Positions 1-63,147 of a stretch of DNA of 63,147 nt are shown in pieces. How positions within the stretch are numbered: the first letter of the stretch is position 1; each line of letters starts with the position of its first letter. The DNA comes from Firmicutes bacterium HGW-Firmicutes-14 (GTDB taxonomy: Bacteria; Bacillota; Thermincolia; Thermincolales; UBA2595): NCBI GenBank assembly GCA_002840275.1, contig PHAB01000024.1:1-63147 (forward strand). Direction: 5' to 3'. The translations under genes and the position numbers were made by a program. Under the pieces are notes generated by a model. The model saw only the letters and a list, made by a program, of their open reading frames with translations. It did no database searches and was not told where the DNA came from.

Positions 1-10
1 CATTTTTGGG

Positions 11-98
11 GAGCCCGATGCGGGAAATCTGCACGTCGGGTTCTGATTGGGGTTGTCAGCACAAGGGAAACTCCCCGAGGCTGGCTTCTACCAACCAT
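11..98 (+). ncRNA. Domain V/VI of an inner group II intron
   Basis: Positions 11-43 fold like a domain V. The lower stem is GAGCCCGA (11-18) with TCGGGTTC (36-43). A two-base CG bulge lies on the 3' side, then a short upper stem capped by a GAAA-containing loop. The AGC triad is at bases 2-4 of the helix. Positions 55-60 (GTCAGC) pair with 80-85 (GCTGGC) as a domain VI-like stem, followed by an adenosine at 90 that could be the branch point. The intron 3' end would fall at about 95-98. Directly after it the host RT frame resumes with TVNQSKL. Most of this inner intron lies to the left of the window. Confidence 0.65.
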
Positions 99-929
99 AC
101 GGTAAACCAGAGCAAGCTCGTCCAGATATTATCGGAAACGATTAAGGACGGACGAGTGATTTCGCTGATACATAAATTCCTGAGAGCAGGAATCATGGTT
201 AGCGGATTATTTGAGGACAGCCCGGAAGGCGTACCACAGGGTGGACCACTAAGTCCACTGCTAGGGAACATTATGTTGAACGAATGCGACCATGAACTGG
301 AAAAGCGGGGGCATCGCTTTGTACGCTATGCAGATGACCTGCTGATTTTCTGCAAAAGCAGAAAGGCAGCGCAGCGAACGCTGGATAATATTCTGCCATT
401 CATCGAGGGGAAACTGTTCCTCAAGGTAAATCGGGAGAAGACCAAAATGGCGCACGTCAACTATGTTAAATATCTGGGATATAGCTTTTACATCTACCGG
501 GGAGAAGGCCGACTAAGAATCCACCCGAAAAGCATTCAGAAGCTCAAGGATAAAATCCGGAAGGTTACAGGGCGCAGTAACGGGATGGGTATTGAGGAAC
601 GCAAAACCAGACTCAATCAAGTGATTAGAGGATGGGTGAACTACTTTAAACTGGCCGATGCGAAGAAGCTATTGCAAGGATTGGATGAATGGCTGAGAAG
701 TCGAATACGGATGGTGACCTGGAAACGATGGAAGAGAATCCGGACACGTTTTGAGAACCTCAAACGAGCAGGTCTCGACGAAGAGAAAGCCTGGATGTGG
801 GCAAACACGAGAAAGGGCTACTGGCGTACCGCCCATAGCCCAATACTCGCGGCAGCTCTATCCATAAGCCGGATAAAGCATGCCGGATATCCCAGTTTTA
901 TGGAATGTTATCTGCAAGGAAAAGTGTAA
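99..929 (+). CDS. Group II intron reverse transcriptase/maturase, C-terminal fragment
   Basis: This is the C-terminal three quarters of a group II intron-encoded protein (RT plus maturase), which splices its host intron and copies it during retrohoming. Visible blocks are TVNQSKL (end of RT motif A), the GVPQGGPLSPLLGNIML block, the catalytic YADD motif, and maturase domain X ending in the WRTAHSP region. There is no HNH endonuclease domain at the C terminus. The N-terminal RT blocks are missing because another intron's 3' end abuts codon TVNQ. The open frame continues upstream through the inner intron only by chance, so a start at position 6 is not a real start. Unless the inner intron is spliced out first, this copy cannot make a full enzyme. 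Confidence 0.85.
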   Translation, partial: TVNQSKLVQILSETIKDGRVISLIHKFLRAGIMVSGLFEDSPEGVPQGGPLSPLLGNIMLNECDHELEKRGHRFVRYADDLLIFCKSRKAAQRTLDNILPFIEGKLFLKVNREKTKMAHVNYVKYLGYSFYIYRGEGRLRIHPKSIQKLKDKIRKVTGRSNGMGIEERKTRLNQVIRGWVNYFKLADAKKLLQGLDEWLRSRIRMVTWKRWKRIRTRFENLKRAGLDEEKAWMWANTRKGYWRTAHSPILAAALSISRIKHAGYPSFMECYLQGKV

Positions 930-936
930 ACTCTTG

Positions 937-1014
937 GAACCGCCGTGTACCGAACGGTACGCACGGTGGTGTGGGAGGTCGGCCACTCAAATAATGAGTG
1001 GCCTCCTACCCGAT
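937..1014 (+). ncRNA. Domain V and VI of the outer group II intron
   Basis: Domain V is at 937-970, with an eight-pair lower stem ACCGCCGT/ACGGTGGT and a short upper stem TGTACC/GGTACG around a GAAC-type loop. It is followed by a GC-rich domain VI stem (GGAGG near 974-978 with CCTCC near 1002-1006) and the 3' terminus CTACCCGAT. This arrangement right after a maturase gene is diagnostic of the catalytic 3' end of a bacterial group II intron. The intron ends about 55 bases before the fni start, so it may separate fni from its original promoter or operon partner. Confidence 0.8.
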
Positions 1015-1068
1015 TGGATAAAAACGGCACCAGGGGTAAAAACTATGGAAAAAAAAGGAGTGGCATCC

Positions 1069-2142
1069 ATGTCACGGCTTACCCGGAAAGATGAACACAT
1101 ATTTTCCTCCTTGCGGCTCGCCGGGCGAAGGCCTGAATCAGGGTTTTCTGATATTTCCCTGGTCCATAATGCCTTACCTGAAATAGCTGTTTCCGATATA
1201 TCCCTCAGGACAATCCTGTTCGGGAAAACTCTCCACGCCCCTCTCGTGATAAACGCCATTACGGGCGGGGGCAGGGTCCCGGCTGAGATCAATCAGGCCC
1301 TTGCTGCTGCTGCCAGGGAAACGGGACTGGCCATGGCTGTCGGTTCCCAGACGGTGGCCGTGGAAAAACCTAAATACGAGGAATCCTTCCGGGTGGTCCG
1401 GAAGGAAAACCCTTCCGGACTGATCATGGCCAATGTGGGCGCCCATGTTTCGGTAGAGGCTGCCAGGCGGGCGGTGGAGATGATTTCAGCCGATGCGTTG
1501 CAGGTACACCTGAATGTTCCCCAGGAGGCCGTGATGAGGGAAGGTGACAGGGATTTCAGGGGTTGGCTGAAAAACATCTCAATTATGGCTGCGAAGATTG
1601 CGGTGCCCCTGGTGGTCAAGGAGGTGGGATTTGGCCTCAGCAGGGAAGTGGTCCGGCGGCTGTATGAAGCCGGGGTAAGGAATTTTGATGTGGGCGGACG
1701 GGGTGGAACCAATTTTATCGCTATAGAATATCTCCGCAGTGAATTAAAAGGGAGTTCACTGGAGACCTGGGGAATTACTACCGCGGCCAGCCTGGTGGAG
1801 GTTAAAAGCAGTGGTATGGCTGAGACCGTAATTGCCACCGGTGGTATCCTAAACGGCCTGGATGCAGCAAAGGCGCTGGCCTTGGGAGCTGATGCAGCGG
1901 GAATAGCCGGTCCCTACCTGAAGGTTGTCTTTGAGCGGGGCGCCGCGGGTTTGATTCAGGTGATTGAAAATATGAAATCAGACCTTAAAAGAGTGCTGCT
2001 GATGACCGGAACGAGACGGCCGTCTCACCTGAAGTATGTCCCGCTGGTCATTACAGGCGGTACGCGGGAGTGGCTGAGGGAGAGAGGGATAGACACAACC
2101 CCATATGCCCGCCGGGGCTGGCAGAGACGGGATGATGACTAA
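1069..2142 (+). CDS. fni: Type 2 isopentenyl-diphosphate delta-isomerase
   Basis: This FMN- and NAD(P)H-dependent enzyme interconverts isopentenyl and dimethylallyl diphosphate in isoprenoid synthesis, in the cytoplasm. The protein is 357 residues, normal for the family. Recognisable elements are the N-terminal RKDEHI, the LVHNALPEI segment, VIMANVGAHV-like and KEVGFGLS (about residue 184) flavin/substrate segments, the glycine-rich FDVGGRGGTNF (about 206) and GIAGPYL near the C terminus. The start was chosen at ATG 1069 because AAGGAG lies eight bases upstream; an in-frame ATG at 880 lies inside the group II intron. The gene begins just after the intron end, so upstream transcription must cross the intron or a new promoter is used. 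Confidence 0.93.
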   Translation: MSRLTRKDEHIFSSLRLAGRRPESGFSDISLVHNALPEIAVSDISLRTILFGKTLHAPLVINAITGGGRVPAEINQALAAAARETGLAMAVGSQTVAVEKPKYEESFRVVRKENPSGLIMANVGAHVSVEAARRAVEMISADALQVHLNVPQEAVMREGDRDFRGWLKNISIMAAKIAVPLVVKEVGFGLSREVVRRLYEAGVRNFDVGGRGGTNFIAIEYLRSELKGSSLETWGITTAASLVEVKSSGMAETVIATGGILNGLDAAKALALGADAAGIAGPYLKVVFERGAAGLIQVIENMKSDLKRVLLMTGTRRPSHLKYVPLVITGGTREWLRERGIDTTPYARRGWQRRDDD

Positions 2143-2234
2143 TCAATGGACCGAAAAGTATATTTAACTTCCACCCAGGGAAACCTAGGGATTGCAGGAA
2201 AGAAAACAATCAACCGGTGAAAGGAGAATTTTCT

Positions 2235-2963
2235 ATGCCCAGGTTTCCGTTAGGCATTATAGCACTCATTGTAGTATCTGTTTTAGTCTATTTCGGTTTG
2301 GCTCACAGGATTCTGGACAGGCTGAGGATATCGGATAAGACAGCCCTTGGAATCCTTGCGGCTATGGTTATCGGCAGTTTTATCGATATCCCGATAGCAT
2401 TCGGGAGGGTAAATGCGTCAATAAATGTGGGCGGTGGTCTTATCCCGATAGGCCTGGCCATATATGTCCTGACGAAGGCAGGGACTTCCAGGGAATGGAT
2501 AAGGACACTGCTTGCCACGGGAGTGACCGCAGCAGTGGTATTTTATTTGGGTTCGATAGTTATGTCAGGGAACCCTGGCGGCCCCCTGGACTTACTTGAC
2601 CCTGTCTGGACATATCCCGTAGTCGGCGGCCTGGTGGCATATTTAGCGGGCCGGTCCAGAAGATCTGCTTTCATTGCCGCCACCATCGGGGTACTTATGC
2701 TGGACATTATTAACTGGATTTACCTTGTCAGCACCGGAACACCGGGCCGTATCCTGATTGGAGGGGCCGGGGCCTTTGATTCCATAGTGCTGGCAGGTAT
2801 CATTGCAGTCCTGCTGGCGGAAATCATAGGTGAAACACGGGAGCGGCTGCAGGGAGGCCCCGCTTCCCGGGGACGCCCGAAAGAACTGCTGGAAAACCTG
2901 GAAAATGCAGAATATACCAACTCCATTGGCATTAAAGATGAGGCGGGTGAAGACCGTGAATAA
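2235..2963 (+). CDS. DUF1614 family multispanning membrane protein
   Basis: A 242-residue hydrophobic protein with about seven predicted membrane segments, beginning with the LGIIALIVVSVLVYFGLAH helix. It matches my recollection of the DUF1614 family, including the SDKTALGILAAMVIGSFIDIP stretch. Family function is unknown. In spore-forming clostridia it neighbours the SpoIIP/YIEGIA genes, as here. ATG 2235 is chosen because AAAGGAG lies eight bases upstream. The 3' end overlaps the next gene by 17 bases, which implies coupled translation with the SpoIIP-like protein. The C-terminal 35 residues are polar and probably cytoplasmic. Confidence 0.8.
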   Translation: MPRFPLGIIALIVVSVLVYFGLAHRILDRLRISDKTALGILAAMVIGSFIDIPIAFGRVNASINVGGGLIPIGLAIYVLTKAGTSREWIRTLLATGVTAAVVFYLGSIVMSGNPGGPLDLLDPVWTYPVVGGLVAYLAGRSRRSAFIAATIGVLMLDIINWIYLVSTGTPGRILIGGAGAFDSIVLAGIIAVLLAEIIGETRERLQGGPASRGRPKELLENLENAEYTNSIGIKDEAGEDRE

Positions 2964-4182
2964 GAGGATACAGCTGATAACCGGGATAGTGATGATGGTA
3001 TTTGGGATTGTCCTGATAAGTCTGCCCCTGGTGGGATTGGTGCCTAAAGTCCAGACAGCTGCAGCCGGATCGCTCTTTGACAGGATTAACATGGCCGGCA
3101 GGTTTGAGCAGGAACTGAAACCCGGTGAATATATAACAATAGTGGATGAAAAAACAGGTGTCGCAATAGACCAGACATCCCGGGTAATATATATCGGAGA
3201 TGAACTGATTAATGAATCCAATGACCAGTACAGGGTGACAAGGGTTCGGGGCAACAAGGCATATGCCCGGAAATCCGGCAAGGCCCCGGGGATTGTCTAC
3301 AGAGAAGAATGGGATACCATACCGGCCGGGGCAGGGACGCAAGAAGTCCAGGCTGATATGAGCAAGACCCAGGTAGCCCTTTATCACACCCACAGTGGTG
3401 AATCTTATGTACCGACTGACGGGGCAGAAAATATACCGGCAAAAGGCGGGATTTTCAAAGTAGGGGATGCCCTGGCCGATACCTTCCGGAAACAGGGAAT
3501 TAATGTGGTTGATGACAAGACACCCCATGAACCCCATGATGCTAATGCTTACCACCGGTCAAGGCGAACAGCGGTACAACTCCTGAAAAAGAACCCGGCT
3601 GTACTGTTTGATGTTCACCGGGACGGTATTCCTGACCCTGACTTCTACAATAAGGAAATACAGGGCGAAGAAATCACGAAAATAAGGCTGGTTGTGGGCA
3701 GGCAGAACCCGAAAATGTCCACAAACCTGGAGTTTGCCAAAAACATTAAGGCATTTATGGACAAACATAAACCGGGATTGATTAAGGGAATTTTTATTGG
3801 CAAGGGCAACTACAACCAGGACTTGGGTCCAAGAGCCCTGCTCCTGGAAGTTGGCACCCATACAAATGACAGGACAAGGGCAGAGAACGGGGCCGCAGTT
3901 TTTGCCAGTGTTTTTCCCAGGCTCATGGATCTCAAACCTGCCGGACCGCAGGGCGGAATCGACCTTCCTGGTGGTACTCCCGGTGAAGGAATGCGTTCCT
4001 GGTCAACCCTGGGCTGGATAATCGGTGTCATTCTTGTGGCCGGAGCTGCCTTCCTGTTTATCAGTACCGGCAGTATCCAGGGTATGAAGAGCAAGCTCGG
4101 TGAACTGAAAAAAACTGAATTTGCCAGTTTTTTCGGACCAAGGAAAATAAAAGGGGAAAAACGCAAGAAACATAATGACTGA
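2947..4182 (+). CDS. spoIIP: Stage II sporulation protein P (SpoIIP-like peptidoglycan hydrolase)
   Basis: SpoIIP, with SpoIID and SpoIIM, degrades septal peptidoglycan to drive forespore engulfment. The 411-residue protein has an N-terminal membrane anchor (about residues 10-32), then an extracytoplasmic domain with YHTHSGESY (about 146), FDVHRDGIP (about 222) and LLLEVGTHTN (about 298), the histidine/glutamate blocks of the family. Unusually, it also has a second hydrophobic segment near the C terminus (about 353-375, LGWIIGVILVAGAAFLF) followed by a basic tail. The start is uncertain: GTG 2947 or GTG 2956, both overlapping the DUF1614 gene. The neighbouring YIEGIA gene supports a sporulation role. 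It may be a divergent paralog of a canonical SpoIIP elsewhere in the genome. Confidence 0.85.
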   Translation: MKTVNKRIQLITGIVMMVFGIVLISLPLVGLVPKVQTAAAGSLFDRINMAGRFEQELKPGEYITIVDEKTGVAIDQTSRVIYIGDELINESNDQYRVTRVRGNKAYARKSGKAPGIVYREEWDTIPAGAGTQEVQADMSKTQVALYHTHSGESYVPTDGAENIPAKGGIFKVGDALADTFRKQGINVVDDKTPHEPHDANAYHRSRRTAVQLLKKNPAVLFDVHRDGIPDPDFYNKEIQGEEITKIRLVVGRQNPKMSTNLEFAKNIKAFMDKHKPGLIKGIFIGKGNYNQDLGPRALLLEVGTHTNDRTRAENGAAVFASVFPRLMDLKPAGPQGGIDLPGGTPGEGMRSWSTLGWIIGVILVAGAAFLFISTGSIQGMKSKLGELKKTEFASFFGPRKIKGEKRKKHND

Positions 4183-4199
4183 CAGGGGAGGTAGTCCGG

Positions 4200-5093
4200 G
4201 TGAGTGAATACGGGTTAACCATCGGCCTGGGAGTGCTTATGGGGACTCTTGCCAGGGTGTATACGCTCAGGTCTGATTACCGCCAGTATCCGGGTTACCC
4301 CCATGGGTATGTCACTCACATATCTCTTGGAGTTATTGCTGCAGCCTTGGGGTCAGTTGCATTACCAGCTATTGCAGAAAAAGAATTTGCCGCAGTTACT
4401 TTTGTGGCCCTCGCCGCCCAGCAGTTCCGGGAAGTAAGGAACATGGAACGGGAGAGCCTGGCAGCACTGGAAGAAGCAGAACTTGTACCACGGGGACATG
4501 ATTACATCGAGGGAATAGCTAAAGTATTTGAAGCAAGAAATTACCTGGCTATCGTAACTGCACTTGCTACCAGTTCAGCTAATTTTTATACTCACTGGCC
4601 CCTGTTTTCCATAATTGTCGGCGTGATATTTGTTTTAATTTCTAAACGACTGATGAAGGGCAGGGTAATAGGTCAGATTGCCGTGGTTAAACCGGCAGTA
4701 CTGCACTTTGAGGGAGCCCTCCTGAAAATCGGTGATATTGATATAATGAACATAGGCTTGCCCCGGATGAGGAAAAAGGTATCCACTGACGGGCTGGGAG
4801 TTATTATCCATCCAAAGGATGACAATGCCAGGGCAACCCTTCACAACATGGGTCAGAGGCAGGCCATCATCCACGTGGCAGTGGCTATCCTGGGGACCAA
4901 AAAAGACGTCGATACACCCGAATTCACTCCCATGACCCGGAAAGATATTGATACAGGGGCTATTGCTTTCTACTGTATGCCGGCTGAGAAGGATATCGAG
5001 AGCCTTATCGCCGCAGTTGAAAGGACCCCGGTCCTGGAAAGTGCAAAAAGGGCGCCCCTGAAATCAAAAGCCGGGAAGATAGCTGCTGATTGA
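4200..5093 (+). CDS. YIEGIA family membrane protein (sporulation-associated)
   Basis: A 297-residue protein that contains the family's name-giving motif, YIEGIA, at about residues 101-106 (GHDYIEGIAKVFEARNY). The N-terminal third is hydrophobic, and another hydrophobic pair lies near residues 120-145. The C-terminal half is soluble. It is restricted to spore formers and usually sits with a tiny partner called the capping complex subunit for YIEGIA, which is the next gene here. The biochemical role is not known to me. GTG 4200 is the start, with GGGGAGG upstream. It lies 17 bases after spoIIP, so the two are probably co-transcribed. Confidence 0.85.
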   Translation: MSEYGLTIGLGVLMGTLARVYTLRSDYRQYPGYPHGYVTHISLGVIAAALGSVALPAIAEKEFAAVTFVALAAQQFREVRNMERESLAALEEAELVPRGHDYIEGIAKVFEARNYLAIVTALATSSANFYTHWPLFSIIVGVIFVLISKRLMKGRVIGQIAVVKPAVLHFEGALLKIGDIDIMNIGLPRMRKKVSTDGLGVIIHPKDDNARATLHNMGQRQAIIHVAVAILGTKKDVDTPEFTPMTRKDIDTGAIAFYCMPAEKDIESLIAAVERTPVLESAKRAPLKSKAGKIAAD

Positions 5094-5162
5094 CGGAAGG
5101 AAGCAGGCAGGGAAGAATGCGGCACAATAAGAAAGCATGCGGTATTATAAGGAAGTGAAAAT

Positions 5163-5345
5163 ATGGGAAATACGGAGCTTATGGCTGTTGTCACAATAAA
5201 TAAAGAGGCAGTCGGGGGAGATGTGCCCATATTTTTTGCCTCAACTGAGGAAGAACAGGCGAAGATTGCCAATACCCTGGCCCAGGTCCTGAGGTCCATG
5301 GTCCATGATGTGGGAAATGGGGTCTATTGTATAGTCAGACATTAG
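5163..5345 (+). CDS. Capping complex subunit for YIEGIA, small protein
   Basis: A 60-residue protein beginning MGNTELMAVVTINKE and ending GVYCIVRH. Its size, its position directly after the YIEGIA gene and the segment around VPIFFASTEEEQ fit the small family annotated as the capping complex subunit for YIEGIA. It has no signal peptide or membrane segment, so it is probably a cytoplasmic partner of the preceding protein. ATG 5163 has a GGAAGTGA element upstream. Confidence 0.75.
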   Translation: MGNTELMAVVTINKEAVGGDVPIFFASTEEEQAKIANTLAQVLRSMVHDVGNGVYCIVRH

Positions 5346-5371
5346 AACAGCCAGACTTAGGAGCAGGGGTT

Positions 5372-5860
5372 GTGAAGATAATTTATCACTGTTATGGAGG
5401 GGCACATTCTTCTGTGACGGCGGCAGCGGTCCACCTGGGCTGGCTGCCCACAGACCGGATACCGGAAACCGGTGAACTGAAGAAAATACCTTATTTTGAC
5501 CGGCCGGTATCGAAAGACCATGGCCGCATCCGGTTTATGGGAACCGATGAATTTGGGAATGATATATATTGTATTGGCCGCAGAAATGCCTTCAGGGAAT
5601 TTGAAAACATGACCAGGGGGCTGATGGAGATATATGGCGTGCCGGAGGACCATATTTACCTGGTCAATGTGATGCCATATGTCAACTGGAAGATGGTGCT
5701 GGGAGGGTTTACTTCCCGGAGGCTGAGGATAACCCCGGTTGGCAGGGCGGTAATTATCTCCGGTGTTAAGTATTCTTACTGGTATATAGTGAGTATGGTC
5801 AACCGGGTCAAAGTGTGTACAGCTGGGAAGAACAGGAGGACTGCAGAGACAGGGGGATGA
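5372..5860 (+). CDS. DUF3189 family protein, first copy
   Basis: A 162-residue soluble protein starting KIIYHCYGGAHSSVTAAAVH, which I recognise as the DUF3189 N-terminus. The strand-loop with Cys, Gly-Gly and His-Ser-Ser resembles a nucleotide- or phosphate-binding turn, but no reaction is established. GTG 5372 is selected because AGGAG lies eight bases upstream. The last four bases (ATGA) overlap the start of the second DUF3189 gene. It is found with the SpoIIP/YIEGIA genes, so a sporulation-linked role is plausible by context only. Confidence 0.8.
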   Translation: MKIIYHCYGGAHSSVTAAAVHLGWLPTDRIPETGELKKIPYFDRPVSKDHGRIRFMGTDEFGNDIYCIGRRNAFREFENMTRGLMEIYGVPEDHIYLVNVMPYVNWKMVLGGFTSRRLRITPVGRAVIISGVKYSYWYIVSMVNRVKVCTAGKNRRTAETGG

Positions 5861-6321
5861 AAATTTTTTTTCTATGCCGGACAGGTTACCACACTTCCCT
5901 GGTTGCGGCTTCCATGTTCCTGGAATCATTGTCGGGAGGGTCCTGCCGCCGGGGGAATCCCACAGGGCTAAAGGGATATGGACGACTGCCGGGAAAAGAG
6001 ATAGGCAAACCGTTCTTTGTGGGAACCGGTAAAGGTCATATTGATGTTTACACAATCGGTGTATCCAGGGAGAACGCCCTGCTGGCCAAGGCGGCCGGTG
6101 AACTGGCGGGTTTGATAAGCTCAGGGGCCGGTGACTTCCAAATTGTCGATACCACACCTGCTATGAGCAAATGGACCTGCTTTGGATTCAGGCTGAAAAG
6201 AATCGGCCTTGAAGGACCGGCTGAATTCTTTTGCTCCCTGGGGATGAAGAGGGAAATACCCGGCCTGAGAAAATTGCTGGATGAAAAAACAAAGACCGTC
6301 ACCGGGAAAAAGCGCGCTTAG
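5857..6321 (+). CDS. DUF3189 family protein, second diverged copy
   Basis: A 154-residue paralog of the preceding protein. MKIFFLCRTGYHTSLVAASM aligns with the first copy's start, keeping Cys, Gly, His and Ser while the Gly-Gly pair becomes Thr-Gly. Both copies then share an F-GT/FMGT block, an IY-IG-R segment and a second half with W around an M-KW motif. The tandem arrangement with a 4-base overlap indicates duplication and translational coupling, perhaps giving a heterodimer. The gene ends inside a transcription terminator, so it closes the DUF1614-to-DUF3189 operon. Confidence 0.75.
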   Translation: MKIFFLCRTGYHTSLVAASMFLESLSGGSCRRGNPTGLKGYGRLPGKEIGKPFFVGTGKGHIDVYTIGVSRENALLAKAAGELAGLISSGAGDFQIVDTTPAMSKWTCFGFRLKRIGLEGPAEFFCSLGMKREIPGLRKLLDEKTKTVTGKKRA

Positions 6322-6330
6322 CGCTTTTTG
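6307..6330 (+). terminator. Rho-independent terminator overlapping the DUF3189 stop codon
   Basis: AAAAAGCGC (6307-6315) pairs with GCGCTTTTT (6321-6329) around a GCTTA loop. The TAG stop of the second DUF3189 gene (6319-6321) lies within the loop and stem. It separates the sporulation cluster from the PDZ/radical-SAM gene. Confidence 0.75.
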
Positions 6331-6393
6331 TTGTCCCACTAATAGTGTTTTCTTACTGTTTTCTTGACTTAGCGGGGAAGTTGAAGGATAATT

Positions 6394-7743
6394 ATGGAGA
6401 GTAAACAGTATGGGGTTGAAAAAGATATGGCAGACAATAAACCGATTATTGAAGGTATTGAACAGGGAAGCATTGGTGAAGAACTGGGAATAGAAAAGGG
6501 CGACACCCTTATGACCGTTAACGGACAGAGACCAAGGGACCTGATTGATTACAGGTTTATGTGTGCAGAAGAAGACCTTGAATTGGAAATAATGAAAAAC
6601 AACGGTGAAATATGGAGCTGTGATATCCAGAAGGATTATGACCAGGACCTGGGGCTTTTGTTCGCCGGTGATACCTTTGACGGTATGCACAGCTGTGTGA
6701 ATAAGTGTATCTTCTGTTTTGTGGACCAGATGCCGGCTGATATGAGGGAATCTCTTTATGTCAAAGATGATGACTACCGCCTTTCCTTCCTGCACGGTAA
6801 CTTCATTACCCTGACCAATATCAACAGGCAGGAGATGGAGCGGATTATCAAAATGAGGATAAGCCCGCTTTACATATCGGTCCACTGCACTAATCCCAGG
6901 CTCAGGGAACACATGCTGGGATGCAAAAGGGCGGGCCGGATCATGGAACAGCTGTCGATTCTGGCCGAAGCCGGTATAGAGATGCATATCCAGATCGTCC
7001 TCTGCCCTGGGATCAACGACGGGGAAGAACTGGAGAGAAGCATCAGGGACCTTACCGCACTGTATCCCCGGGTGCAGTCTATAGCCATTGTCCCTGTCGG
7101 CCTTACCAGGTACCGGGAGAACATGCAGGCATTGAGGAAATTTAACACCCGCGAGGCCGGTATTGTTATTGACACCATTCACCTGCACCAGAAAAGGTTC
7201 CTGGAGAAATACGGGACCCCATTGGTCTACCTGGGAGATGAATTCTACGTACTGGCAGGCAGGGATTTTCCCGAAACCCAATATTACGGGGAGTTTCCCC
7301 AGGCTGAAAACGGGGTGGGGCTTGTCCGCCTGTTTTATGACAGTTTTGAGGAGGAGCGTTCCCGGATTCCGGACAGACTGGAAAACAAGAAAAGAGTCGC
7401 CCTGGTAACCGGTGTTTCAGGGGAAAAGGTTCTGAAGCCTATTGCCGAAGACCTGAACAAGACCGGCAACCTGGATGTGGAAATTGTCGGGGTCTTTAAT
7501 GAGTTTTTCGGAGGACATGTTACCGTGGCCGGACTGCTGACCGGCCGGGATGTACTGAAAACCCTGAAGGAACAGATTCCCTTTGACCTTATCCTTCTTC
7601 CGTCAGTTATGTGTAAGAGGGATGAACCTGTGTTCCTCGACGGCAAGACACCGGCAGACCTGGAGAGGGAGCTGGGTGTTCCTGTCAGGGTCATAGATGT
7701 TGATTCAGGTGCAGGAGAACTGATCAGGGCTATCACCGGATAA
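6394..7743 (+). CDS. PDZ and radical-SAM-like DUF512 protein
   Basis: A 449-residue protein of the DUF512 family. Residues about 10-60 form a PDZ-like fold (GSIGEELGIEKGDTLMTVNG). A cysteine motif C-x3-C-x2-C at residues 101, 105 and 108 (CVNKCIFCF) is of the radical-SAM type and should hold a 4Fe-4S cluster. The C-terminal part is the DUF512 region. Substrate is unknown. In Firmicutes it commonly lies directly before der, as here, only 12 bases upstream, suggesting joint expression. ATG 6394 has AAGGA upstream; ATG 6427 is an alternative. Confidence 0.85.
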   Translation: MESKQYGVEKDMADNKPIIEGIEQGSIGEELGIEKGDTLMTVNGQRPRDLIDYRFMCAEEDLELEIMKNNGEIWSCDIQKDYDQDLGLLFAGDTFDGMHSCVNKCIFCFVDQMPADMRESLYVKDDDYRLSFLHGNFITLTNINRQEMERIIKMRISPLYISVHCTNPRLREHMLGCKRAGRIMEQLSILAEAGIEMHIQIVLCPGINDGEELERSIRDLTALYPRVQSIAIVPVGLTRYRENMQALRKFNTREAGIVIDTIHLHQKRFLEKYGTPLVYLGDEFYVLAGRDFPETQYYGEFPQAENGVGLVRLFYDSFEEERSRIPDRLENKKRVALVTGVSGEKVLKPIAEDLNKTGNLDVEIVGVFNEFFGGHVTVAGLLTGRDVLKTLKEQIPFDLILLPSVMCKRDEPVFLDGKTPADLERELGVPVRVIDVDSGAGELIRAITG

Positions 7744-7755
7744 GGAGGTTACTCT

Positions 7756-9084
7756 GTGGCGAAACCAATTGTGGCAGTGGTGGGCCGTCCCAATGTAGGG
7801 AAGTCCACATTATTTAACAGAATAGCAGGAGAGGGCATGGTAGCCATTGTCGAGGACAAGCCGGGTGTCACCAGGGACAGGCTGTACCGTGATGCCGAAT
7901 GGCTGGACAGGGAGTTTACCCTTGTTGATACCGGAGGAATTGAATTTACCGGTGTTAAAGATACAATTTCCAGGGGGATACACCTGCAGGCAACCTTGGC
8001 CATGGAAGAGGCTGATGTCATTATTTTCATGGTAGATGCCAGGGAAGGGCTGGTGCCTGCAGATGAAGAGGTGGCCAGGGTACTGAGAAAAACCAGGAAG
8101 CCTGTCATCCTTGTGGCTAATAAGATCGAAGATTTTAAATCCGGAACCGACATATCCGATTTTTACAGACTGGGGCTCGGTGAGCCGGTAATGGTATCCG
8201 CCGCCCACGGCATGAATGTGGGAGATCTGCTGGACCGGGTTAGAGAACTGCTTCCTGATATGATGGACGACAGGGATTTGGATGAAGATGTGATCAGGAT
8301 AGCCGTAATCGGCCGGCCTAATGTGGGTAAGTCGTCCATCGTAAATGCAATTCTTGGGGTTGAACGGGTAATAGTCAGTGACATTCCCGGTACGACCAGG
8401 GATGCTATCGATACATATTTTGAGCAGGGCACCGGGAAATACCTTCTCATCGATACGGCAGGGATGAGAAAAAGGAAGAGGATCCATGAGCCTACCGAAC
8501 GATATAGTGTTATAAGGTCCCTCAGGGCTGTCGACAGGTCTGAGGTGGTCCTGATGGTTATAGATGCTTCTGAAGGCGTATCAGAGCAGGATAAAAAGAT
8601 TGCCGGCTATGCCCATGAAGCGGGCAAAGCCATCTTAATCGTGGTGAATAAATGGGACCTGGTGGAAAAGGATGATAAAACTTCCCTCAGGTTCACAGAG
8701 AATATCAGGGAAGAAATGGGTTTCATGCAGTATGCACCGGTAGTTTATGTGTCTGCCCTGACCAAAAAGAGGGTCCCAAAGATCCTTGAACTGGTGAATT
8801 TTGTTGCTGAGCAGCATGCCATGCGGATTTCCACCAGTACTCTGAATGAACTGCTCCAGGAGGCGGTTATGCTCAATCCCCCTCCCTCTGACAGGGGGCG
8901 GAGGCTGAAGGTCCTGTACGGCACCCAGGCATCGGTGAAACCACCGACCTTTATTGTATTTGTCAATGACCCTGAGCTGATGCATTTTTCATACCTGAGA
9001 TACCTGGAAAACCAGCTCAGAAGCAGTTTTGGGTTTGAGGGCACCCCGATAAGGATTATCGTCAGGAAACGGAACGAAGACTAG
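7756..9084 (+). CDS. der: Ribosome biogenesis GTPase Der (EngA)
   Basis: Der is an essential GTPase with two tandem G domains that assists assembly of the 50S ribosomal subunit. At 442 residues it has typical length. GRPNVGKS P-loops occur at about residues 9 and 184, each followed by a DTGG/DTAG G3 motif and an NK-D/NKWD G4 motif (VVNKWDLV in the second). A KH-like C-terminal domain follows and ends in IIVRKRNED. The GTG start at 7756 has TAAGGAGG six bases upstream, overlapping the stop of the preceding gene. Confidence 0.97.
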
Positions 9085-9135
9085 GAATAACCTCCGGACC
9101 AACGGGGAAAACAGTATCAAGCGGGAGGAGAGGTA

Positions 9136-9717
9136 ATGAAATACCTGGCAATAGCAGCCGGCTACCTGCTGGGGTCGGTACCCTTTGGTTTCCTGGTAAG
9201 CAAGTACATGAAAGGGATAAACATACTGGAACACGGAAGCGGTAACATAGGGTTTACCAATGTCCTGAGGACCCTGGGCTGGAAGCCTGCCGCCCTGGTG
9301 CTGGCCGGAGATGTGGGGAAAGGTGCCCTGGCGGCCTGGCTGGGTCTTAAAACCGGTGGAGAATTTTTTGGTATCCTGAGCGGGATGGCTGCACTCATGG
9401 GCCATAGTTTTTCCATTTTCCTGAGGTTTAGAGGCGGAAAACTGGTGGCAGCCGGGTTTGGGGTCCTGCTGGTGCTGGCTACCGAAACGGCGCTCACTGC
9501 CCTGGCTGTATGGCTGGCGGTAGTGGCTCTGACCAGGTATGTTTCCCTGGCTTCTATTTTAGCTGGCTTAAGTGTGCCGGCTGCCGTGTTTTTTTTCCGG
9601 GAATCAATGGCTGTCAGGGTTTTCGGGATTGTCGCGGCGGCATTTGTCATATACCGGCACCGCAGCAATATAGAAAGGCTGGCCAAAGGAAAGGAACCAA
9701 AGATAGGGAATAAATAA
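9136..9717 (+). CDS. plsY: Acyl-phosphate glycerol-3-phosphate acyltransferase PlsY
   Basis: This integral membrane enzyme transfers an acyl group from acyl-phosphate to glycerol-3-phosphate, the first step of phospholipid synthesis. The 193-residue protein has about five membrane segments and the conserved loops YLLGSVPFGFLVSK, HGSGNIGFTNVLRTLGW and MGHSFSIFLRFRGGK, followed by a C-terminal RHRSNIERL motif. ATG 9136 follows GGGAGGAGAGG. Its neighbour gpsA makes the glycerol-3-phosphate substrate, so the pair is functionally linked. Confidence 0.96.
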   Translation: MKYLAIAAGYLLGSVPFGFLVSKYMKGINILEHGSGNIGFTNVLRTLGWKPAALVLAGDVGKGALAAWLGLKTGGEFFGILSGMAALMGHSFSIFLRFRGGKLVAAGFGVLLVLATETALTALAVWLAVVALTRYVSLASILAGLSVPAAVFFFRESMAVRVFGIVAAAFVIYRHRSNIERLAKGKEPKIGNK

Positions 9718-9770
9718 ACATGACATAAAAGAAAAATACATGACATAGAAGAAATATACATGACAGAACA
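9718..9770 (+). repeat. Three imperfect 20-nt tandem repeats between plsY and gpsA
   Basis: Units begin ACATGACATA (9718), ACATGACATA (9738) and ACATGACAGA (9758), with period 20 and an AT-rich remainder. They fill the space between the plsY stop and the gpsA ribosome binding site. No function is evident; slippage during replication could make copy number variable. Confidence 0.7.
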
Positions 9771-9781
9771 GGGGGATGAGA

Positions 9782-10861
9782 ATGGGACCGGTAATTAACA
9801 GGCAAGACAGGAGTTCGTCCGGCCAAAGGGAGCGGGCGGCGGTCCTTGGCGCCGGAAGCTGGGGCACTGCTCTGGCCATCCTGCTGGCCAAAAAGGGACT
9901 GCCGGTAAGAATGTGGTCAATCGAAGGTGAGGTTGTCCGGGAGATAAATGAAGAGAAGACAAACACTTCCTACCTTCCGGGGGTAGTTGTCCCGGAAAAT
10001 ATATCGGTTTCCGGATCTATTGAAGAAACCCTCCGGGATGCGACTGTCCTGGTGATGAGTGTGCCTTCCCATGTCTTCCGGGAAGTCCTTAAAAAGACCC
10101 TGCCATATCTGAACAGAAGCCACCTGGTGGTTAATGCGGCAAAAGGCCTCGAAGAATCGTCACTGAAACGCCTTTCAGAGGTCTTTAGTGAAGAGGCCGG
10201 TGGTGAACGTTATAATAATTTTGTGGCCTTATCGGGACCCAGCCATGCCGAGGAGGTAAGCAGGGAAATCCCCACCGCAGTCGTAGCGGCAGGGGCCAAA
10301 AGGGCTTCATGTGAAAGGCTCCAGGATATATTTATGTGCCCCAGTTTTAGAGTTTACACCAATCCGGACATAGTGGGAGTCGAACTGTCAGGTGCTTTGA
10401 AAAACGTAATTGCCATATGCACCGGAGTAACAGACGGCCTCGGACTGGGAGATAACACCAAAGCTGCCCTGATGACCAGGGGACTGGCAGAGATATCCAG
10501 GCTGGGGACAGCCCTGGGGGCTAATCCCCTGACCTTCGCCGGTCTTGCCGGGGTGGGTGACCTGATTGTCACATGTACCAGTATGCACAGCCGGAACAGG
10601 AGATTTGGCATCGAGGTCGGGAAGGGAAGCAGCGTTGAGGAAGCCCTGAAAAAAGTCAGGATGGTTGTCGAGGGCTACAGGACCACCGGCGCCGCATTCA
10701 GGCTGGCCCAAAAGACGGGTATTACCATGCCTATTGTCGAACAGGCTTACAGGGTCTTGTATGAAGCCGGGAACACCGTTGAAGCGGTAACCAGTCTGAT
10801 GACCCGGGGTAAGAAACATGAGATGGAAGAAGTGGTGGAAACCGCATACCCTGATTGGTAA
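9782..10861 (+). CDS. gpsA: NAD(P)-dependent glycerol-3-phosphate dehydrogenase
   Basis: GpsA reduces dihydroxyacetone phosphate to sn-glycerol-3-phosphate for phospholipid synthesis. The Rossmann motif AVLGAGSWGTALAILLA lies near residue 22. The NAAKGLE segment, the ALSGPSHAEEV loop, the catalytic-lysine helix (VELSGALKNVIAICTGVTDG) and GDLIVTCTSMHSRNRRFG in the C-terminal domain are all present. There is an N-terminal polar extension of about 20 residues before the first strand. ATG 9782 is preferred over ATG 9776 because AGGGGG lies seven bases upstream. It forms a pair with plsY. Confidence 0.96.
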   Translation: MGPVINRQDRSSSGQRERAAVLGAGSWGTALAILLAKKGLPVRMWSIEGEVVREINEEKTNTSYLPGVVVPENISVSGSIEETLRDATVLVMSVPSHVFREVLKKTLPYLNRSHLVVNAAKGLEESSLKRLSEVFSEEAGGERYNNFVALSGPSHAEEVSREIPTAVVAAGAKRASCERLQDIFMCPSFRVYTNPDIVGVELSGALKNVIAICTGVTDGLGLGDNTKAALMTRGLAEISRLGTALGANPLTFAGLAGVGDLIVTCTSMHSRNRRFGIEVGKGSSVEEALKKVRMVVEGYRTTGAAFRLAQKTGITMPIVEQAYRVLYEAGNTVEAVTSLMTRGKKHEMEEVVETAYPDW

Positions 10862-10884
10862 GTATACCGGGAGAGATGATATAG

Positions 10885-11703
10885 ATGTGTGAATTCTGCA
10901 CAAAGCACGGAGAGGGCAAAAAGTGGTATGAGGTCATGGGCAATTATTCCCGGGAACTGCTGGCCAGGGATAACCGGGAAGATTACATTAAAAAGCTTAT
11001 CCCAAACATTCAGCGGGAAGTGGCTTTTAAACTGGGGGCCCTTGACAGGCTGAAAGTGAAAATGCCTTATGCGTACAGGTTTGTCCGTAAGATAGGGACC
11101 CGGACTATGAAAAGATACCATTTTGGCCAGGTTGTGCCCCTGGAGGATGCCCGGAAGATAATTGAACTGGCTGATTCCATCACCAGGCTGCCCTGTGTGT
11201 GCCGGATGGCTGCACGGGGCAGGAAGAATGCCCGGTACTGCCTGGCCCTGGGGATTGACCCGGCCGGGATATTCGGGGATTACCCCGAGCTGAAAAGCAG
11301 CCTGGAGACCCTTACTGTGGAACAGGCCGGAGAACTCCTGGGGCAGTTTGATAAAGAGGGATTGGTACATTCTGTCTGGACCTTCAAGACCCCCTTTATC
11401 GGGGGTATCTGTAATTGTGACCATGATTGCATGGCCTACAGGGCACAGGTTACCGCTGACCTGATGCAGATAATGTTCAGGGCCGAATACGTGGCCTGGA
11501 TAGACCCGGAAAAATGTACCGGCTGCCAAAGCTGCCGGAAGCTCTGCAATTTCGGGGCCATAGAATATTCATCTGCCGGTGACAAGTGTTATATCCACCC
11601 GTTAAAATGTTATGGCTGCGGCCTATGCCGGAACACCTGCAGTACGGAAGCCATAACCCTGCTTGACAGGCAGGGGCTGCCGGGTTTGGAGGGAGTCTGG
11701 TGA
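10885..11703 (+). CDS. Multi-cluster 4Fe-4S protein of unknown function
   Basis: A 272-residue cytoplasmic protein. The C terminus (from about residue 212) is a two-cluster ferredoxin: CTGCQSCRKLC and CYGCGLCRNTC. Further cysteines occur as MCEFC at the N terminus, LPCVCRMAARGRKNARYC near the middle and GGICNCDHDC before the ferredoxin domain, enough for at least one additional metal site. I do not recognise a specific enzyme. It overlaps the next small ferredoxin gene by 4 bases, so the two probably act together in electron transfer. Neighbouring menG suggests, but does not show, a link with quinone-dependent anaerobic respiration. Confidence 0.75.
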   Translation: MCEFCTKHGEGKKWYEVMGNYSRELLARDNREDYIKKLIPNIQREVAFKLGALDRLKVKMPYAYRFVRKIGTRTMKRYHFGQVVPLEDARKIIELADSITRLPCVCRMAARGRKNARYCLALGIDPAGIFGDYPELKSSLETLTVEQAGELLGQFDKEGLVHSVWTFKTPFIGGICNCDHDCMAYRAQVTADLMQIMFRAEYVAWIDPEKCTGCQSCRKLCNFGAIEYSSAGDKCYIHPLKCYGCGLCRNTCSTEAITLLDRQGLPGLEGVW

Positions 11704-11921
11704 GAATGCCGGTTGTCAAAATTGATCACTCCAGGTGTGTTGATTCCCGGGAGTGTGGAAAATGCCTGGGTATATGCCCTGTCCTGACCACTTATCCTGA
11801 AGGGCCGCCCTTCAAAGAAGGAGTGGGATGGAGAATAAGTCCAACATTTGTATCTCTCTGTACCGGGTGCGGGGAATGTGCCAGGCTGTGCCCGGAGTCA
11901 GCTATTAGTGTTGATGAATGA
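11700..11921 (+). CDS. Small two-cluster 4Fe-4S ferredoxin-like protein
   Basis: A 73-residue protein. One cluster motif is CTGCGECARLC near the C terminus. The N-terminal motif is CVDSRECGKCLGIC, an unusual spacing in which a six-residue gap separates the first two cysteines. GTG 11700 overlaps the TGA of the previous gene; ATG 11706 is the alternative start. It probably partners the preceding Fe-S protein as an electron carrier. Confidence 0.75.
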   Translation: MRMPVVKIDHSRCVDSRECGKCLGICPVLTTYPEGPPFKEGVGWRISPTFVSLCTGCGECARLCPESAISVDE

Positions 11922-11940
11922 TGTCAGGAGGAAATTAATC

Positions 11941-12663
11941 TTGGGTAGTCTTCCGAGCCGTGATAATAAAGAGAGTTTTGTCAGGGATATGTTTAATTCC
12001 ATTGCAGGCCGTTATGACCTCATGAATACTATGATGACCCTGGGGATGGACAGGTCATGGCGGCGGTTTACTGTCCGCCGGTCCGGGCTTAAGCCCGGGG
12101 GTTACGGCCTCGATGTCTGTTGCGGTACCGGTATGCTGACAATGGAACAGGCGAAGGCTGCAGGCCCTGAGGGCCGTGTGGTGGGACTGGATTTTTCCGA
12201 GAATATGCTGGCTGTGGCCAAAGAGAATTTGAAAGACTTCCATTTAAAGGACAATATCAGCCTGGTCCAGGGTAATGCCATGGCTCTTCCCTTTGGCGAT
12301 AATACCTTTGATTGTGTGACCGTGGGATGGGGGTTGAGGAATGTGCCTGATGTTATGACCGCGGTCAGGGAGATGGCCAGGGTTGTCAAACCGGGCGGCA
12401 TGGTGGTCTCCCTGGACATGGCGCAACCCGGCATCCCGGTTTTCAAACAATTTTACTGGCTGTTTTTCAGAAGAGTGATTCCGGCCATGGGCAGGGTATG
12501 GGCAGGGAATAAGGGGGCATATAACTACCTGCACGATTCTGCCAGAGAATTTCCCCCCCAGGAGGAGTTGGTCCGGATTTTCGCCATGGGCGGTCTGTCG
12601 GGGACTTGTTATCATAACCTGGCGGGCGGGGTGGTTGCCGTAGTGGAGGGGCAAAAAATATAA
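11941..12663 (+). CDS. menG: Demethylmenaquinone methyltransferase (UbiE/MenG family)
   Basis: This SAM-dependent enzyme methylates demethylmenaquinone to menaquinone, the last step of the pathway. The protein is 240 residues. FVRDMFNSIAGRYDLMNTMMTLGMDRSWRR-type N-terminal helices, the SAM loop LDVCCGTGML (about residue 57), the DFSENML acidic strand and VGWGLRNVPD are all family hallmarks. The start is TTG 11941, because AGGAGG lies at 11926-11931; an in-frame ATG at 11914 lacks a ribosome site. A menaquinone-based respiratory chain is implied. An assignment as a related small-molecule methyltransferase is possible but less likely. Confidence 0.9.
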   Translation: MGSLPSRDNKESFVRDMFNSIAGRYDLMNTMMTLGMDRSWRRFTVRRSGLKPGGYGLDVCCGTGMLTMEQAKAAGPEGRVVGLDFSENMLAVAKENLKDFHLKDNISLVQGNAMALPFGDNTFDCVTVGWGLRNVPDVMTAVREMARVVKPGGMVVSLDMAQPGIPVFKQFYWLFFRRVIPAMGRVWAGNKGAYNYLHDSAREFPPQEELVRIFAMGGLSGTCYHNLAGGVVAVVEGQKI

Positions 12664-12678
12664 AAACGGTTAAACCTG

Positions 12679-12710
12679 AGAGGTCGAAAATGACCTCTTT
12701 TTTATTTTTT
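12679..12710 (+). terminator. Terminator after menG
   Basis: AGAGGTC (12679-12685) pairs with GACCTCT (12692-12698), with loop GAAAAT and a long T-rich run. It ends the plsY-gpsA-FeS-menG transcription unit. Confidence 0.85.
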
Positions 12711-12808
12711 GAAGTAAATATCTTTTCCGGTCAAACAAAAAATACCAAATTTAAAAAAATTGAAGGAAAAAAAAGAAAAATGTCGAAATATAGCAATGCA
12801 TGTATTTA

Positions 12809-12837
12809 TTGACGATTATAAGAAATTGTGGTTATTA
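12809..12837 (+). promoter_or_regulatory. Candidate sigma-A promoter for the GGDEF-EAL gene
   Basis: TTGACG (12809-12814), a 17-base spacer and TTATTA (12832-12837), in an AT-rich intergenic region about 60 bases upstream of the start codon. The -10 element is weak, so this is tentative. Confidence 0.4.
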
Positions 12838-12898
12838 TCCAAATGGCTAACGCCATTAAGACTTCCAAGTTTCCTTTATTAAAAGGGGAGTGGTTTCA

Positions 12899-14311
12899 AT
12901 GAAAGACATGGATAAAACCAAAGAACAACTGATGGATGAATTGAACAGTATGCGCAGGCAGCTGACCGAACTAAAAGAAAAGGAGAAAGATCTCCGGCAT
13001 ATATCGACCCATGACGAACTAACCGGATTGCCCAACCGCATAGTTTTTTATGAAGACCTGAGTTATGCCCTGATGGAGGCAAAAAAGAAACAGTTGATGG
13101 CAGCCCTCTTGTTTATCGACCTGGACCGCTTTAAGCTGGTTAATGATATTATTGGACATATGATGGGTGACCAGATACTAAAATCCATAGCCTTCAGATT
13201 GTCCAGGAGCATCCGAAGGAGTGACCTTATTGCCAGGATAGGAGGGGATGAATTCGGACTAATTCTTAATGGTATCATGAGGATAGAAGATATTCCGGGT
13301 ATTGGCCAGAAGATAACGGATTCACTGAGGGAACCCGTCCAGGTGGCCGGCCGGGAATTTACCATAACGGCAAGTATCGGCATAGCAGTATACCCGGTTC
13401 ATGGCGATGATGCCGATACCCTTTTAAAACATGCCGACACTGCCATGTACAAAGCAAAGGAACACGGGGACAATTACCAGATATACTCTGCGGCCATGAG
13501 TGAAGAGGATTTCGAACTTCTGGCGACAGAGAGCGCCCTGCGTAAAGCCCTTGAAAACAGTGAATTTGTGGTTCATTACCAGCCCCAGATAAATACTGTT
13601 ACCGGTGAAATAATCGGAGTTGAAGCCCTGGTCAGATGGCAGCATCCCGAAAAAGGTATTATCCCGCCCGCCGAATTTATACCTATGGCAGAAGAGACCG
13701 GCTTGATTATACCCCTGGGAGAATGGGTCCTGAGGACAGCCTGTGCCCAAAACAAGATGTGGCAGGCAGCGGGATATCCCCCCATGAGGGTGACAGTTAA
13801 TCTTTCAGCCCGCCAGTTTCAGCAGGGCAACCTGGTTGAAACAGTGCTTGGGACATTGGAAGAAACAGGACTTGACCCAGAGTGGCTGGAGCTGGAAATA
13901 ACTGAGAGTATAGCGATGCAGGATATCAATTATACAATGTCTGTTTTAAATAATTTAAGAAACCGGAATGTCCGGATTGCTATCGATGACTTTGGCACAG
14001 GATATTCATCATTCAGTTATCTGAAAAACTTCCCCAGCCATACCCTGAAAATAGACAGATCCTTCGTCAAAGATGTCACGACCGACAATGATGATGCGGC
14101 AATTACAAAGGCGATAATCGCCCTGGCCCAGAATCTCAAACTTAAGGTGATTGCCGAGGGAGTGGAAACAGAGGAACAACTGGCATTTCTAAAGGAACAG
14201 AACTGTGACCAGATTCAGGGATATCTCTTCAGCAGACCGGTCTCTGCAGAAAGCTTCACTGAATTGCTGAAGACGAGAAACATCTCGGAAAAGAGAGAGG
14301 AATGTCCATAA
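12899..14311 (+). CDS. GGDEF-EAL dual-domain cyclic-di-GMP protein
   Basis: A 470-residue cytoplasmic protein with a short N-terminal coiled coil (about residues 1-35) and no sensor or membrane domain. The GGDEF domain carries an intact GGDEF motif at about residue 117 and an allosteric RxxD site (RRSD) five residues before it, so diguanylate cyclase activity is possible. The EAL domain has EALVRW at about 241 plus the downstream LEITES, DDFGTGYSS and KIDRSF metal/catalytic blocks, so phosphodiesterase activity is likely. ATG 12899 follows AAGGGGAG. It is an isolated transcription unit. Which activity dominates cannot be told from sequence. Confidence 0.93.
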   Translation: MKDMDKTKEQLMDELNSMRRQLTELKEKEKDLRHISTHDELTGLPNRIVFYEDLSYALMEAKKKQLMAALLFIDLDRFKLVNDIIGHMMGDQILKSIAFRLSRSIRRSDLIARIGGDEFGLILNGIMRIEDIPGIGQKITDSLREPVQVAGREFTITASIGIAVYPVHGDDADTLLKHADTAMYKAKEHGDNYQIYSAAMSEEDFELLATESALRKALENSEFVVHYQPQINTVTGEIIGVEALVRWQHPEKGIIPPAEFIPMAEETGLIIPLGEWVLRTACAQNKMWQAAGYPPMRVTVNLSARQFQQGNLVETVLGTLEETGLDPEWLELEITESIAMQDINYTMSVLNNLRNRNVRIAIDDFGTGYSSFSYLKNFPSHTLKIDRSFVKDVTTDNDDAAITKAIIALAQNLKLKVIAEGVETEEQLAFLKEQNCDQIQGYLFSRPVSAESFTELLKTRNISEKREECP

Positions 14312-14463
14312 TTTCAGCCTCCATAGGCCATAATAATTCGAAAGGGCCAAAGTGACAAAAAAGCAGCCTGAATATGACTTATATCACAGAAACATGACCC
14401 TTTGCAGGATATAATGTCCGTAAATAAGGATTTAAGAAGATACCGGGCAAAGGGGGGCGGAAT

Positions 14464-15494
14464 ATGAAGCTTAACGGAAACTGCCAAACCACGGCGATGG
14501 GCATAATGCCCCATTCAGACATAAAAAAAGCTATAGACCTGGCATTTAGTGTGGATATTCCTTTTTGGCCGCAGCTGCCGCATGTAGTTTTTATGAGGAC
14601 ATGTATGTACAGGTCACTGAAAACTTCCCCGGGATAACCATTGATAACAGGGAGTACAAGATCTTTTTTGATACGGACAGGTTCTATGAACAACTGGAAT
14701 CCTATGTGGAAAACTACGACAATGATGATTATTTTAAAATTAAGGGACTTTACTCGGCGGTTTACCGCCGGTTCCTGGATGACCCCAGGATAAAGGAGGC
14801 CTCGTCCCTCAGGGGACAGTCCATTGGCCCGATTAGTTTTGGACTTAAGATAGCTGATGAAAATAAGAAACCTGTAATTTATAATGATGAGGTAAAAGGG
14901 TTCCTGTATGAATTCATGGCCCGGAAGATAAATGTCCAGAGGCGGGAGATAGCCCAAATCAATCCGAATTCTTTTGTCTGGATTGATGAGCCGGGTCTGA
15001 GCTTTATTTTCGGGTCATTCACTGGTTATCCGGCTGAAGTGGCTAAAAAGGATTACATTGATTTCCTGAGGCTTCTTGAAGGCCCCAGGGGAATACACCT
15101 CTGTGGGAACCCGGACTGGTCCTTTCTGCTGGAGGGACTGGACCTCGATATATTATCGGTGGATGTCCTGAGCAATGGCCCGATTTTCGTAAAATATACC
15201 GACCAGATCAGGGAATTTATCAACCGCGGCGGTATCCTGTCATGGGGAATTGTCCCAACCCTGACGGAAGAGTTTGAACAGGAATCCATTGATTCGGTTA
15301 TCGGGAAACTGGAAGAGATGTGGGACTATCTTGATTCCCGGGGCATACCCAGGGAAAAACTGCTCAGGCAGGCATGGATAGCCCCTGCCAGATGCTGTCT
15401 GGTCAACACCGATGGCAATGAAACAGTGGAAAAAGCCTTCAGGGTATTGAACGAAGTGTCCCTCCGGATAAAAGAAAAATACGGATTGCTATAA
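14464..15494 (+). pseudogene. MetE/UROD-like methyltransferase family protein, frameshifted
   Basis: The gene resembles the family annotated as cobalamin-independent methionine synthase-like (UROD/MetE fold). It starts at ATG 14464, with GGGGGGCGG upstream, and reads to IPFWPQLPH. The family then expects a segment like SFYENMYVQ, which is found in another frame as SFYEDMYVQVTENFPG and continues to the stop at 15494. The frame change is -1 and lies at or near the run of five T at 14588-14592, so a single-base loss in the homopolymer is the simplest cause. It could be a true pseudogene, a sequencing error or ribosomal slippage (Phe-TTT preceded by T). The remaining 300 residues appear intact. 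Confidence 0.7.
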
Positions 15495-15541
15495 AGTTTT
15501 TTGGTGGATCCCTCGATTAGTAAATTGGGAGGGATTCATCT

Positions 15542-15712
15542 ATGCACATTTCTTCCTTTATCAGCACAGATAATTTCAAACCCCTGGCTATATCCAAAAA
15601 GTTGGAAAATCAAGCCGGAAAGCCTGTGCCCAAGGTTCAGGCGGAGGTAAAAAACAAGGACCAAACTGAAAGTTTTGCAGTAATCCTGGAAAAGGCAAAA
15701 AACCGTAAATAG
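15542..15712 (+). CDS. Small hypothetical protein of 56 residues
   Basis: Begins MHISSFISTDNFKP and ends LEKAKNRK. It is hydrophilic, with no recognised domain. Support comes from a strong GGGAGGG ribosome site eight bases upstream of the ATG and from a terminator that follows it. The leader contains ATCCCTC (15508-15514), which can pair with GAGGGAT (15529-15535) and cover that ribosome site. I do not recognise a family. Confidence 0.55.
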   Translation: MHISSFISTDNFKPLAISKKLENQAGKPVPKVQAEVKNKDQTESFAVILEKAKNRK

Positions 15713-15732
15713 CCCAGTGTTTAATTTTGTGT

Positions 15733-15764
15733 GGCCGGTTCTAACTTAAGAGCCGGTCTTTTTT
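15733..15764 (+). terminator. Terminator after the 56-residue ORF
   Basis: GGCCGGTTCT and AGAGCCGGTC form a hairpin with loop AACTTA, followed by six T. Confidence 0.8.
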
Positions 15765-15830
15765 CATTCGTTAAAATTTGAAGGACAAATTACCCAAATA
15801 ATCTTGACAGCATCTTTCCAATCTCCATAA

Positions 15831-15859
15831 TTGACTAAATGCCTTATCTGTGTTAGAAT
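15831..15859 (+). promoter_or_regulatory. Sigma-A promoter for lysA
   Basis: TTGACT (15831-15836), a 17-base spacer and TAGAAT (15854-15859), about 65 bases upstream of the lysA start. No lysine riboswitch structure was recognised in the short leader. Confidence 0.7.
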
Positions 15860-15924
15860 TTAATGAAAATTTCCTGTAGGTATTTTGGAAATAAACAGAG
15901 CTTATCTGAGAGGGGAAAGAGTTA

Positions 15925-17277
15925 GTGGTGAAACTACATGGTACAATGATAATCAACGAAAAAGGACACCTGGAAATCGGAGGCTGTGATACCGTTGACC
16001 TGGCAGCTGAATTCGGCACACCCCTTTATATTATGGATGAGGAACTGGTTAGGGAGCGCTGCAGGCAGTATTACGAAGGCTTTACCGGCACATATCCCAA
16101 TTCTGAGGTAATTTATGCCAGCAAGGCCTTTCTTACACTGGCCATGTGCCATATTGTTGAATCAGAGGGCCTGGGGCTGGATGTTGTCTCGGGCGGTGAA
16201 TTGTATACCGCCATGAAGGCAGGCTTTCCGGCTGACAAGGTATATTTCCACGGTAACAACAAGACCCCCGATGAAATTAAATATGCCCTTGAATCCAAGA
16301 TTGGGCGGATTATTGTCGATAACCTAACCGAACTGGAAACCCTGGACAGGATTTGTGGGGAATTGCACACCAAGGCAGATATTATGATCAGGATAACCCC
16401 GGGGATTGAGGCCCATACCCACGAATATATCCAAACAGGCCAGATAGATTCCAAGTTCGGACTTGTGCTGAGCAATGGCCAGGCCCTTGAAGGTATTAAA
16501 ATAGCCCTGGAAAAAGAAAATATCAATCTTAAAGGCCTGCATTGCCACATTGGGTCACAGATATTTGAGCTTGAATCTTACCAGCATGCGGCTGAAATAA
16601 TGATGGATTTTCTTCACAAGGTCTATCTCGAAACCGGTCACAGGATAGAAGACCTCAACCTGGGAGGAGGGTTTGGCATTTACTATGTATCCGGGGATAA
16701 GCCGGCTAATATCAAGGCTTATGCCACTATGGTCATGGAGACAATAAACCGGATGTGTGAGGAGATGGATTACCCCACGCCCAAAGTGATTGTGGAACCG
16801 GGCCGCTCAATTGTCGGTACCGCAGGCACTACCTTATATACGATAGGCTCTGTGAAAGATATTCCCGGTGTGAGAAAATATGTTGCCGTTGACGGCGGGA
16901 TGACGGATAACCCGCGCCCGGCTCTTTACCAGGCCAGATACGAAGGCTTGGTGGCCAACAAGGCTGACCGGCCAAGGACCGACGAAGTCTCCATAGCGGG
17001 AAAATGCTGTGAATCCGGTGATATGCTTATATGGGACCTCCATATTCCGGAGGTCCAACCGGGAGATATCCTGGCAGTGTTCTGTACAGGAGCCTACAAC
17101 TATTCCATGTCCAATAATTATAACATGCTCGCCAGACCTGCAGTTGTCTTTGTCAGGGACGGCCGGGCAGACCTGGTGGTCAGAAGGGAAACCTATGAAG
17201 ACCTGGTCAGGAACGATGTGGTTCCTGAAAGGATGAAAAAAGGCAAGCCGCTATCGGTTGTAAACAGCGGGCAATAG
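15925..17277 (+). CDS. lysA: Diaminopimelate decarboxylase
   Basis: This PLP enzyme decarboxylates meso-diaminopimelate to L-lysine. The protein is 450 residues. The PLP lysine lies in EVIYASKAFLT, followed by the GLGLDVVSGGEL strand, the GLHCHIGSQIFE motif, NLGGGFG, EPGRSIVGTAG and the C-terminal CCESGD and GAYNYSMSNNYN segments that complete the active site across the dimer. The start is GTG 15925 or 15928 behind AGGGGAA. It is flanked by its own promoter and terminator, so it is monocistronic. Confidence 0.96.
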   Translation: MVKLHGTMIINEKGHLEIGGCDTVDLAAEFGTPLYIMDEELVRERCRQYYEGFTGTYPNSEVIYASKAFLTLAMCHIVESEGLGLDVVSGGELYTAMKAGFPADKVYFHGNNKTPDEIKYALESKIGRIIVDNLTELETLDRICGELHTKADIMIRITPGIEAHTHEYIQTGQIDSKFGLVLSNGQALEGIKIALEKENINLKGLHCHIGSQIFELESYQHAAEIMMDFLHKVYLETGHRIEDLNLGGGFGIYYVSGDKPANIKAYATMVMETINRMCEEMDYPTPKVIVEPGRSIVGTAGTTLYTIGSVKDIPGVRKYVAVDGGMTDNPRPALYQARYEGLVANKADRPRTDEVSIAGKCCESGDMLIWDLHIPEVQPGDILAVFCTGAYNYSMSNNYNMLARPAVVFVRDGRADLVVRRETYEDLVRNDVVPERMKKGKPLSVVNSGQ

Positions 17278-17284
17278 GATTTCA

Positions 17285-17324
17285 GGGCGTTGATTAACCC
17301 CGGCAGGGTATCAGCGCCCTTTTT
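17285..17324 (+). terminator. Terminator after lysA
   Basis: GGGCGTTGAT (17285-17294) pairs with ATCAGCGCCC (17310-17319) with one wobble or mismatch, then five T. Confidence 0.8.
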
Positions 17325-17399
17325 GTCTGCATAAAATTCTGATTGACATATAATACGGAAGACGGTGTTTGGGATCGGATTTTGAAGTTCCCATATTAC

Positions 17400-17428
17400 T
17401 TGCTTATGCAAACTAAATGGTGTACAAT
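17400..17428 (+). promoter_or_regulatory. Candidate sigma-A promoter for the steA operon
   Basis: TTGCTT (17400-17405), a 17-base spacer and TACAAT (17423-17428), 65 bases before the steA start. The rest of the 215-base gap after lysA shows nothing beyond the terminator. Confidence 0.55.
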
Positions 17429-17492
17429 TGTAAATTAGAGGTAATGTGTACAAGACTAAATTCCTCATTTAAAAAAAGCAGGTGAAAATTAA

Positions 17493-18620
17493 ATGGCTGC
17501 ATCTATACGCGGGACAGCGCGGTTGGACAGGAAAACCAAGCACCTGGTGAAGAGATTACAGCCCGGCGATATAGCTATTATAAACCACAAAGACCTTGAT
17601 GAAGTTTGTGCCCAGGCCCTGGTGGATGCCAAGGTGAAAGCCGTCGTTAATGCTGATTGCTCACTGAGTGATAATTACCCCAATCTGGGTCCCATGACCC
17701 TGGTAAAAGCCGGAGTTTACCTCCTGGACAATGTCGGGATGGAAGTCATGGAAAAGGTCAGGGAAGAAGAAACGGTCGAAATAAACGGTGACTGTATATT
17801 TGTTCCCGGTTCCTGGACCGGTTGCGGAGAAGTGCTTAACGCTGAAAAAGTCGAGCAGAGAATGGAAGACACAAAGAAAAATATGGGCATAGTCTTGGAA
17901 AAATTTGTCCAAAATACTATTGAGTATGCCCAGCAGGAGCAGGGATTGCTCCTTGGGGATATAGCAGTCCCTGATACAAAGACGGTTTTTGAAGGCCGCC
18001 ACACCCTGATTGTGGTTAGAGGCCAGGATTACAAGGATGACCTGGCTGCCCTCAGGATGTACATCCAGGAAATGAAACCTGTCCTTGTGGGGGTTGACGG
18101 GGGTGCGGACGCCCTGCGCGAATTTGGTTACAGGCCTGATATAATTATTGGTGATATGGACAGTATCAGTGATGAAACCCTGAATTGCGGCGCTGAAATT
18201 ATTGTACATGCATACCCTGACGGGAGGGCTCCGGGGCTAAAAAGGATATTGGAACTGGGCCTGCAAGCGGTGACTTTTCCTGCACCCGGCACCAGTGAGG
18301 ATATCGCGATGCTCCTGGCCTACCACAAAGGCACTGAAATTATCGTTGCCTTGGGTACCCATTCAAATATGATTGATTTTCTTGAAAAGGGAAGGAAGGG
18401 CATGTCCAGCACATTCCTTGTCCGCCTCAAGGTTGGGTCAATCCTTGTGGATGCCAAGGGGGTAAATAAACTATATAGGAGCAAGGTCAAATTCAGGTAC
18501 CTGGCGGAACTTGTAGCTGCTGCGTCAATAACTTTTGCCATAGTAGCTTACCAGTTTCCGGTTACCCGGCAGCTGCTGCGGATTGTGTGGCTTAAGCTTA
18601 AAGTGGCAATGGGAATTTAG
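17493..18620 (+). CDS. steA: SteA-like putative cytokinetic ring protein
   Basis: A 375-residue protein of the SteA family, described in corynebacteria as a division-ring component. It contains a thiamin pyrophosphokinase-like nucleotide region (GVDGGADALREFG and IIGDMDSISDE, about residues 195-228) and one C-terminal membrane segment (about 337-357), so it is anchored with its bulk in the cytoplasm. ATG 17493 has GCAGGTG upstream. It is followed after 11 bases by the SteB-like gene, the same pairing as in Actinobacteria. The catalytic activity of the TPK-like domain is unproven. Confidence 0.85.
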   Translation: MAASIRGTARLDRKTKHLVKRLQPGDIAIINHKDLDEVCAQALVDAKVKAVVNADCSLSDNYPNLGPMTLVKAGVYLLDNVGMEVMEKVREEETVEINGDCIFVPGSWTGCGEVLNAEKVEQRMEDTKKNMGIVLEKFVQNTIEYAQQEQGLLLGDIAVPDTKTVFEGRHTLIVVRGQDYKDDLAALRMYIQEMKPVLVGVDGGADALREFGYRPDIIIGDMDSISDETLNCGAEIIVHAYPDGRAPGLKRILELGLQAVTFPAPGTSEDIAMLLAYHKGTEIIVALGTHSNMIDFLEKGRKGMSSTFLVRLKVGSILVDAKGVNKLYRSKVKFRYLAELVAAASITFAIVAYQFPVTRQLLRIVWLKLKVAMGI

Positions 18621-18631
18621 GAGGCCGGAAG

Positions 18632-19516
18632 ATGATAATAGATTTTAAATACCATATTGCTTCACTGATTGCAGTTTTTCTGGCTTTGGGCATAGGAATC
18701 CTCATAGGTTCAGCCGTTTTGGGAAATGATGTTAATGATGCTATAGTACAACAACAGAAACAGATGGTTGACAATCTCAAAAAGGATTTTGACCTGATCA
18801 GACAGGAAAACAAGGTTGCCCAGGAAGAAATAACGACTTATAAGGCTGCCCTTAATGTGGGCAAACAACTGGATGAACAGCTTCTTCCCCTGGTGACTGA
18901 CGGCAAACTGGCCGGGAAGCAGATTGCAATTATAGAAACAAGTAATTACGGGTTTCACGAAGACTGGATTGATACCCTGAAGGATGCAGGGGCAGAGATA
19001 ACCTCCATCACTTCGGTGCTTGAGGGCTTTAACCTGAAAGACGAAGATGCCAGGAAGGATATAGCAACAAAGCTTATGCTGGATGACAAATCGGAAGAAT
19101 CCGTTTCCAGGGAAATAGCCAGGGAAATGGCGGAAGCCGTAATAAGCGCCCAGAATATGGAAAACCTGCAGTTTTTTGAACAGATGGGTTTTATCAAGAT
19201 GGCTGGGGACTATGGTGTCCCTGTTAATGCGGTGGTTGTTGTGGGCGGCAGCAGGGAAGACCTGGGCCAGAGGTGCGACAATTTTGACCTGCCCATGATG
19301 AACTATTTCCTGTCTCAGAATATTCCTGTTTACGGTGTCGAAACCAGTGATGTTGATTATTCATATATGAAAAATTACCAGAAGCTCAAGGTAAGTACCG
19401 TGGACAATGTGGATATGATTCCAGGACAGATTTCCCTGGTTATGGCGGTCTATGGAAAACCCGGTAACTATGGTATTAAACCTACAGCCAGGCAGTTACT
19501 GCCGGCCCTTCAATAG
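18632..19516 (+). CDS. SteB/MctB-like coiled-coil membrane protein
   Basis: A 294-residue protein of the family often labelled copper transporter (MctB), which includes SteB. It has one N-terminal membrane helix (about residues 7-27), a coiled coil (about 35-75) and an extracytoplasmic alpha/beta domain. The family name transporter is misleading for a single-pass protein. Pairing with SteA points to a division-complex role in which SteB, outside the cell, contacts cell-wall factors while SteA lies inside. ATG 18632 follows TTAGGAGG. The operon continues with two glycosyl-transfer enzymes. Confidence 0.8.
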   Translation: MIIDFKYHIASLIAVFLALGIGILIGSAVLGNDVNDAIVQQQKQMVDNLKKDFDLIRQENKVAQEEITTYKAALNVGKQLDEQLLPLVTDGKLAGKQIAIIETSNYGFHEDWIDTLKDAGAEITSITSVLEGFNLKDEDARKDIATKLMLDDKSEESVSREIAREMAEAVISAQNMENLQFFEQMGFIKMAGDYGVPVNAVVVVGGSREDLGQRCDNFDLPMMNYFLSQNIPVYGVETSDVDYSYMKNYQKLKVSTVDNVDMIPGQISLVMAVYGKPGNYGIKPTARQLLPALQ

Positions 19517-19518
19517 AG

Positions 19519-20229
19519 GTGAAGAGATTGGTTTCCCGGAAGGCAAAGGAACCGGCGCCGGACAAAGTTTCGGTACTGATTCCCGCCCATAATGAGGAAC
19601 AATATATTTTTGAGACAGTTACAGCCATTAGCACAATCCCTGAAATCAGTGAAATAGTGGTCATTGACGACGCCTCCGCTGACAATACCGCAAACCTTGC
19701 GGCTGAAGCGGGGGCGGTGGTTATTTCCCTGCCCGCCAACCTGGGCAAGGGAGGGGCCCTGAACAAAGGGCTCAGCCAGATTAAATCAGGAATAATTGCC
19801 CTGGTAGATGGTGACATCGGAGTTTCGGCAGCAGAGGTAAGGAAGCTGATAATTCCTGTGGTGGAAGGGCAGGCAGATATGACCATTGCCCGGTTCCCCA
19901 GGGCCAGAAAAAAAGGCGGATTTGGTTTGGTAAAAGGCCTGGCCAGGAAAGGAATAAAGTATTTTACAGGTATGGAAGTTCTCGCCCCCCTGTCCGGTCA
20001 GAGGGTCATGAAGAGGGAAGTCATTGATGCCCTTGGCGGGTTTGACTCAGGATTCGGGGTGGAAGTCGGGATGACCATAGATGTTCTCCGAAAAGGCTTC
20101 CGCATCATGGAAGTGGAGGTTAACATGACCCATGCGGAGACCGGCAGGGACCTGCCGGGATTCCTGCACAGGGGTAAGCAGTTCCTGCATGTCGCGAGGG
20201 TATTGGCGCGGCGCCTGGTAATGAGGTGA
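19519..20229 (+). CDS. Family 2 glycosyltransferase
   Basis: A 236-residue soluble GT-A enzyme without membrane helices. VSVLIPAHNEEQYI opens the fold. The nucleotide-sugar acid pair appears as VVIDDASADNT (about residue 51) and ALVDGDIGV (about 96). KGGALNKGL fits the donor site. It resembles dolichol-phosphate-mannose or glucosylglycerate synthase-type GT2 enzymes; the true acceptor is unknown. It starts at GTG 19519, two bases after the SteB-like stop, or possibly TTG 19528. Together with the next gene it suggests synthesis of a lipid-linked sugar. Confidence 0.85.
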   Translation: MKRLVSRKAKEPAPDKVSVLIPAHNEEQYIFETVTAISTIPEISEIVVIDDASADNTANLAAEAGAVVISLPANLGKGGALNKGLSQIKSGIIALVDGDIGVSAAEVRKLIIPVVEGQADMTIARFPRARKKGGFGLVKGLARKGIKYFTGMEVLAPLSGQRVMKREVIDALGGFDSGFGVEVGMTIDVLRKGFRIMEVEVNMTHAETGRDLPGFLHRGKQFLHVARVLARRLVMR

Positions 20230-20238
20230 GGCTGGTAT

Positions 20239-21075
20239 ATGTTTGGGATTAAGCTTGCAGGGTTTGCATTAAGTTCCTTTATTGTGACCCTGTTTATACT
20301 GCCGAAAATAAAAAACATGCTGATTGAAGCAGGGTTTGTCAGGCCGAATTTTCGCCGGGAAGAGATTCCGATGGGAGTGGGCCTCGTGTTTTTTCTTTCT
20401 GTCCTGGTCGTAACGGCGGCCGGCAGGGGTTTGGGTTTTATGGATGAAAGGGCTTATGCATTTCTTTTTGCAGTAGGGGCGATGGGGTTTCTGGGGCTTA
20501 TCGACGATGTCTTTGGGACCAGGCACGCCTCGGGGCTGAAGGGGCATTTCAAAAAACTGATATTTGAACGGGAGCTGACCACAGGCGCCCTGAAAGCCCT
20601 TGCCGGGGGCATTATAGCCCTGGCGCTGAGTGTTGGCATGGCTGAAGGCACGGGTGTATCAAAGTGGGCCTCAATCCTGCTTAATGCCCTCATTATGGCA
20701 TTTTCAACCAATGCCATAAACCTCCTGGACCTGCGTCCGGGCCGGGCGGCAAAAGGGTTCCTGCTAGCGGCGGCTTTCATAATTGCAGCCGGTGCGGGAA
20801 CGCCTGAACTCCTGTACCTGGCGGTGGTCGCCGGAAGCCTTCTGGCCTATTTGCCCCTTGATTTAAAGGCAACGGCCATGATGGGGGATACCGGTTCAAA
20901 TATGCTGGGAATGACCGTGGGGTTTACGGCAGCCTTTGTCCTGCCGGCACCCCTCAAAACGGGGTATTTCATTTTCCTGATCCTGTTCCACCTGCTTACT
21001 GAAAAGTATTCCCTGACAGGAATAATTGAAAAAAACAGGGTATTGACATATATCGATATGATAGGAAGAAAGTAG
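20239..21075 (+). CDS. MraY/WecA-like polyprenyl-phosphate sugar-phosphate transferase
   Basis: A 278-residue membrane protein with about eight helices. The magnesium/catalytic motifs of the family are present: GLIDDVFG (about residue 84), an NAINLLDLRPG segment (about 155) and MMGDTGSNMLG (about 214). Such enzymes move a sugar phosphate from a UDP-sugar to undecaprenyl phosphate at the membrane. It is shorter than MraY (about 320) and lacks close similarity to it, so the substrate is open. Its position after steA, the SteB-like gene and GT2 suggests an envelope polymer made at the septum. Confidence 0.85.
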   Translation: MFGIKLAGFALSSFIVTLFILPKIKNMLIEAGFVRPNFRREEIPMGVGLVFFLSVLVVTAAGRGLGFMDERAYAFLFAVGAMGFLGLIDDVFGTRHASGLKGHFKKLIFERELTTGALKALAGGIIALALSVGMAEGTGVSKWASILLNALIMAFSTNAINLLDLRPGRAAKGFLLAAAFIIAAGAGTPELLYLAVVAGSLLAYLPLDLKATAMMGDTGSNMLGMTVGFTAAFVLPAPLKTGYFIFLILFHLLTEKYSLTGIIEKNRVLTYIDMIGRK

Positions 21076-21111
21076 GGCCGGGTTCCTGACGGTTTTCCTG
21101 CCGGTGAGGTG

Positions 21112-22566
21112 ATGGTTTTGCGAGAGAAGTTCAACAAAAGCGAATTTGAGGCTGAAATGAAAGAACTGTCACAACAGGTTACCGACCTGGAAAAGGCCAG
21201 AAGCCTTCTCAAGGCAATCCTGTATTCGACAAATGACGCAATATCGGTGGTGGATGAGAACGGCATCCAGATACTTATTAACCCGGCATATACCAGGATA
21301 ACCGGCCTTACAGAGGAAGATGTGCTGAATAAACCATGTACGGTTGATATCGCCGAAGGGGAGAGTGTCCACCTGAGAGTGCTCAAGAGCAAGAAACCTA
21401 TCCGGGGTGTTCCCATGAAGGTCGGCCCCGGCAGAAGACCGGTGGTTGTAAATGTAGCCCCAATCATTCTCGAGGGCCGGCTCAAAGGCAGTGTGGGTAT
21501 TATCCATGATATATCGGAAATCAGGAAGCTGACAGAAGAACTGGAACATGCCAAAAGCCTTATCCGGCGTATGACTGCCAAATATACTTTTGAAGATATC
21601 ATTGGCGAAAGTGAACTGGTTAAATCGGCCATTTCCCAGGCTGAGCACGCGGCCGATACCCCGGCCACTGTCCTCCTGCGCGGGGAGAGCGGCACCGGAA
21701 AGGAGCTGTTTGCCCATGCCATGCACAATGCCAGCAGCCGGCGGGAAGGTCCCTTCGTCAGGGTCAATTGTGCGGCGATAGCCGAATCACTGCTGGAGAG
21801 CGAACTGTTCGGTTACGAAGAGGGCGCTTTCACCGGTGCAGCCAGGGGAGGGAAAAAAGGATACTTCGAAGAAGCTAACGGAGGCACTATATTCCTTGAT
21901 GAAATTGGTGATATCAACCCGGCGGTCCAGGCCAAGATGCTGCGGGTACTGCAGGAGAAGGAAATAGTCCGGGTGGGAGGCACCAAACCTGTCCCGGTAG
22001 ATGTCAGGGTAATCACTGCCACCAATGCTAACCTGGAGCAGAGGATTAAAGAGGGTTCCTTCAGGGAAGACCTGTATTACAGGGTGAATGTGATTCCTGT
22101 ATTCATCCCTCCTCTCAGGGGGCGCAGGGAGGATATACCTCTGCTGATGGCCCATTTCCGCCGCAAACTGGGCCAGGAATTCGGACGCAGGGTGGCCAAA
22201 ATAGACCCCAGGGTAATTGAGATATTCATGGATTATGAGTGGCCGGGAAATGTAAGGGAACTGGAAAATGTTGTGGGCCGGACCATTATCAATATGAACT
22301 ATAACGAAGAGGTAATAATGCCCCGGCATGTACCCCCCCTGAGACCGCTTCACAAGGCAGTCTGGCCGGAGGGGACGGCTGGACCGGACTTTTCCCAGCG
22401 GGAGGGACTGGAAGGGTCCCTGGAAGAGATAATAAATGCTGTTGAAAAGAAGGTCCTGCAGAAGGCCCTGGAAAAAGCCAGTAATAATAAAACAGCGGCC
22501 GCCAGAATCCTGGGGATAGCGACCAGAAGCCTGTATTATAAACTGGAAAAACACGGTTTGAGTTAA
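21112..22566 (+). CDS. PAS domain sigma-54-dependent transcriptional activator
   Basis: A 484-residue enhancer-binding protein. It has a short N-terminal coiled coil, a PAS sensor (about residues 30-140, with [14 protein letters not shown]), then an AAA+ domain with Walker A GESGTGKE (about 190), the sigma-54 contact loop GAFTGA (about 237), Walker [12 protein letters not shown] and the second arginine region. It ends in a Fis-type helix-turn-helix ([20 protein letters not shown]). It activates RNA polymerase-sigma-54. The -24/-12 promoters at 24195 and 24925 lie just downstream, making those genes the likely targets, as with BkdR in Bacillus. ATG 21112 follows GGTGAGGTG. Confidence 0.95.
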
Positions 22567-22567
22567 C

Positions 22568-22589
22568 AGCCTGCAATTTTGCAGGCTTT
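22568..22589 (+). terminator. Hairpin/terminator after the sigma-54 activator gene
   Basis: AGCCTGCA (22568-22575) pairs with TGCAGGCT (22580-22587) around ATTT. Only a short T run follows. The inner part TGCAATTTTGCA resembles the dyads upstream of the ptb promoter, so this could double as a binding site. Confidence 0.6.
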
Positions 22590-22666
22590 CGCCTTATTGA
22601 CAAACAATATTGACACACAAACCCGATGATGGGTGAAATGATTTTGCATTAGGGGGAGGAGATTTT

Positions 22667-23614
22667 ATGTTAAAAGAACTAAATGACCGGCTTATGGAAG
22701 TAAAAGAGAAATTGAGAATCAAGAGAAGACTTATGCAAAGTGCCAAACATACCGAAACAGAGCTTTCCCAAGAAAAAGCAAGGCTGGCAGAGCTGAATGC
22801 CAGGTTAAGTAAAGAGGGTAAAGATGTTCAGGACTTAGAAGGTCTTTCCCTGAAGGGGTTGTTTTATTCCATTCTGGGAAGCAAGGAAGACCAACTTGAT
22901 AAAGAACGCCAGGAATACCTCTCTTTTAAGCTAAAACATGATGAATGTCAAAATTCTGTTGATATGCTGCAAAGCCGCCTGGAAGAGATTAACAGGGAGA
23001 TAGTAAAGCTGGGGGATATAGACCGTCAATATGAGGCGATATTTGAACAAAAAGAAAAAGTAATTATGTCCGGCAGTGATGTCAATGCGGAAAAGCTAAT
23101 CCTGTTATCCGAGAAGGCAGCTGATATCAGGTCTGATGTCAAAGAATTGTGGGAAGCTCTTAACACCGGGCAGGAAGCCTTGACTGGGATTAACAGTGTA
23201 GTAGATTCCCTGAAGAGTGCAAGAGGCTGGGGGACCTGGGACATGTTGGGCGGGGGTTTGATATCCACCGCTGTCAAGCATTCCCGGATTGATGACGCCA
23301 AACGTGCGGTTCACCGGGTCCAGCATCAGTTGAGGCTTTTTCAGAATGAACTGAAGGATGTGGACCCGTATTTAAACTCTGATATAATGATTGATATCGG
23401 GTCATTTGCCACTTTTGCCGACTATATTTTTGACGGGCTCATCACTGACTGGATTGTCCAGTCCAGGATTAATGTCTCCCTGGTTAATGCTGCCAGGGTC
23501 AGGGACAATGTTTCAGATACCCTCAAGTCTTTGCAACAGGCAATTGATATGAAGCAGTTGGAACTGGAAAAAGTGGAGAAAGAACGACGCGAACTGATTG
23601 AAAATGTTGGGTAG
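22667..23614 (+). CDS. Coiled-coil protein of unknown function
   Basis: A 315-residue, highly charged, largely alpha-helical protein. Long heptad-rich stretches lie at about residues 1-55, 75-130 and 280-315. A Gly/Trp-containing segment (GWGTWDMLGGGLISTAVK, about 186-203) interrupts them. No signal peptide or membrane helix is seen. I do not recognise the family. ATG 22667 has an excellent AGGGGGAGGAG ribosome site. It lies in the sigma-54-linked neighbourhood but has no -24/-12 promoter of its own. Confidence 0.75.
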   Translation: MLKELNDRLMEVKEKLRIKRRLMQSAKHTETELSQEKARLAELNARLSKEGKDVQDLEGLSLKGLFYSILGSKEDQLDKERQEYLSFKLKHDECQNSVDMLQSRLEEINREIVKLGDIDRQYEAIFEQKEKVIMSGSDVNAEKLILLSEKAADIRSDVKELWEALNTGQEALTGINSVVDSLKSARGWGTWDMLGGGLISTAVKHSRIDDAKRAVHRVQHQLRLFQNELKDVDPYLNSDIMIDIGSFATFADYIFDGLITDWIVQSRINVSLVNAARVRDNVSDTLKSLQQAIDMKQLELEKVEKERRELIENVG

Positions 23615-23651
23615 CAGAATAACCCAAAAAACGTTATATTTTTATTCTGCT
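23613..23651. terminator. Bidirectional terminator between convergent genes
   Basis: AGCAGAATAA (23613-23622) pairs perfectly with TTATTCTGCT (23642-23651). A- and T-rich runs in the loop and flanks serve transcripts from both sides, ending the coiled-coil gene (+) and the membrane protein gene (-). Confidence 0.7.
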
Positions 23652-24083
23652 CCGGTCTAATAATTTCATTGTGAATGCAGTGGAAAGGCCAAAAAGCAGT
23701 GACCCCGCAAAATAGAAAGCTATGGATTCCGGAGAAAATTTTGTGACTAAAGGCGCTCTAAACAGGAAAGACCCTGCTTTTATCAAGTACCAGATTACAG
23801 CTCCATATAACGTACCTTTAACCAAATAATAACGGCTTGATGTACGGCTGATAATATATGCAAAGAAGACCCCAAGCAGCATATCCCAGACAAAGTGACC
23901 TATTAAACCGAGGATGTCGGAAGAAAGGCCGTTATAATTATTCAGACCCAGGAGTAATTTGCCGTAAGTTACATAATTGGGACCGCCGTAACCACCGATA
24001 GCTAAAATCAGGGCATATGTGTTTTGAACCAGGGCACCGGCTGCGCCTGCAATGGCACCGTTAATCAGTCTGTCTTTGATCAT
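23634..24083 (-). CDS. Small four-helix membrane protein, unknown function
   Basis: About 149 residues with four hydrophobic segments, beginning MIKDRLINGAIAGAAGAL. It has no recognisable catalytic motif. The start at 24083 is preferred because GGAGAGA lies about nine bases upstream on the minus strand; an in-frame ATG at 24125 would add 14 residues. It is transcribed divergently from the GNAT gene, so both share the 24084-24258 control region. I do not recognise a family with confidence. Confidence 0.7.
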   Translation of the reverse strand: MIKDRLINGAIAGAAGALVQNTYALILAIGGYGGPNYVTYGKLLLGLNNYNGLSSDILGLIGHFVWDMLLGVFFAYIISRTSSRYYLVKGTLYGAVIWYLIKAGSFLFRAPLVTKFSPESIAFYFAGSLLFGLSTAFTMKLLDRSRIKI

Positions 24084-24194
24084 AGTATATATTCTCTCCA
24101 TTCTCTGTTTTAGGTGAGATTCCATTTTACATAAATATAATCTTCCATTTATTAATGATACTTATGTAAAGCCTGTAATTTTTGCAGGCCTTTT

Positions 24195-24210
24195 TGGCAT
24201 GTAATTTGCA
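24195..24210 (+). promoter_or_regulatory. Sigma-54 (-24/-12) promoter upstream of the GNAT gene
   Basis: TGGCAT, five bases, TTGCA. The GG (24196-24197) and GC (24208-24209) are separated by exactly ten bases, as sigma-54 requires. A hairpin GCCTG/CAGGC with TGTAATTTTTGCA lies just upstream (about 24170-24190). It is similar to the downstream activator dyads, but closer to the promoter than usual. An upstream terminator role for this hairpin is also possible. Confidence 0.7.
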
Positions 24211-24258
24211 TGTTTTAATGAGGTAAGAAATGGTCTGCACCTAATAGGGGGGTAAAGG

Positions 24259-24828
24259 ATGATCATTTATAAATTTCATGAACTAAGGAACAGGGAATCA
24301 GCCTATTTCCAAAGGGTGGTCAGGTACTGCCGGGAAATATTTCATTGTTCAGGCAGGGATATTGATTCACTGGTGGGCAAATTATTAGCTGAAGGGAGCG
24401 ACAGAGTAAGAGCACATATTATTTATGCCGAATGTCTTGGAGAACTGGCCGGATTCGTCATATTTTATTACTACCCAATGACAAAGGTTGGATTTGTAGA
24501 TGCAATGGTTGTCATTGATGACTTTAGAAATCAGGGTATCGGTTCCCAGCTGTATTATAGAATGGTTGAATTCCTGAAAGAACATTATCCCCAATGCACG
24601 GGACATATCCTTGAGATGTGCCAGGACCGGGATAATTACCTGAAGAGAAAGGCTTTTTTTCTTAGGCAGGGCTGTATTCCTATCGATCTCAGTTTTTTCA
24701 TATCAGACCATTTTATTGCGGATGCAGGAATTCAATTACTTTATCACCCGTATATGTTAGACCAGCAATATACCCTAAGCACGATGAAAAACATCCTGAG
24801 GGAAATGAGCGGAAAGAACCTGCATTAG
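24259..24828 (+). CDS. GNAT-family N-acetyltransferase
   Basis: A 189-residue protein with a GNAT acetyl-CoA-binding core: the VVIDDFRNQGIGSQLYYRMV strand-loop-helix with the pyrophosphate loop RNQGIG at about residue 97. The acceptor is unknown. It lies between two sigma-54 promoters, the first of which drives it, so it may be co-regulated with the branched-chain oxoacid genes. It could modify a protein or a small amine. ATG 24259 follows AGGGGGGTAAAGG. Confidence 0.8.
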   Translation: MIIYKFHELRNRESAYFQRVVRYCREIFHCSGRDIDSLVGKLLAEGSDRVRAHIIYAECLGELAGFVIFYYYPMTKVGFVDAMVVIDDFRNQGIGSQLYYRMVEFLKEHYPQCTGHILEMCQDRDNYLKRKAFFLRQGCIPIDLSFFISDHFIADAGIQLLYHPYMLDQQYTLSTMKNILREMSGKNLH

Positions 24829-24849
24829 ATATAATTGAAAGAAAATGCG

Positions 24850-24883
24850 TGCAAAAATTTGCAGTACAATGCAAAAACATGCA
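24850..24883 (+). promoter_or_regulatory. Paired dyads, candidate upstream activator sites
   Basis: TGCAAAAATTTGCA (24850-24863) and TGCAAAAACATGCA (24870-24883) match at 12 of 14 positions and begin exactly 20 bases apart, placing them on the same helix face. They centre about 75-95 bases before the predicted start of the sigma-54 promoter at 24925, the usual distance for enhancer-binding protein sites. The PAS-AAA-Fis protein encoded at 21112 is the obvious candidate ligand. Confidence 0.7.
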
Positions 24884-24924
24884 CGATAAGGGCCTGGAGG
24901 TACCTGTTTACCCGGCAAAAAAGT

Positions 24925-24940
24925 TGGCACATATTTTGCA
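24925..24940 (+). promoter_or_regulatory. Sigma-54 (-24/-12) promoter of the ptb operon
   Basis: TGGCAC (24925-24930), a five-base spacer and TTGCA (24936-24940). GG and GC are ten bases apart. This is a near-perfect -24/-12 promoter, with transcription expected from about 24951, upstream of ptb. Confidence 0.88.
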
Positions 24941-24992
24941 TATTAGAATATTATAGTGGTTCTTGTAGAATTTTCAAATAAGGGGTGATTTG

Positions 24993-25967
24993 ATGATGAG
25001 GAGTTTCGCAGAACTTTTGGCAGAAGCAAAAAAATGCCCTCCCAAGAGGGTGGCAATAGCTGTGGCCCAGGACGGAGAAGTGCTTGAAGCAGCCAAAGCA
25101 TGCCAGGAAAGCGGTATTGCTGAGCCGGTACTGGTCGGTGATGCAGCGGAAATGGCAAGAATCGCCCGGGAGCACAGGATAGAAATAAATAATTTTGAAG
25201 TCATAAATGACACTGACCCGGAATCCGCGGTCAGAAAGGCCGTGTTGATGGTACACAACGGTAAGGCAGATATGCTGATGAAGGGTGCTGTCCATTCACC
25301 GGTGGTTTTGAAACAGGTCCTGGATAAGAACATCGGGCTCCGTACCGGAAGGGTACTGAGCCATGTGGCTGTATTCGAGTCCCCCGGTTATGACAGGCTT
25401 ATGCTGATGACAGATGCCGGTATGAACATCACACCTGCCTTTGACCAGAAGGTCGATATGATTAAAAACGCGGTATGTGTGGCCCGGTCCCTCAGAATCG
25501 AAACCCCAAAGGTTGCGGTTATCGCCGGGGTGGAACTTGTCAACCCGGATATGCCCAGTACTGTTGATGCGGCTATGCTTTCAAAAATGGCAGAGAGAGG
25601 ACAGATAAAGAACTGTATTATTGATGGACCATTAGCCTTGGATTTAGCCCTATCCAAGGAATCTGCTCGCGCAAAAGGTGTGGCCAGCCCGGTAGCTGGC
25701 CAGGCCGACATCCTCGTTTTGGCCAATATCGATGCGGCCAATGTTCTCTATAAGGCTCTCGTTTTCCTGGGGGGAGCCAAGATAACCGGTCTGGTTGTGG
25801 GAGCCAAAGCCCCGGTAATACTGACATCGCGGGCTGACTCCCACGAGGCCAAACTGGTCTCCGTGGCTGTCGGAGTTCTCATGACCAGCAAAGAACAGAT
25901 GAGGAATGAAAATAATCCGCCGGAAACCAGGAAGGCTGCTGAAAGCCTTAAGGTGGTCGGCAGATAG
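24993..25967 (+). CDS. ptb: Phosphate butyryltransferase-type enzyme
   Basis: A 324-residue member of the phosphate acetyl/butyryltransferase family. It converts acyl-CoA plus phosphate to acyl-phosphate plus CoA. DADMLMKGAVHSPVVLKQVL-type and VAGQADILVLANIDAANVLYK segments are characteristic of the C4/branched-chain branch. With buk and the oxoacid oxidoreductase downstream, the likely substrates are isobutyryl-, isovaleryl- and 2-methylbutyryl-CoA. An ATG at 24993 follows AAGGGGTGA. It is the first gene behind the sigma-54 promoter. Confidence 0.9.
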   Translation: MMRSFAELLAEAKKCPPKRVAIAVAQDGEVLEAAKACQESGIAEPVLVGDAAEMARIAREHRIEINNFEVINDTDPESAVRKAVLMVHNGKADMLMKGAVHSPVVLKQVLDKNIGLRTGRVLSHVAVFESPGYDRLMLMTDAGMNITPAFDQKVDMIKNAVCVARSLRIETPKVAVIAGVELVNPDMPSTVDAAMLSKMAERGQIKNCIIDGPLALDLALSKESARAKGVASPVAGQADILVLANIDAANVLYKALVFLGGAKITGLVVGAKAPVILTSRADSHEAKLVSVAVGVLMTSKEQMRNENNPPETRKAAESLKVVGR

Positions 25968-26101
25968 GATTCAATTCCAATAACCAATCAAAGAACCGGG
26001 GCCGGCAGGGCCGGCACAGAAATTGATGAGCGGTTCCCAAGGGCTGATTATTAATAAATGCAGGCGCTATAAAGGAAATAAACTCCTTTTTGTAGAACTC
26101 A

Positions 26102-26131
26102 GGTTGTGTGCCAGACACAACCTTGTTTTTT
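26102..26131 (+). terminator. Terminator-like hairpin between ptb and buk
   Basis: GGTTGTGT (26102-26109) pairs with ACACAACC (26115-26122), loop GCCAG, followed by a T-rich run. It lies within a 260-base gap that otherwise holds nothing coding, so buk may depend on read-through or its own promoter. A weaker AAAGGA/TCCTTT hairpin lies at about 26071-26089. Confidence 0.7.
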
Positions 26132-26227
26132 GCCCTGATACTTCACCGGGATGGTGGAAAAAATAAGACTCGAACAGTCCGGTAAAAGGATTATCCGGCT
26201 GAACCGATAAAGGATGGTAATGAGAAT

Positions 26228-27298
26228 ATGAAGGATTACAGGCAGCTGATCATTAACCCGGGGTCTACATCATCCAAGATAGCGGTCTTCGTAAATGAAA
26301 ATCCCGTTTATACCGAAACCCTGAGGCACGGGGACTCAGAGTTGGCCCGGTTCAACAGGATTATTGACCAGTTTGGGTACCGGCGCAGGGTGGTTCTTGA
26401 AGCCCTTGAGAGGTCAGGTGTGAATCCGGCAGAGCTGGATGCCGTGGTGGGCCGGGGAGGGCTTTTGCGGCCTGTACCCGGAGGCACTTACCTGATCAAT
26501 GACAAGATGGTTGAAGAACTCAGGGAAGAGAAACGGGGTTCTCATGCTTCAAACCTGGGAGGCCTGCTAGCCCGTTCAATTGCCGATGAGCTGGGTATTC
26601 CGGCCTATATAGCTGATCCGGTATGTGTAGATGAGCTGGAACCTATAGCACGTATCTCCGGAATGCCGGAAAACCCAAGGGAGAGCCTGTTTCATGCCCT
26701 TAACCAGAAGGCGGTGGCCAGGAGGGTGGCTGAAGATGCAGGGCGAGAGTATACAGATATGAGTTTAATCGTAGTCCACCTGGGCGGGGGTATTTCCGTG
26801 GGGGTCCACAGGCTGGGCAGGGTTATAGATGTAAATAACGCCATACCGGGTGAGGGCCCTTTTTCTCCGGAACGGAGCGGGGGCGTGCCGGTGGGGAAGC
26901 TGGTGGAAATGTGTTTCAGCGGCAGTTATTCAAGGGAAGATGTAATGAAAAAGCTGGTTGGCAGCGGAGGGCTGGTGGCATACCTGGGAACCAAGGACGC
27001 AGTGGAAGTGGAACGCCGGATCAGGGACGGGGACGACCGGGCCAGGCTTATCTATGAAGCTATGGCATACCAGGTAGCCCGCGAGATAGGGGCCTGCAGC
27101 ACGGTCCTTAACGGGACGGTGGATGCCATAATTATAACCGGGGGGATCGCTCACAGCAAGATGCTGGTGGAGTGGATTGAAGAAAGAGTAGGTTTCATAG
27201 CCCCTGTCAGGGTCTATCCCGGGGAAGATGAAATGGAGGCCCTCGCAGCAGGGGGACTGAGAGTCCTGTCAGGAACAGAAGAGGCAAAAACATATTAA
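26228..27298 (+). CDS. buk: Butyrate kinase (branched-chain acyl kinase)
   Basis: A 356-residue acetate/butyrate kinase-family protein that transfers phosphate from acyl-phosphate to ADP, giving ATP and the free acid. The N-terminal [13 protein letters not shown], the [11 protein letters not shown] loop, [12 protein letters not shown] and [13 protein letters not shown] (ASKHA phosphate-binding segments) are all clear. It works after Ptb for energy conservation from amino-acid fermentation. ATG 26228 is preceded by AAAGGATGG. Confidence 0.94.
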
Positions 27299-27320
27299 CA
27301 AAAGAGCGTTTATGCAATAT

Positions 27321-27382
27321 AATAAGAAAGTGGGTCAAAAAAAATAAGAAAGTGAGATCAATAAATAAAAAAGTAAGATCAA
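27321..27382 (+). repeat. Three AT-rich imperfect direct repeats after buk
   Basis: Units starting AATAAGAAAGTGGGTCAA, AATAAGAAAGTGAGATCAA and AATAAAAAAGTAAGATCAA repeat at about 21-base intervals. They lie in the buk-to-ferredoxin gap, which contains no gene. Confidence 0.6.
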
Positions 27383-27421
27383 ATATGATTTAAGTAATAA
27401 CTAAAAATAGAGTTTCTATTG

Positions 27422-27451
27422 ATACCCCCCTCAACACTTTGAAGGGGGTAT
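27422..27451 (+). other. Hairpin in the leader of the oxoacid oxidoreductase genes
   Basis: ATACCCCC (27422-27429) pairs with GGGGGTAT (27444-27451), with TCAA/TTGA partly extending the stem. No T run follows, so it is more likely an mRNA leader structure or operator than a terminator. Confidence 0.5.
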
Positions 27452-27510
27452 GACTAGGTGGAGGGGAAAAACTATATTTGTAGTAGATAAACAGCCAAGG
27501 AGGAGTATAA

Positions 27511-27729
27511 ATGGCAATAGGACGGATCGTAATTGACGAAGAACGCTGCAAGGGTTGTGCGCTGTGTACCGCCGCCTGCCCGAAAGGCCTGATAAGGATA
27601 TCCGGCAGGCTGAACGGTTCGGGTTACCACCCGGCAGAGATTGTTGACGGGGAAAAGTGCCGGGGCTGTGCCCTGTGTGCTGTGATGTGTCCTGATGTGG
27701 CAATAGAAGTGGAAAAGGAGGCGAGCTGA
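27511..27729 (+). CDS. 2-oxoacid:ferredoxin oxidoreductase, ferredoxin (delta) subunit
   Basis: A 72-residue protein with two 4Fe-4S motifs, CKGCALCTAACP and CRGCALCAVMCP, typical of the delta subunit of a four-subunit oxoacid oxidoreductase. It carries electrons from the TPP subunit to free ferredoxin. ATG 27511 follows AAGGAGGAG. It is the first gene of a tightly packed set of four. Confidence 0.9.
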   Translation: MAIGRIVIDEERCKGCALCTAACPKGLIRISGRLNGSGYHPAEIVDGEKCRGCALCAVMCPDVAIEVEKEAS

Positions 27730-27730
27730 C

Positions 27731-28792
27731 TTGGGAAAGGTTCTGATGAAAGGGAACGAAGCAGTAGCTGAAGCCGCTGTCCTTAGTGGATGTAAATACT
27801 TTTTCGGGTATCCTATTACACCTCAAAATGAAATCCCTGAATACATGTCAAAACGATTGCCTGAGGTTGGCGGGACCTTTCTTCAGGCGGAAAGCGAAAT
27901 ATCGGCCATAAACATGGTGTTCGGCGCCGCAGGTTCGGGGGCCCGGGTGATGACCTCATCTTCCGGACCGGGAATAAGCCTTAAACAGGAAGGCATTTCT
28001 TACCTGGCAGGGGCGGAACTTCCATGTGTTATCGTAAATATGGTCAGGGGCGGCCCCGGTCTGGGGAATATCGGTCCTGCCCAGTCCGATTATTTCCAGG
28101 CCACAAAGGGAGGAGGCCACGGTGATTACAGGGTGATAGTATATGGGCCGGCTTCGGTCCAGGAACTTGTTGACCTGACCATGGATGCCTTTGAATTGGC
28201 AGACACGTATCGCAACCCGGTCATGATTCTCGGTGATGGCATTCTGGGGCAGATGATGGAACCGGTAGAATTCAGTTTTCCGGAGAATAGCAGTCCTGCT
28301 CCAAAACCGTGGAGTACTTCGGGAGCGAGGGGAAGGAAAAGAAATCTTGTGACATCTCTTTATATTGTGCCTGAGGAACTGGAAAAACACTGTTTAAAAC
28401 TCAAGGCCAAGTATGATGACGTGGCAGCCAGGGAAAAGAAACATGAATCATATTTTGCCGATGATGCGGATATAATCCTGGCCGCATACGGGACTACTGC
28501 CAGGATATGCAAAGCGGTTGTGGACCAGGCGAGGGAAGAGGGTATAAGGGCCGGACTTATCAGGCCTGTATCCCTGTGGCCGTTCCCGGACGCGCCTTAT
28601 AACACTGCGGCTGACCATGCCGCGGCTTTTCTCGCTGTGGAAATGAGCAACGGGCAGATGGTAGAGGATGTCCGCCTGGCAGTCAATGGGAAAAAACCTG
28701 TACATTTCTTTGGCCGCACGGGGGGTATAGTCCCGGCCAAAGCTGAAATAATCGCTGAAGTTAAAAAGATTCTGGGAGGTGGCAGGCAATGA
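27731..28792 (+). CDS. vorB: 2-oxoacid:ferredoxin oxidoreductase alpha subunit (VorB type)
   Basis: A 353-residue alpha subunit. [32 protein letters not shown] is the characteristic opening of the domain that binds the pyrimidine side of thiamin diphosphate. ERSPGP-type SSGPGISL and a VRGGPGLGN loop follow. With its partners it decarboxylates a 2-oxoacid to acyl-CoA while reducing ferredoxin. The adjacent ptb and buk point to branched-chain oxoacids (3-methyl-2-oxobutanoate and relatives), but 2-oxoglutarate cannot be excluded. The TTG start at 27731 has AAGGAGG nine bases upstream. Confidence 0.9.
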
Positions 28793-29568
28793 AAAAAATA
28801 TTTTCCAGACCCCGGTCAATGACCGATAAACCTATGCATTTTTGTCCGGGCTGCACCCATGGAGTTATTCAGCGGCTGATTGCGGAAGTCATTGATGACC
28901 TGGGCATTCAGGAAGATACCATTGCTATAGGGCCTGTGGGGTGTGCTGTCTTCTGTTATGATTACTGGGACGTGGACTTCCAGCAGGCTTCCCACGGCCG
29001 GGCTCCCGCGGTGGCTACGGGAGTTAAAAGGGTCCATCCTGATAAGGTGGTCTTTTCCCTGCAGGGAGACGGTGATATTGCGGCAATTGGCACCACGGAA
29101 ATAATCCATGCCGCTGCCAGGGGAGAGAAGATTACCTGCCTTTTTGTTAACAACAGTATTTACGGTATGACCGGCGGGCAAATGGCCCCTACCACCGTGG
29201 TCGGCCAGAAATCAACAACCACACCCAGGGGTAGGGACAGGGACCTGGCCGGTTACCCGGTTAAAATGACAGAAATGCTGTCAGTCCTGGATGGTGTGGT
29301 CTATGCAGCCAGGGTTTCAGTCCATAACCCGGCAAATGTCCTGAAAGCGAAAAAAGCCATTAAAAAGGCTTTTGAGGTCCAGTTAAGGGGTGAGGGATTC
29401 TCTCTGGTAGAAATCCTTTCAACCTGCCCGACCAACTGGGGTTTGTCTCCGCTGGATGCTGTCAGGTGGCTGGAAAAAAACATGGTACCATATTTTAAAC
29501 TGGGAGAATACAAGGTGCCTGAGGAGAAAAAGCATGAAGAGATAGCGGTGGCGGAGGTGGCCGGATAA
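28789..29568 (+). CDS. 2-oxoacid:ferredoxin oxidoreductase beta subunit (TPP-binding)
   Basis: A 259-residue beta subunit. [15 protein letters not shown] opens it, with cysteines that can help hold a cluster. The TPP diphosphate/Mg motif is [20 protein letters not shown], followed by [16 protein letters not shown]. It overlaps the alpha subunit gene by four bases and the gamma gene by one base, so the subunits are translationally coupled. Confidence 0.92.
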
Positions 29569-30131
29569 TGCTGGAAGAACTGATTATTGCCGGCTTTGGC
29601 GGCCAGGGTGTTATGTCCATGGGCCAACTCCTGACCTATGCGGGAATGCTGGAAAACAAACATGTTGCCTGGATACCTTCCTATGGCCCGGAGATGAGGG
29701 GCGGAACTGCTAACTGTGCTGTCACCGTGTCTGACAGGGAAATAAGTTCACCTGTGGTGACAGAACCCTCATCCGTAATAATTATGAACCAGCCGTCCCT
29801 GGAGAAATTCGAAAAGACCCTGAAACCAGGCGGACTGCTCATCATAAACAGCTCTCTCGTTGCCGCAAAACCAAACAGAAATGACCTGAGAGTGATAGAA
29901 ATATCGTGTAATGAGCTGGCCAATGAAAAGTTTGGGAACACCAAGGTGGCAAATATAGTCATCCTGGGGGCATATATAGAAATGACCAAAGTGGTGTCAC
30001 TGGAATCCATATTAGAATCCCTGAAAAAAGTGCTGCCTGAGAGGAGGCACAACCTGATTCCCCTGAACAGGCAGGCCCTGGAACTGGGCGCTGAGCTGGC
30101 CGGAGAATTTAAGGTCAGAGAATACCAATAA
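29568..30131 (+). CDS. 2-oxoacid:ferredoxin oxidoreductase gamma subunit
   Basis: A 187-residue gamma subunit. IIAGFGGQGVMSMGQLLTYA and SYGPEMRGGTANCAVTVS are the standard motifs of this catalytic-interface subunit, which helps bind CoA. It completes the D-B-A-C gene order. A minus-strand antiporter gene follows at once (2 bases after), so the operon ends here. Confidence 0.92.
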   Translation: MLEELIIAGFGGQGVMSMGQLLTYAGMLENKHVAWIPSYGPEMRGGTANCAVTVSDREISSPVVTEPSSVIIMNQPSLEKFEKTLKPGGLLIINSSLVAAKPNRNDLRVIEISCNELANEKFGNTKVANIVILGAYIEMTKVVSLESILESLKKVLPERRHNLIPLNRQALELGAELAGEFKVREYQ

Positions 30132-30133
30132 GG

Positions 30134-31966
30134 CTAGATAATACCTATCAGGCGGATAGTTTTAAGTACCGGTTCCCGGCTGCCTACCAGCATTACCAGG
30201 TCACCGTATTCGAGAACCGTATTACCGTGAGGGATTATCTTTTCACCGTTCCTGGAAATCGACATGATAAGGGTATCCCCAGGCAGGCGAATATCTCTTA
30301 AGCGTTTTCTGACAAACCGGCCGTTGGTCAGGACTGCCTCTTCGACCAGCAGGTTATCATCACTGTCAGTTAGCAGGGAGAATGCTGCCGGGTGAGTGAC
30401 CATGTTTTCCAGGACCATAAGGGTCGAAAAAGCCGGGCTGATGACACTGACTCCAAGTTCCTTGAACCTGTTCATGTCGGTGGTATTATTAACAAGGGAA
30501 ATTATATTCTTTAACCCGAACGTCTCTGCAGCTATCCGGCATATCTTCAGGTTGACCTCATCAGAATCGGTGGTTACCACCACTCTTTTCTCCGGGGTGA
30601 TATTTGCTGTTTTAAAACCCCCGACGGTGGTGGCGTCGGCTGAAATAACCTTCAGCCCCGCCACCTTTGCTTTAGCCCTCTGTTTGGCTTCCAGGTCGAC
30701 AATGGTAACGGATTCACCGGCCTGGGCCAGTCTTTCTCCGAGCAGGATAGCGGTATTTGTGGCACCGATGATAACCACACCCTGCTCCTGCTCCTCCTGG
30801 GGTGGAGCAAATTTTTCGAACAGGATGGGTGATACCAGGCAGGTTATCACTGCTGATATGATTATGGCCCCATTGGTGTTTTCCGAAATCTCGCCTATCT
30901 TAAGACCAATGGCTGAGGCAGCAATAATCAGGCTGAGCCTGGAGGAGAGCAGGAACCCTGCACTCAGGGCCTTTTTCCATGAAAAGGACAGCCTGAAAAG
31001 CATTGCCGGGACCAGTTTCACCAGGTAAAGGGATACAACCAGAAGGGGCAGCAGGAGAAGGAAATTACCGCTTTTGGCTGCATCCGTAAGGTTAAATGTT
31101 GCCCCGACCATGATAAAGAAGATAGGAATAAAGAACCCATATCCTATACCTTCAAGTTTGAGGATAAATGACTCGTCTCTTTTTTCTGAAATCAGGGAAA
31201 CGATTGCCCCGGCCAGGAAAGCCCCCAGGATAGCCTCAGAGCCCAGGTATTCCGATAATGCAACAAAAATGAGGATAAGGGCAAATGACCCCCTTACCCT
31301 GATCTGGGAAGTGGCATGGGCCAGGGTTTTAATTATCGGCAGCCTGTTCAGGATGTTCCCCAGCTTGTAAAAGACAAAAAATGCCAGGAAGAGGAACAGG
31401 ACAAGGAATATATCGTTTAACCGGCCCTTGGTGAGCAGCAGGACCACTACGGTAATCAGGAGCATTGTAAAGAAGTCGGCTATCAAAGCAGAAAGAAGTA
31501 TGTTTTGGCCAAAGGGACTGTTGATGATACCTTTTTCTTTCAGGACAGGGACAACAATACCCAGGGAAGTTGTGGACAGGACCAGGGTAACCAGCCAGGG
31601 ACTCCTTATTATACCAAGAGAGGTAAACCCGAGGGATATGGCAAAAGAAAGCCCTACAGTCAGAATAAATGTGCCAAAGGCAAGGAAAAGGGGGTTAGCC
31701 TCATTATCCTTCCGGCATTTCATGGCCATGGAAAGGGCCTGAAAGTCAATTTCCAGCCCTGATAAAAACATAAGATATGTAAAACCAAAAGCCGACAGGA
31801 AGTCCAGCAACGGACCGGCTTCTATCAGCCGGAGACCGCTCACCCCGAGGATGAGACCGGCGATAATTTCCCCGACAACTATCGGGAATCTTATTACCCT
31901 GATATGGCTTGTGATGAAGGGGACGATAAAAGCCGCAAGAATTATTATCAACAGAGAATTAAACAT
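30134..31966 (-). CDS. CPA2-family cation:proton antiporter with RCK domain
   Basis: A roughly 610-residue KefB-like transporter exchanging Na+ or K+ for protons. About twelve membrane helices (residues 1-385) include the VVGEIIAGLILGVSGL and ILGAFLAGAIVSL family segments. They are followed by a TrkA-N NAD-binding domain (VVIIGATNTAILLGERLAQAG) and a TrkA-C domain. It is transcribed against its neighbours. The start is ATG at 31966, with GGTGG upstream; a GTG at 31990 would add eight residues. Ligand gating through the RCK domain is expected from the family. Confidence 0.9.
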   Translation of the reverse strand: MFNSLLIIILAAFIVPFITSHIRVIRFPIVVGEIIAGLILGVSGLRLIEAGPLLDFLSAFGFTYLMFLSGLEIDFQALSMAMKCRKDNEANPLFLAFGTFILTVGLSFAISLGFTSLGIIRSPWLVTLVLSTTSLGIVVPVLKEKGIINSPFGQNILLSALIADFFTMLLITVVVLLLTKGRLNDIFLVLFLFLAFFVFYKLGNILNRLPIIKTLAHATSQIRVRGSFALILIFVALSEYLGSEAILGAFLAGAIVSLISEKRDESFILKLEGIGYGFFIPIFFIMVGATFNLTDAAKSGNFLLLLPLLVVSLYLVKLVPAMLFRLSFSWKKALSAGFLLSSRLSLIIAASAIGLKIGEISENTNGAIIISAVITCLVSPILFEKFAPPQEEQEQGVVIIGATNTAILLGERLAQAGESVTIVDLEAKQRAKAKVAGLKVISADATTVGGFKTANITPEKRVVVTTDSDEVNLKICRIAAETFGLKNIISLVNNTTDMNRFKELGVSVISPAFSTLMVLENMVTHPAAFSLLTDSDDNLLVEEAVLTNGRFVRKRLRDIRLPGDTLIMSISRNGEKIIPHGNTVLEYGDLVMLVGSREPVLKTIRLIGII

Positions 31967-32160
31967 ACCCTGGTCTTCCACCTGATCCACCTGCCTTTTT
32001 ACCTGAAGTTTTCTCTATAATAGCATTTCTCAATAAACAAGAAAATACCTGTATGAGCGGGAAAAAAAGAAAAAAACGGGGGATAAGCAGGTGCGGAGGT
32101 TTAAAGAATAATTTTAAAATTACCGATATAAAGTAACATATAACAATATGGAGGGGTATT

Positions 32161-32373
32161 ATGTTTTTCAATTCATTCAGCAGGAAGACTGTGAAGGAAC
32201 TCAGGAAGAACCAGTGCCTGACGGCAAAAGAACTGGCAGAAAGGCTGAAGGTTGATCCCATCGAAATACTGAAAATTGATAAATTAAGGCTGAGAGATGT
32301 GCCTGAACCCATGCAGTCCAGGATCACTCCCATATTGAGTGGGGATGACACCGATAAAATTCCCTGGCTTTAG
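32161..32373 (+). CDS. Small helix-turn-helix protein
   Basis: A 70-residue protein whose central segment TVKELRKNQCLTAKELAERLKVDPIEILKIDKLRL fits an XRE-like HTH. The C terminus, ending KIPWL, is short and unstructured. It diverges from the antiporter gene and shares its control region, so it may regulate the antiporter or itself. ATG 32161 follows GGAGGGG. The 150 bases after it hold an AT-rich palindrome (AATAATATTATT, near 32462) but no gene. Confidence 0.65.
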   Translation: MFFNSFSRKTVKELRKNQCLTAKELAERLKVDPIEILKIDKLRLRDVPEPMQSRITPILSGDDTDKIPWL

Positions 32374-32526
32374 TCGGTCTTATGTTGAAATTACAGCAGG
32401 ATAAACAGGTTTGCCGGTGGAATTAATAAAATAATTGGCGAAAGAACAGCTATCGGGAATAATAATATTATTGGGTCAGAATAATAAGGGGAAGAATGGA
32501 AAAAATTACATGATATGAGGGATACT

Positions 32527-33666
32527 ATGGTTAACAGGGAAAGGATTCTGGAAGAATTCCTGACACTTGTAAAGATTGACTCACCTTCAATGCATGAAAG
32601 GGAGATTGCGGATTACCTGAAACAGAAACTGTCATCCCTGGGCCTTGAGGTATATGAGGACCCGGCCGGGGAGGAAAACGGCGGGGGCCATACCAGGCCT
32701 GCAGGAAACCTTGTAGCGCGGCTGAAGGGCAATACCCCCGGTGTGCCGGCGGTACTGTTTTGTGCCCATATGGATACTGTTGAGCCCGGCCGGGGGATTC
32801 AGCCGGTGGTAAGGGAGGGTGCCGTATATTCGGATGGAACAACCATCCTTGGGGCTGATGACAAGGCCGGTATCACAGCGATACTGGAAGCAGTCCGGGT
32901 ATTGGGGGAAACCGGTATACCCCATGGGGATGTGGAGATAGTATTTACCGTGGCTGAAGAAATAGGCCTCAAGGGGGCCAAAAACCTGGATGCCAACAGC
33001 ATAACCGCCAGGACAGGATATGTCCTGGATTGTGACGGGGAGGCCGGTACCATTATCACAAAGGCGCCGTCCCAGTATAAAATAAAGGCCAGCATAATTG
33101 GCCGGGCGGCTCATGCGGGGATAAGCCCTGAAGAAGGAGTTAATGCTATCTACATCGCTTCAAAGGCCATTTCCCGTATGAAACTTGGCCGGCTGGATGA
33201 AGAGACCACTGCCAACATTGGGGTAATCAGCGGGGGGAAGGCCACAAATATTGTCCCTGATCTGGTCAATATAGAAGGGGAGACCCGAAGTATAGACCCG
33301 GATAAACTGGACAAACAGACCGCCCTAATGGTCAGTATCCTTGAACAGACTGCTCGTGAGATGGGTGCGGTGGCAAATGTGGAAAAGGAATTCCTGTATC
33401 CCAGGCTCAAACTTGACGAGACTGACCAGGCGGTCCAAATAGCTGTGGAAGCCGCGAAAAAGATCGGACAGGAGCCTGTCCTGGCCGGTACCGGGGGAGG
33501 CAGTGATGCCAACATCCTCAATGGATATGGGATTCCAACCGTTAACCTTGGTACGGGTATGTGCAAGGTACACTCCACAGAAGAATATATTACCATAGAT
33601 AACCTGGTTCTAAATGCCAGGTATGTGCTGGAAATCATAAGGACCGCTGCCGGGAAGACAGCCTGA
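32527..33666 (+). CDS. M20-family peptidase (PepT-like)
   Basis: A 379-residue zinc metallopeptidase of the M20 group that resembles tripeptidase T-like proteins. Metal ligands are visible: FCAHMDTVEPG (His, Asp), ILGADDKAGITA (Asp), VAEEIGLKGAKNLD (catalytic Glu pair), DCDGEAG and the C-terminal MCKVHSTEEYI (His). It probably trims di- or tripeptides in the cytoplasm, supplying amino acids for fermentation. ATG 32527 is favoured by family N-termini, although the ribosome site GAGGGA is close; ATG 32515 is an alternative. Confidence 0.88.
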   Translation: MVNRERILEEFLTLVKIDSPSMHEREIADYLKQKLSSLGLEVYEDPAGEENGGGHTRPAGNLVARLKGNTPGVPAVLFCAHMDTVEPGRGIQPVVREGAVYSDGTTILGADDKAGITAILEAVRVLGETGIPHGDVEIVFTVAEEIGLKGAKNLDANSITARTGYVLDCDGEAGTIITKAPSQYKIKASIIGRAAHAGISPEEGVNAIYIASKAISRMKLGRLDEETTANIGVISGGKATNIVPDLVNIEGETRSIDPDKLDKQTALMVSILEQTAREMGAVANVEKEFLYPRLKLDETDQAVQIAVEAAKKIGQEPVLAGTGGGSDANILNGYGIPTVNLGTGMCKVHSTEEYITIDNLVLNARYVLEIIRTAAGKTA

Positions 33667-33729
33667 CAGCAGCCTTGCGGATAACCGGAAAATGTGCGGC
33701 ATCTGCCGGTTTAAAGGTGGGATAGTTAA

Positions 33730-34809
33730 TTGATTAGGATACGGCAGGCAAAAGTTACAGAAATTACGGACAGGTCCAGAGGGGTTTCCGAAATAAGGGT
33801 AGAAGTGGACGGTCAGATACAAAAGGCCATCAACTATGATTTTATCACCGGCCCGGTCCAGATCGGTGACACGGTATCCCTGAACACCACAGCTGTCCAC
33901 CAAAACCTGGGCAGCGGCGGGTATCATTTCGTGATGGCCAACCATGGCGTTAATTCCACTGAAGTAGAGGGTCTGGGCCATATCATGAAGGTCCGCTATA
34001 CCCCGTCCCAGGTTAAATGCTTTACCGTTGAGGAGGAACTCAACCCGTTCAGGGCCAAGATTGAAGGGTTTACTTCCCTGAAGAAGACTCCGGTAATAAT
34101 AGGGGGCCTCCACAGTATGGTCGCTCCGGCTGCCGCGGGTGTGAAGAAGGGCAGTGAAGGGAAACTGCGGGTTGTCTATGTGATGACCGACGGTGCGGCC
34201 CTTCCCATTCAGCTCAGCAGGATTGTGGGCGAATTGAAGGAAAAGGGACTGGTGGATGCTACTGTAACTGTGGGACATGCTTTTGGAGGTGATTTTGAGG
34301 CCGTCAACCTCTATACCGGCCTGATTGCTGCCAAGCAGGCTGCAGAAGCGGATGTAATCATCGTGGCCATGGGCCCGGGAATAGTGGGTACAGGTACCAA
34401 GTATGGTTTTTCAGGGATTGAACAGGGAGACATTATAAATTCAGTAAATACCCTGGGTGGGAAGCCTATAGCTATACCAAGGATAAGCTTTGTTGACCCG
34501 AGGGATCGCCATACCGGGGTCAGCCACCATACCCTGACGGTCCTGAGCAAGATTGCCATCACCCCGTGTACGGTAGTGCTGCCCCATATGGATCCTATCA
34601 AAGAGGATTATGTCAACAAACAACTGCTGAAGGCCGGCATTACCCTGGACCATAATGTGGTATCAGAGGACGGGGAACCGGCCCTGAGTTTCCTGATAGA
34701 GAAGAATATTGTTGTGACAACCATGGGCCGGAACATGAGTCAGGACAAGGAGTTTTTCCTTGCTGCGGGAGCTGCAGGAATTCTTGCCAGCAAATATGTG
34801 GTGTTCTGA
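33730..34809 (+). CDS. DUF3866 family protein
   Basis: A 359-residue soluble protein recognised as DUF3866 from its N-terminal beta domain (RSRGVSEIRVEVDGQ, INYDFITGPVQIGDTVSLNTTA) and the glycine-rich central part ending in a GIVGTGTKYGFSGIEQG loop. Function is unknown. The start is TTG 33730, with AAAGGTGGG upstream. A hairpin CCGGGAAC/GTTCCCCGG follows the stop codon (34810-34833) without a T run. Its neighbours, the M20 peptidase and an endonuclease Q-like gene, give no clear functional hint. Confidence 0.8.
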   Translation: MIRIRQAKVTEITDRSRGVSEIRVEVDGQIQKAINYDFITGPVQIGDTVSLNTTAVHQNLGSGGYHFVMANHGVNSTEVEGLGHIMKVRYTPSQVKCFTVEEELNPFRAKIEGFTSLKKTPVIIGGLHSMVAPAAAGVKKGSEGKLRVVYVMTDGAALPIQLSRIVGELKEKGLVDATVTVGHAFGGDFEAVNLYTGLIAAKQAAEADVIIVAMGPGIVGTGTKYGFSGIEQGDIINSVNTLGGKPIAIPRISFVDPRDRHTGVSHHTLTVLSKIAITPCTVVLPHMDPIKEDYVNKQLLKAGITLDHNVVSEDGEPALSFLIEKNIVVTTMGRNMSQDKEFFLAAGAAGILASKYVVF

Positions 34810-34865
34810 CCGGGAACTGTCCATGGTTCCCCGGATTTAACGACAGCCAGAATTGGTTTACTTGT

Positions 34866-35000
34866 TCAGCTATATGGGGCCATGCGGTCGAGGAGCTCTT
34901 TTACGGTTTTAAATGTTATGGCATGCTCTGACAGCCGCTTTCTTATTTCCCATGCCTTGCCGGCAATATATAGGCGGTCTCTGTATACCATTTCAATCAT
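34866..35000 (-). CDS. Minus-strand micro-protein of 44 residues
   Basis: The minus strand has AGGAGG (plus positions 35009-35014), eight bases and an ATG at 35000, opening a 44-residue frame. It begins MIEMVYRDRLYIAGKAWEI and ends LLDRMAPYS. It is basic and probably helical, and lies opposite the direction of its neighbours in an otherwise empty gap. I do not recognise the family. The consensus ribosome site at ideal spacing is the main support. Confidence 0.55.
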   Translation of the reverse strand: MIEMVYRDRLYIAGKAWEIRKRLSEHAITFKTVKELLDRMAPYS

Positions 35001-35070
35001 TTGCATCGCCTCCTGTGTGTGGTTTCTAGTCTATGCCGGGACAGGCAAATTTATTACCGTGGAGGATATA

Positions 35071-36300
35071 ATGAAGAAGTATTTCGCTGACCTGCATGTC
35101 CACATAGGACGGACAGGAAACGGAGCGCCGGTGAAGATAACCGCCTCACGGGACCTCACTGTTGCCAGCATACTGGAAGAATGCAGGTCCCGTAAAGGTA
35201 TAGACCTGGTAGGGATAATAGATGCTGCTTCCCCCAATGTCCAGGAAGACCTGTCTGTTCTCATTGACAGGGGCCTGCTGCAGGAAGCAGGGGGGGGAGG
35301 CCTCCGGTACAGGGATTCTGTTACCCTTATACCGGGTGGAGAGGTGGAAACCACTGACCGGGTGACAGGACCCGAGGGATTACCCAGAGACAGGAGTGCC
35401 CACTGTCTTTGTTACTTTCCGGACCTGGAGGGACTGAGGAAATTCACCCGGGAAATTTCGAAACCGGGCAGGGTAAAAAACCCCACCCTCAGTTCCCAGA
35501 AATGCAATATGCCGATGGGCCAGGTAGTTGAACTGGTACACGCATTGGGCGGGACTGCAATTCCGGCCCATGCCTTTACACCCCATAAGGGCCTGTACGG
35601 AAGTTGTGTAAAGAGTTTCAGGGACATAATGTCTCAGGCAGTGTGGGATATGATACCTGCAGTTGAGCTGGGACTCAGTTCCGATACCTATTATGCGGAT
35701 ATGATTTCTGAACTGGCGGACAAGACCTTTGTCAGCAATTCTGATGCCCATTCCCTTCCTAAAATAGGCAGGGAATACAATGTCATTAAGATGGAAGACC
35801 CCAATTACCGTGAATTCCTTATGGCCCTAAGGCGTGAGAAGGGAAGGGCAGTGACCGCCAATTATGGGTTTGACCCGAAACTGGGTAAGTATCACCGGAC
35901 TTTTTGCGAGGAATGTGGGACAACCGCTGATGCCAAACCCCCGGTCCCGGCCTGTACTACCTGTGGTATGAAGGCTGACGGCCGGAAAGTTGTGATGGGG
36001 GTATTGGACAGGATTTATGTTATCAGGGACAGGGACGGCACGAATCGGCCCGGCCACAGGCCATCCTATCACCACCAGATTCCCCTGCAGAACCTGCCCG
36101 GAATCGGAAAAAAGACCCTGGAAAAACTGCTCTCATCCCATACCGAGATGGATGTGCTGCACCGGCTGACAGCTGAAGAAATAGCCGGGTCTGCCGGGCC
36201 GCCGGCTGCGGAAATAATTCTCCTGGCCCGGGAAGGGCGGCTGGAAGTCAGCGCCGGCGGAGGGGGACATTACGGCAGGGTAGTGGGAAGAAAACAGTGA
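35071..36300 (+). CDS. Endonuclease Q-like PHP domain protein
   Basis: A 409-residue protein. The N-terminal PHP metal-binding domain begins YFADLHVHIGRT and includes the ELGLSSDTYYADMISEL and SNSDAHSLPKIG (Asp-His) motifs. A zinc finger CEECGTT...CTTCGM sits at about residues 283-308. A C-terminal helix-hairpin-helix (NLPGIGKKTLEKLL) follows. This is the endonuclease Q architecture, which nicks DNA 5' of deaminated bases. ATG 35071 is the start because GGAGG is five bases upstream; the open frame extending back to 34882 has no ribosome site. It probably acts in DNA repair. Confidence 0.85.
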   Translation: MKKYFADLHVHIGRTGNGAPVKITASRDLTVASILEECRSRKGIDLVGIIDAASPNVQEDLSVLIDRGLLQEAGGGGLRYRDSVTLIPGGEVETTDRVTGPEGLPRDRSAHCLCYFPDLEGLRKFTREISKPGRVKNPTLSSQKCNMPMGQVVELVHALGGTAIPAHAFTPHKGLYGSCVKSFRDIMSQAVWDMIPAVELGLSSDTYYADMISELADKTFVSNSDAHSLPKIGREYNVIKMEDPNYREFLMALRREKGRAVTANYGFDPKLGKYHRTFCEECGTTADAKPPVPACTTCGMKADGRKVVMGVLDRIYVIRDRDGTNRPGHRPSYHHQIPLQNLPGIGKKTLEKLLSSHTEMDVLHRLTAEEIAGSAGPPAAEIILLAREGRLEVSAGGGGHYGRVVGRKQ

Positions 36301-36332
36301 GGTAAAATAAGTGAAGTAAGTCATTGAGGTGA

Positions 36333-37016
36333 ATGGAAATGGGAGACAGCGGAGTCTTTTTGGCGGTGAATGCCTCGGGAGCGGTAAAGGCGGCTGAGGC
36401 GGGCAATGTGGTGGTAATAGTGGATGTCATAGATATGTCGACAACCCTTGAAGCTGCCCTGGATGCCGGAGCTTCCAATGTATTTGGCGCCGGACCGGAT
36501 AATTCCCGGGCACCTGTCAAGCTGGTGCCGGAGAAAATTGGCAGACAGGCGGGATTGACAGCGTTGAAGGAAAATACCGGGGTTGTTTTAATTTCCGAGC
36601 CGCGGGTGGGGACCGATGAAGAACGGAGAAGCCGGGCCGGCAGGGTTATCAAAGGTATTGAGGAAACAGGGGCTGTCATAGAAGCTGTTTATCCCAATAT
36701 TGGGGCTGAAACGGCCAAACTGGGTGATTTCACCGGTAAGGTGGTTGTTGCAGTGACCGATACCGGCGGTGTAGCTTTTGATGCCGCATATAATGCAGGA
36801 TCACCTGCCGTTATTACGGGGACTATCGCCCGGACCATGAAGAAGAAGGGAGCGGAACCGGCAAAAGCTGCAGCGAAAAGAGCGGTGGAAGCGGCTGCCC
36901 GGACCGGTACAGGTATATGTGTGGTTGCAGCCAGCGCCAATTCCCTGGAAGACCTGCTGGCTGCAGAATATATTATGAGGGAAATCATTGCCATGGGCTT
37001 TACGGCCCTGCGGTAA
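36333..37016 (+). CDS. ComB (2-phosphosulfolactate phosphatase)-like protein
   Basis: A 227-residue soluble protein. VVVIVDVIDMSTTLEAALDAGAS resembles the first strand-helix of ComB proteins, with the usual RAT-type segment changed to MST. The second half has VVVAVTDTGGVAFDAAYNAG and a regular Ala-rich helix. Because key residues of ComB are not all apparent, the true activity is uncertain. ATG 36333 follows GAGGTGA. It is the last gene before a terminator and the paired hairpin region. Confidence 0.6.
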   Translation: MEMGDSGVFLAVNASGAVKAAEAGNVVVIVDVIDMSTTLEAALDAGASNVFGAGPDNSRAPVKLVPEKIGRQAGLTALKENTGVVLISEPRVGTDEERRSRAGRVIKGIEETGAVIEAVYPNIGAETAKLGDFTGKVVVAVTDTGGVAFDAAYNAGSPAVITGTIARTMKKKGAEPAKAAAKRAVEAAARTGTGICVVAASANSLEDLLAAEYIMREIIAMGFTALR

Positions 37017-37042
37017 ATACATAGGCAACCGGATTTGACAAG

Positions 37043-37080
37043 AGAAGGCCCTTTGTAAGCTGGGGCCTTCTTTGTATTTT
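37043..37080 (+). terminator. Terminator after the ComB-like gene
   Basis: AGAAGGCCC (37043-37051) pairs with GGGCCTTCT (37063-37071), followed by a T-rich stretch. Confidence 0.85.
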
Positions 37081-37092
37081 GTCTTTAAAGCA

Positions 37093-37210
37093 GGAAGGGC
37101 ATCTATATCCCTCCAAGACGGCTACAACTCAGCTTGTTACCCAATCGCGCTTACGCACGATTGGACAAGCGGACGTCAGACTCGTCTTGGAGGGATATAG
37201 ATGCCCTTCC
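37093..37210 (+). repeat. Long hairpin element A, perfect 28-bp arms
   Basis: Positions 37093-37120 are the exact reverse complement of 37183-37210. The 62-base interior can fold further: GCTTGT with ACAAGC and CCAATCG with CGATTGG. Its last 21 bases (37162-37182) are identical, in reverse complement, to 37374-37394 in element B. TTAAAGCA precedes the left arm. No protein is encoded; short open frames here are incidental. Confidence 0.85.
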
Positions 37211-37227
37211 TTGAAATCAACTACACA

Positions 37228-37260
37228 AAGAGTCCCCAGCTTTGCGGAGGGGCTTTTCTT
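37228..37260 (+). terminator. Terminator-like hairpin between elements A and B
   Basis: AGTCCCC (37231-37237) pairs with GGGGCT (37249-37254) with one bulged base, followed by CTTTTCTT. It lies in the 135-base spacer between the two long hairpins. The rest of the spacer shows nothing recognisable. Confidence 0.55.
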
Positions 37261-37345
37261 GTATAACGAAAACCAACCTAAAGGGGCAATCCTTGGGTAT
37301 TTCCGCAAAACTTTAAAAAGGGTGCCTGCCGGATTTAAAAACGTA

Positions 37346-37432
37346 GGAATGGCGGGTATGTCCTTCCATGATGAGTCTGACGTCCGCTTGTCCATGAGCG
37401 CAGCCATCTTGGAAGGACATACCCGCCATTCC
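37346..37432 (-). repeat. Long hairpin element B, inverted relative of A
   Basis: Arms 37346-37373 and 37405-37432 pair at 27 of 28 positions around a 31-base loop. Against element A the arms differ at eight positions, and seven of those differences are matched on both arms, so pairing is kept. The loop holds the shared 21-base segment in opposite orientation. TGCTTTAA follows the right arm, mirroring the TTAAAGCA before element A. Confidence 0.85.
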
Positions 37433-37526
37433 TGCTTTAAGTTAATAAGGTTCCCTTTTTTTATTTCTTGCATATTCCGGACAGCCCGGCCATAAATTTT
37501 TATATAAAAGGAAAGGAGGGGAAGAA

Positions 37527-38159
37527 ATGCGCTTCTGGGTCAAACAGGTTGTGAAAGAATACCTGAAACAAAAATGGTATCTCATTCTTTTCGTAACTGT
37601 ATTTTTATGTATGGGGGTCTTTTTCGGCGCGACGGCTGCAAAGGTAATAAGCACTGACCAGGCAGACCACCTGTCAGCCTATTTGCATGGTTTCCTGGAC
37701 AAGGTATCCTCGACCCCGGTAAGTGAACAATCCTATTTAAGGCAGACGGTGTTCAACAACCTGTATATCCTGATTGCCATTTATGTGCTTGGCCTTACGG
37801 TTGTGGGGATACCCGCTGTGCTGGCGGCTGTATTCACCAGGGGGTTTATCCTGGGATTTACCATCGGTTTTCTTGTGCGGGAAATGGCTTTCAAGGGTTT
37901 CCTGTTTGCCCTGGTTTCTATCCTCCCTCATAATATATTAGTAATCCCGGCGGTGATAGCAGGCGGGGTTGCAGCCCTGTCATTTTCAGGTCTCATGGTA
38001 AAAAGACGGTTCAGGTCTGGAAATGCATCGATTACCGGATATCTGGGAATCTATACTGCGGCTATGATAATCCTTTGCCTGGTAACAGGCGCCGCAGGCC
38101 TTGTTGAGACATATATTACACCTGTATTTATCAAGACTGCTGCAACATATATCATTTAA
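37527..38159 (+). CDS. spoIIM: Stage II sporulation protein M
   Basis: SpoIIM is a membrane protein of the SpoIID-SpoIIP-SpoIIM engulfment complex. The 210-residue protein has about five membrane segments, the first at residues 16-38 (WYLILFVTVFLCMGVFFGA), and the family-typical VLAAVFTRGFILGFTIGFLV and LFALVSILPHNILVIPAV blocks. ATG 37527 has AAAGGAGGGG upstream. The partner SpoIIP lies 33 kb away in this window. Its position ahead of xerD and the spoIIA operon matches Bacillus and clostridial gene order. Confidence 0.93.
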   Translation: MRFWVKQVVKEYLKQKWYLILFVTVFLCMGVFFGATAAKVISTDQADHLSAYLHGFLDKVSSTPVSEQSYLRQTVFNNLYILIAIYVLGLTVVGIPAVLAAVFTRGFILGFTIGFLVREMAFKGFLFALVSILPHNILVIPAVIAGGVAALSFSGLMVKRRFRSGNASITGYLGIYTAAMIILCLVTGAAGLVETYITPVFIKTAATYII

Positions 38160-38173
38160 ATATTACATATTCA

Positions 38174-38201
38174 TTGTTACAGGGGGAAAACTTTTTATAA
38201 A
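38174..38201 (+). promoter_or_regulatory. Candidate sigma-A promoter for adhE
   Basis: TTGTTA (38174-38179), a 16-base spacer and TATAAA (38196-38201), about 70 bases before adhE. No Rex-type operator was seen. Confidence 0.45.
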
Positions 38202-38271
38202 CCGGTGGAAACCGGAACTGCTAGAAAAGCGGACAAGCAATACAAATCGATAGGTAACCGGAGGTTGGTTT

Positions 38272-40977
38272 ATGAGCAACAGGAACGGAGACAGCAGCAT
38301 CAAAGAACATGTGGATTCCCAGGTCAAACGTGCTTCCAGGGCGGCCGAGGACTTTTTGGGATACGGCCAGGAGCAGGTGGACCGGATTGTCAGGGCTATG
38401 GCCCTGGCCGGCCTGGACAGGCATATGGAACTGGCTAAAATGGCCGTTGAAGAAACGGGACGCGGGATCTATGAGGATAAGATAACCAAAAACATGTTTG
38501 CCACCGAATCGGTATACTACAGTATCAAGTACCACAAGACAGTAGGGATCATCCATGAGAACCGGGAGGAAGATTACCTGGAGGTGGCCGAACCTGTAGG
38601 GGTCATTGCCGGTGTGACACCGGTGACCAACCCGACTTCTACCACCCTGTTCAAGTGCCTTATCTCAATCAAGACCAGGAACCCGATAATCTTCGGATTT
38701 CACCCGGGGGCGCAGATGTGCAGTGCTGCTGCAGCGGAGACCATGCTTAAGGCAGCAGTTGAAGCCGGGGCCCCGGAGAACTGCATATCCTGGATAGACA
38801 ACCCTTCCCTGGAAGCGACTCAATACCTGATGGCCCACCCGGGAGTTGCCACAATCCTGGCCACAGGAGGGTCTTCAATGGTGAAGGCTGCCTACAGCAC
38901 AGGGAAACCCGCCCTTGGTGTCGGGCCGGGGAATGTCCCCTGCTATATAGAGAAGACGGCTGATATAGAGAGGGCTGTGACCGACCTGATCCTGAGCAAG
39001 ACTTTTGACAACGGGATGATCTGTGCTTCAGAGCAGGCAGTCATTATCGACAGGGAAATAGCAGAACAGGCAGTTGCCCGGATGAAGGAATACGGGTGTT
39101 ATTTCCTTAGCCGGGAGGAGGTAAAGCTACTGGAATCCATGTCCACCTGCGGGGAAAAGTGTTCTCTGAATGCGGATATAGTAGGACGCCCGGCTGCCAC
39201 AATAGCTGAAATGGCCGGGTTTGCTGTAGCACCTGATACGAAAATTCTGGTGGCTGAACTGGGGGGAATAGGACCTGATTACCCCTTATCCAGGGAAAAA
39301 CTAAGCCCAATCCTTGCCTTCTACGTTGTGGATGGTTATGAGGAAGGCATCAGGAAGAGCGGGCAGATGGTGGAATTCGGCGGGCTTGGCCATTCAGCTG
39401 TAATCCATTCAGCGGACGAGAGGGTTATCAGGGAATTTTCGGAGCGCATCAGGGTAGGGAGGATCATAGTCAATGCCCCCGCAACCCATGGGGCCATTGG
39501 AGAATTATACAATAATAACATGCCATCCCTGACCCTGGGCTGTGGTTCGATGGGGCATAATTCCACCACATCAAATGTCAGCGCCATGAATCTTATAAAT
39601 GTGAAGAGGGTCGCCAAACGCAGGGTGAAGATGCAGTGGTTCAAAGTACCGGAAAGAATATATTTTGAATCCGGGAGCATACAGTACCTTTCCAAGATAC
39701 CCAGTGTCAAAAAGGCAGTAATTGTTTGCGATCCGGCAATGACAGAACTGGGTTACCTGGACAAGGTCCTGTACCACCTGCAGAACCGGCCGGACCATGT
39801 GGTCATAGACGTGTTTTCCGGTGTGGAACCCGACCCGTCATACGAAACCGTCAAAAAGGGCGCCCTGATGATGAGACAATTCAAGCCTGACACCATAATA
39901 GCCCTTGGCGGGGGCTCAGCCATAGATGCAGCGAAGGCCATGTGGCTGTTTTACGAACACCCGGACGTGGAATTTGAGTTTCTCAAGCTAAAATTCCTTG
40001 ACATAAGGAAAAGGACATATAAATACCCCAAAATGGGACGCTGTGCCAGGTTTGTGGCCATTCCGACCACCAGCGGCACAGGGTCGGAAGTCACGGCATT
40101 TGCAGTTATAACAGATAAAGGTGAGGATATCAAATATCCCCTGGCGGACTATGAACTTACCCCTGATGTGGCCATCATAGATGTCGATTTTGTCATGAGC
40201 ATGCCGCAGTCAGTCACGGCAGATACCGGGATAGATGTCCTCACCCACGCTGTTGAGGCGTATGTTTCCGTTATGGCTTCAGACTATACTGATGCCCTTG
40301 CCCTGAAGGCTGTGGAACTGGTATTCAGATACCTTCCCAGGGCATATGAAAACAGTGGTGACATCGAGGCAAGGGAAAAAATGCATAATGCCTCATGTAT
40401 TGCAGGAATGGCTTTTACAAACGCCTTTCTGGGAATCAACCACAGCCTGGCCCACAAGTTGGGCGGTGAGTTCCGTATCCCGCACGGCAGGGCAAATGGT
40501 GTGCTGTTGCCATATGTCATAAATTACAATTCCAGCCGGCCGTCAAAATTTGCCTCATGGCCCAAGTATGAACATTTCATTGCTCCTGAGAAGTACAGGC
40601 AGATTGCCCAATACCTGGGGCTGCCGGCAGGGACTGCCGCGGAGGGGGCGGCCAGCCTGATTGACTCTGTATCCGGGCTCCTGGCCAGGCTCAGGATGCC
40701 CCGGACAATTGCGGACTATGGTATAGATGAGGCGGATTTCCTGGAAAAACTGCCTCTGCTGGCAGAAAAGGCTTTTGCAGACCAGTCAACCATATCTAAT
40801 CCCCGTATGCCCCTGATATCCGAACTCCAGGAAATTTACCGGCAGGCATATTACGGTCATTTTGATTTACCTGAGGTCCGGGAAGGTGAGAGGGTAAAGA
40901 CAGACAAAATTCATTATCACAAAGGCGGGGAAGAGACCTGGAACGAGGAGACAGGAGAGCCTCAGGCAATCCATTGA
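38272..40977 (+). CDS. adhE: Bifunctional acetaldehyde-CoA/alcohol dehydrogenase
   Basis: A 901-residue fermentative enzyme that reduces acetyl-CoA (or acyl-CoA) to the aldehyde and then the alcohol, regenerating NAD+. The N-terminal aldehyde dehydrogenase half has the catalytic cysteine in DNGMICASEQAV (about residue 247). The C-terminal iron alcohol dehydrogenase half starts near residue 455, with GGGSAIDAAKA, PTTSGTGSEVTAFA and the iron ligands in GINHSLAHKLG and FRIPHGRANG. Length is near normal. ATG 38272 follows CCGGAGG. AdhE normally forms spirosomes. Confidence 0.96.
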   Translation: MSNRNGDSSIKEHVDSQVKRASRAAEDFLGYGQEQVDRIVRAMALAGLDRHMELAKMAVEETGRGIYEDKITKNMFATESVYYSIKYHKTVGIIHENREEDYLEVAEPVGVIAGVTPVTNPTSTTLFKCLISIKTRNPIIFGFHPGAQMCSAAAAETMLKAAVEAGAPENCISWIDNPSLEATQYLMAHPGVATILATGGSSMVKAAYSTGKPALGVGPGNVPCYIEKTADIERAVTDLILSKTFDNGMICASEQAVIIDREIAEQAVARMKEYGCYFLSREEVKLLESMSTCGEKCSLNADIVGRPAATIAEMAGFAVAPDTKILVAELGGIGPDYPLSREKLSPILAFYVVDGYEEGIRKSGQMVEFGGLGHSAVIHSADERVIREFSERIRVGRIIVNAPATHGAIGELYNNNMPSLTLGCGSMGHNSTTSNVSAMNLINVKRVAKRRVKMQWFKVPERIYFESGSIQYLSKIPSVKKAVIVCDPAMTELGYLDKVLYHLQNRPDHVVIDVFSGVEPDPSYETVKKGALMMRQFKPDTIIALGGGSAIDAAKAMWLFYEHPDVEFEFLKLKFLDIRKRTYKYPKMGRCARFVAIPTTSGTGSEVTAFAVITDKGEDIKYPLADYELTPDVAIIDVDFVMSMPQSVTADTGIDVLTHAVEAYVSVMASDYTDALALKAVELVFRYLPRAYENSGDIEAREKMHNASCIAGMAFTNAFLGINHSLAHKLGGEFRIPHGRANGVLLPYVINYNSSRPSKFASWPKYEHFIAPEKYRQIAQYLGLPAGTAAEGAASLIDSVSGLLARLRMPRTIADYGIDEADFLEKLPLLAEKAFADQSTISNPRMPLISELQEIYRQAYYGHFDLPEVREGERVKTDKIHYHKGGEETWNEETGEPQAIH

Positions 40978-40981
40978 TGCA

Positions 40982-41027
40982 GGTTTTAACATGGTTAAAA
41001 CCCGGCAGTAATACTACAAGTGTAGTA
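40982..41027 (+). promoter_or_regulatory. Two inverted repeats between adhE and ald
   Basis: GGTTTTAAC (40982-40990) pairs with GTTAAAACC (40994-41002). Then TACTACA (41012-41018) and TGTAGTA (41021-41027) form a 16-base dyad. The first may end adhE transcripts weakly, since no T run follows. The second looks like an operator for ald. Both calls are tentative. Confidence 0.45.
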
Positions 41028-41137
41028 AAAATTTAAGTTAATATGAAAAATATAGAAGGATAAGTACAAAAGGCGGCGAATAATGTGACAAATCACTGAA
41101 AATTAATAAGATACTTAAAGTCGAGGAGGGAACAGCC

Positions 41138-42277
41138 TTGATCATCGGAGTCCTCCGGGAAATCAAGAATAATGAAAACCGGGTTGCCCTAACGCCCCCC
41201 GGTGTCCATGCCTTAAAAAAAGAGGGTCACAGGGTTCTGGTCGAAACCACCGCGGGCAGGGGAAGCGGCCTGGAGGACGAGGATTATACATCCATGGGCG
41301 CTGAAATAACCGACAGTGCCGAACAGATTTTCCGGGAAGCCGAGTTGGTCCTCAAGGTTAAGGAACCCCTTCCGTCTGAGTACAATATGCTCAGGGATTA
41401 TCAGATTATTTTCACTTACCTGCACCTGGCCATGGAGAAGGAATTGACAAGGGTCCTGCTGGACAAGAAGATTACGGCAGTGGCTTATGAGACAATTCAA
41501 CTGGATGACGGCAGACTGCCCCTGCTTATCCCCATGAGTGAAATTGCGGGGAAAATGGCTGTACAGATTGGCGCCCATTACCTGGAAGAGCCCCAGGGGG
41601 GGCGCGGAGTCCTTTTAGGAGGAACACCCGGTGTCCCTCCGGCCAATGTGGTTATAATCGGGGCTGGCACTTCAGGGACAAATGCGGCCAGGGTGGCCCT
41701 CGGTATGGGGGCCAATGTTATCCTGCTGGACATAAATATAGACCGGTTGAGGTATGTTGATGAAACCTTTGGCGGCAGGGTACAGACAATGGCATCCAAC
41801 CCGTACAATATTGCCAGGGCAGTTGAAACAGCTGACTTGCTGATTGGTGCAGTACTCATCACCGGAGCAAAAGCCCCTGTTCTGGTCAGTGAAGACATGG
41901 TGAAGACAATGAAACCGGGATCGGTAATCATTGACCTGGCTGTGGACCAGGGAGGATGTATTGCCACTATTGACCGGATTACCACTCACAGCAATCCTGT
42001 TTACATCAAGCATGGGGTTATCCATTATGCGGTAGGCAACATGCCAGGGGCTGTGCCTTTTTCATCCACTTTTGCCCTGACAAATGCGACTCTGCCCTAT
42101 GTGCTCGATATTTCCCGGTTTGGGTACAGGGTGGCAGCCATGAAGAACAGGGCCCTGGCTCAGGGGTATAATGTATGTAAGGGCCAGATAACTTACGAAG
42201 CCGTGGCTGAAGCCCATGGCCTGCCGTACCAGCCTCTCGAGGACGTCCTGGAACTGAAAAAATTCCTGAAAATGTAA
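41138..42277 (+). CDS. ald: Alanine dehydrogenase
   Basis: A 379-residue NAD-dependent enzyme converting L-alanine to pyruvate and ammonia. IIGVLREIKNNENRVALTP opens it. The Rossmann loop VVIIGAGTSGTNAARVALGMGA (about residue 171) and IDLAVDQGGC are characteristic. In spore formers it supports sporulation and L-alanine metabolism. The TTG 41138 start has GAGGAGG upstream. A strong 14-base-pair hairpin follows the gene. Confidence 0.96.
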   Translation: MIIGVLREIKNNENRVALTPPGVHALKKEGHRVLVETTAGRGSGLEDEDYTSMGAEITDSAEQIFREAELVLKVKEPLPSEYNMLRDYQIIFTYLHLAMEKELTRVLLDKKITAVAYETIQLDDGRLPLLIPMSEIAGKMAVQIGAHYLEEPQGGRGVLLGGTPGVPPANVVIIGAGTSGTNAARVALGMGANVILLDINIDRLRYVDETFGGRVQTMASNPYNIARAVETADLLIGAVLITGAKAPVLVSEDMVKTMKPGSVIIDLAVDQGGCIATIDRITTHSNPVYIKHGVIHYAVGNMPGAVPFSSTFALTNATLPYVLDISRFGYRVAAMKNRALAQGYNVCKGQITYEAVAEAHGLPYQPLEDVLELKKFLKM

Positions 42278-42283
42278 CAAGTT

Positions 42284-42317
42284 ACAAGGGTGCTGACTCA
42301 GCGGTCAGCACCCTTGT
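42284..42317 (+). terminator. Strong hairpin after ald
   Basis: ACAAGGGTGCTGAC (42284-42297) pairs perfectly with GTCAGCACCCTTGT (42304-42317) around TCAGCG. No proper T run follows, so termination may be partial; the hairpin also protects the 3' end. Confidence 0.75.
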
Positions 42318-42389
42318 AATATCATGTTCTATTATAAGGATTTTTGTCATAAATATGTTAATAAGCAGTCGCGAAAACGGGGTGGTGGA

Positions 42390-42662
42390 ATGTTAGTAAT
42401 ACTGAGGGACCGGACCAGGAAAAGGATAACCCTGGGGATCAGGGTGCTGGCAACCCTGTTTATCGCCTCCCTTGTAATCAGCCACTTGATTAATATGTAT
42501 AATGGGAAAGATCCTATCAGGGAAGGATGGCTCAGAGAAGACCGCCCGAGCGGAAATCCCATGAGGGTGGAAATCAGTGAACAGACAGTTAAAAAAGAGG
42601 ACCCCAGCATCCTGGACCGGTTTGTGGTAAAGCTCAGAGATTTTTACCGGATAGACCCCTGA
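42390..42662 (+). CDS. DUF4227 (YqzK-like) small membrane protein
   Basis: A 90-residue protein with one N-terminal membrane helix (about residues 15-37) and a polar tail. Its size and place directly before xerD and the deoB-punA-spoIIA string match YqzK of Bacillus. Function is unknown. The start is ATG 42390, with GGGGTGG upstream; an in-frame start at 42324 has no support. Confidence 0.75.
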   Translation: MLVILRDRTRKRITLGIRVLATLFIASLVISHLINMYNGKDPIREGWLREDRPSGNPMRVEISEQTVKKEDPSILDRFVVKLRDFYRIDP

Positions 42663-42695
42663 AAAAAGGATTTCCATGGTTTATTGTGGAAATAG

Positions 42696-42722
42696 AGAGT
42701 AGTCTGGGCTACTCTTCTTTGT
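42696..42722 (+). terminator. Terminator after the DUF4227 gene
   Basis: AGAGTAG (42696-42702) pairs with CTACTCT (42709-42715), loop TCTGGG, followed by TCTTTGTTT. Confidence 0.75.
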
Positions 42723-42752
42723 TTGGTAAATTTATAAAGTGAGGTAAAAAAA

Positions 42753-43640
42753 ATGAAAAGCCTGGTAAAAGAATTTATCAACTATCTGGCTGTTGAACGC
42801 GGGCTTGCAGATAATACCCTTGATTCATACAACCGTGATCTTAAACAGTTTCTCGGGTTCCTGGAAAAAGAAAAAGTAGAGGATGTCCAGAAAGCCACAA
42901 GGAACATAATAATGTCTTACCTGCTCTTTTTACAGAAGAGGGGGCGGGCCACGGCGACGGTATCCAGGCACCTGGCTGCTCTTAAGTCATTTTACCACTT
43001 CCTGTTAAGGGAAAGATATATCGAAAAGGATCCTACCCTAAACCTGGAATCCCCCAAACTGGAAAAAAAGCTTCCCCGTGTGCTGACCATCAATGAGGTG
43101 GAAATGCTTCTCAATCAGCCAAAGGGCAGCGACCCGGCCGGTCTGCGGGACAAAGCCATGCTGGAACTGCTGTATGCGACAGGTATCAGGGTGAGTGAAC
43201 TGATTTCCCTGGATGTGAGCCATATAAACCTTGAAATGGGGTATATAAGGTGTTTCGGGAAAGGGGCAAAAGAACGAATCGTCCCGGTAGGCAGTTATGC
43301 CAGGAAGTGTGTGAGCGAATATTTGCAGAGGGGCAGAGTCAAACTAATCAAAAACAAGTCCGAACAGGCTCTCTTTGTCAACCAGCATGGGAAAAGGCTG
43401 ACCCGCCAGGGGTTCTGGAAGATAATTAAGAAATATGCCATAAAGGCAGGGATATCAAAAGAAATAACCCCACACACCCTGAGGCATTCCTTTGCCACCC
43501 ACCTGCTGGAAAACGGGGCAGACCTGCGCTCTGTCCAGGAGATGCTCGGCCATGCCGATATTACCACTACCCAGATATATACACATCTGACCAAAGGCCG
43601 GTTGAAGGAGGTCTATGCCAAGAGCCATCCCAGGGCCTGA
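42753..43640 (+). CDS. xerD: Site-specific tyrosine recombinase XerD
   Basis: A 295-residue recombinase that, with XerC, resolves chromosome dimers at dif. The SAM-like N-terminal domain begins [19 protein letters not shown]. Catalytic residues are R in [12 protein letters not shown] in FGKGAKER, the [10 protein letters not shown] box, H in [12 protein letters not shown] and the nucleophilic tyrosine in that last motif. Position ahead of deoB-punA-pdp-dacF-spoIIA supports XerD rather than a phage integrase. ATG 42753 follows GAGG. Confidence 0.93.
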
Positions 43641-43723
43641 CAGTATTGTGTAACAATATCATATAGCAGTAACATATAAGCAGTATCATGCAGCAGTGTC
43701 ACGGAGCAGAAGGAGCTGTTTTT

Positions 43724-44908
43724 ATGGGAGAATTTGAGAGCGTTATTTTGATAGTAATTGACAGCCTTGGGGCCGGAGAACTGCCGGATGCCGAAAAATA
43801 CGGTGATAAAGGCAGTAATACCCTGGGCAATACAGCCAGAGCTGTCGGAGGGCTGAACCTTCCCAACCTGCAGAAATTAGGGTTGGGAAATATAATCAGG
43901 GTCCAGGGGGTACCTCCGGCGGACAAACCGCTTGCCGCCTATGGGAAAATGGCAGAGGTTTCTGCCGGAAAAGACACCACCACAGGGCACTGGGAAATAT
44001 CCGGGGTCATCCTGGACAAACCCTTCCCTGTTTTTCCCCACGGGTTTCCGGCAGAGATAATTGATGAGTTTGAAAAGAGGACAGGCCGCAAAACCCTCGG
44101 GAACGAAGTGGCTTCAGGGACTGAGATTATCGCCCGCCTCGGGGAAGAACATATGAAAACCGGGTATCCGATAGTATACACTTCGGCAGACAGTGTGTTT
44201 CAGATAGCGGCCCATGAAGAAGTCATTCCCCTGGAAGAGCTTTACGGGATATGCAGGACAGCCAGGCAGATGCTCACCGGGGAATACGCGGTAGGCAGGG
44301 TTATTGCCCGGCCTTTTGTGGGCAGACCGGGAGCTTTCAGGAGGACACCAAACAGGCATGATTTTTCCCTGGAGCCTCCAGGGGAAACATTGCTGGACAG
44401 GCTTAAGGAAGCAGGGCTGGCAGTGATGGCAGTAGGAAAAATCGAGGATATTTTCGCCGGACGGGGTATCACCGATGCAGTCCATACCAAAAGTAATATG
44501 GACGGTGTGGACAAGACCCTGGAGTGCATCAGGCAGGATAAGAGAGGACTGGTTTTTACCAACCTGGTTGATTTTGATTCATCTTTCGGGCACAGGAATG
44601 ACCCGGGGGGTTATGCTGCTGCCCTGGAGGAACTGGATGCCAGGATTCCGGAGATAACAGGCCTTATTACAGAAGAGAGGCTGCTTATCATAACCGCAGA
44701 CCACGGGTGTGACCCCACCACCAGCAGTACTGATCATTCCAGGGAATACGTGCCTCTCCTGGTTTACGGCCCAAAATCAGGGGCCGGAATTAACCTGGGG
44801 ATAAGAAATTCCTTTTCAGATGTAGCTGCCACTATTGCTGAGATATTCGGAATCAAAACAGAAACGGGAACAAGTTTTTTCGGACAATTACTGGGAGACG
44901 GCCGCTGA
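43724..44908 (+). CDS. deoB: Phosphopentomutase
   Basis: A 394-residue alkaline-phosphatase-superfamily enzyme interconverting (deoxy)ribose-1-phosphate and -5-phosphate. [30 protein letters not shown] opens it, and the metal/phosphoenzyme site is in [10 protein letters not shown] (Thr). [11 protein letters not shown] closes the metal site. ATG 43724 is the start because AAGGAG lies nine bases upstream. It is the first of three salvage genes and hands ribose phosphate to central metabolism after punA and pdp. Confidence 0.95.
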
Positions 44909-44938
44909 AAGCCGGTGTCTGCCATAGGAGGGAAAAGA

Positions 44939-45772
44939 ATGAATTCTGCAATGCTAAATGATACCGTTGACTTTATCAGGAAAAAAGTTCCCCTGAGGCC
45001 TGAAATCGGGATTATCCTGGGCAGTGGACTGGGGATGCTGGTGACTGAGGTGCAAAAGCCCCAGAAGATACACTATTCCGAACTACCCCATTTCCCTGTA
45101 TCTACTGTGGAAGGCCACGCCGGGCACCTGGTTTTTGGGCAACTGGCCGGTAAACGGGTAGTGCTGATGCAGGGAAGATTCCACTATTACGAAGGGTATA
45201 CCATGGAACAGGTTGTCTTCCCGGTAAGGGTAATGAGCAGGCTGGGAGTACGCACTCTTATTGTGACAAATGCGGCAGGTGGTATAAACCAGGATTTCAG
45301 CCCCGGAGACCTGATGCTGATAAGGGACCATATAAACCTGCTGGGGACCAACCCCCTGATCGGTCCTAATTATGACGAACTGGGGCCCAGGTTTCCTGAT
45401 ATGTCAGAGGCTTATGACAGGGAACTGCTGAAAACAGCAGGAAGGGCGGCTGACAAATATGGTCTTCCCTTCAGGAAAGGGGTCTATGCGGCCCTTACCG
45501 GCCCGTCGTATGAGACGCCTTCAGAAATAAAATACCTCAGGATAATCGGCGCCGATGCAGTGGGGATGTCTACCGTCCCGGAGGTCATCGTGGCCCACCA
45601 TACCGGTATGAAGGTCCTGGGGATATCCTGTATTACCAACATGGCAGCAGGGGTCCTGCAGACCAAACTCAGCCACCAGGAAGTGATGGAAACGGCTGAC
45701 AGGGTCAGGGACCAGTTCTTTACACTTATTAAAGGAGTTCTGGAAGAGGTGAATCCCGGTGAGGGCTTATGA
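44939..45772 (+). CDS. punA: Purine-nucleoside phosphorylase
   Basis: A 277-residue trimeric-type PNP that cleaves inosine and guanosine with phosphate. [10 protein letters not shown] carries the phosphate-binding loop. [22 protein letters not shown] and [10 protein letters not shown] are family signatures, with a catalytic Asn in [11 protein letters not shown] 44939 has AGGAGGG six bases upstream. The 3' end overlaps pdp by 14 bases. Confidence 0.95.
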
Positions 45773-47084
45773 TGTTATCCTGAAAAAGAGAATGGGCCGG
45801 GAACTGGCCAAGGATGAAATAGAATTTCTAATTGACGGGTATATGTCAGGTGATGTGCCTGATTATCAGATGGCGGCCTTGGCAATGGCCGTCTTTTTTC
45901 AGGGAATGACGGCCCGGGAAACATCAGACCTGACCATGGCCATAGTCAGGTCCGGAGATCAGGTAGACCTTTCGGCCATTGCCGGAAAAAAAGTGGACAA
46001 GCACAGTACAGGAGGAGTTGGAGACAAGACGACCCTGGTCCTGGGTCCCCTGGTGGCGGCTGCCGGTGTCCCGGTGGCCAAGATGTCAGGCAGGGGACTT
46101 GGCCATACCGGAGGTACCATAGATAAATTGGAATCCATCCCCGGTTTTAATACCTCTCTTGACATGGGCTCATTCACTGACAGTGTCAACCGCCTCAAGA
46201 TAGCCATTGGGGGGCAGACAGGCAACCTGGCCCCGGCTGACAAAAAACTCTATGCCCTGAGGGATGTAACCGCCACGGTTGACAGCATACCCCTGATAGC
46301 CAGCAGTGTCATGAGCAAAAAAATAGCTGCCGGGGCAGATGCAATAGTACTTGATGTCAAGACCGGCAGCGGTGCGTTTATGAAGACCCTGGAAGATTCC
46401 ACCGGCCTTGCCCGGGCCATGGTTGATATCGGCACCCTGGTCGGGCGGCGGACAGTTGCCCTGATCACCGATATGGACCAACCCCTGGGGAGGACTGTGG
46501 GCAATGCCCTGGAGGTCAGGGAGGCCATTGAATGCCTAATGGGACATGGGCCCGAAGACCTGGAAAACCTGTGTATCGCCCTGGGCAGCCAAATGGTGTG
46601 CCTGGCGGAGAAGGCGGGAAGCCCTGAAGAGGCCGCAGAAATGCTCCGGGGACTCCTGCGGGCAGGGAAAGGCCTGGAAAAATTCAGGGAACTGATAGAA
46701 AACCAGGGTGGAAACCCTGAATGTACCAGGGACCCTGGGATACTGCCTGCTGCGGAAGAGACTGTAGATATAACGGCCCCTTCTAACGGTTATGTAACCG
46801 GAATTGATGCAGAAATGGTGGGTGTCGCTGCCATGACTTTGGGGGCAGGCAGGGAGACAAAGGAATCCACCATTGACCTGGCAGTTGGCATAAACCTGGA
46901 AAAAAAGACCGGAAACCCGGTGAAAAAGGGTGACACTATAGCCATTCTTCATATAAATGACCGGGACAGGGCTGTCAGAGCCGGGGAAATGGTCCTTAAG
47001 GCATATTCTTTCGGACCGGAACCTCCGGAAACCAGGAAGCTCGTAATGGGTACCATTACATCTGAGGGAGTGAAAATAATTTGA
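45759..47084 (+). CDS. pdp: Pyrimidine-nucleoside phosphorylase
   Basis: A 441-residue phosphorylase acting on uridine and thymidine. [20 protein letters not shown] opens the alpha domain. [16 protein letters not shown] is the phosphate-binding signature, and a biotinyl-like C-terminal domain ends with the [10 protein letters not shown] segment. GTG 45759 lies inside the punA end, so translation is coupled. It completes the deoB-punA-pdp nucleoside salvage set, useful when the mother cell recycles nucleic acid. Confidence 0.95.
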
Positions 47085-47183
47085 ACATGGTCCTGTACGC
47101 ATAACCGCTGTTAGAATATGAAATACTTTAAGTATGAAATGAAATACTGATTTGGAAGAACTAGATGAGGGGGACTTGCAGCA

Positions 47184-48383
47184 ATGAGACGGAAAATTCA
47201 TTTCACACTTAAAAGCGGTATTAAGCTCAGGATTATCAGCCTGATCGCTGTCCTGGCGATACTGGCCGGACCAACAGGCCTGGCCTTTGCCCAGCCTGAC
47301 AGTACCGTTGTTCCTGAACTGCAGACTACGGCAGAGTCTGCCATACTTTTAGAAGCGGCCACCGGTTCAATTCTTTTCGAAAAGGACCCTGACAAGGAAC
47401 TGCCGCCGGCAAGTGTGACAAAGGTAATGACTCTTCTGGTGGCCCTGGATGCCGTGGAAAATGGAAGGGTAAAACTTACCGATAAGGTGGCGGCCAGTGA
47501 AAACGCATCAGGTATGGGCGGCTCCCAGATTTACCTCGAACCGGGAGAAGAAATGCCGCTAAAGACGATGCTCATCTCCATAGCCGTGGGGTCTGCCAAT
47601 GATGCATGTGTGGCAGTGGCGGAACACATTGCCGGTTCTCATGAAGCCTATGTCAGGATGATGAATGAAAAAGCCAGGGAGTTGGGTTGCAGGCACACAA
47701 ATTTTGTAAACAGTTACGGCCTTCCAGCCGAGGGTCACTATACATCGGCCCGGGACCTGTCAATTATGATGAGGGAGGCCATAAAACATCCCCTTTTTAA
47801 TGAACTGACTTCCATAAAAAGATATGACTTAAGGGGTGGAGATTTTGTCCTGTGGAATACCAACAAACTCCTGTGGTGGTACACGGGGACTGAAGGGGGG
47901 AAGACGGGCTGGACCTCTGAGGCTAAGTACTGCCTGGCTTCGACAGCCAAAAGGGACAACCTGAGACTCATTGCCGTGGTAATGGCCACACCGGAACCGC
48001 GAAGTCATTTCAGGGAATCCATGAAGCTTTACAACTACGGTTTTGCCCAGTATGAAGCGGTACCTATTGCCGGAGCAGGCCAGGTGATGGGCCGGGTCAG
48101 GGTCGCCAAGGGGACCGTTGACTGGATCCAGGCGGCAGCAGCTGCTGATATAGGGGCAGTAGTGAAAAAAGGGAAAAAAGATGATGTAAACTACAAGATT
48201 TCTCTTGAACCCATTGTTACGGCCCCTGTAGCCAAGGGACAGAACATAGGCTCCGTAACGGTATATGAAGAGAAAAAAGAAGTGATTAAAATTGACCTTG
48301 TATCAGTCAAAGAAATTCCAAGGGGAACTGTCTTCAGGCACATGGTGAAGCTTGTCAAGTCTGTCTATTCATACAGCCGGTAA
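47184..48383 (+). CDS. dacF: D-alanyl-D-alanine carboxypeptidase (DacF-like)
   Basis: A 399-residue penicillin-binding protein 5-family DD-carboxypeptidase that trims peptidoglycan pentapeptides. A signal peptide occupies residues 1-34 (cleavage near FAQP). The serine active site is PASVTKVM (SxxK), with SAND (SxN) and the KTGWTS triad completing it. A C-terminal domain follows and ends with a basic amphipathic tail that can sit on the membrane. Position before spoIIAA is the conserved one for DacF, which is made in the forespore. ATG 47184 follows GAGGGGG. Confidence 0.92.
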   Translation: MRRKIHFTLKSGIKLRIISLIAVLAILAGPTGLAFAQPDSTVVPELQTTAESAILLEAATGSILFEKDPDKELPPASVTKVMTLLVALDAVENGRVKLTDKVAASENASGMGGSQIYLEPGEEMPLKTMLISIAVGSANDACVAVAEHIAGSHEAYVRMMNEKARELGCRHTNFVNSYGLPAEGHYTSARDLSIMMREAIKHPLFNELTSIKRYDLRGGDFVLWNTNKLLWWYTGTEGGKTGWTSEAKYCLASTAKRDNLRLIAVVMATPEPRSHFRESMKLYNYGFAQYEAVPIAGAGQVMGRVRVAKGTVDWIQAAAAADIGAVVKKGKKDDVNYKISLEPIVTAPVAKGQNIGSVTVYEEKKEVIKIDLVSVKEIPRGTVFRHMVKLVKSVYSYSR

Positions 48384-48463
48384 ATTTTTAGGCCGTAAAA
48401 CAGGCAGCCGGCTTGAAAAAGTGCCTGCAAGACCACTTGTAATGTTGCAGACCACTTAAAAAT

Positions 48464-48525
48464 AAGGAAACGTGACTCCATTTAGGATATTGCCATTCCT
48501 ACCAAAGAGTCAGGTTTCCTTTTTT
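48464..48525 (+). terminator. Terminator after dacF
   Basis: AAGGAAACGTGACTC (48464-48478) pairs with GAGTCAGGTTTCCTT (48507-48521) with one mismatch, followed by T residues. The upstream part of this gap also has CAGGCA/TGCCTG and a duplicated AGACCACTT; no gene is present. Confidence 0.85.
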
Positions 48526-48588
48526 CTGTTTTCTTTTTGTTTGTCAGTTTTCTCGACATAACGTTACATTTGTTTCACAGGAGTATTA

Positions 48589-48616
48589 GAAGGAAATGCC
48601 ACCCGGGTTGTAGAAT
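48589..48616 (+). promoter_or_regulatory. Sigma-H promoter of the spoIIA operon
   Basis: GAAGGAAAT (48589-48597) matches the -35 RWAGGAxxT. After exactly 14 bases comes AGAAT (48612-48616), matching the -10 HGAAT. This is the promoter type that drives spoIIAA-spoIIAB-sigF in Bacillus, and it lies about 35 bases before spoIIAA. Confidence 0.85.
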
Positions 48617-48651
48617 TCCGATAGCATAGATTGAAGGGTGGGACGTGGAAA

Positions 48652-48987
48652 ATGAAACTGGATTTTATTGTGGAAAGGAAAACACTTATAATCAGGGTCT
48701 GCGGGGAGCTTGATATGGTAGTTGCCGATGAATTCAGGAGAGAAGTTGATACAATGATGGAAAAAAACAGTTCAGACAACATTGTCCTGAATCTGGGAGG
48801 GGTTAATTTTATAGACAGCTCGGGACTCGGCGTTATATTGGGAAGATACAAGAGGATTACCATGAGGGGTGGTAAAATGGCGGTTGTCGGTGCACCAGGG
48901 CAGGTCAAAAGGATCCTGGAATTATCCGGTATTTTAGGAATCGCCGGCGCTTATGAAACGGAAAATGAAGCCCTTGAGGCAATATAG
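48652..48987 (+). CDS. spoIIAA: Anti-sigma-F factor antagonist
   Basis: A 111-residue STAS protein that, when unphosphorylated, takes SpoIIAB away from sigma-F and switches on forespore transcription. The phosphorylatable serine is in NFIDSSGLGVILGRYK (about residue 58). ATG 48652 is the start; an in-frame upstream start at 48631 lies within the leader. It is the first gene of the operon behind the sigma-H promoter. Confidence 0.96.
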   Translation: MKLDFIVERKTLIIRVCGELDMVVADEFRREVDTMMEKNSSDNIVLNLGGVNFIDSSGLGVILGRYKRITMRGGKMAVVGAPGQVKRILELSGILGIAGAYETENEALEAI

Positions 48988-49000
48988 GGGGTTTGAAAAG

Positions 49001-49453
49001 GTGAAAATAAAAAACCAGATAAAACTATCCATTTTGACAATGCCTGAGAATGTGCCCCTGGCAAGGGTAACGGTTGCGGCTTTCGCTTCCCAGCTGGAGT
49101 TCAACCTGGACGAACTGGAGGACATAAAGGTGGCAGTGTCCGAAGCTGTCACCAACTGCCTCGTCCATGGTTACAGCAATGACCGGAACCGGACGGTAAA
49201 CATTGTGTGCAGCATCTATGATAATACCCTGGAAATAATTGTTGAAGATGAGGGTGTGGGCATCACAGATGTTTCTAAGGCGCTTCAGCCTGCGTTCTCC
49301 ACCGACCCTGAGAGGATGGGACTGGGGTTTACTTTTATGCAGTCATTTATGGATAACCTGGAAGTCAGGTCAGAAATAAGCAAGGGGACAAGGGTTACTA
49401 TGACGAAACGCCCGCAGCAGGACCTGGCTGCGGCAGCTTCGGAAGAAAATTAA
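49001..49453 (+). CDS. spoIIAB: Anti-sigma-F factor and serine kinase
   Basis: A 150-residue GHKL-fold protein that binds sigma-F and phosphorylates SpoIIAA. The ATP-lid motifs are visible: N box EAVTNCLVHGY, DEGVGI and GLGFTFMQSFMD. GTG 49001 is chosen because AGGGGG lies nine bases upstream, and the operon proteins then have the family's length. It follows spoIIAA by 13 bases. Confidence 0.96.
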   Translation: MKIKNQIKLSILTMPENVPLARVTVAAFASQLEFNLDELEDIKVAVSEAVTNCLVHGYSNDRNRTVNIVCSIYDNTLEIIVEDEGVGITDVSKALQPAFSTDPERMGLGFTFMQSFMDNLEVRSEISKGTRVTMTKRPQQDLAAAASEEN

Positions 49454-49467
49454 GCGGGGTGGCGATA

Positions 49468-50256
49468 TTGAATACCCGGTTATCGGAGATGAATCTTCCC
49501 CGTTATCCCCTGCTTTCCGATGAGGAGATGAAAAGTCTTCTTAAAAGGGTCAAGGAAGGCGGCGAAGAAGCCCGGGAAATACTGATAAACTGTAACCTAA
49601 AACTGGTTTTCAGCCTGGTCCAGAGATTCACGAACCGGGGATACGAGGTTGAAGACCTGTTCCAGATAGGTACCATCGGCCTGATAAAAGCAATAGACAA
49701 GTTTGATCTGAATTATGATGTAAGGTTTTCTACTTACGCTGTTCCCCTGATAATCGGGGAAATAAGAAGGTTCCTGAGGGATGACAACCCTATAAAGGTG
49801 AGCAGGTCTCTAAAGGAAACGGTTCAGAAGGTACACAGGGTCAGGGAGGAACTCACCGCAAGGTTTGGCAGGGAGCCTTCCATCACAGACATCTCTAGGT
49901 ATACGGGGCTGACCAAGGAGGAGATAGTTTCAGCCCTGGAGGCCGCCCAGACACCTGCTTCAATTTTTGAGACAATCTACCAGGATGACGGCGACCCTAT
50001 ATATGTAATGGATGCTATTGCCGGTGAAACCGGGGACAGCAGTTCCTGGTTCGATAAGATCGCCCTGAAGGACGTCATGCAGAGGCTTCCGGACAGGGAG
50101 AAAAAAGTTCTGCTCCTCCGGTTCTTTGAAGATAAAACCCAGGCCCAGGTGGCTGAGATGATGGATATCTCCCAGGTACAGGTATCAAGGATAGAGAGAC
50201 AGGCATTAAAAAACATCAGGACTATGTTGGGCGGAGAAGAAAACAGCTGTATTTAA
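49468..50256 (+). CDS. sigF: RNA polymerase sigma-F factor
   Basis: A 262-residue forespore sigma factor of the sigma-70 family. Region 2 is GYEVEDLFQIGTIGLIKAID with FSTYAVPLIIGEIRRFLRDD. Region 3 contains VSRSLKETVQKVHRVREELT. The region 4 helix-turn-helix is KTQAQVAEMMDISQVQVSR. The start is TTG 49468, with GGGG about eight bases upstream; GTG 49459 is the alternative. The spoIIA operon ends with this gene. Confidence 0.96.
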   Translation: MNTRLSEMNLPRYPLLSDEEMKSLLKRVKEGGEEAREILINCNLKLVFSLVQRFTNRGYEVEDLFQIGTIGLIKAIDKFDLNYDVRFSTYAVPLIIGEIRRFLRDDNPIKVSRSLKETVQKVHRVREELTARFGREPSITDISRYTGLTKEEIVSALEAAQTPASIFETIYQDDGDPIYVMDAIAGETGDSSSWFDKIALKDVMQRLPDREKKVLLLRFFEDKTQAQVAEMMDISQVQVSRIERQALKNIRTMLGGEENSCI

Positions 50257-50259
50257 AAT

Positions 50260-50289
50260 GCATACTTTTTTGCTCAGCGGGGAAAATTT
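50260..50289 (+). promoter_or_regulatory. Sigma-F/G-like promoter upstream of dodecin
   Basis: GCATA (50260-50264) matches the GYATA -35. After 14 bases comes GGGGAAAATTT (50279-50289), which matches the GGNNANANTNT -10 of sigma-F. It sits right after sigF and before the dodecin and spoVA genes, consistent with forespore expression. Confidence 0.6.
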
Positions 50290-50322
50290 CATTAAGAAAA
50301 CATTTTAAGGAGGATGGTCTTG

Positions 50323-50517
50323 ATGTATGTCAAGGTAGTTGAAGTTATAGGGGAATCTCACAACAGCTGGAAGGGTGCAGTACAGAACGCGGTAAAGGAT
50401 GCCTCCAGGAGGTTTAACAACATAACAGGTGTGGAAGTATATAACCTTACTGCAGATGTAGTGGAAGGAGACCTGGTAGATTATAAGGCAAATGTTAAAA
50501 TTGCCTATACCGAATAA
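50323..50517 (+). CDS. Dodecin family flavin-binding protein
   Basis: A 64-residue dodecin. These proteins form hollow dodecamers that store or sequester flavin (FMN or riboflavin). VKVVEVIGESHNSWKGAVQNAV and ITGVEVYNLTADV are the family pattern; the flavin-stacking Trp is in NSWKGA. ATG 50323 is the start, because AAGGAGG is at the right spacing for it and not for ATG 50314. It lies between sigF and spoVAC, with a terminator after it. Confidence 0.9.
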   Translation: MYVKVVEVIGESHNSWKGAVQNAVKDASRRFNNITGVEVYNLTADVVEGDLVDYKANVKIAYTE

Positions 50518-50547
50518 TGACCGCACAGAATAAAATACATTTGCCCG

Positions 50548-50572
50548 GGACACCTTAAGGGTGTCCTTTTTT
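50548..50572 (+). terminator. Terminator after dodecin
   Basis: GGACACC (50548-50554) pairs with GGTGTCC (50560-50566), then six T. It means that spoVAC probably has a separate promoter or relies on read-through. Confidence 0.85.
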
Positions 50573-50592
50573 GTCTGTAAAACTGGGGGTAG

Positions 50593-51066
50593 ATGCTGCT
50601 GAAAGGGAAGAAAGCTATTCCATCGGACCGGAAACAGCAGGAAAGTGAATACCGGGAGATGGTCAACAGGATAAAACCAAAACCGCCGCTTCTCCGTAAT
50701 ATCCTGGGCGCTTTTGTTATTGGAGGCGCAATCTGCACTTTAGGGCAGGCGCTGATAAATTTTTATCTATCCTTTGGACTGGATAAGACCGGGGCAGGTG
50801 CTGCGGCATCGGCAACCCTGATATTTCTGGCTGCCCTTTTAACCGGTTTGGGGATATATGATTCTATAGCAAAATATGCCGGGGCCGGTACTATCGTGCC
50901 GATTACGGGGTTTGCCAATTCCATTGTGGCCCCTGCTCTTGAGTATCGCAGGGAAGGCATGGTTTTCGGGGTTGGCCAGAAAATGTTTACCCTGGCAGGA
51001 CCTGTTCTTATATTTGGTTTTGTCACAGCATGGATTGCCGGTCTGATTGCTTACATTCTAAAGTAG
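50593..51066 (+). CDS. spoVAC: Stage V sporulation protein AC
   Basis: A 157-residue membrane protein of the SpoVA channel that moves dipicolinic acid into the spore and releases it at germination. SpoVAC is the mechanosensitive component in Bacillus. Four to five helices are visible, with the family segments LLRNILGAFVIGGAICTLGQ and GAGTIVPITGFANSIVAPALE. ATG 50593 follows TGGGGG. It is the first spoVA gene here; spoVAA and spoVAB are absent from this window. Confidence 0.93.
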   Translation: MLLKGKKAIPSDRKQQESEYREMVNRIKPKPPLLRNILGAFVIGGAICTLGQALINFYLSFGLDKTGAGAAASATLIFLAALLTGLGIYDSIAKYAGAGTIVPITGFANSIVAPALEYRREGMVFGVGQKMFTLAGPVLIFGFVTAWIAGLIAYILK

Positions 51067-51124
51067 CCGGTTATCCGCGACCGAAAACTTATCCGGGACG
51101 TAAAATTAAACCAGGGTGATAAAT

Positions 51125-52150
51125 TTGAAAGCAGCGAAGAAAATCGGACAGCAGACTATCGCCTTTGCCAATCCACCGGTGATTTCCGGGGCATCTTCCA
51201 TAGTGGGCCCAAAAGAAGGGAAAGGCCCCCTGGGGAAACAATTCGATACGGTTCTCCCTGATACCCTGTATGGTGAACAGACGTGGGAAAAAGCAGAGCG
51301 GAAAATGCTTAGGGAGACCTGTCAAACAGCAATCAAAAAAGCAGGGCTGACTATCCATGATATCGATTTCATGATGGCAGGTGACCTCCTGAACCAGATA
51401 ATATCGGCCAATTTCACAGCCAGGGACTTAGGTATCCCGTTCCTGGGGCTTTATGGAGCCTGTTCTACCATGTTTGAGGGTATTTCCATTGGTTCAATGC
51501 TGATAGACGGCGGGTTTGCCAACTATGTGCTGACAGCTGCTTCAAGCCATTATGACACCGCGGAAAGACAATACCGGTTCCCCACGGAAATGGGGGTCCA
51601 AAGGGCGCCGACCGCCCAGTGGACCGTAACCGGTGCGGGAGCGGTGGTCATTGGCACTCAGGGCAGCGGACCGGCAGTAACCCATGTTACCGTGGGTAAA
51701 GTAATTGACCTGGGAATCAGTGATGTTAATGACATGGGTAGTGCAATGGCTCCTGCGGCAGCCGATACCATAATCCGGCATTTCAGGGATACGGGGCGGT
51801 CTCCCGCGGATTATGACCTGATATTTACCGGGGACCTGGCCGGTATTGGGCGGGCCCTTACAGAACAGCTGGCGAAAAAGGCAGGTTATGACCTGTCGAA
51901 AAACTATACTGACTGCGGGATACTGATCTATGACCCGTCCCAGGATACCCATGCCGGGGGCAGCGGGTGCGGGTGTTCAGCCGTGGTGTTTACCGGCTTC
52001 CTGTTGAAGGAAATCATGGCCGGCAGGTTCAGACGGGTCCTGGGGGTGGGCACTGGGGCGCTTTTGAGCACAACCAGCAGTTTTCAGGGGGAAACGATAC
52101 CCGGCATAGGACATGCGGTGGCGATAGATGCTTACAACCCGGGAGGATAA
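51125..52150 (+). CDS. spoVAD: Stage V sporulation protein AD
   Basis: A 341-residue thiolase-fold protein that binds dipicolinic acid in the SpoVA complex on the spore inner membrane. Typical segments are GPLGKQFDTVLPDTLYGEQTWEK-type near residue 45, GLYGACSTMFEGISIGSMLIDGG and TGDLAGIG. The start is TTG 51125, with AGGGTG upstream; GTG 51116 is also in frame. It lies between spoVAC and spoVAE, in the usual order. Confidence 0.94.
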   Translation: MKAAKKIGQQTIAFANPPVISGASSIVGPKEGKGPLGKQFDTVLPDTLYGEQTWEKAERKMLRETCQTAIKKAGLTIHDIDFMMAGDLLNQIISANFTARDLGIPFLGLYGACSTMFEGISIGSMLIDGGFANYVLTAASSHYDTAERQYRFPTEMGVQRAPTAQWTVTGAGAVVIGTQGSGPAVTHVTVGKVIDLGISDVNDMGSAMAPAAADTIIRHFRDTGRSPADYDLIFTGDLAGIGRALTEQLAKKAGYDLSKNYTDCGILIYDPSQDTHAGGSGCGCSAVVFTGFLLKEIMAGRFRRVLGVGTGALLSTTSSFQGETIPGIGHAVAIDAYNPGG

Positions 52151-52154
52151 GATT

Positions 52155-52514
52155 ATGGAATATTTTAAGGCTTTTGTGATCGGCGGAGGTATCTGTGTTA
52201 TTGGCCAGCTGCTGATGGACCTGACAAGTTATAAAATAACACCTGCCCATATCCTGGTAGGATTTGTGACAGGCGGGGTATTCCTGAGTGCAGCAGGTAT
52301 CTATCAGCCCCTGGTGGACTTCGCCGGGGCGGGAGCTACCGTTCCCCTGACCGGATTTGGCCATTTGCTGGCCCAGGGGGCTATAAAAGGGGCACAGGAA
52401 AAAGGGCTTCTGGGGGCTTTTGGCGGCGGACTGGAAGCCTCTGCTGCCGGCATATCGGCAGCAGTGATATTTGGGTACCTGATGGCCGTGGTTTTTACCC
52501 CTAAAGGGGATTAG
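52155..52514 (+). CDS. spoVAE: Stage V sporulation protein AE (SpoVAEB-type)
   Basis: A 119-residue hydrophobic SpoVA channel subunit. FKAFVIGGGICVIGQLLMDL opens it and GAGATVPLTGFGHLLAQGAIKG is conserved with SpoVAC, from which it probably arose. ATG 52155 is the start, with GGGAGG upstream overlapping the spoVAD stop. Its product and SpoVAC form the membrane part of the channel. Confidence 0.92.
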   Translation: MEYFKAFVIGGGICVIGQLLMDLTSYKITPAHILVGFVTGGVFLSAAGIYQPLVDFAGAGATVPLTGFGHLLAQGAIKGAQEKGLLGAFGGGLEASAAGISAAVIFGYLMAVVFTPKGD

Positions 52515-52672
52515 ACGGATGACAGACTCGCCCTTGTGAAACAACCCATCTCCTTTTTCACCCTGCTAATTTTATCAACAGGCCCAGATAAAGCCGGCTT
52601 CACCTATTTTATTTTGACCCTGACAGGATTTTTCCGCTCCAGTGTAAAAATATACACTAGGAGGTAAGCATA

Positions 52673-53029
52673 ATGGCCGGTTACCTGATTATAATCAATA
52701 ACTATCTTCATGATGTGGCTACTGCCATGATCCTGTCCCTTACAGTGATAATGGTGTTTATAAGCAGCCGGGCAGGAGACGGTCCGGAGGAAAGAGAGCG
52801 GTTTGCGGCAGAGATCTATTCCATTTTCTCGAAGTTGGCGGCACTGTCCCTGGCATGGGTCATTGCCGGTGGAATTCCGAGGGCCATATTCTTTAACCGC
52901 TATGAACTTATTCCGGCCCGGGAGAAGGGTATTGCCGGTGTCCTGGTCTTTAAACACATTATCCTGTTTATGATGGTGGCAGCCGGACTTTTATTGTGGC
53001 GGCGGATAAGAAACAGACTTAAACGGTAA
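52673..53029 (+). CDS. Membrane protein inserted in the spoVA cluster, unknown function
   Basis: A 118-residue protein with three hydrophobic segments (about residues 5-32, 53-75 and 90-110) and a basic C terminus RRIRNRLKR. I do not recognise the family. TAGGAGG lies upstream of ATG 52673. Because spoVAE-like genes flank it on both sides, a sporulation role is possible. The 290-base gap after it contains a poly-T stretch (about 53140-53151) and no convincing gene. Confidence 0.7.
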   Translation: MAGYLIIINNYLHDVATAMILSLTVIMVFISSRAGDGPEERERFAAEIYSIFSKLAALSLAWVIAGGIPRAIFFNRYELIPAREKGIAGVLVFKHIILFMMVAAGLLLWRRIRNRLKR

Positions 53030-53281
53030 TGGTATGAAAACCCGGGCTTGACAAGAGGAAATAAAATACTGCCAAGGGAAAAGGCAGCAGAAATACTTGA
53101 GGCTTCTCAGGGGGATATCCATCCAGCGGGGTATCCTTAATTTTTTTTTTTGCACGGAACAGAATGCCGGCCTTGCTGAAGGTTTCTTCAAGAAGGCTGA
53201 TAGAACAGGTCCGGCTGACGGTGTAATAATACTCAAACCACCCGGACACATAAATTTTGACGGGAAACATCATAATATCAA

Positions 53282-53326
53282 TGAGGTGAATATCGGTGCG
53301 GTGAACGTCAGTGAGGTGAATATATT
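53282..53326 (+). repeat. Three 15-nt tandem repeats upstream of spoVAEA
   Basis: Units TGAGGTGAATATCGG, TGCGGTGAACGTCAG and TGAGGTGAATATATT follow without gaps. Each holds a GGTGA Shine-Dalgarno-like core. The last copy supplies the ribosome site for the TTG start at 53326. Confidence 0.75.
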
Positions 53327-53898
53327 TGCCTGAACGAAGAAAAGTAATAATCGTCACAGATGGGGACCTGGTCGCCGGGAAAACGGTACAGGTCGCTGCC
53401 AGGAACATAGGGGCCAGGTTTATTTCCCTGACGACCGGTAATCCCACACCGATATCGGCCGGAGAGGTAGTGGAACTTATTAAGAAGACACCCCATGACC
53501 CAGTGGTAATAATGGTTGATGACAGGGGAAAAAGGGGGTTCGGGAAGGGTGAGCAGGTCCTGGAGTTTGTGGCCCAACACCCGGACATTGAGGTAATCGG
53601 GGCGGTTGCAGTTGCTTCAAATACCAGTTTCACCGAAGGGGTCAGGGTAGATGAATCTGTAACCTGTGATGGCAGAATAGTGGACGGCCCGGTGGATAAA
53701 CTGGGACATCCGGAGGAACATGGCCACATACACCTTGAAGGTGATACAGTGGATGTCCTGAACCGGCTGGATATCCCGGTTATAGTGGGGACAGGGGATA
53801 CCGGTAAGATGGATTTTGCTGATGATTACTGTAAGGGCGCACCTGTAACTACCAAGGCCCTCCTTGAAATCCTTAACAGGAGTGAAGGCAATGGCTGA
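53326..53898 (+). CDS. Stage V sporulation protein AE (SpoVAEA-type, soluble)
   Basis: A 190-residue soluble protein. KVIIVTDGDLVAGKTVQVAARNIGAR and DPVVIMVDDRGKRGFGKGE are typical of SpoVAEA, which may contact the spore membrane complex from the cytoplasm. TTG 53326 is used, the ribosome site being the third of three tandem repeats. It overlaps spoVAF by eight bases. Confidence 0.88.
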   Translation: MPERRKVIIVTDGDLVAGKTVQVAARNIGARFISLTTGNPTPISAGEVVELIKKTPHDPVVIMVDDRGKRGFGKGEQVLEFVAQHPDIEVIGAVAVASNTSFTEGVRVDESVTCDGRIVDGPVDKLGHPEEHGHIHLEGDTVDVLNRLDIPVIVGTGDTGKMDFADDYCKGAPVTTKALLEILNRSEGNG

Positions 53899-55546
53899 GA
53901 CCATGAATTCGATACATGATGTAAGCAGGAAGTATGAGGAGAACATAGCTGTCCTTAAAGACCAGTTAGGCATAGGAGTCAGTTATGACCTGGCTCTCCG
54001 GGAGTTTCAGATCGGCGGGAAAAAAGCAGCCCTTATTTTTGTAGACGGCCTGATTAATGATATCCCCATTGTTGAAATAATGCAGAATTTCGCTTGCCTG
54101 AGCAGAGAGGAAGTAGTGCCTGACACCCTGGCCAAGCTGGTAGGACGTTATGTAACATATGTCAAGGCCCTGCCCACAGACAAACTGGAAGATGTGACCA
54201 CAAAGGTGCTGGCAGGGTTCATAGCCCTCTCAGTTGACGGGATGCCGGAAATTATCCTGATAGAGGCCAGGAAATACCCGGCCAGGGGTCCCCAAGAACC
54301 TGATATTGAACGGGTAGTAAGGGGTTCAAGGGATGGGTTCACTGAGACAATCCTGTTCAATACTGCCCTTATAAGGAGGAGAATCAGGGATCCCAAGTTA
54401 AGGACAGAACTGCTGACAGCGGGAACCAGGTCAAAAACAGATATATGTGTTGCCTATATAGAGGATGTGGCAAATCCGGAGCTGGTCAAAACTATTAAAG
54501 ACAGGATAAAGGATATCGCTGTGGATGGACTGCCGATGGCTGAAAAGTCGGTGGAGGAATTTATAACCACCGGAAACTGGAACCCCCTGCCCCAGGTCCG
54601 GTATACGGAAAGACCTGACGTTGCCGCAGTCCACCTGCTGGAAGGGCATATTCTGGTGATTGTGGACACATCCCCAAGTGTGATTATTGCGCCGGCCACA
54701 TATTTCCATCATTTGCAGCATGCAGAAGAATACCGCCAGAATGCCATGGTTGGCGTATACCTGCGATGGGTCCGGTTTACAGGGGTATTTGTATCTATAT
54801 TTCTTTTGCCCTTATGGTACCTGTTTGCCACCCAACCACAGCTGCTGCCTGAATCCCTTAAGTTTATCGGCCCTTCAAAAGTCGCGAAAATACCGCTGAT
54901 CTGGCAGTTTCTGGTGGCTGAAATTGGTCTTGACCTGATAAGGATGTCGGCTATTCATACACCAACTCCGTTGGCGACGGCCCTGGGTCTGATTGCTGCA
55001 TTCATGCTGGGGGAAGTAGCTATAAATGTGGGGCTGTTTGTCCCGGAGGTCATCATGTACATGGCCATTGCCGCCATTGGGATATTTGCCACTCCCAGTT
55101 ATGAACTTGGGATGGTTAACAGGCTGTTTCGTTTGGGTCTGCTCATAATTACAGGGTTATTGGGACTCCCGGGATTTATGCTGGGACTGCTGGGTATAAT
55201 CCTGCTAATAGCTTTTACCAAGCCTTTCGGAATTCCGTATATGTGGCCCCTCATTCCCTTTAACGGACAGGCGCTGAAAGCAATACTTGTGAGGTCACCG
55301 GTTCCTGTCCACAATACCAGGCCAAGTATACTGAAGCCCCAGGACCGCAGCCGCCAGCCCGGATACAGCCCGGCAAGGAAACCTTTGGGACAGGATAAAG
55401 GGAATCAGGTGGATATAAAAGCAGATGAACTGGCAGAAAGAGGCGATGTAAGGGCTGCAAAAGGTGATGAAAGGGTTGGAAAGGGGTATAAAAAGGCCAG
55501 AAGTGTCGCGGAAGGCGGCGGCCGGCGGAATAAGAACCGCGGATAA
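53891..55546 (+). CDS. spoVAF: Stage V sporulation protein AF (GerA family)
   Basis: A 551-residue GerA-family membrane protein. A soluble N-terminal half of about 290 residues is followed by about five membrane helices (for example FVSIFLLPLWYLFATQP and GLLGLPGFMLGLLGIILLIAF). The C terminus carries an unusual hydrophilic, Lys/Arg/Asp-rich extension of about 60 residues (from about 490) absent from typical SpoVAF. ATG 53891 is the start. It closes the spoVA cluster. Confidence 0.92.
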   Translation: MAETMNSIHDVSRKYEENIAVLKDQLGIGVSYDLALREFQIGGKKAALIFVDGLINDIPIVEIMQNFACLSREEVVPDTLAKLVGRYVTYVKALPTDKLEDVTTKVLAGFIALSVDGMPEIILIEARKYPARGPQEPDIERVVRGSRDGFTETILFNTALIRRRIRDPKLRTELLTAGTRSKTDICVAYIEDVANPELVKTIKDRIKDIAVDGLPMAEKSVEEFITTGNWNPLPQVRYTERPDVAAVHLLEGHILVIVDTSPSVIIAPATYFHHLQHAEEYRQNAMVGVYLRWVRFTGVFVSIFLLPLWYLFATQPQLLPESLKFIGPSKVAKIPLIWQFLVAEIGLDLIRMSAIHTPTPLATALGLIAAFMLGEVAINVGLFVPEVIMYMAIAAIGIFATPSYELGMVNRLFRLGLLIITGLLGLPGFMLGLLGIILLIAFTKPFGIPYMWPLIPFNGQALKAILVRSPVPVHNTRPSILKPQDRSRQPGYSPARKPLGQDKGNQVDIKADELAERGDVRAAKGDERVGKGYKKARSVAEGGGRRNKNRG

Positions 55547-55580
55547 AAAAGGTGCAGGTAAAATTTGTATAAAGAAAGGG

Positions 55581-55612
55581 ACCTCAGTCAATAATAGGAG
55601 CTGGGGTTTTTT
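55581..55612 (+). terminator. Terminator after spoVAF
   Basis: ACCTCAG (55581-55587) pairs with CTGGGGT (55601-55607) with one G-T pair, followed by a T run. Confidence 0.7.
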
Positions 55613-55651
55613 ACTAATAAACCTTTAAACAACTAAGGAGGTAACAACCTA

Positions 55652-56641
55652 ATGCCGGTGAAAATCGGGATACCCAGAGCGCTTTTGTATTACAATTATT
55701 TCCCATTATGGAACGGTTTTTTCAAGGCTCTTGGGATTGAAGTAAAAGTTTCTTCCAGGACCACCAAAGCTGTTTTGGACAAAGGAGTTAAACAGGCGGT
55801 GGACGACGCCTGTCTCCCGGTAAAACTGTTTTTTGGGCATGTCATTGACCTGAGGGACAGTGGTGTCGATTTTCTGTTTATACCAAGGATGGTCAGTGTC
55901 GAGCGCAAGGCATACATTTGTCCCAAGTTCCTGGGACTGCCGGACATGGTCAGGCACAATATTCCTGACCTTCCCCAAATAATTGATGTTACCGTAAATA
56001 TGTCCAGGAATGAGAAGAATCTTTTCAAAGCCTTGGCAGGAGCAGGCAAACAACTCGGTAAAAGCGGGTTTGCAATCAGAAAAGCCTTTAAACGGGGGAT
56101 TGAAGAACAGGAGAGGTTCCACAGGCTGAACCGGTTGGGGTTCCTGCCTCATGAATCAATTGAACAGATGGAAAACGGGCTGCTGGACCAGAATTTCCCC
56201 CCGAATCTGTCCAGGGAAATGACCATAGCCCTTGTTGGGCACGGTTACAATATTTATGACCAGTATATAAGCATGAACCTGATAGAAAAACTGAGGCAGA
56301 TGGGAGTTAATGTGGTCACTCCTGACAACCTGGTTGACGACCTTATTGAAGAACGTTCAGGTGAACTGCCCAAAAGAATGTTCTGGACCCTGGGTAAAAG
56401 GATGATAGGATCAGCGTTTCATTTCATGAGGTCAGACCACATTGACGGGATAATTCATGTGGCATCCTTTGGGTGCGGTCCGGATTCCTTTACCGGAGAG
56501 ATTATTGAGAGGCACCTGCGCAGGAAGCGCAGAGTCCCCCTGTTAAACCTTACTATCGATGAACATACCGGAGAAGCGGGAGTAATCACCAGGCTTGAAG
56601 CCTTTGTTGATATGATCCAGTGGAGGAGGGCTGCCCAGTGA
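55652..56641 (+). CDS. Acyl-CoA dehydratase activase-related protein (DUF2229-like), first
   Basis: A 329-residue protein that begins VKIGIPRALLYYNYFPLW, with DDACLPVKLFFGHV and FIPRMVSVERKAYICPKFLG providing cysteines for an Fe-S centre. It matches the DUF2229/CoA_E activase-associated group, related to 2-hydroxyacyl-CoA dehydratase D components. The substrate is unknown. ATG 55652 has AAGGAGG upstream. It overlaps the next gene by four bases. Together the three genes resemble a large activase protein split into parts. Confidence 0.85.
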   Translation: MPVKIGIPRALLYYNYFPLWNGFFKALGIEVKVSSRTTKAVLDKGVKQAVDDACLPVKLFFGHVIDLRDSGVDFLFIPRMVSVERKAYICPKFLGLPDMVRHNIPDLPQIIDVTVNMSRNEKNLFKALAGAGKQLGKSGFAIRKAFKRGIEEQERFHRLNRLGFLPHESIEQMENGLLDQNFPPNLSREMTIALVGHGYNIYDQYISMNLIEKLRQMGVNVVTPDNLVDDLIEERSGELPKRMFWTLGKRMIGSAFHFMRSDHIDGIIHVASFGCGPDSFTGEIIERHLRRKRRVPLLNLTIDEHTGEAGVITRLEAFVDMIQWRRAAQ

Positions 56642-57756
56642 AGGTAACATTTCCACATATGGGCCACATGTATATATGCCTGAAGGCTATGCTGAGATAC
56701 CTGGATATAGATATAGTGGTCCCTCCCAAATCCAGTAAGAGGACCCTGACCATCGGTACACAGCATTCACCGGAATTTGCCTGTCTTCCCCTGAAGCTCA
56801 ACCTGGGCAATTTCATTGAGGCCCATGAAAAGGGGGCAGATACCATTCTCATGGCAGGGGGTGTCGGTCCCTGCAGGTTTGGATATTATGCCCAGATACA
56901 GCGGGAAATCCTGAAGGACCTGGGTTATGAGATGAACATGGTTGTCCTTGAACCGCCGGAGAGACACATATCGGAATTATTAGTCAGAATAAAGAAGGTC
57001 ACCGGAAACAAGCCATGGACAGATGTGGTGAAAGCTATAAGATTCGCCTGGTACAAAGCCAGGGCAGTGGATGAACTGGAACAGAGAGCCCATAAGCTCA
57101 GACCCAGGGAAAAAGAACCCGGAAGGGTTGATGAGCTGTTTAAGCAGGCCCTGGAATGGATAGATGAAGCTGAGGACAGGGAACAGCTGAATGAGAACCT
57201 GAAAAGAATGAGAAGGGAATTTGCCCGGATTCCGGCTGATTATACCAGAAAACCTGTGCGAATTGGGCTGGTAGGTGAAATTTATGTAATGCTTGAACCC
57301 TTTGCCAACCTGGAGATTGAACGGCACCTGGGAAGGATGGGTGTGGAGGTTGAAAGGTCTATTTACCTGAGTGAATGGATTAATGACCACCTGTTTATGG
57401 GGCTGTTAAAGGTGAAAGGCAGCAAGGAGGCCAGAAACTCTGCTCCTCCCTATATCAACCACTTCGTGGGTGGGCACGGACAGGAAACCATTGGCAGCAC
57501 CGTGCGGTTTGCCAGGGAAAAATATGACGGTGTAATCCAGGTCCAGCCGTTCACCTGTATGCCGGAAATAGTTGCAGAAAGTATACTGCCCACGGTCAGC
57601 AGGGATTTCGGAATACCGACCTTTTGCCTGATTGTTGATGAACATTCAGGAGACGCGGGTGTCCTAACCAGGCTGGAAGCCTTTGTGGACCTCCTGGCGA
57701 GGAAAAAGGACAAAACAGGAGAAGTGAAAGGAGAAGTCGAATGCGTGGATATTTAG
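56638..57756 (+). CDS. Acyl-CoA dehydratase activase-related protein, second
   Basis: A 372-residue protein of the same group. HSPEFACLPLKLNLGNFIEA and GGVGPCRFGYYAQIQREIL carry the cysteine pattern. The middle is helical and charged, and FTCMPEIVAESILPTVSRD lies near the C terminus. GTG 56638 overlaps the previous stop, and a GGAGGA element lies about 11 bases upstream. It appears to be a partner of the first protein, the pair corresponding to halves of a single longer polypeptide in other organisms. It overlaps the activase gene by 16 bases. Confidence 0.85.
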   Translation: MKVTFPHMGHMYICLKAMLRYLDIDIVVPPKSSKRTLTIGTQHSPEFACLPLKLNLGNFIEAHEKGADTILMAGGVGPCRFGYYAQIQREILKDLGYEMNMVVLEPPERHISELLVRIKKVTGNKPWTDVVKAIRFAWYKARAVDELEQRAHKLRPREKEPGRVDELFKQALEWIDEAEDREQLNENLKRMRREFARIPADYTRKPVRIGLVGEIYVMLEPFANLEIERHLGRMGVEVERSIYLSEWINDHLFMGLLKVKGSKEARNSAPPYINHFVGGHGQETIGSTVRFAREKYDGVIQVQPFTCMPEIVAESILPTVSRDFGIPTFCLIVDEHSGDAGVLTRLEAFVDLLARKKDKTGEVKGEVECVDI

Positions 57757-58730
57757 GGATAGATGTAGGTTCAGTCAGTACAAATATAGCGCTTATGGAC
57801 GAGCAGGAACAAGTCATCGAGAACCTGTACCTGAGGACCCAGGGACAGCCAATTAGGGCAGTACAGAAAGGACTGGATTATATCAGGAACCGGATACCGG
57901 CAGATATGGAAATAGGGGCTGTGGGCACCACCGGGAGCGGCAGGCATCTGGCCAGTATAGTGGTAGGGGCTGATTCAGTGAAGAATGAGATAACTTCCCA
58001 TGCGGTGGCATCTTCCAAACTGGTCCCGGATATCCAGACGGTCTTGGAGATAGGAGGCCAGGATTCGAAGATAATCATCCTGAGAAATGGTGTGGTGGCA
58101 GATTTCGCCATGAACACTGTGTGTGCTGCCGGTACAGGGTCTTTTCTTGACCAGCAGGCCTCCAGGCTGAACATCCCGATAGAGGAATTCGGCCCCATAG
58201 CGCTGAAATCCACCACCCCGGTCCGCATAGCCGGGAGGTGCTCGGTATTTGCCGAATCAGATATGATCCACAAACAGCAGATGGGGCACAACCTGCCTGA
58301 CATACTGGCCGGACTGTGTGAGGCATTAGTACGCAACTATCTTAATAATGTGGGAAAGGGAAAAGAAATCCTGGGTCCGGTGATGTTCCAGGGTGGAGTT
58401 GCGGCTAATGTGGGCATAAAGAGGGCTTTCGAAAAGGCCCTGGCAACAGAGGTTATAATCCCTGAACACTATGGGGTAATGGGAGCTTTAGGGGCAGCCA
58501 TACTGGCCGGGGAAGCCGTGAAAAAAACAGGTCAGACAAATTTCAAGGGCTTTGGAATTGCGGAAGAAGAATTCTCCACCCTCAGTTTTGAATGCGGCGA
58601 CTGTCCAAACCTGTGTGAAGTGATAGAGATATCTGCCCAGGACAAGGTCCTGGCGCGATGGAACGATAAGTGCGGCAAATGGAGCAACAGTATCCTGAAA
58701 AAACAAAAAGTCGGTGAAGAGGCTTGTTGA
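57741..58730 (+). CDS. Acyl-CoA dehydratase activase (BcrA/BadF/HgdC family)
   Basis: A 329-residue ATPase with an ASKHA fold. YLGIDVGSVSTNIALMD, VGTTGSGRH, LEIGGQDSKIIIL and FQGGVAANVGI bind nucleotide. The 4Fe-4S centre shared between two subunits uses the Cys in MNTVCAAGTGSFLDQQA and the one in AGRCSVFAESDM. These enzymes push an electron, at the cost of ATP, into a radical dehydratase or reductase. No dehydratase alpha/beta subunit other than the two preceding genes is visible. The stop codon lies inside the arm of a long hairpin (58721-58904). Confidence 0.9.
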   Translation: MRGYLGIDVGSVSTNIALMDEQEQVIENLYLRTQGQPIRAVQKGLDYIRNRIPADMEIGAVGTTGSGRHLASIVVGADSVKNEITSHAVASSKLVPDIQTVLEIGGQDSKIIILRNGVVADFAMNTVCAAGTGSFLDQQASRLNIPIEEFGPIALKSTTPVRIAGRCSVFAESDMIHKQQMGHNLPDILAGLCEALVRNYLNNVGKGKEILGPVMFQGGVAANVGIKRAFEKALATEVIIPEHYGVMGALGAAILAGEAVKKTGQTNFKGFGIAEEEFSTLSFECGDCPNLCEVIEISAQDKVLARWNDKCGKWSNSILKKQKVGEEAC

Positions 58731-58904
58731 AAAAAACAGCTTGCCAGCAGGACCGGGTGGGCATGTTCCATGCTCTGGTGGGCGAAATCTCCATCGGACA
58801 CGGCTCCCGCCATTTTAGCCAGGCGGGTCACCGGCCGATGGACGATTTTAGCCCCGCTTAGGAACATACCCACTCTGTCCATTGCTGCTTCTTGTCAACA
58901 AGCC
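58721..58904 (+). repeat. 184-nt imperfect long hairpin between the activase and trpB-like genes
   Basis: The outer ten bases are a perfect inverted repeat (GGCTTGTTGA 58721-58730 with TCAACAAGCC 58895-58904). Inside, GTGGGCATGTTCC pairs with GGAACATACCCAC, CCATCGG with CCGATGG and CCCGCC with GGCGGG. It could be a MITE-like insertion or a structured RNA. The short open frame here (58770-58973) is incidental. Confidence 0.75.
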
Positions 58905-58924
58905 TTGATCGGGCTTTTTGTTTT
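58900..58924 (+). terminator. Terminator overlapping the hairpin's outer arm
   Basis: AAGCC (58900-58904) pairs with GGGCTT (58911-58916) around TTGATC, followed by TTTTGTTTTT. The left arm is the same segment that pairs in the long hairpin's outer stem, so the two folds exclude each other. Confidence 0.6.
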
Positions 58925-59041
58925 TGAAAAAGTTATTATTATATGCAAGGGTTGCATAATATTGAACATTTAGTTAAAATTATATATAAGTGTTTACCGA
59001 GTTCCGAAAAATACTTAATGATGAGAGGAGAGATAGTTGAG

Positions 59042-60400
59042 ATGAGTGAGACTAAAATCTTGCTGTCGGAAAAAGAAATGCCTACTTCGTGGTATAACGT
59101 CATGGCGGACATGCCTAACCTGCCAAAGCCTCCGCTGCACCCGGCAACCAAGCAGCCGGTAGGTCCTCAGGATCTGGGGGCAATATTCCCCATGGAGCTT
59201 ATCAAGCAGGAGGTTTCAACAGACCGGTGGATTGAAATTCCTGAAGAGGTTCAGGAGATATATAAGTTATGGCGTCCGTCTCCATTATACAGGGCTTACA
59301 GACTGGAGAAAGCACTGGATACCCCGGCAAAAATTTATTATAAATATGAAGGAGTCAGTCCTGCAGGCAGCCACAAGCCCAACACTGCTATTCCCCAGGC
59401 ATATTATAATAAGCAGGCCGGCATCAAGCGCCTGGCCACTGAAACCGGTGCCGGTCAGTGGGGTAGCGCCCTGAGTATTGCCTGTAAGTTCTTTGATATG
59501 GAATGTGTGGTTTACATGGTTAAGGTCAGTTACCACCAGAAGCCATACCGCAGAATTTTCATGCAGACTTATGGCGCCAGTGTTATACCCAGCCCCAGCA
59601 ACCTGACAGAATGCGGCCGCAAGATGCTGGCTGATAATCCGGAATCCCTGGGCAGCCTTGGTATGGCTATTAGTGAGGCGGTGGAAGACGCAGCCGGGAG
59701 AGATGATACAAATTATTCACTGGGCAGTGTGCTGAACCATGTAATGATCCACCAGTCGGTTATCGGTCTTGAAGCCAAAGCCCAGTTGGCAAAGGCTGAT
59801 GACTACCCCGACGTAGTTATAGGATGCTGTGGAGGTGGAAGTAACTTTGCCGGTATTGCCTTCCCGTTTGTCCATGACAAACTGACAAAAGGCGCCAAAG
59901 TCAGGGCCATCGCCTCTGAACCGGCCGCCTGCCCGACCCTGACAAAAGGTAAATTTACGTATGATTATGGCGATACTGCCGGGATTGTACCAATATTAAA
60001 CATGTATACCCTAGGACATGATTTTATGCCCCCCGGTATCCACGCCGGAGGTCTGCGTTATCATGGCGATTCCCCGCTGGTCAGCCGGCTTTATCATGAC
60101 GGCATCATCGAGGCAGAAGCCAGGGCTCAGAGGCCTTGCTTTGAAGCGGCTGTCATGTTTGCCCAGAATGAAGGAATCCTGCCTGCACCGGAATCGTCCC
60201 ATGCAATCAGGTTGGCTGTGGATGAGGCACTTAAGTGCAAAGAGGCCGGGGAAGCCAAGACGATCCTGTTCTGTCTCAGCGGCAACGGATACCTTGACCT
60301 GCCGTCTTATGATGCCTATATCGGCGGAAAGCTTGAAGACTATGAATACCCTGAATCACTGATTGAAGAATCCCTGAAGAAACTGCCGGTTACAGAATAA
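59042..60400 (+). CDS. TrpB2-type tryptophan synthase beta-like PLP enzyme
   Basis: A 452-residue PLP enzyme of the TrpB2 branch, longer than TrpB1 and usually without a TrpA partner. The PLP lysine is in [13 protein letters not shown] and the phosphate loop is [21 protein letters not shown] is also present. It is likely to make tryptophan from indole and serine, serving as indole salvage; a related beta-replacement reaction is possible. ATG 59042 is the start, with AGGAG about 13 bases upstream. An in-frame extension to 58943 has no ribosome site. No other trp gene is in the window. Confidence 0.88.
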
Positions 60401-60401
60401 T

Positions 60402-60428
60402 AAAAAGAGGGCTTAAGGCCCTCTTTTT
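60402..60428 (+). terminator. Terminator after the trpB-like gene
   Basis: AAAAAGAGGGC pairs with GCCCTCTTTTT around TTAAG, an A-stem-T bidirectional form. Confidence 0.88.
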
Positions 60429-60513
60429 ATTAATAAATAAGATGTGGTATTAGGGCTTTAGGGGAATTAATTATACTAAAGGCAAAAAAAATCAGAAAAA
60501 TATTAATATTAAC

Positions 60514-60544
60514 TTGACGCAACCACGGGTTTTGCTGGTAGAAT
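60514..60544 (+). promoter_or_regulatory. Candidate promoter of ilvE
   Basis: TTGACG (60514-60519) and TAGAAT (60539-60544) with a 19-base spacer, compensated by an extended -10 TGG before TAGAAT. It lies about 65 bases before ilvE. Confidence 0.55.
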
Positions 60545-60610
60545 AGATGTATATGATTTAACATAAATTATTCGAACCAGAATTATTAGTGTTGTTGATA
60601 TGAGGAGGAA

Positions 60611-61687
60611 ATGAAAGTGAACGGAGAGTTGAGTATCAATCTGACAGGTAACCTGAAAGAGAAACCACAGGACGATAAACTTGGTTTTGGCACCATTTTT
60701 ACCGACCATATGTTTGTCATGGATTACGAAAAAGGTAAAGGATGGCACAATCAGCGAATCGAACCCTATGGGCCGTTCAGCCTGGCCCCGTCCAATATGA
60801 CACTGCATTATGGACAGGCAATATTTGAAGGGATGAAGGCATACAAGACTATCGACGGGAAGGTCAAAATATTCAGGCCCAGGGACTACCTGTCCAGGAT
60901 GAACCGTTCGGCTGAGCGTCTCTGCATACCCTTCATTGATGTAGACTACGTGCTGGAAGCTCTTAGGAAACTGGTAAGTATAGAAAAGGACTGGGTTCCT
61001 GCCAGTGAAGGCACATCACTTTATATCAGGCCTTTTATCTTTGCCACGGACCCGTACCTTGGTGTCCGCCCGTCACATACGTACAGATTTGCAATAATCC
61101 TCTCCCCGGTAGGGGCATATTACCCTGAAGGATTTAAACCGGTAAAAATCTGGGTTGAATCTAAATATGTCAGGGCTGTAAAAGGTGGGACCGGAACTGC
61201 CAAGACCGCGGGGAACTATGCTGCCAGCATACTGGCTGCGGAGGAAGCCAAGGAAAAAGGCTATACCCAGGTCTTGTGGCTGGACGGAGTAGAACGCAAG
61301 TATATTGAAGAAGTGGGTACTATGAACATCTTCTTTAAAATAGATGACAAGGTAATCACACCAGCCCTTCAGGGAAGCATACTGGGGGGAATGACCAGGG
61401 ATTCTGTTTTACGGCTGACCAAAGAATGGGGAATGGATGTAAGGGAACAGGAAATTACCATTCAAGAGGTTTTCGAAGCCCATGAAAAGGGGAAACTCCA
61501 GGAGATTTTCGGGACAGGAACCGCTGCCGTCATATCCCCGGTATCTTCCCTGAACTGGGCCGGTAACATTATTAATTTGAACGGCGGAGAAGCCGGAGAA
61601 ACCTCACTTAAGCTTTATGATGAAATTACGGGAATCCAATACGGTAAGCTCCCTGATAAGTTTGAATGGATGGTGGAAGTGGAGTAA
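60611..61687 (+). CDS. ilvE: Branched-chain amino acid aminotransferase
   Basis: A 358-residue fold-type IV PLP aminotransferase converting Leu, Ile and Val to their 2-oxoacids and back. The Schiff-base lysine is in DGVERKYIEEVGTMN. The substrate-facing GQAIFEGMKAYK and PFIFATDPYLGVRPS segments are typical. The start is ATG 60611, or GTG 60617, for which the GAGGAGG spacing is better. It could feed the VorB/Ptb/Buk pathway at 25-30 kb with branched-chain oxoacids, although it lies in a separate unit. Confidence 0.94.
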   Translation: MKVNGELSINLTGNLKEKPQDDKLGFGTIFTDHMFVMDYEKGKGWHNQRIEPYGPFSLAPSNMTLHYGQAIFEGMKAYKTIDGKVKIFRPRDYLSRMNRSAERLCIPFIDVDYVLEALRKLVSIEKDWVPASEGTSLYIRPFIFATDPYLGVRPSHTYRFAIILSPVGAYYPEGFKPVKIWVESKYVRAVKGGTGTAKTAGNYAASILAAEEAKEKGYTQVLWLDGVERKYIEEVGTMNIFFKIDDKVITPALQGSILGGMTRDSVLRLTKEWGMDVREQEITIQEVFEAHEKGKLQEIFGTGTAAVISPVSSLNWAGNIINLNGGEAGETSLKLYDEITGIQYGKLPDKFEWMVEVE

Positions 61688-61750
61688 GTATTACTGGCAC
61701 TTGAAAACAAACAAGCAGTGAAAAAAACTTATCATAGGCAAATAACAAAC

Positions 61751-61809
61751 AGGTATGGGATAGTGCGGTATGGAAGCACAGGTTGCTTGCGTTATCGTGA
61801 CCCATACCT
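61751..61809 (+). other. Hairpin in the 344-base gap after ilvE
   Basis: AGGTATGGG (61751-61759) pairs with CCCATACCT (61801-61809), with an inner GATA/TTATC pair set. A T-rich stretch follows (TTTCAATGTTTTT), so it may serve as an ilvE terminator. The rest of 61688-62031 is AT-rich and no gene was found. A small AAAGAGC/GGCTCTTT hairpin lies at about 62026-62046, at the integrase 3' end. Confidence 0.5.
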
Positions 61810-62031
61810 TTCAATGTTTTTAGGGCTTTGAAGAAAAATGTTTTATGATATATAAACCGGTTTTTATTCTCCAAATCCAGTATATGAAATCAGTGAAATA
61901 ATATTATAGAGTTTTAGCGCAAAAATGTAAACGGTGGTAAAAGAAGGAAAAATAGAGAACAGTGTAGAATTTGAAAGCAAACTGAGTAAAGTCCATTGTC
62001 CCTGGTCATTAGACAGGTTAGAAGGAAAGAG

Positions 62032-62895
62032 CTATAAAGGGCTCTTTATATTAAAAAGATGGGGATTTCTTACCTTGGTATAGATATTTGTTGTAACAAT
62101 ACTCGCATGCCCCAATAGGTTCTGTATGTAACGGATATCAGTTCCTGCTTCTAACAAGTGGGTGGCAAAGCAATGCCGAAGTGTATGACAGGAAACAGTC
62201 TTTTGAATTCCGGCCTTTTCGACTGACTGTTTAAAGAACTTTTGGACGGCTCTGGTTGTATATTTTGTCCCTCTTTGTGTTGTGAACAGGTATTCTTTTG
62301 GTTGTTTCAAAGCTATTTGGCGGGACAACTGTACTTTTAGTTTTCTGGAAAAGACCGTTATTCGATCTTTATGACCCTTTCCACCCCTAACAAAAAGTGT
62401 GAGGTTATCAGGATTAATATCCTGAACCCGTAAGTTAACTAATTCTGAAACGCGCAATCCGGAAGCATACATCAATTGCATCATCAATCGATGAACTGGG
62501 TTTTGGACGGAATTGAAGATTTTGAGTACTTCCTGTTTTGTCATAACTACTGGAATCCGTTTGTTTGAGCGGGGGCGGGATATATCCTCCAAGTGAAATT
62601 CTTTATGAAAAATCTCTGCATAGAGGAATTTAAGAGCATTTATTGTCTGGTCAACGGTAACCGGGCTAAGGCCAATATTATCAATAAGATAATATAGATA
62701 ATCTCTGATAAGTGATGATGAAATGTTACGCGGATGCAATGGGTAAAAATAATTGATAAAGCTTTTAACGAGAGATGCATAGGTTTTAATGGTCTTAGTA
62801 CTATAATTACGAATTTTCATTTCTTTGCGGTATAAATCTAATAAGCTGCGGGCCCAGAGATAAGGTTGTCTGTTTTCTTTTAGAGTAATAATCAT
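62032..62895 (-). CDS. Tyrosine recombinase/integrase (XerC/D- or integron-like)
   Basis: A 287-residue recombinase. The N-terminal SAM-like domain is YSTKTIKTYASLVKSFINYF. Catalytic residues are R in ASGLRVSELV, K in RGGKGHKDR, the HTLRHCFATHLLEAG box, H in LGHASIVTTNIY and its tyrosine. It is visibly AT-rich compared with neighbours, unlike the window's XerD. ATG 62895 is the start, with GGGAGG seven bases upstream; TTG 62901 in frame is too close. It has its own promoter and adjacent repeats, consistent with horizontal acquisition. No gene cassettes or attachment site were identified. Confidence 0.88.
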   Translation of the reverse strand: MIITLKENRQPYLWARSLLDLYRKEMKIRNYSTKTIKTYASLVKSFINYFYPLHPRNISSSLIRDYLYYLIDNIGLSPVTVDQTINALKFLYAEIFHKEFHLEDISRPRSNKRIPVVMTKQEVLKIFNSVQNPVHRLMMQLMYASGLRVSELVNLRVQDINPDNLTLFVRGGKGHKDRITVFSRKLKVQLSRQIALKQPKEYLFTTQRGTKYTTRAVQKFFKQSVEKAGIQKTVSCHTLRHCFATHLLEAGTDIRYIQNLLGHASIVTTNIYTKVRNPHLFNIKSPL

Positions 62896-62908
62896 TGGCA
62901 AACCTCCC

Positions 62909-62920
62909 GAACAAATGTTC
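62909..62920. promoter_or_regulatory. Palindrome between integrase promoter and ribosome site
   Basis: GAACAAATGTTC is a perfect dyad apart from its two central bases (GAACA/TGTTC). It lies just downstream of the integrase -10, where a repressor could bind. GAACTTTGTTC at 62985-62995 is a related dyad. Confidence 0.45.
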
Positions 62921-62931
62921 TCCCCCCTTTG

Positions 62932-62960
62932 ATACTATAACAAGGACAAGCAAAAGTCAA
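62932..62960 (-). promoter_or_regulatory. Sigma-A promoter of the integrase gene
   Basis: On the minus strand: TTGACT (plus 62955-62960), a 17-base spacer and TAGTAT (plus 62932-62937), about 37 bases before the start codon. Confidence 0.65.
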
Positions 62961-62984
62961 CCATTATTTGCCATATAATAAAAG

Positions 62985-63038
62985 GAACTTTGTTCAGGTT
63001 TCAATTTATGTTTTTATTTATTTTACTACTTTGTTCAG
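62985..63038. repeat. Two CTTTGTTCAG direct repeats upstream of the integrase
   Basis: CTTTGTTCAG occurs at 62988-62997 and again at 63029-63038, 41 bases apart. The first lies within GAACTTTGTTC. Directly repeated recombinase arm or core sites would fit, but no crossover pair can be defined. Nothing recognisable follows to the window end at 63147. Confidence 0.5.
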
Positions 63039-63147
63039 ATATAAGGGTGTTAGGCGAAATGTCGTAGCTATGGGGTCGTTTGGGCCGGGATTTGTGGTCA
63101 TTTTTCTCCTTCGGGCGGTAAGTTAGTCAATTTTTTTACTAAGGGGT

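Follow-up and report, generated by a model that had tools for sequence, protein, structure and literature searches.

A dispersed, probably mobile family of palindromic repeats at gene ends in the Thermincola clade

The window analysed here, a stretch of 63,147 nucleotides from Firmicutes bacterium HGW-Firmicutes-14, contains two long convergent hairpins at positions 37085-37440, termed elements A and B, and raises the question of what kind of element they are. A preliminary description had offered three readings: a structured RNA, a recombination or replication substrate, or a non-autonomous mobile element. We consider A and B to be, probably, dispersed non-autonomous mobile palindromes of a YPAL/REP-like kind that are recognised as a folded DNA hairpin. 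They belong to a family that has spread across the whole Bacillota class around Thermincola. Its copies insert at gene 3' ends beside terminator hairpins, have persisted at some loci between genera, decay by deletion of their centre, have their central blocks replaced, and vary in their arms on both sides of a pair. Many copies and filled and empty sites thus speak for the mobile reading, and the structured-RNA reading is weakened because wobble intermediates are nearly absent and the two orientations relative to transcription are equally frequent.

Two copies of one hairpin family

The features of the locus are as follows.

37089-37215, plus strand: element A, a full-length family copy (model R1 positions 1-127; 134.5 bits, E 1e-28)
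37092-37120, plus strand: 5' arm of element A, perfect, 29 bp (inverted-repeat search)
37120-37141, plus strand: conserved 5' core motif of element A, GGCTACAACTCAGCTTGTTACC (family form GGCWACRAYTCAGNNNGTTACC; exact-match search)
37142-37162, plus strand: variable apical stem-loop of element A, between both core motifs (comparison of copies)
37163-37186, plus strand: conserved 3' core motif of element A, GGACAAGCGGACGTCAGACTCGTC, holding most of the 21-nt segment described earlier
37183-37211, plus strand: 3' arm of element A (inverted-repeat search)
37234-37249, minus strand: terminator-like hairpin adjoining element A, at chance level (1 found vs 0.8 expected)
37341-37436, minus strand: element B, a second copy in opposite orientation with an internal deletion and without the 5' core motif (65.4 bits)
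37370-37393, minus strand: conserved 3' core motif of element B, GGACAAGCGGACGTCAGACTCATC

Both hairpins are real and agree with the original description: the stem of A measures 29 bp without a mismatch, and that of B (37340-37373 with 37405-37438) is 91% complementary over 34 nt. Compared with dinucleotide shuffles, the folding z-scores are -14.4 for A and -9.9 for B, and since no shuffle folded equally well the two hairpins are not due to chance. The repeat search related A to B in inverted orientation (84% over 50 nt and 82% over 39 nt) and recovered the identical 21-nt loop segment TGGACAAGCGGACGTCAGACT, which lies in opposite orientation in the two elements; the arm differences between A and B are mostly paired changes, as had been noted. 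The 356 bases are indeed bounded by a 12-bp inverted repeat, but this does not represent the ends of a separate element: it consists of the outer arm ends of two oppositely oriented copies.

The 5' inner half of the core (CTACAACTCAGCTTGTTACCCAA...) is present in A and in nearly all other copies but missing from B, which is therefore a shortened copy, a deletion derivative. Its deletion is of the same kind as the losses of the hairpin centre seen in relatives (see below), and some other copies are shorter still, with about 70 nt. The 5' core motif of A has exact matches at 23 other places in the genome.

Across the family, a hairpin of ~125 bp is contained in an inserted unit of about 200 bp. 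On the GGC...CTC strand, the outer arm (~25-28 nt) leads into the conserved motif GGCWACRAYTCAG, then a short stem whose sequence is free, then GTTACC (or variants of it) and an apical part that differs from copy to copy, from short loops to branched hairpins of ~75 nt; on the far side follow the mirror image of the stem, CGGAYRTCAGACTC, which is conserved, and the mirror image of the arm. No ORF was seen flanked by solitary core halves; the 5' and 3' core motifs co-occur with few exceptions, which include B and a lone 5' half at C16:18757. Pairing of the flanks 100 nt or more beyond the hairpin derives mostly from gap-rich alignments, of which about 35-70 nt are trusted. At locus L166, the flanks form a long inverted duplicated sequence of ~130 nt per side beyond the element.

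Searched as DNA against the genome, the 356 bases matched at 36 places. A covariance model, proposed in the preliminary description as a check for further copies, was built from 17 copies and gave 81 matches, or ~51 distinct copies after removal of antisense matches; the outcome is the reverse of the lack of copies and of conservation named there as counting against the proposal. With the same model the family was found in 10/10 genomes of the class (6-54 matches per relative) and in 0/51 other genomes of the phylum. Scanning 84,980 species genomes for the core returned 27 places, all in Thermincola-clade MAGs named Thermincola or Bacillota that correspond to the same relatives; the viral contigs scanned gave no match. 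Its distribution is confined to the Thermincola clade, a single class of Bacillota, and we found no account of the family among the papers searched.

Two variants were observed besides the main form. A second subfamily in the same genome (L060, L116, L118-L123, L125-L127 and L043 (1257)) has a near-identical core, CAACGTCTCCGCCGGC...GGCCGGACGGATGACAGACTCGCC, with flanks often containing TTGACAAA, and looks like a more recent expansion. A short hairpin subtype of ~75 nt, GTAGATGTGTTCCG...GGAATACATCTAC, occurs at tens of places in genomes G004, G007 and G008 (an example is the right flank of L141); it seems to be a short derivative that has spread on its own.

Insertion, decay and persistence at gene ends

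According to simple ORF calls, 70 copies lie between convergent genes, 42 and 35 between tandem genes (in the two orientations) and 6 between divergent genes. Tandem copies are mostly located near the stop of the upstream gene, and there is no orientation preference relative to transcription (42 vs 35). The flanks often carry terminator-like hairpins, e.g. GTGTCCCATAAGTAAATGGGGCAC, followed by T-runs. We do not count such a hairpin as part of the element because one of them is also found as a plain terminator without it; in this genome, the consensus shared by the flanks of many copies is an ordinary terminator. One such terminator-like sequence, AAGGGGTGTCCCATAAATAAATGGGGCCCCCTTTTTTT, follows an ORF at L310 (G000:C57:3883) with no element nearby. 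No neighbouring gene recurs: 83 neighbour proteins belong to mixed ordinary families. SpoIIM is among the proteins neighbouring copies in the window.

Empty sites and target duplications had been suggested as a further check; the former were found at two clean sites, and no target duplication is evident at either. Both comparisons are within genus g5. At L171 (G007), an insertion of 205 bp separates two convergent terminator hairpins that adjoin each other in the empty L274 (G004), and at L174 (G007) about 198 bp lie between a stop codon and a terminator, with L262 and L263 (G004 and G008) being empty. The exact ends are uncertain, and as only these two insertions have clean boundaries, ends and target rule are not definable. 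At other loci the centre of the hairpin has been deleted while arms and flanks are kept (L136/L278, L080/L275/L276 and L167/L266), and L139 is a copy nested in an older copy, of which the right arm remains. These filled, empty and collapsed states fit insertion followed by typical palindrome decay.

Some copies have stayed in place for long periods. Flank comparison showed that different genera share some copy-bearing loci, where the flanks are mostly 67-76% identical, and that twin convergent pairs occupy one locus in G000, G004, G007 and G008. At orthologous loci the central block may be replaced with arms and flanks nearly unchanged, most clearly in L137 vs L155; further differences in central-block type separate L144 from L170 and L138 from L162. 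This fits exchange between copies, the alternative being re-insertion at a preferred site.

That many copies remain at orthologous sites in different genera would be just as compatible with a cellular function. The repeat might be a cis-acting gene-end element that is retained by selection, with mobility as no more than its origin: a bidirectional terminator, a 3'-end stabiliser, or a supercoiling or gyrase site like the BIMEs of E. coli. The marked preference for gene 3' ends and for convergent gene pairs and the orthologous copies across genera, including the twin convergent arrangement, would agree with this, and an element functioning in either orientation would be expected to show equal orientations. 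We nevertheless regard it as unlikely: at corresponding gene ends the element is missing from relatives or reduced to a collapsed remnant; separate terminator-like hairpins often adjoin copies and occur without them as well; and a terminator would not need the conserved inner motifs.

Covariation of the arms: DNA or RNA?

The earlier observation that pairing is kept, by selection or maintenance, while loop sequence is conserved holds on a large scale. In an alignment of 87 copies, 97.0% of 3702 cells are paired, vs 76.4% in shuffles and at most 51.3% with slid partners; two-sided change occurs at 37/43 pairs, in 796 cells. Because the alignment was fitted to the structure, the counts are biased in favour of it, yet both the slid and the shuffled controls fall far short of them. 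The two-sided changes lead nearly always from one Watson-Crick pair to another, and few wobble intermediates occur. A tally of the per-pair table by eye gave, with one conserved G.U pair set aside, only about 20 cells with a one-sided standard change. In one column pair of the inner stem, C-G is found in 121 copies, T-A in 42 and a wobble in 1; at outer arm positions 8-10 and 16-27, G.T accounts for 25 and A.C for 44 of 2400. Two-sided changes in the arms are thus about 40 times commoner than one-sided G.U intermediates, which argues for a process at the DNA level that keeps the palindromes perfect.

Could the hairpin be a structured RNA, either a small RNA or an RNA spread by reverse transcription, made from the strand GAGTCTGATGTCCG...GGTAACAAGCTGAAT? 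This alternative is kept alive because that strand consistently folds better as RNA (166/171 copies, by 9 kcal/mol on average), and at arm positions 11-15 the mismatches, mostly A.C on the GGC...CTC strand, are G.U on it (154 vs 4). Also in its favour is a reverse transcriptase at the start of the window:

6-929, plus strand: reverse transcriptase carrying a maturase domain of group II introns, situated at the end of the contig (Rfam: group II intron at 9-96)

Selection on an RNA helix should, however, leave G.U on one strand, and outside positions 11-15 G.U makes up about 1-2% on either strand despite highly variable pairs. The copies share ancestry and are not 166 independent cases, and common descent can spread such a strand bias; the conserved mismatch could equally mark a protein site, by analogy with the bulge of E. 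coli REP for TnpA-REP. Orientation relative to genes is neutral, and Rfam at gathering and E-value thresholds gave only meaningless long-hairpin matches on the elements. A functional RNA is therefore, in our assessment, less likely than a mobile DNA palindrome and on the whole improbable. More generally, strong covariation in bacterial intergenic repeats need not imply a functional RNA.

Mechanism, candidate enzymes and known systems

We return to the mobile palindrome. It is probably as folded DNA that the repeat spreads and inserts at the ends of genes, moved by a putative enzyme. A protein acting in trans would recognise one strand folded into an imperfect DNA hairpin, the conserved mismatched inner motifs serving as strand and identity marks and the stem sequence remaining free; the element would then be moved to gene ends, probably while terminator-like dyads are single-stranded, and the arms may be kept complementary by copying or repair inside the hairpin or by exchange among copies. 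The better RNA fold of one strand, the few clean insertion boundaries and the failure to link an enzyme weigh against this proposal. The DNA-level process that keeps the palindromes perfect can be tested by comparison alone, given that filled, collapsed and empty orthologous states coexist with modular exchange of the central block.

A partner protein of the hairpins, which the preliminary description had proposed to test for, was not found among the candidates considered. RAYT-type or Y1 transposases (PF01797) were rejected as being neither linked nor universal: they are absent from the carrier G008 (99% complete), were also not found in G001 (91%) and G003 (75%), and no recognisable copy lies beside the PF01797 loci tested. 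No autonomous copy with an ORF between two halves was seen, and the genes neighbouring the copies are ordinary. A pattern search for an insertion sequence sharing the flank consensus AGTGTCCCATAAGTAAATGGG returned only element flanks and one ordinary terminator, and for this reason AGTGTCCCATAAGTAAATGGG is not treated as a terminal repeat; this one flank consensus led to no parent insertion sequence sharing the element's ends, which are themselves not firmly defined. The last candidate is encoded in the window:

62032-62898, minus strand: tyrosine recombinase, XerA/integron-integrase-like (TIGR02249 242.9 bits, cut-off 265; NF040815 (XerA type) 235.2, passing)

Homologues occur in 10/10 class genomes (64-84% identical in four, two of them only partial). 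No element lies in the flanks examined, as a rule 1.5 kb, around 23 tyrosine-recombinase loci, and the enzyme is a weak candidate only. That the hairpins are attC-like folded recombination sites of this recombinase is very improbable: the resemblance to attC is a general one (a structure better conserved than the sequence, unpaired motifs that are conserved, a terminal structure that varies), and the homologues are present throughout, but the TIGR02249 score is below cut-off where the XerA-type model passes, such recombinases are widespread, and the elements flank ordinary chromosomal genes rather than forming a cassette array.

A bolder version of the mobile reading is that in a class-wide system an enzyme of a new kind, a recombinase or another, recognises the long folded DNA hairpin via its unpaired inner motifs and moves it to gene ends, with hairpin-templated copying keeping the arms identical and the central block being exchanged. 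We put this forward as a speculation with little chance of holding in full; if true, the family would be an attC/REP-like mobile element with a new kind of enzyme and the stem sequence left free.

Among known systems, MITEs and Correia-like elements are likewise short, non-autonomous, intergenic insertions with inverted repeats, but here the whole element is one hairpin and its ends are variable. The attC sites of integrons act as a folded single strand with variable stem sequence, conserved unpaired features and a variable terminal loop, all of which have counterparts in our family; unlike attC, its copies lie in both orientations among ordinary genes, with no cassette array and no linked integron integrase.

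With REP, BIME and REPIN sequences the family shares palindromes at gene ends, a conserved stem mismatch, oppositely oriented pairs and long inheritance, and TnpA-REP needs the bulge of REP to recognise the folded strand (PMC8266576). It differs in hairpin length (about 125 bp vs 20-40) and is not filed as a REP/REPIN member, no RAYT system being linked.

YPAL/RU-2 of Yersinia (~168 bp) has filled and empty sites and targets that adjoin dyad symmetry, with target duplications of 3-26 bp (PMC2229807), and is foldable with a high RNAz score (PMC2267715). In our family no duplication is evident at the two clean sites, there is no taxonomic overlap, the exact core occurring only in Thermincola-clade genomes, and the arms vary freely with pairing kept while the central block is exchanged between copies. 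The likeness is one of description, and with no target duplication seen the family is not filed as a YPAL/RU-2 member. Still, both are foldable, dispersed palindromes of similar size (here a hairpin of ~125 bp in about 51 copies) with filled and empty sites, L171 lying between two terminator hairpins and L174 beside one. The closest known kind is the small palindromic mobile repeat, above all YPAL/RU-2, with REP/BIME as the nearest parallel for placement and strand recognition.
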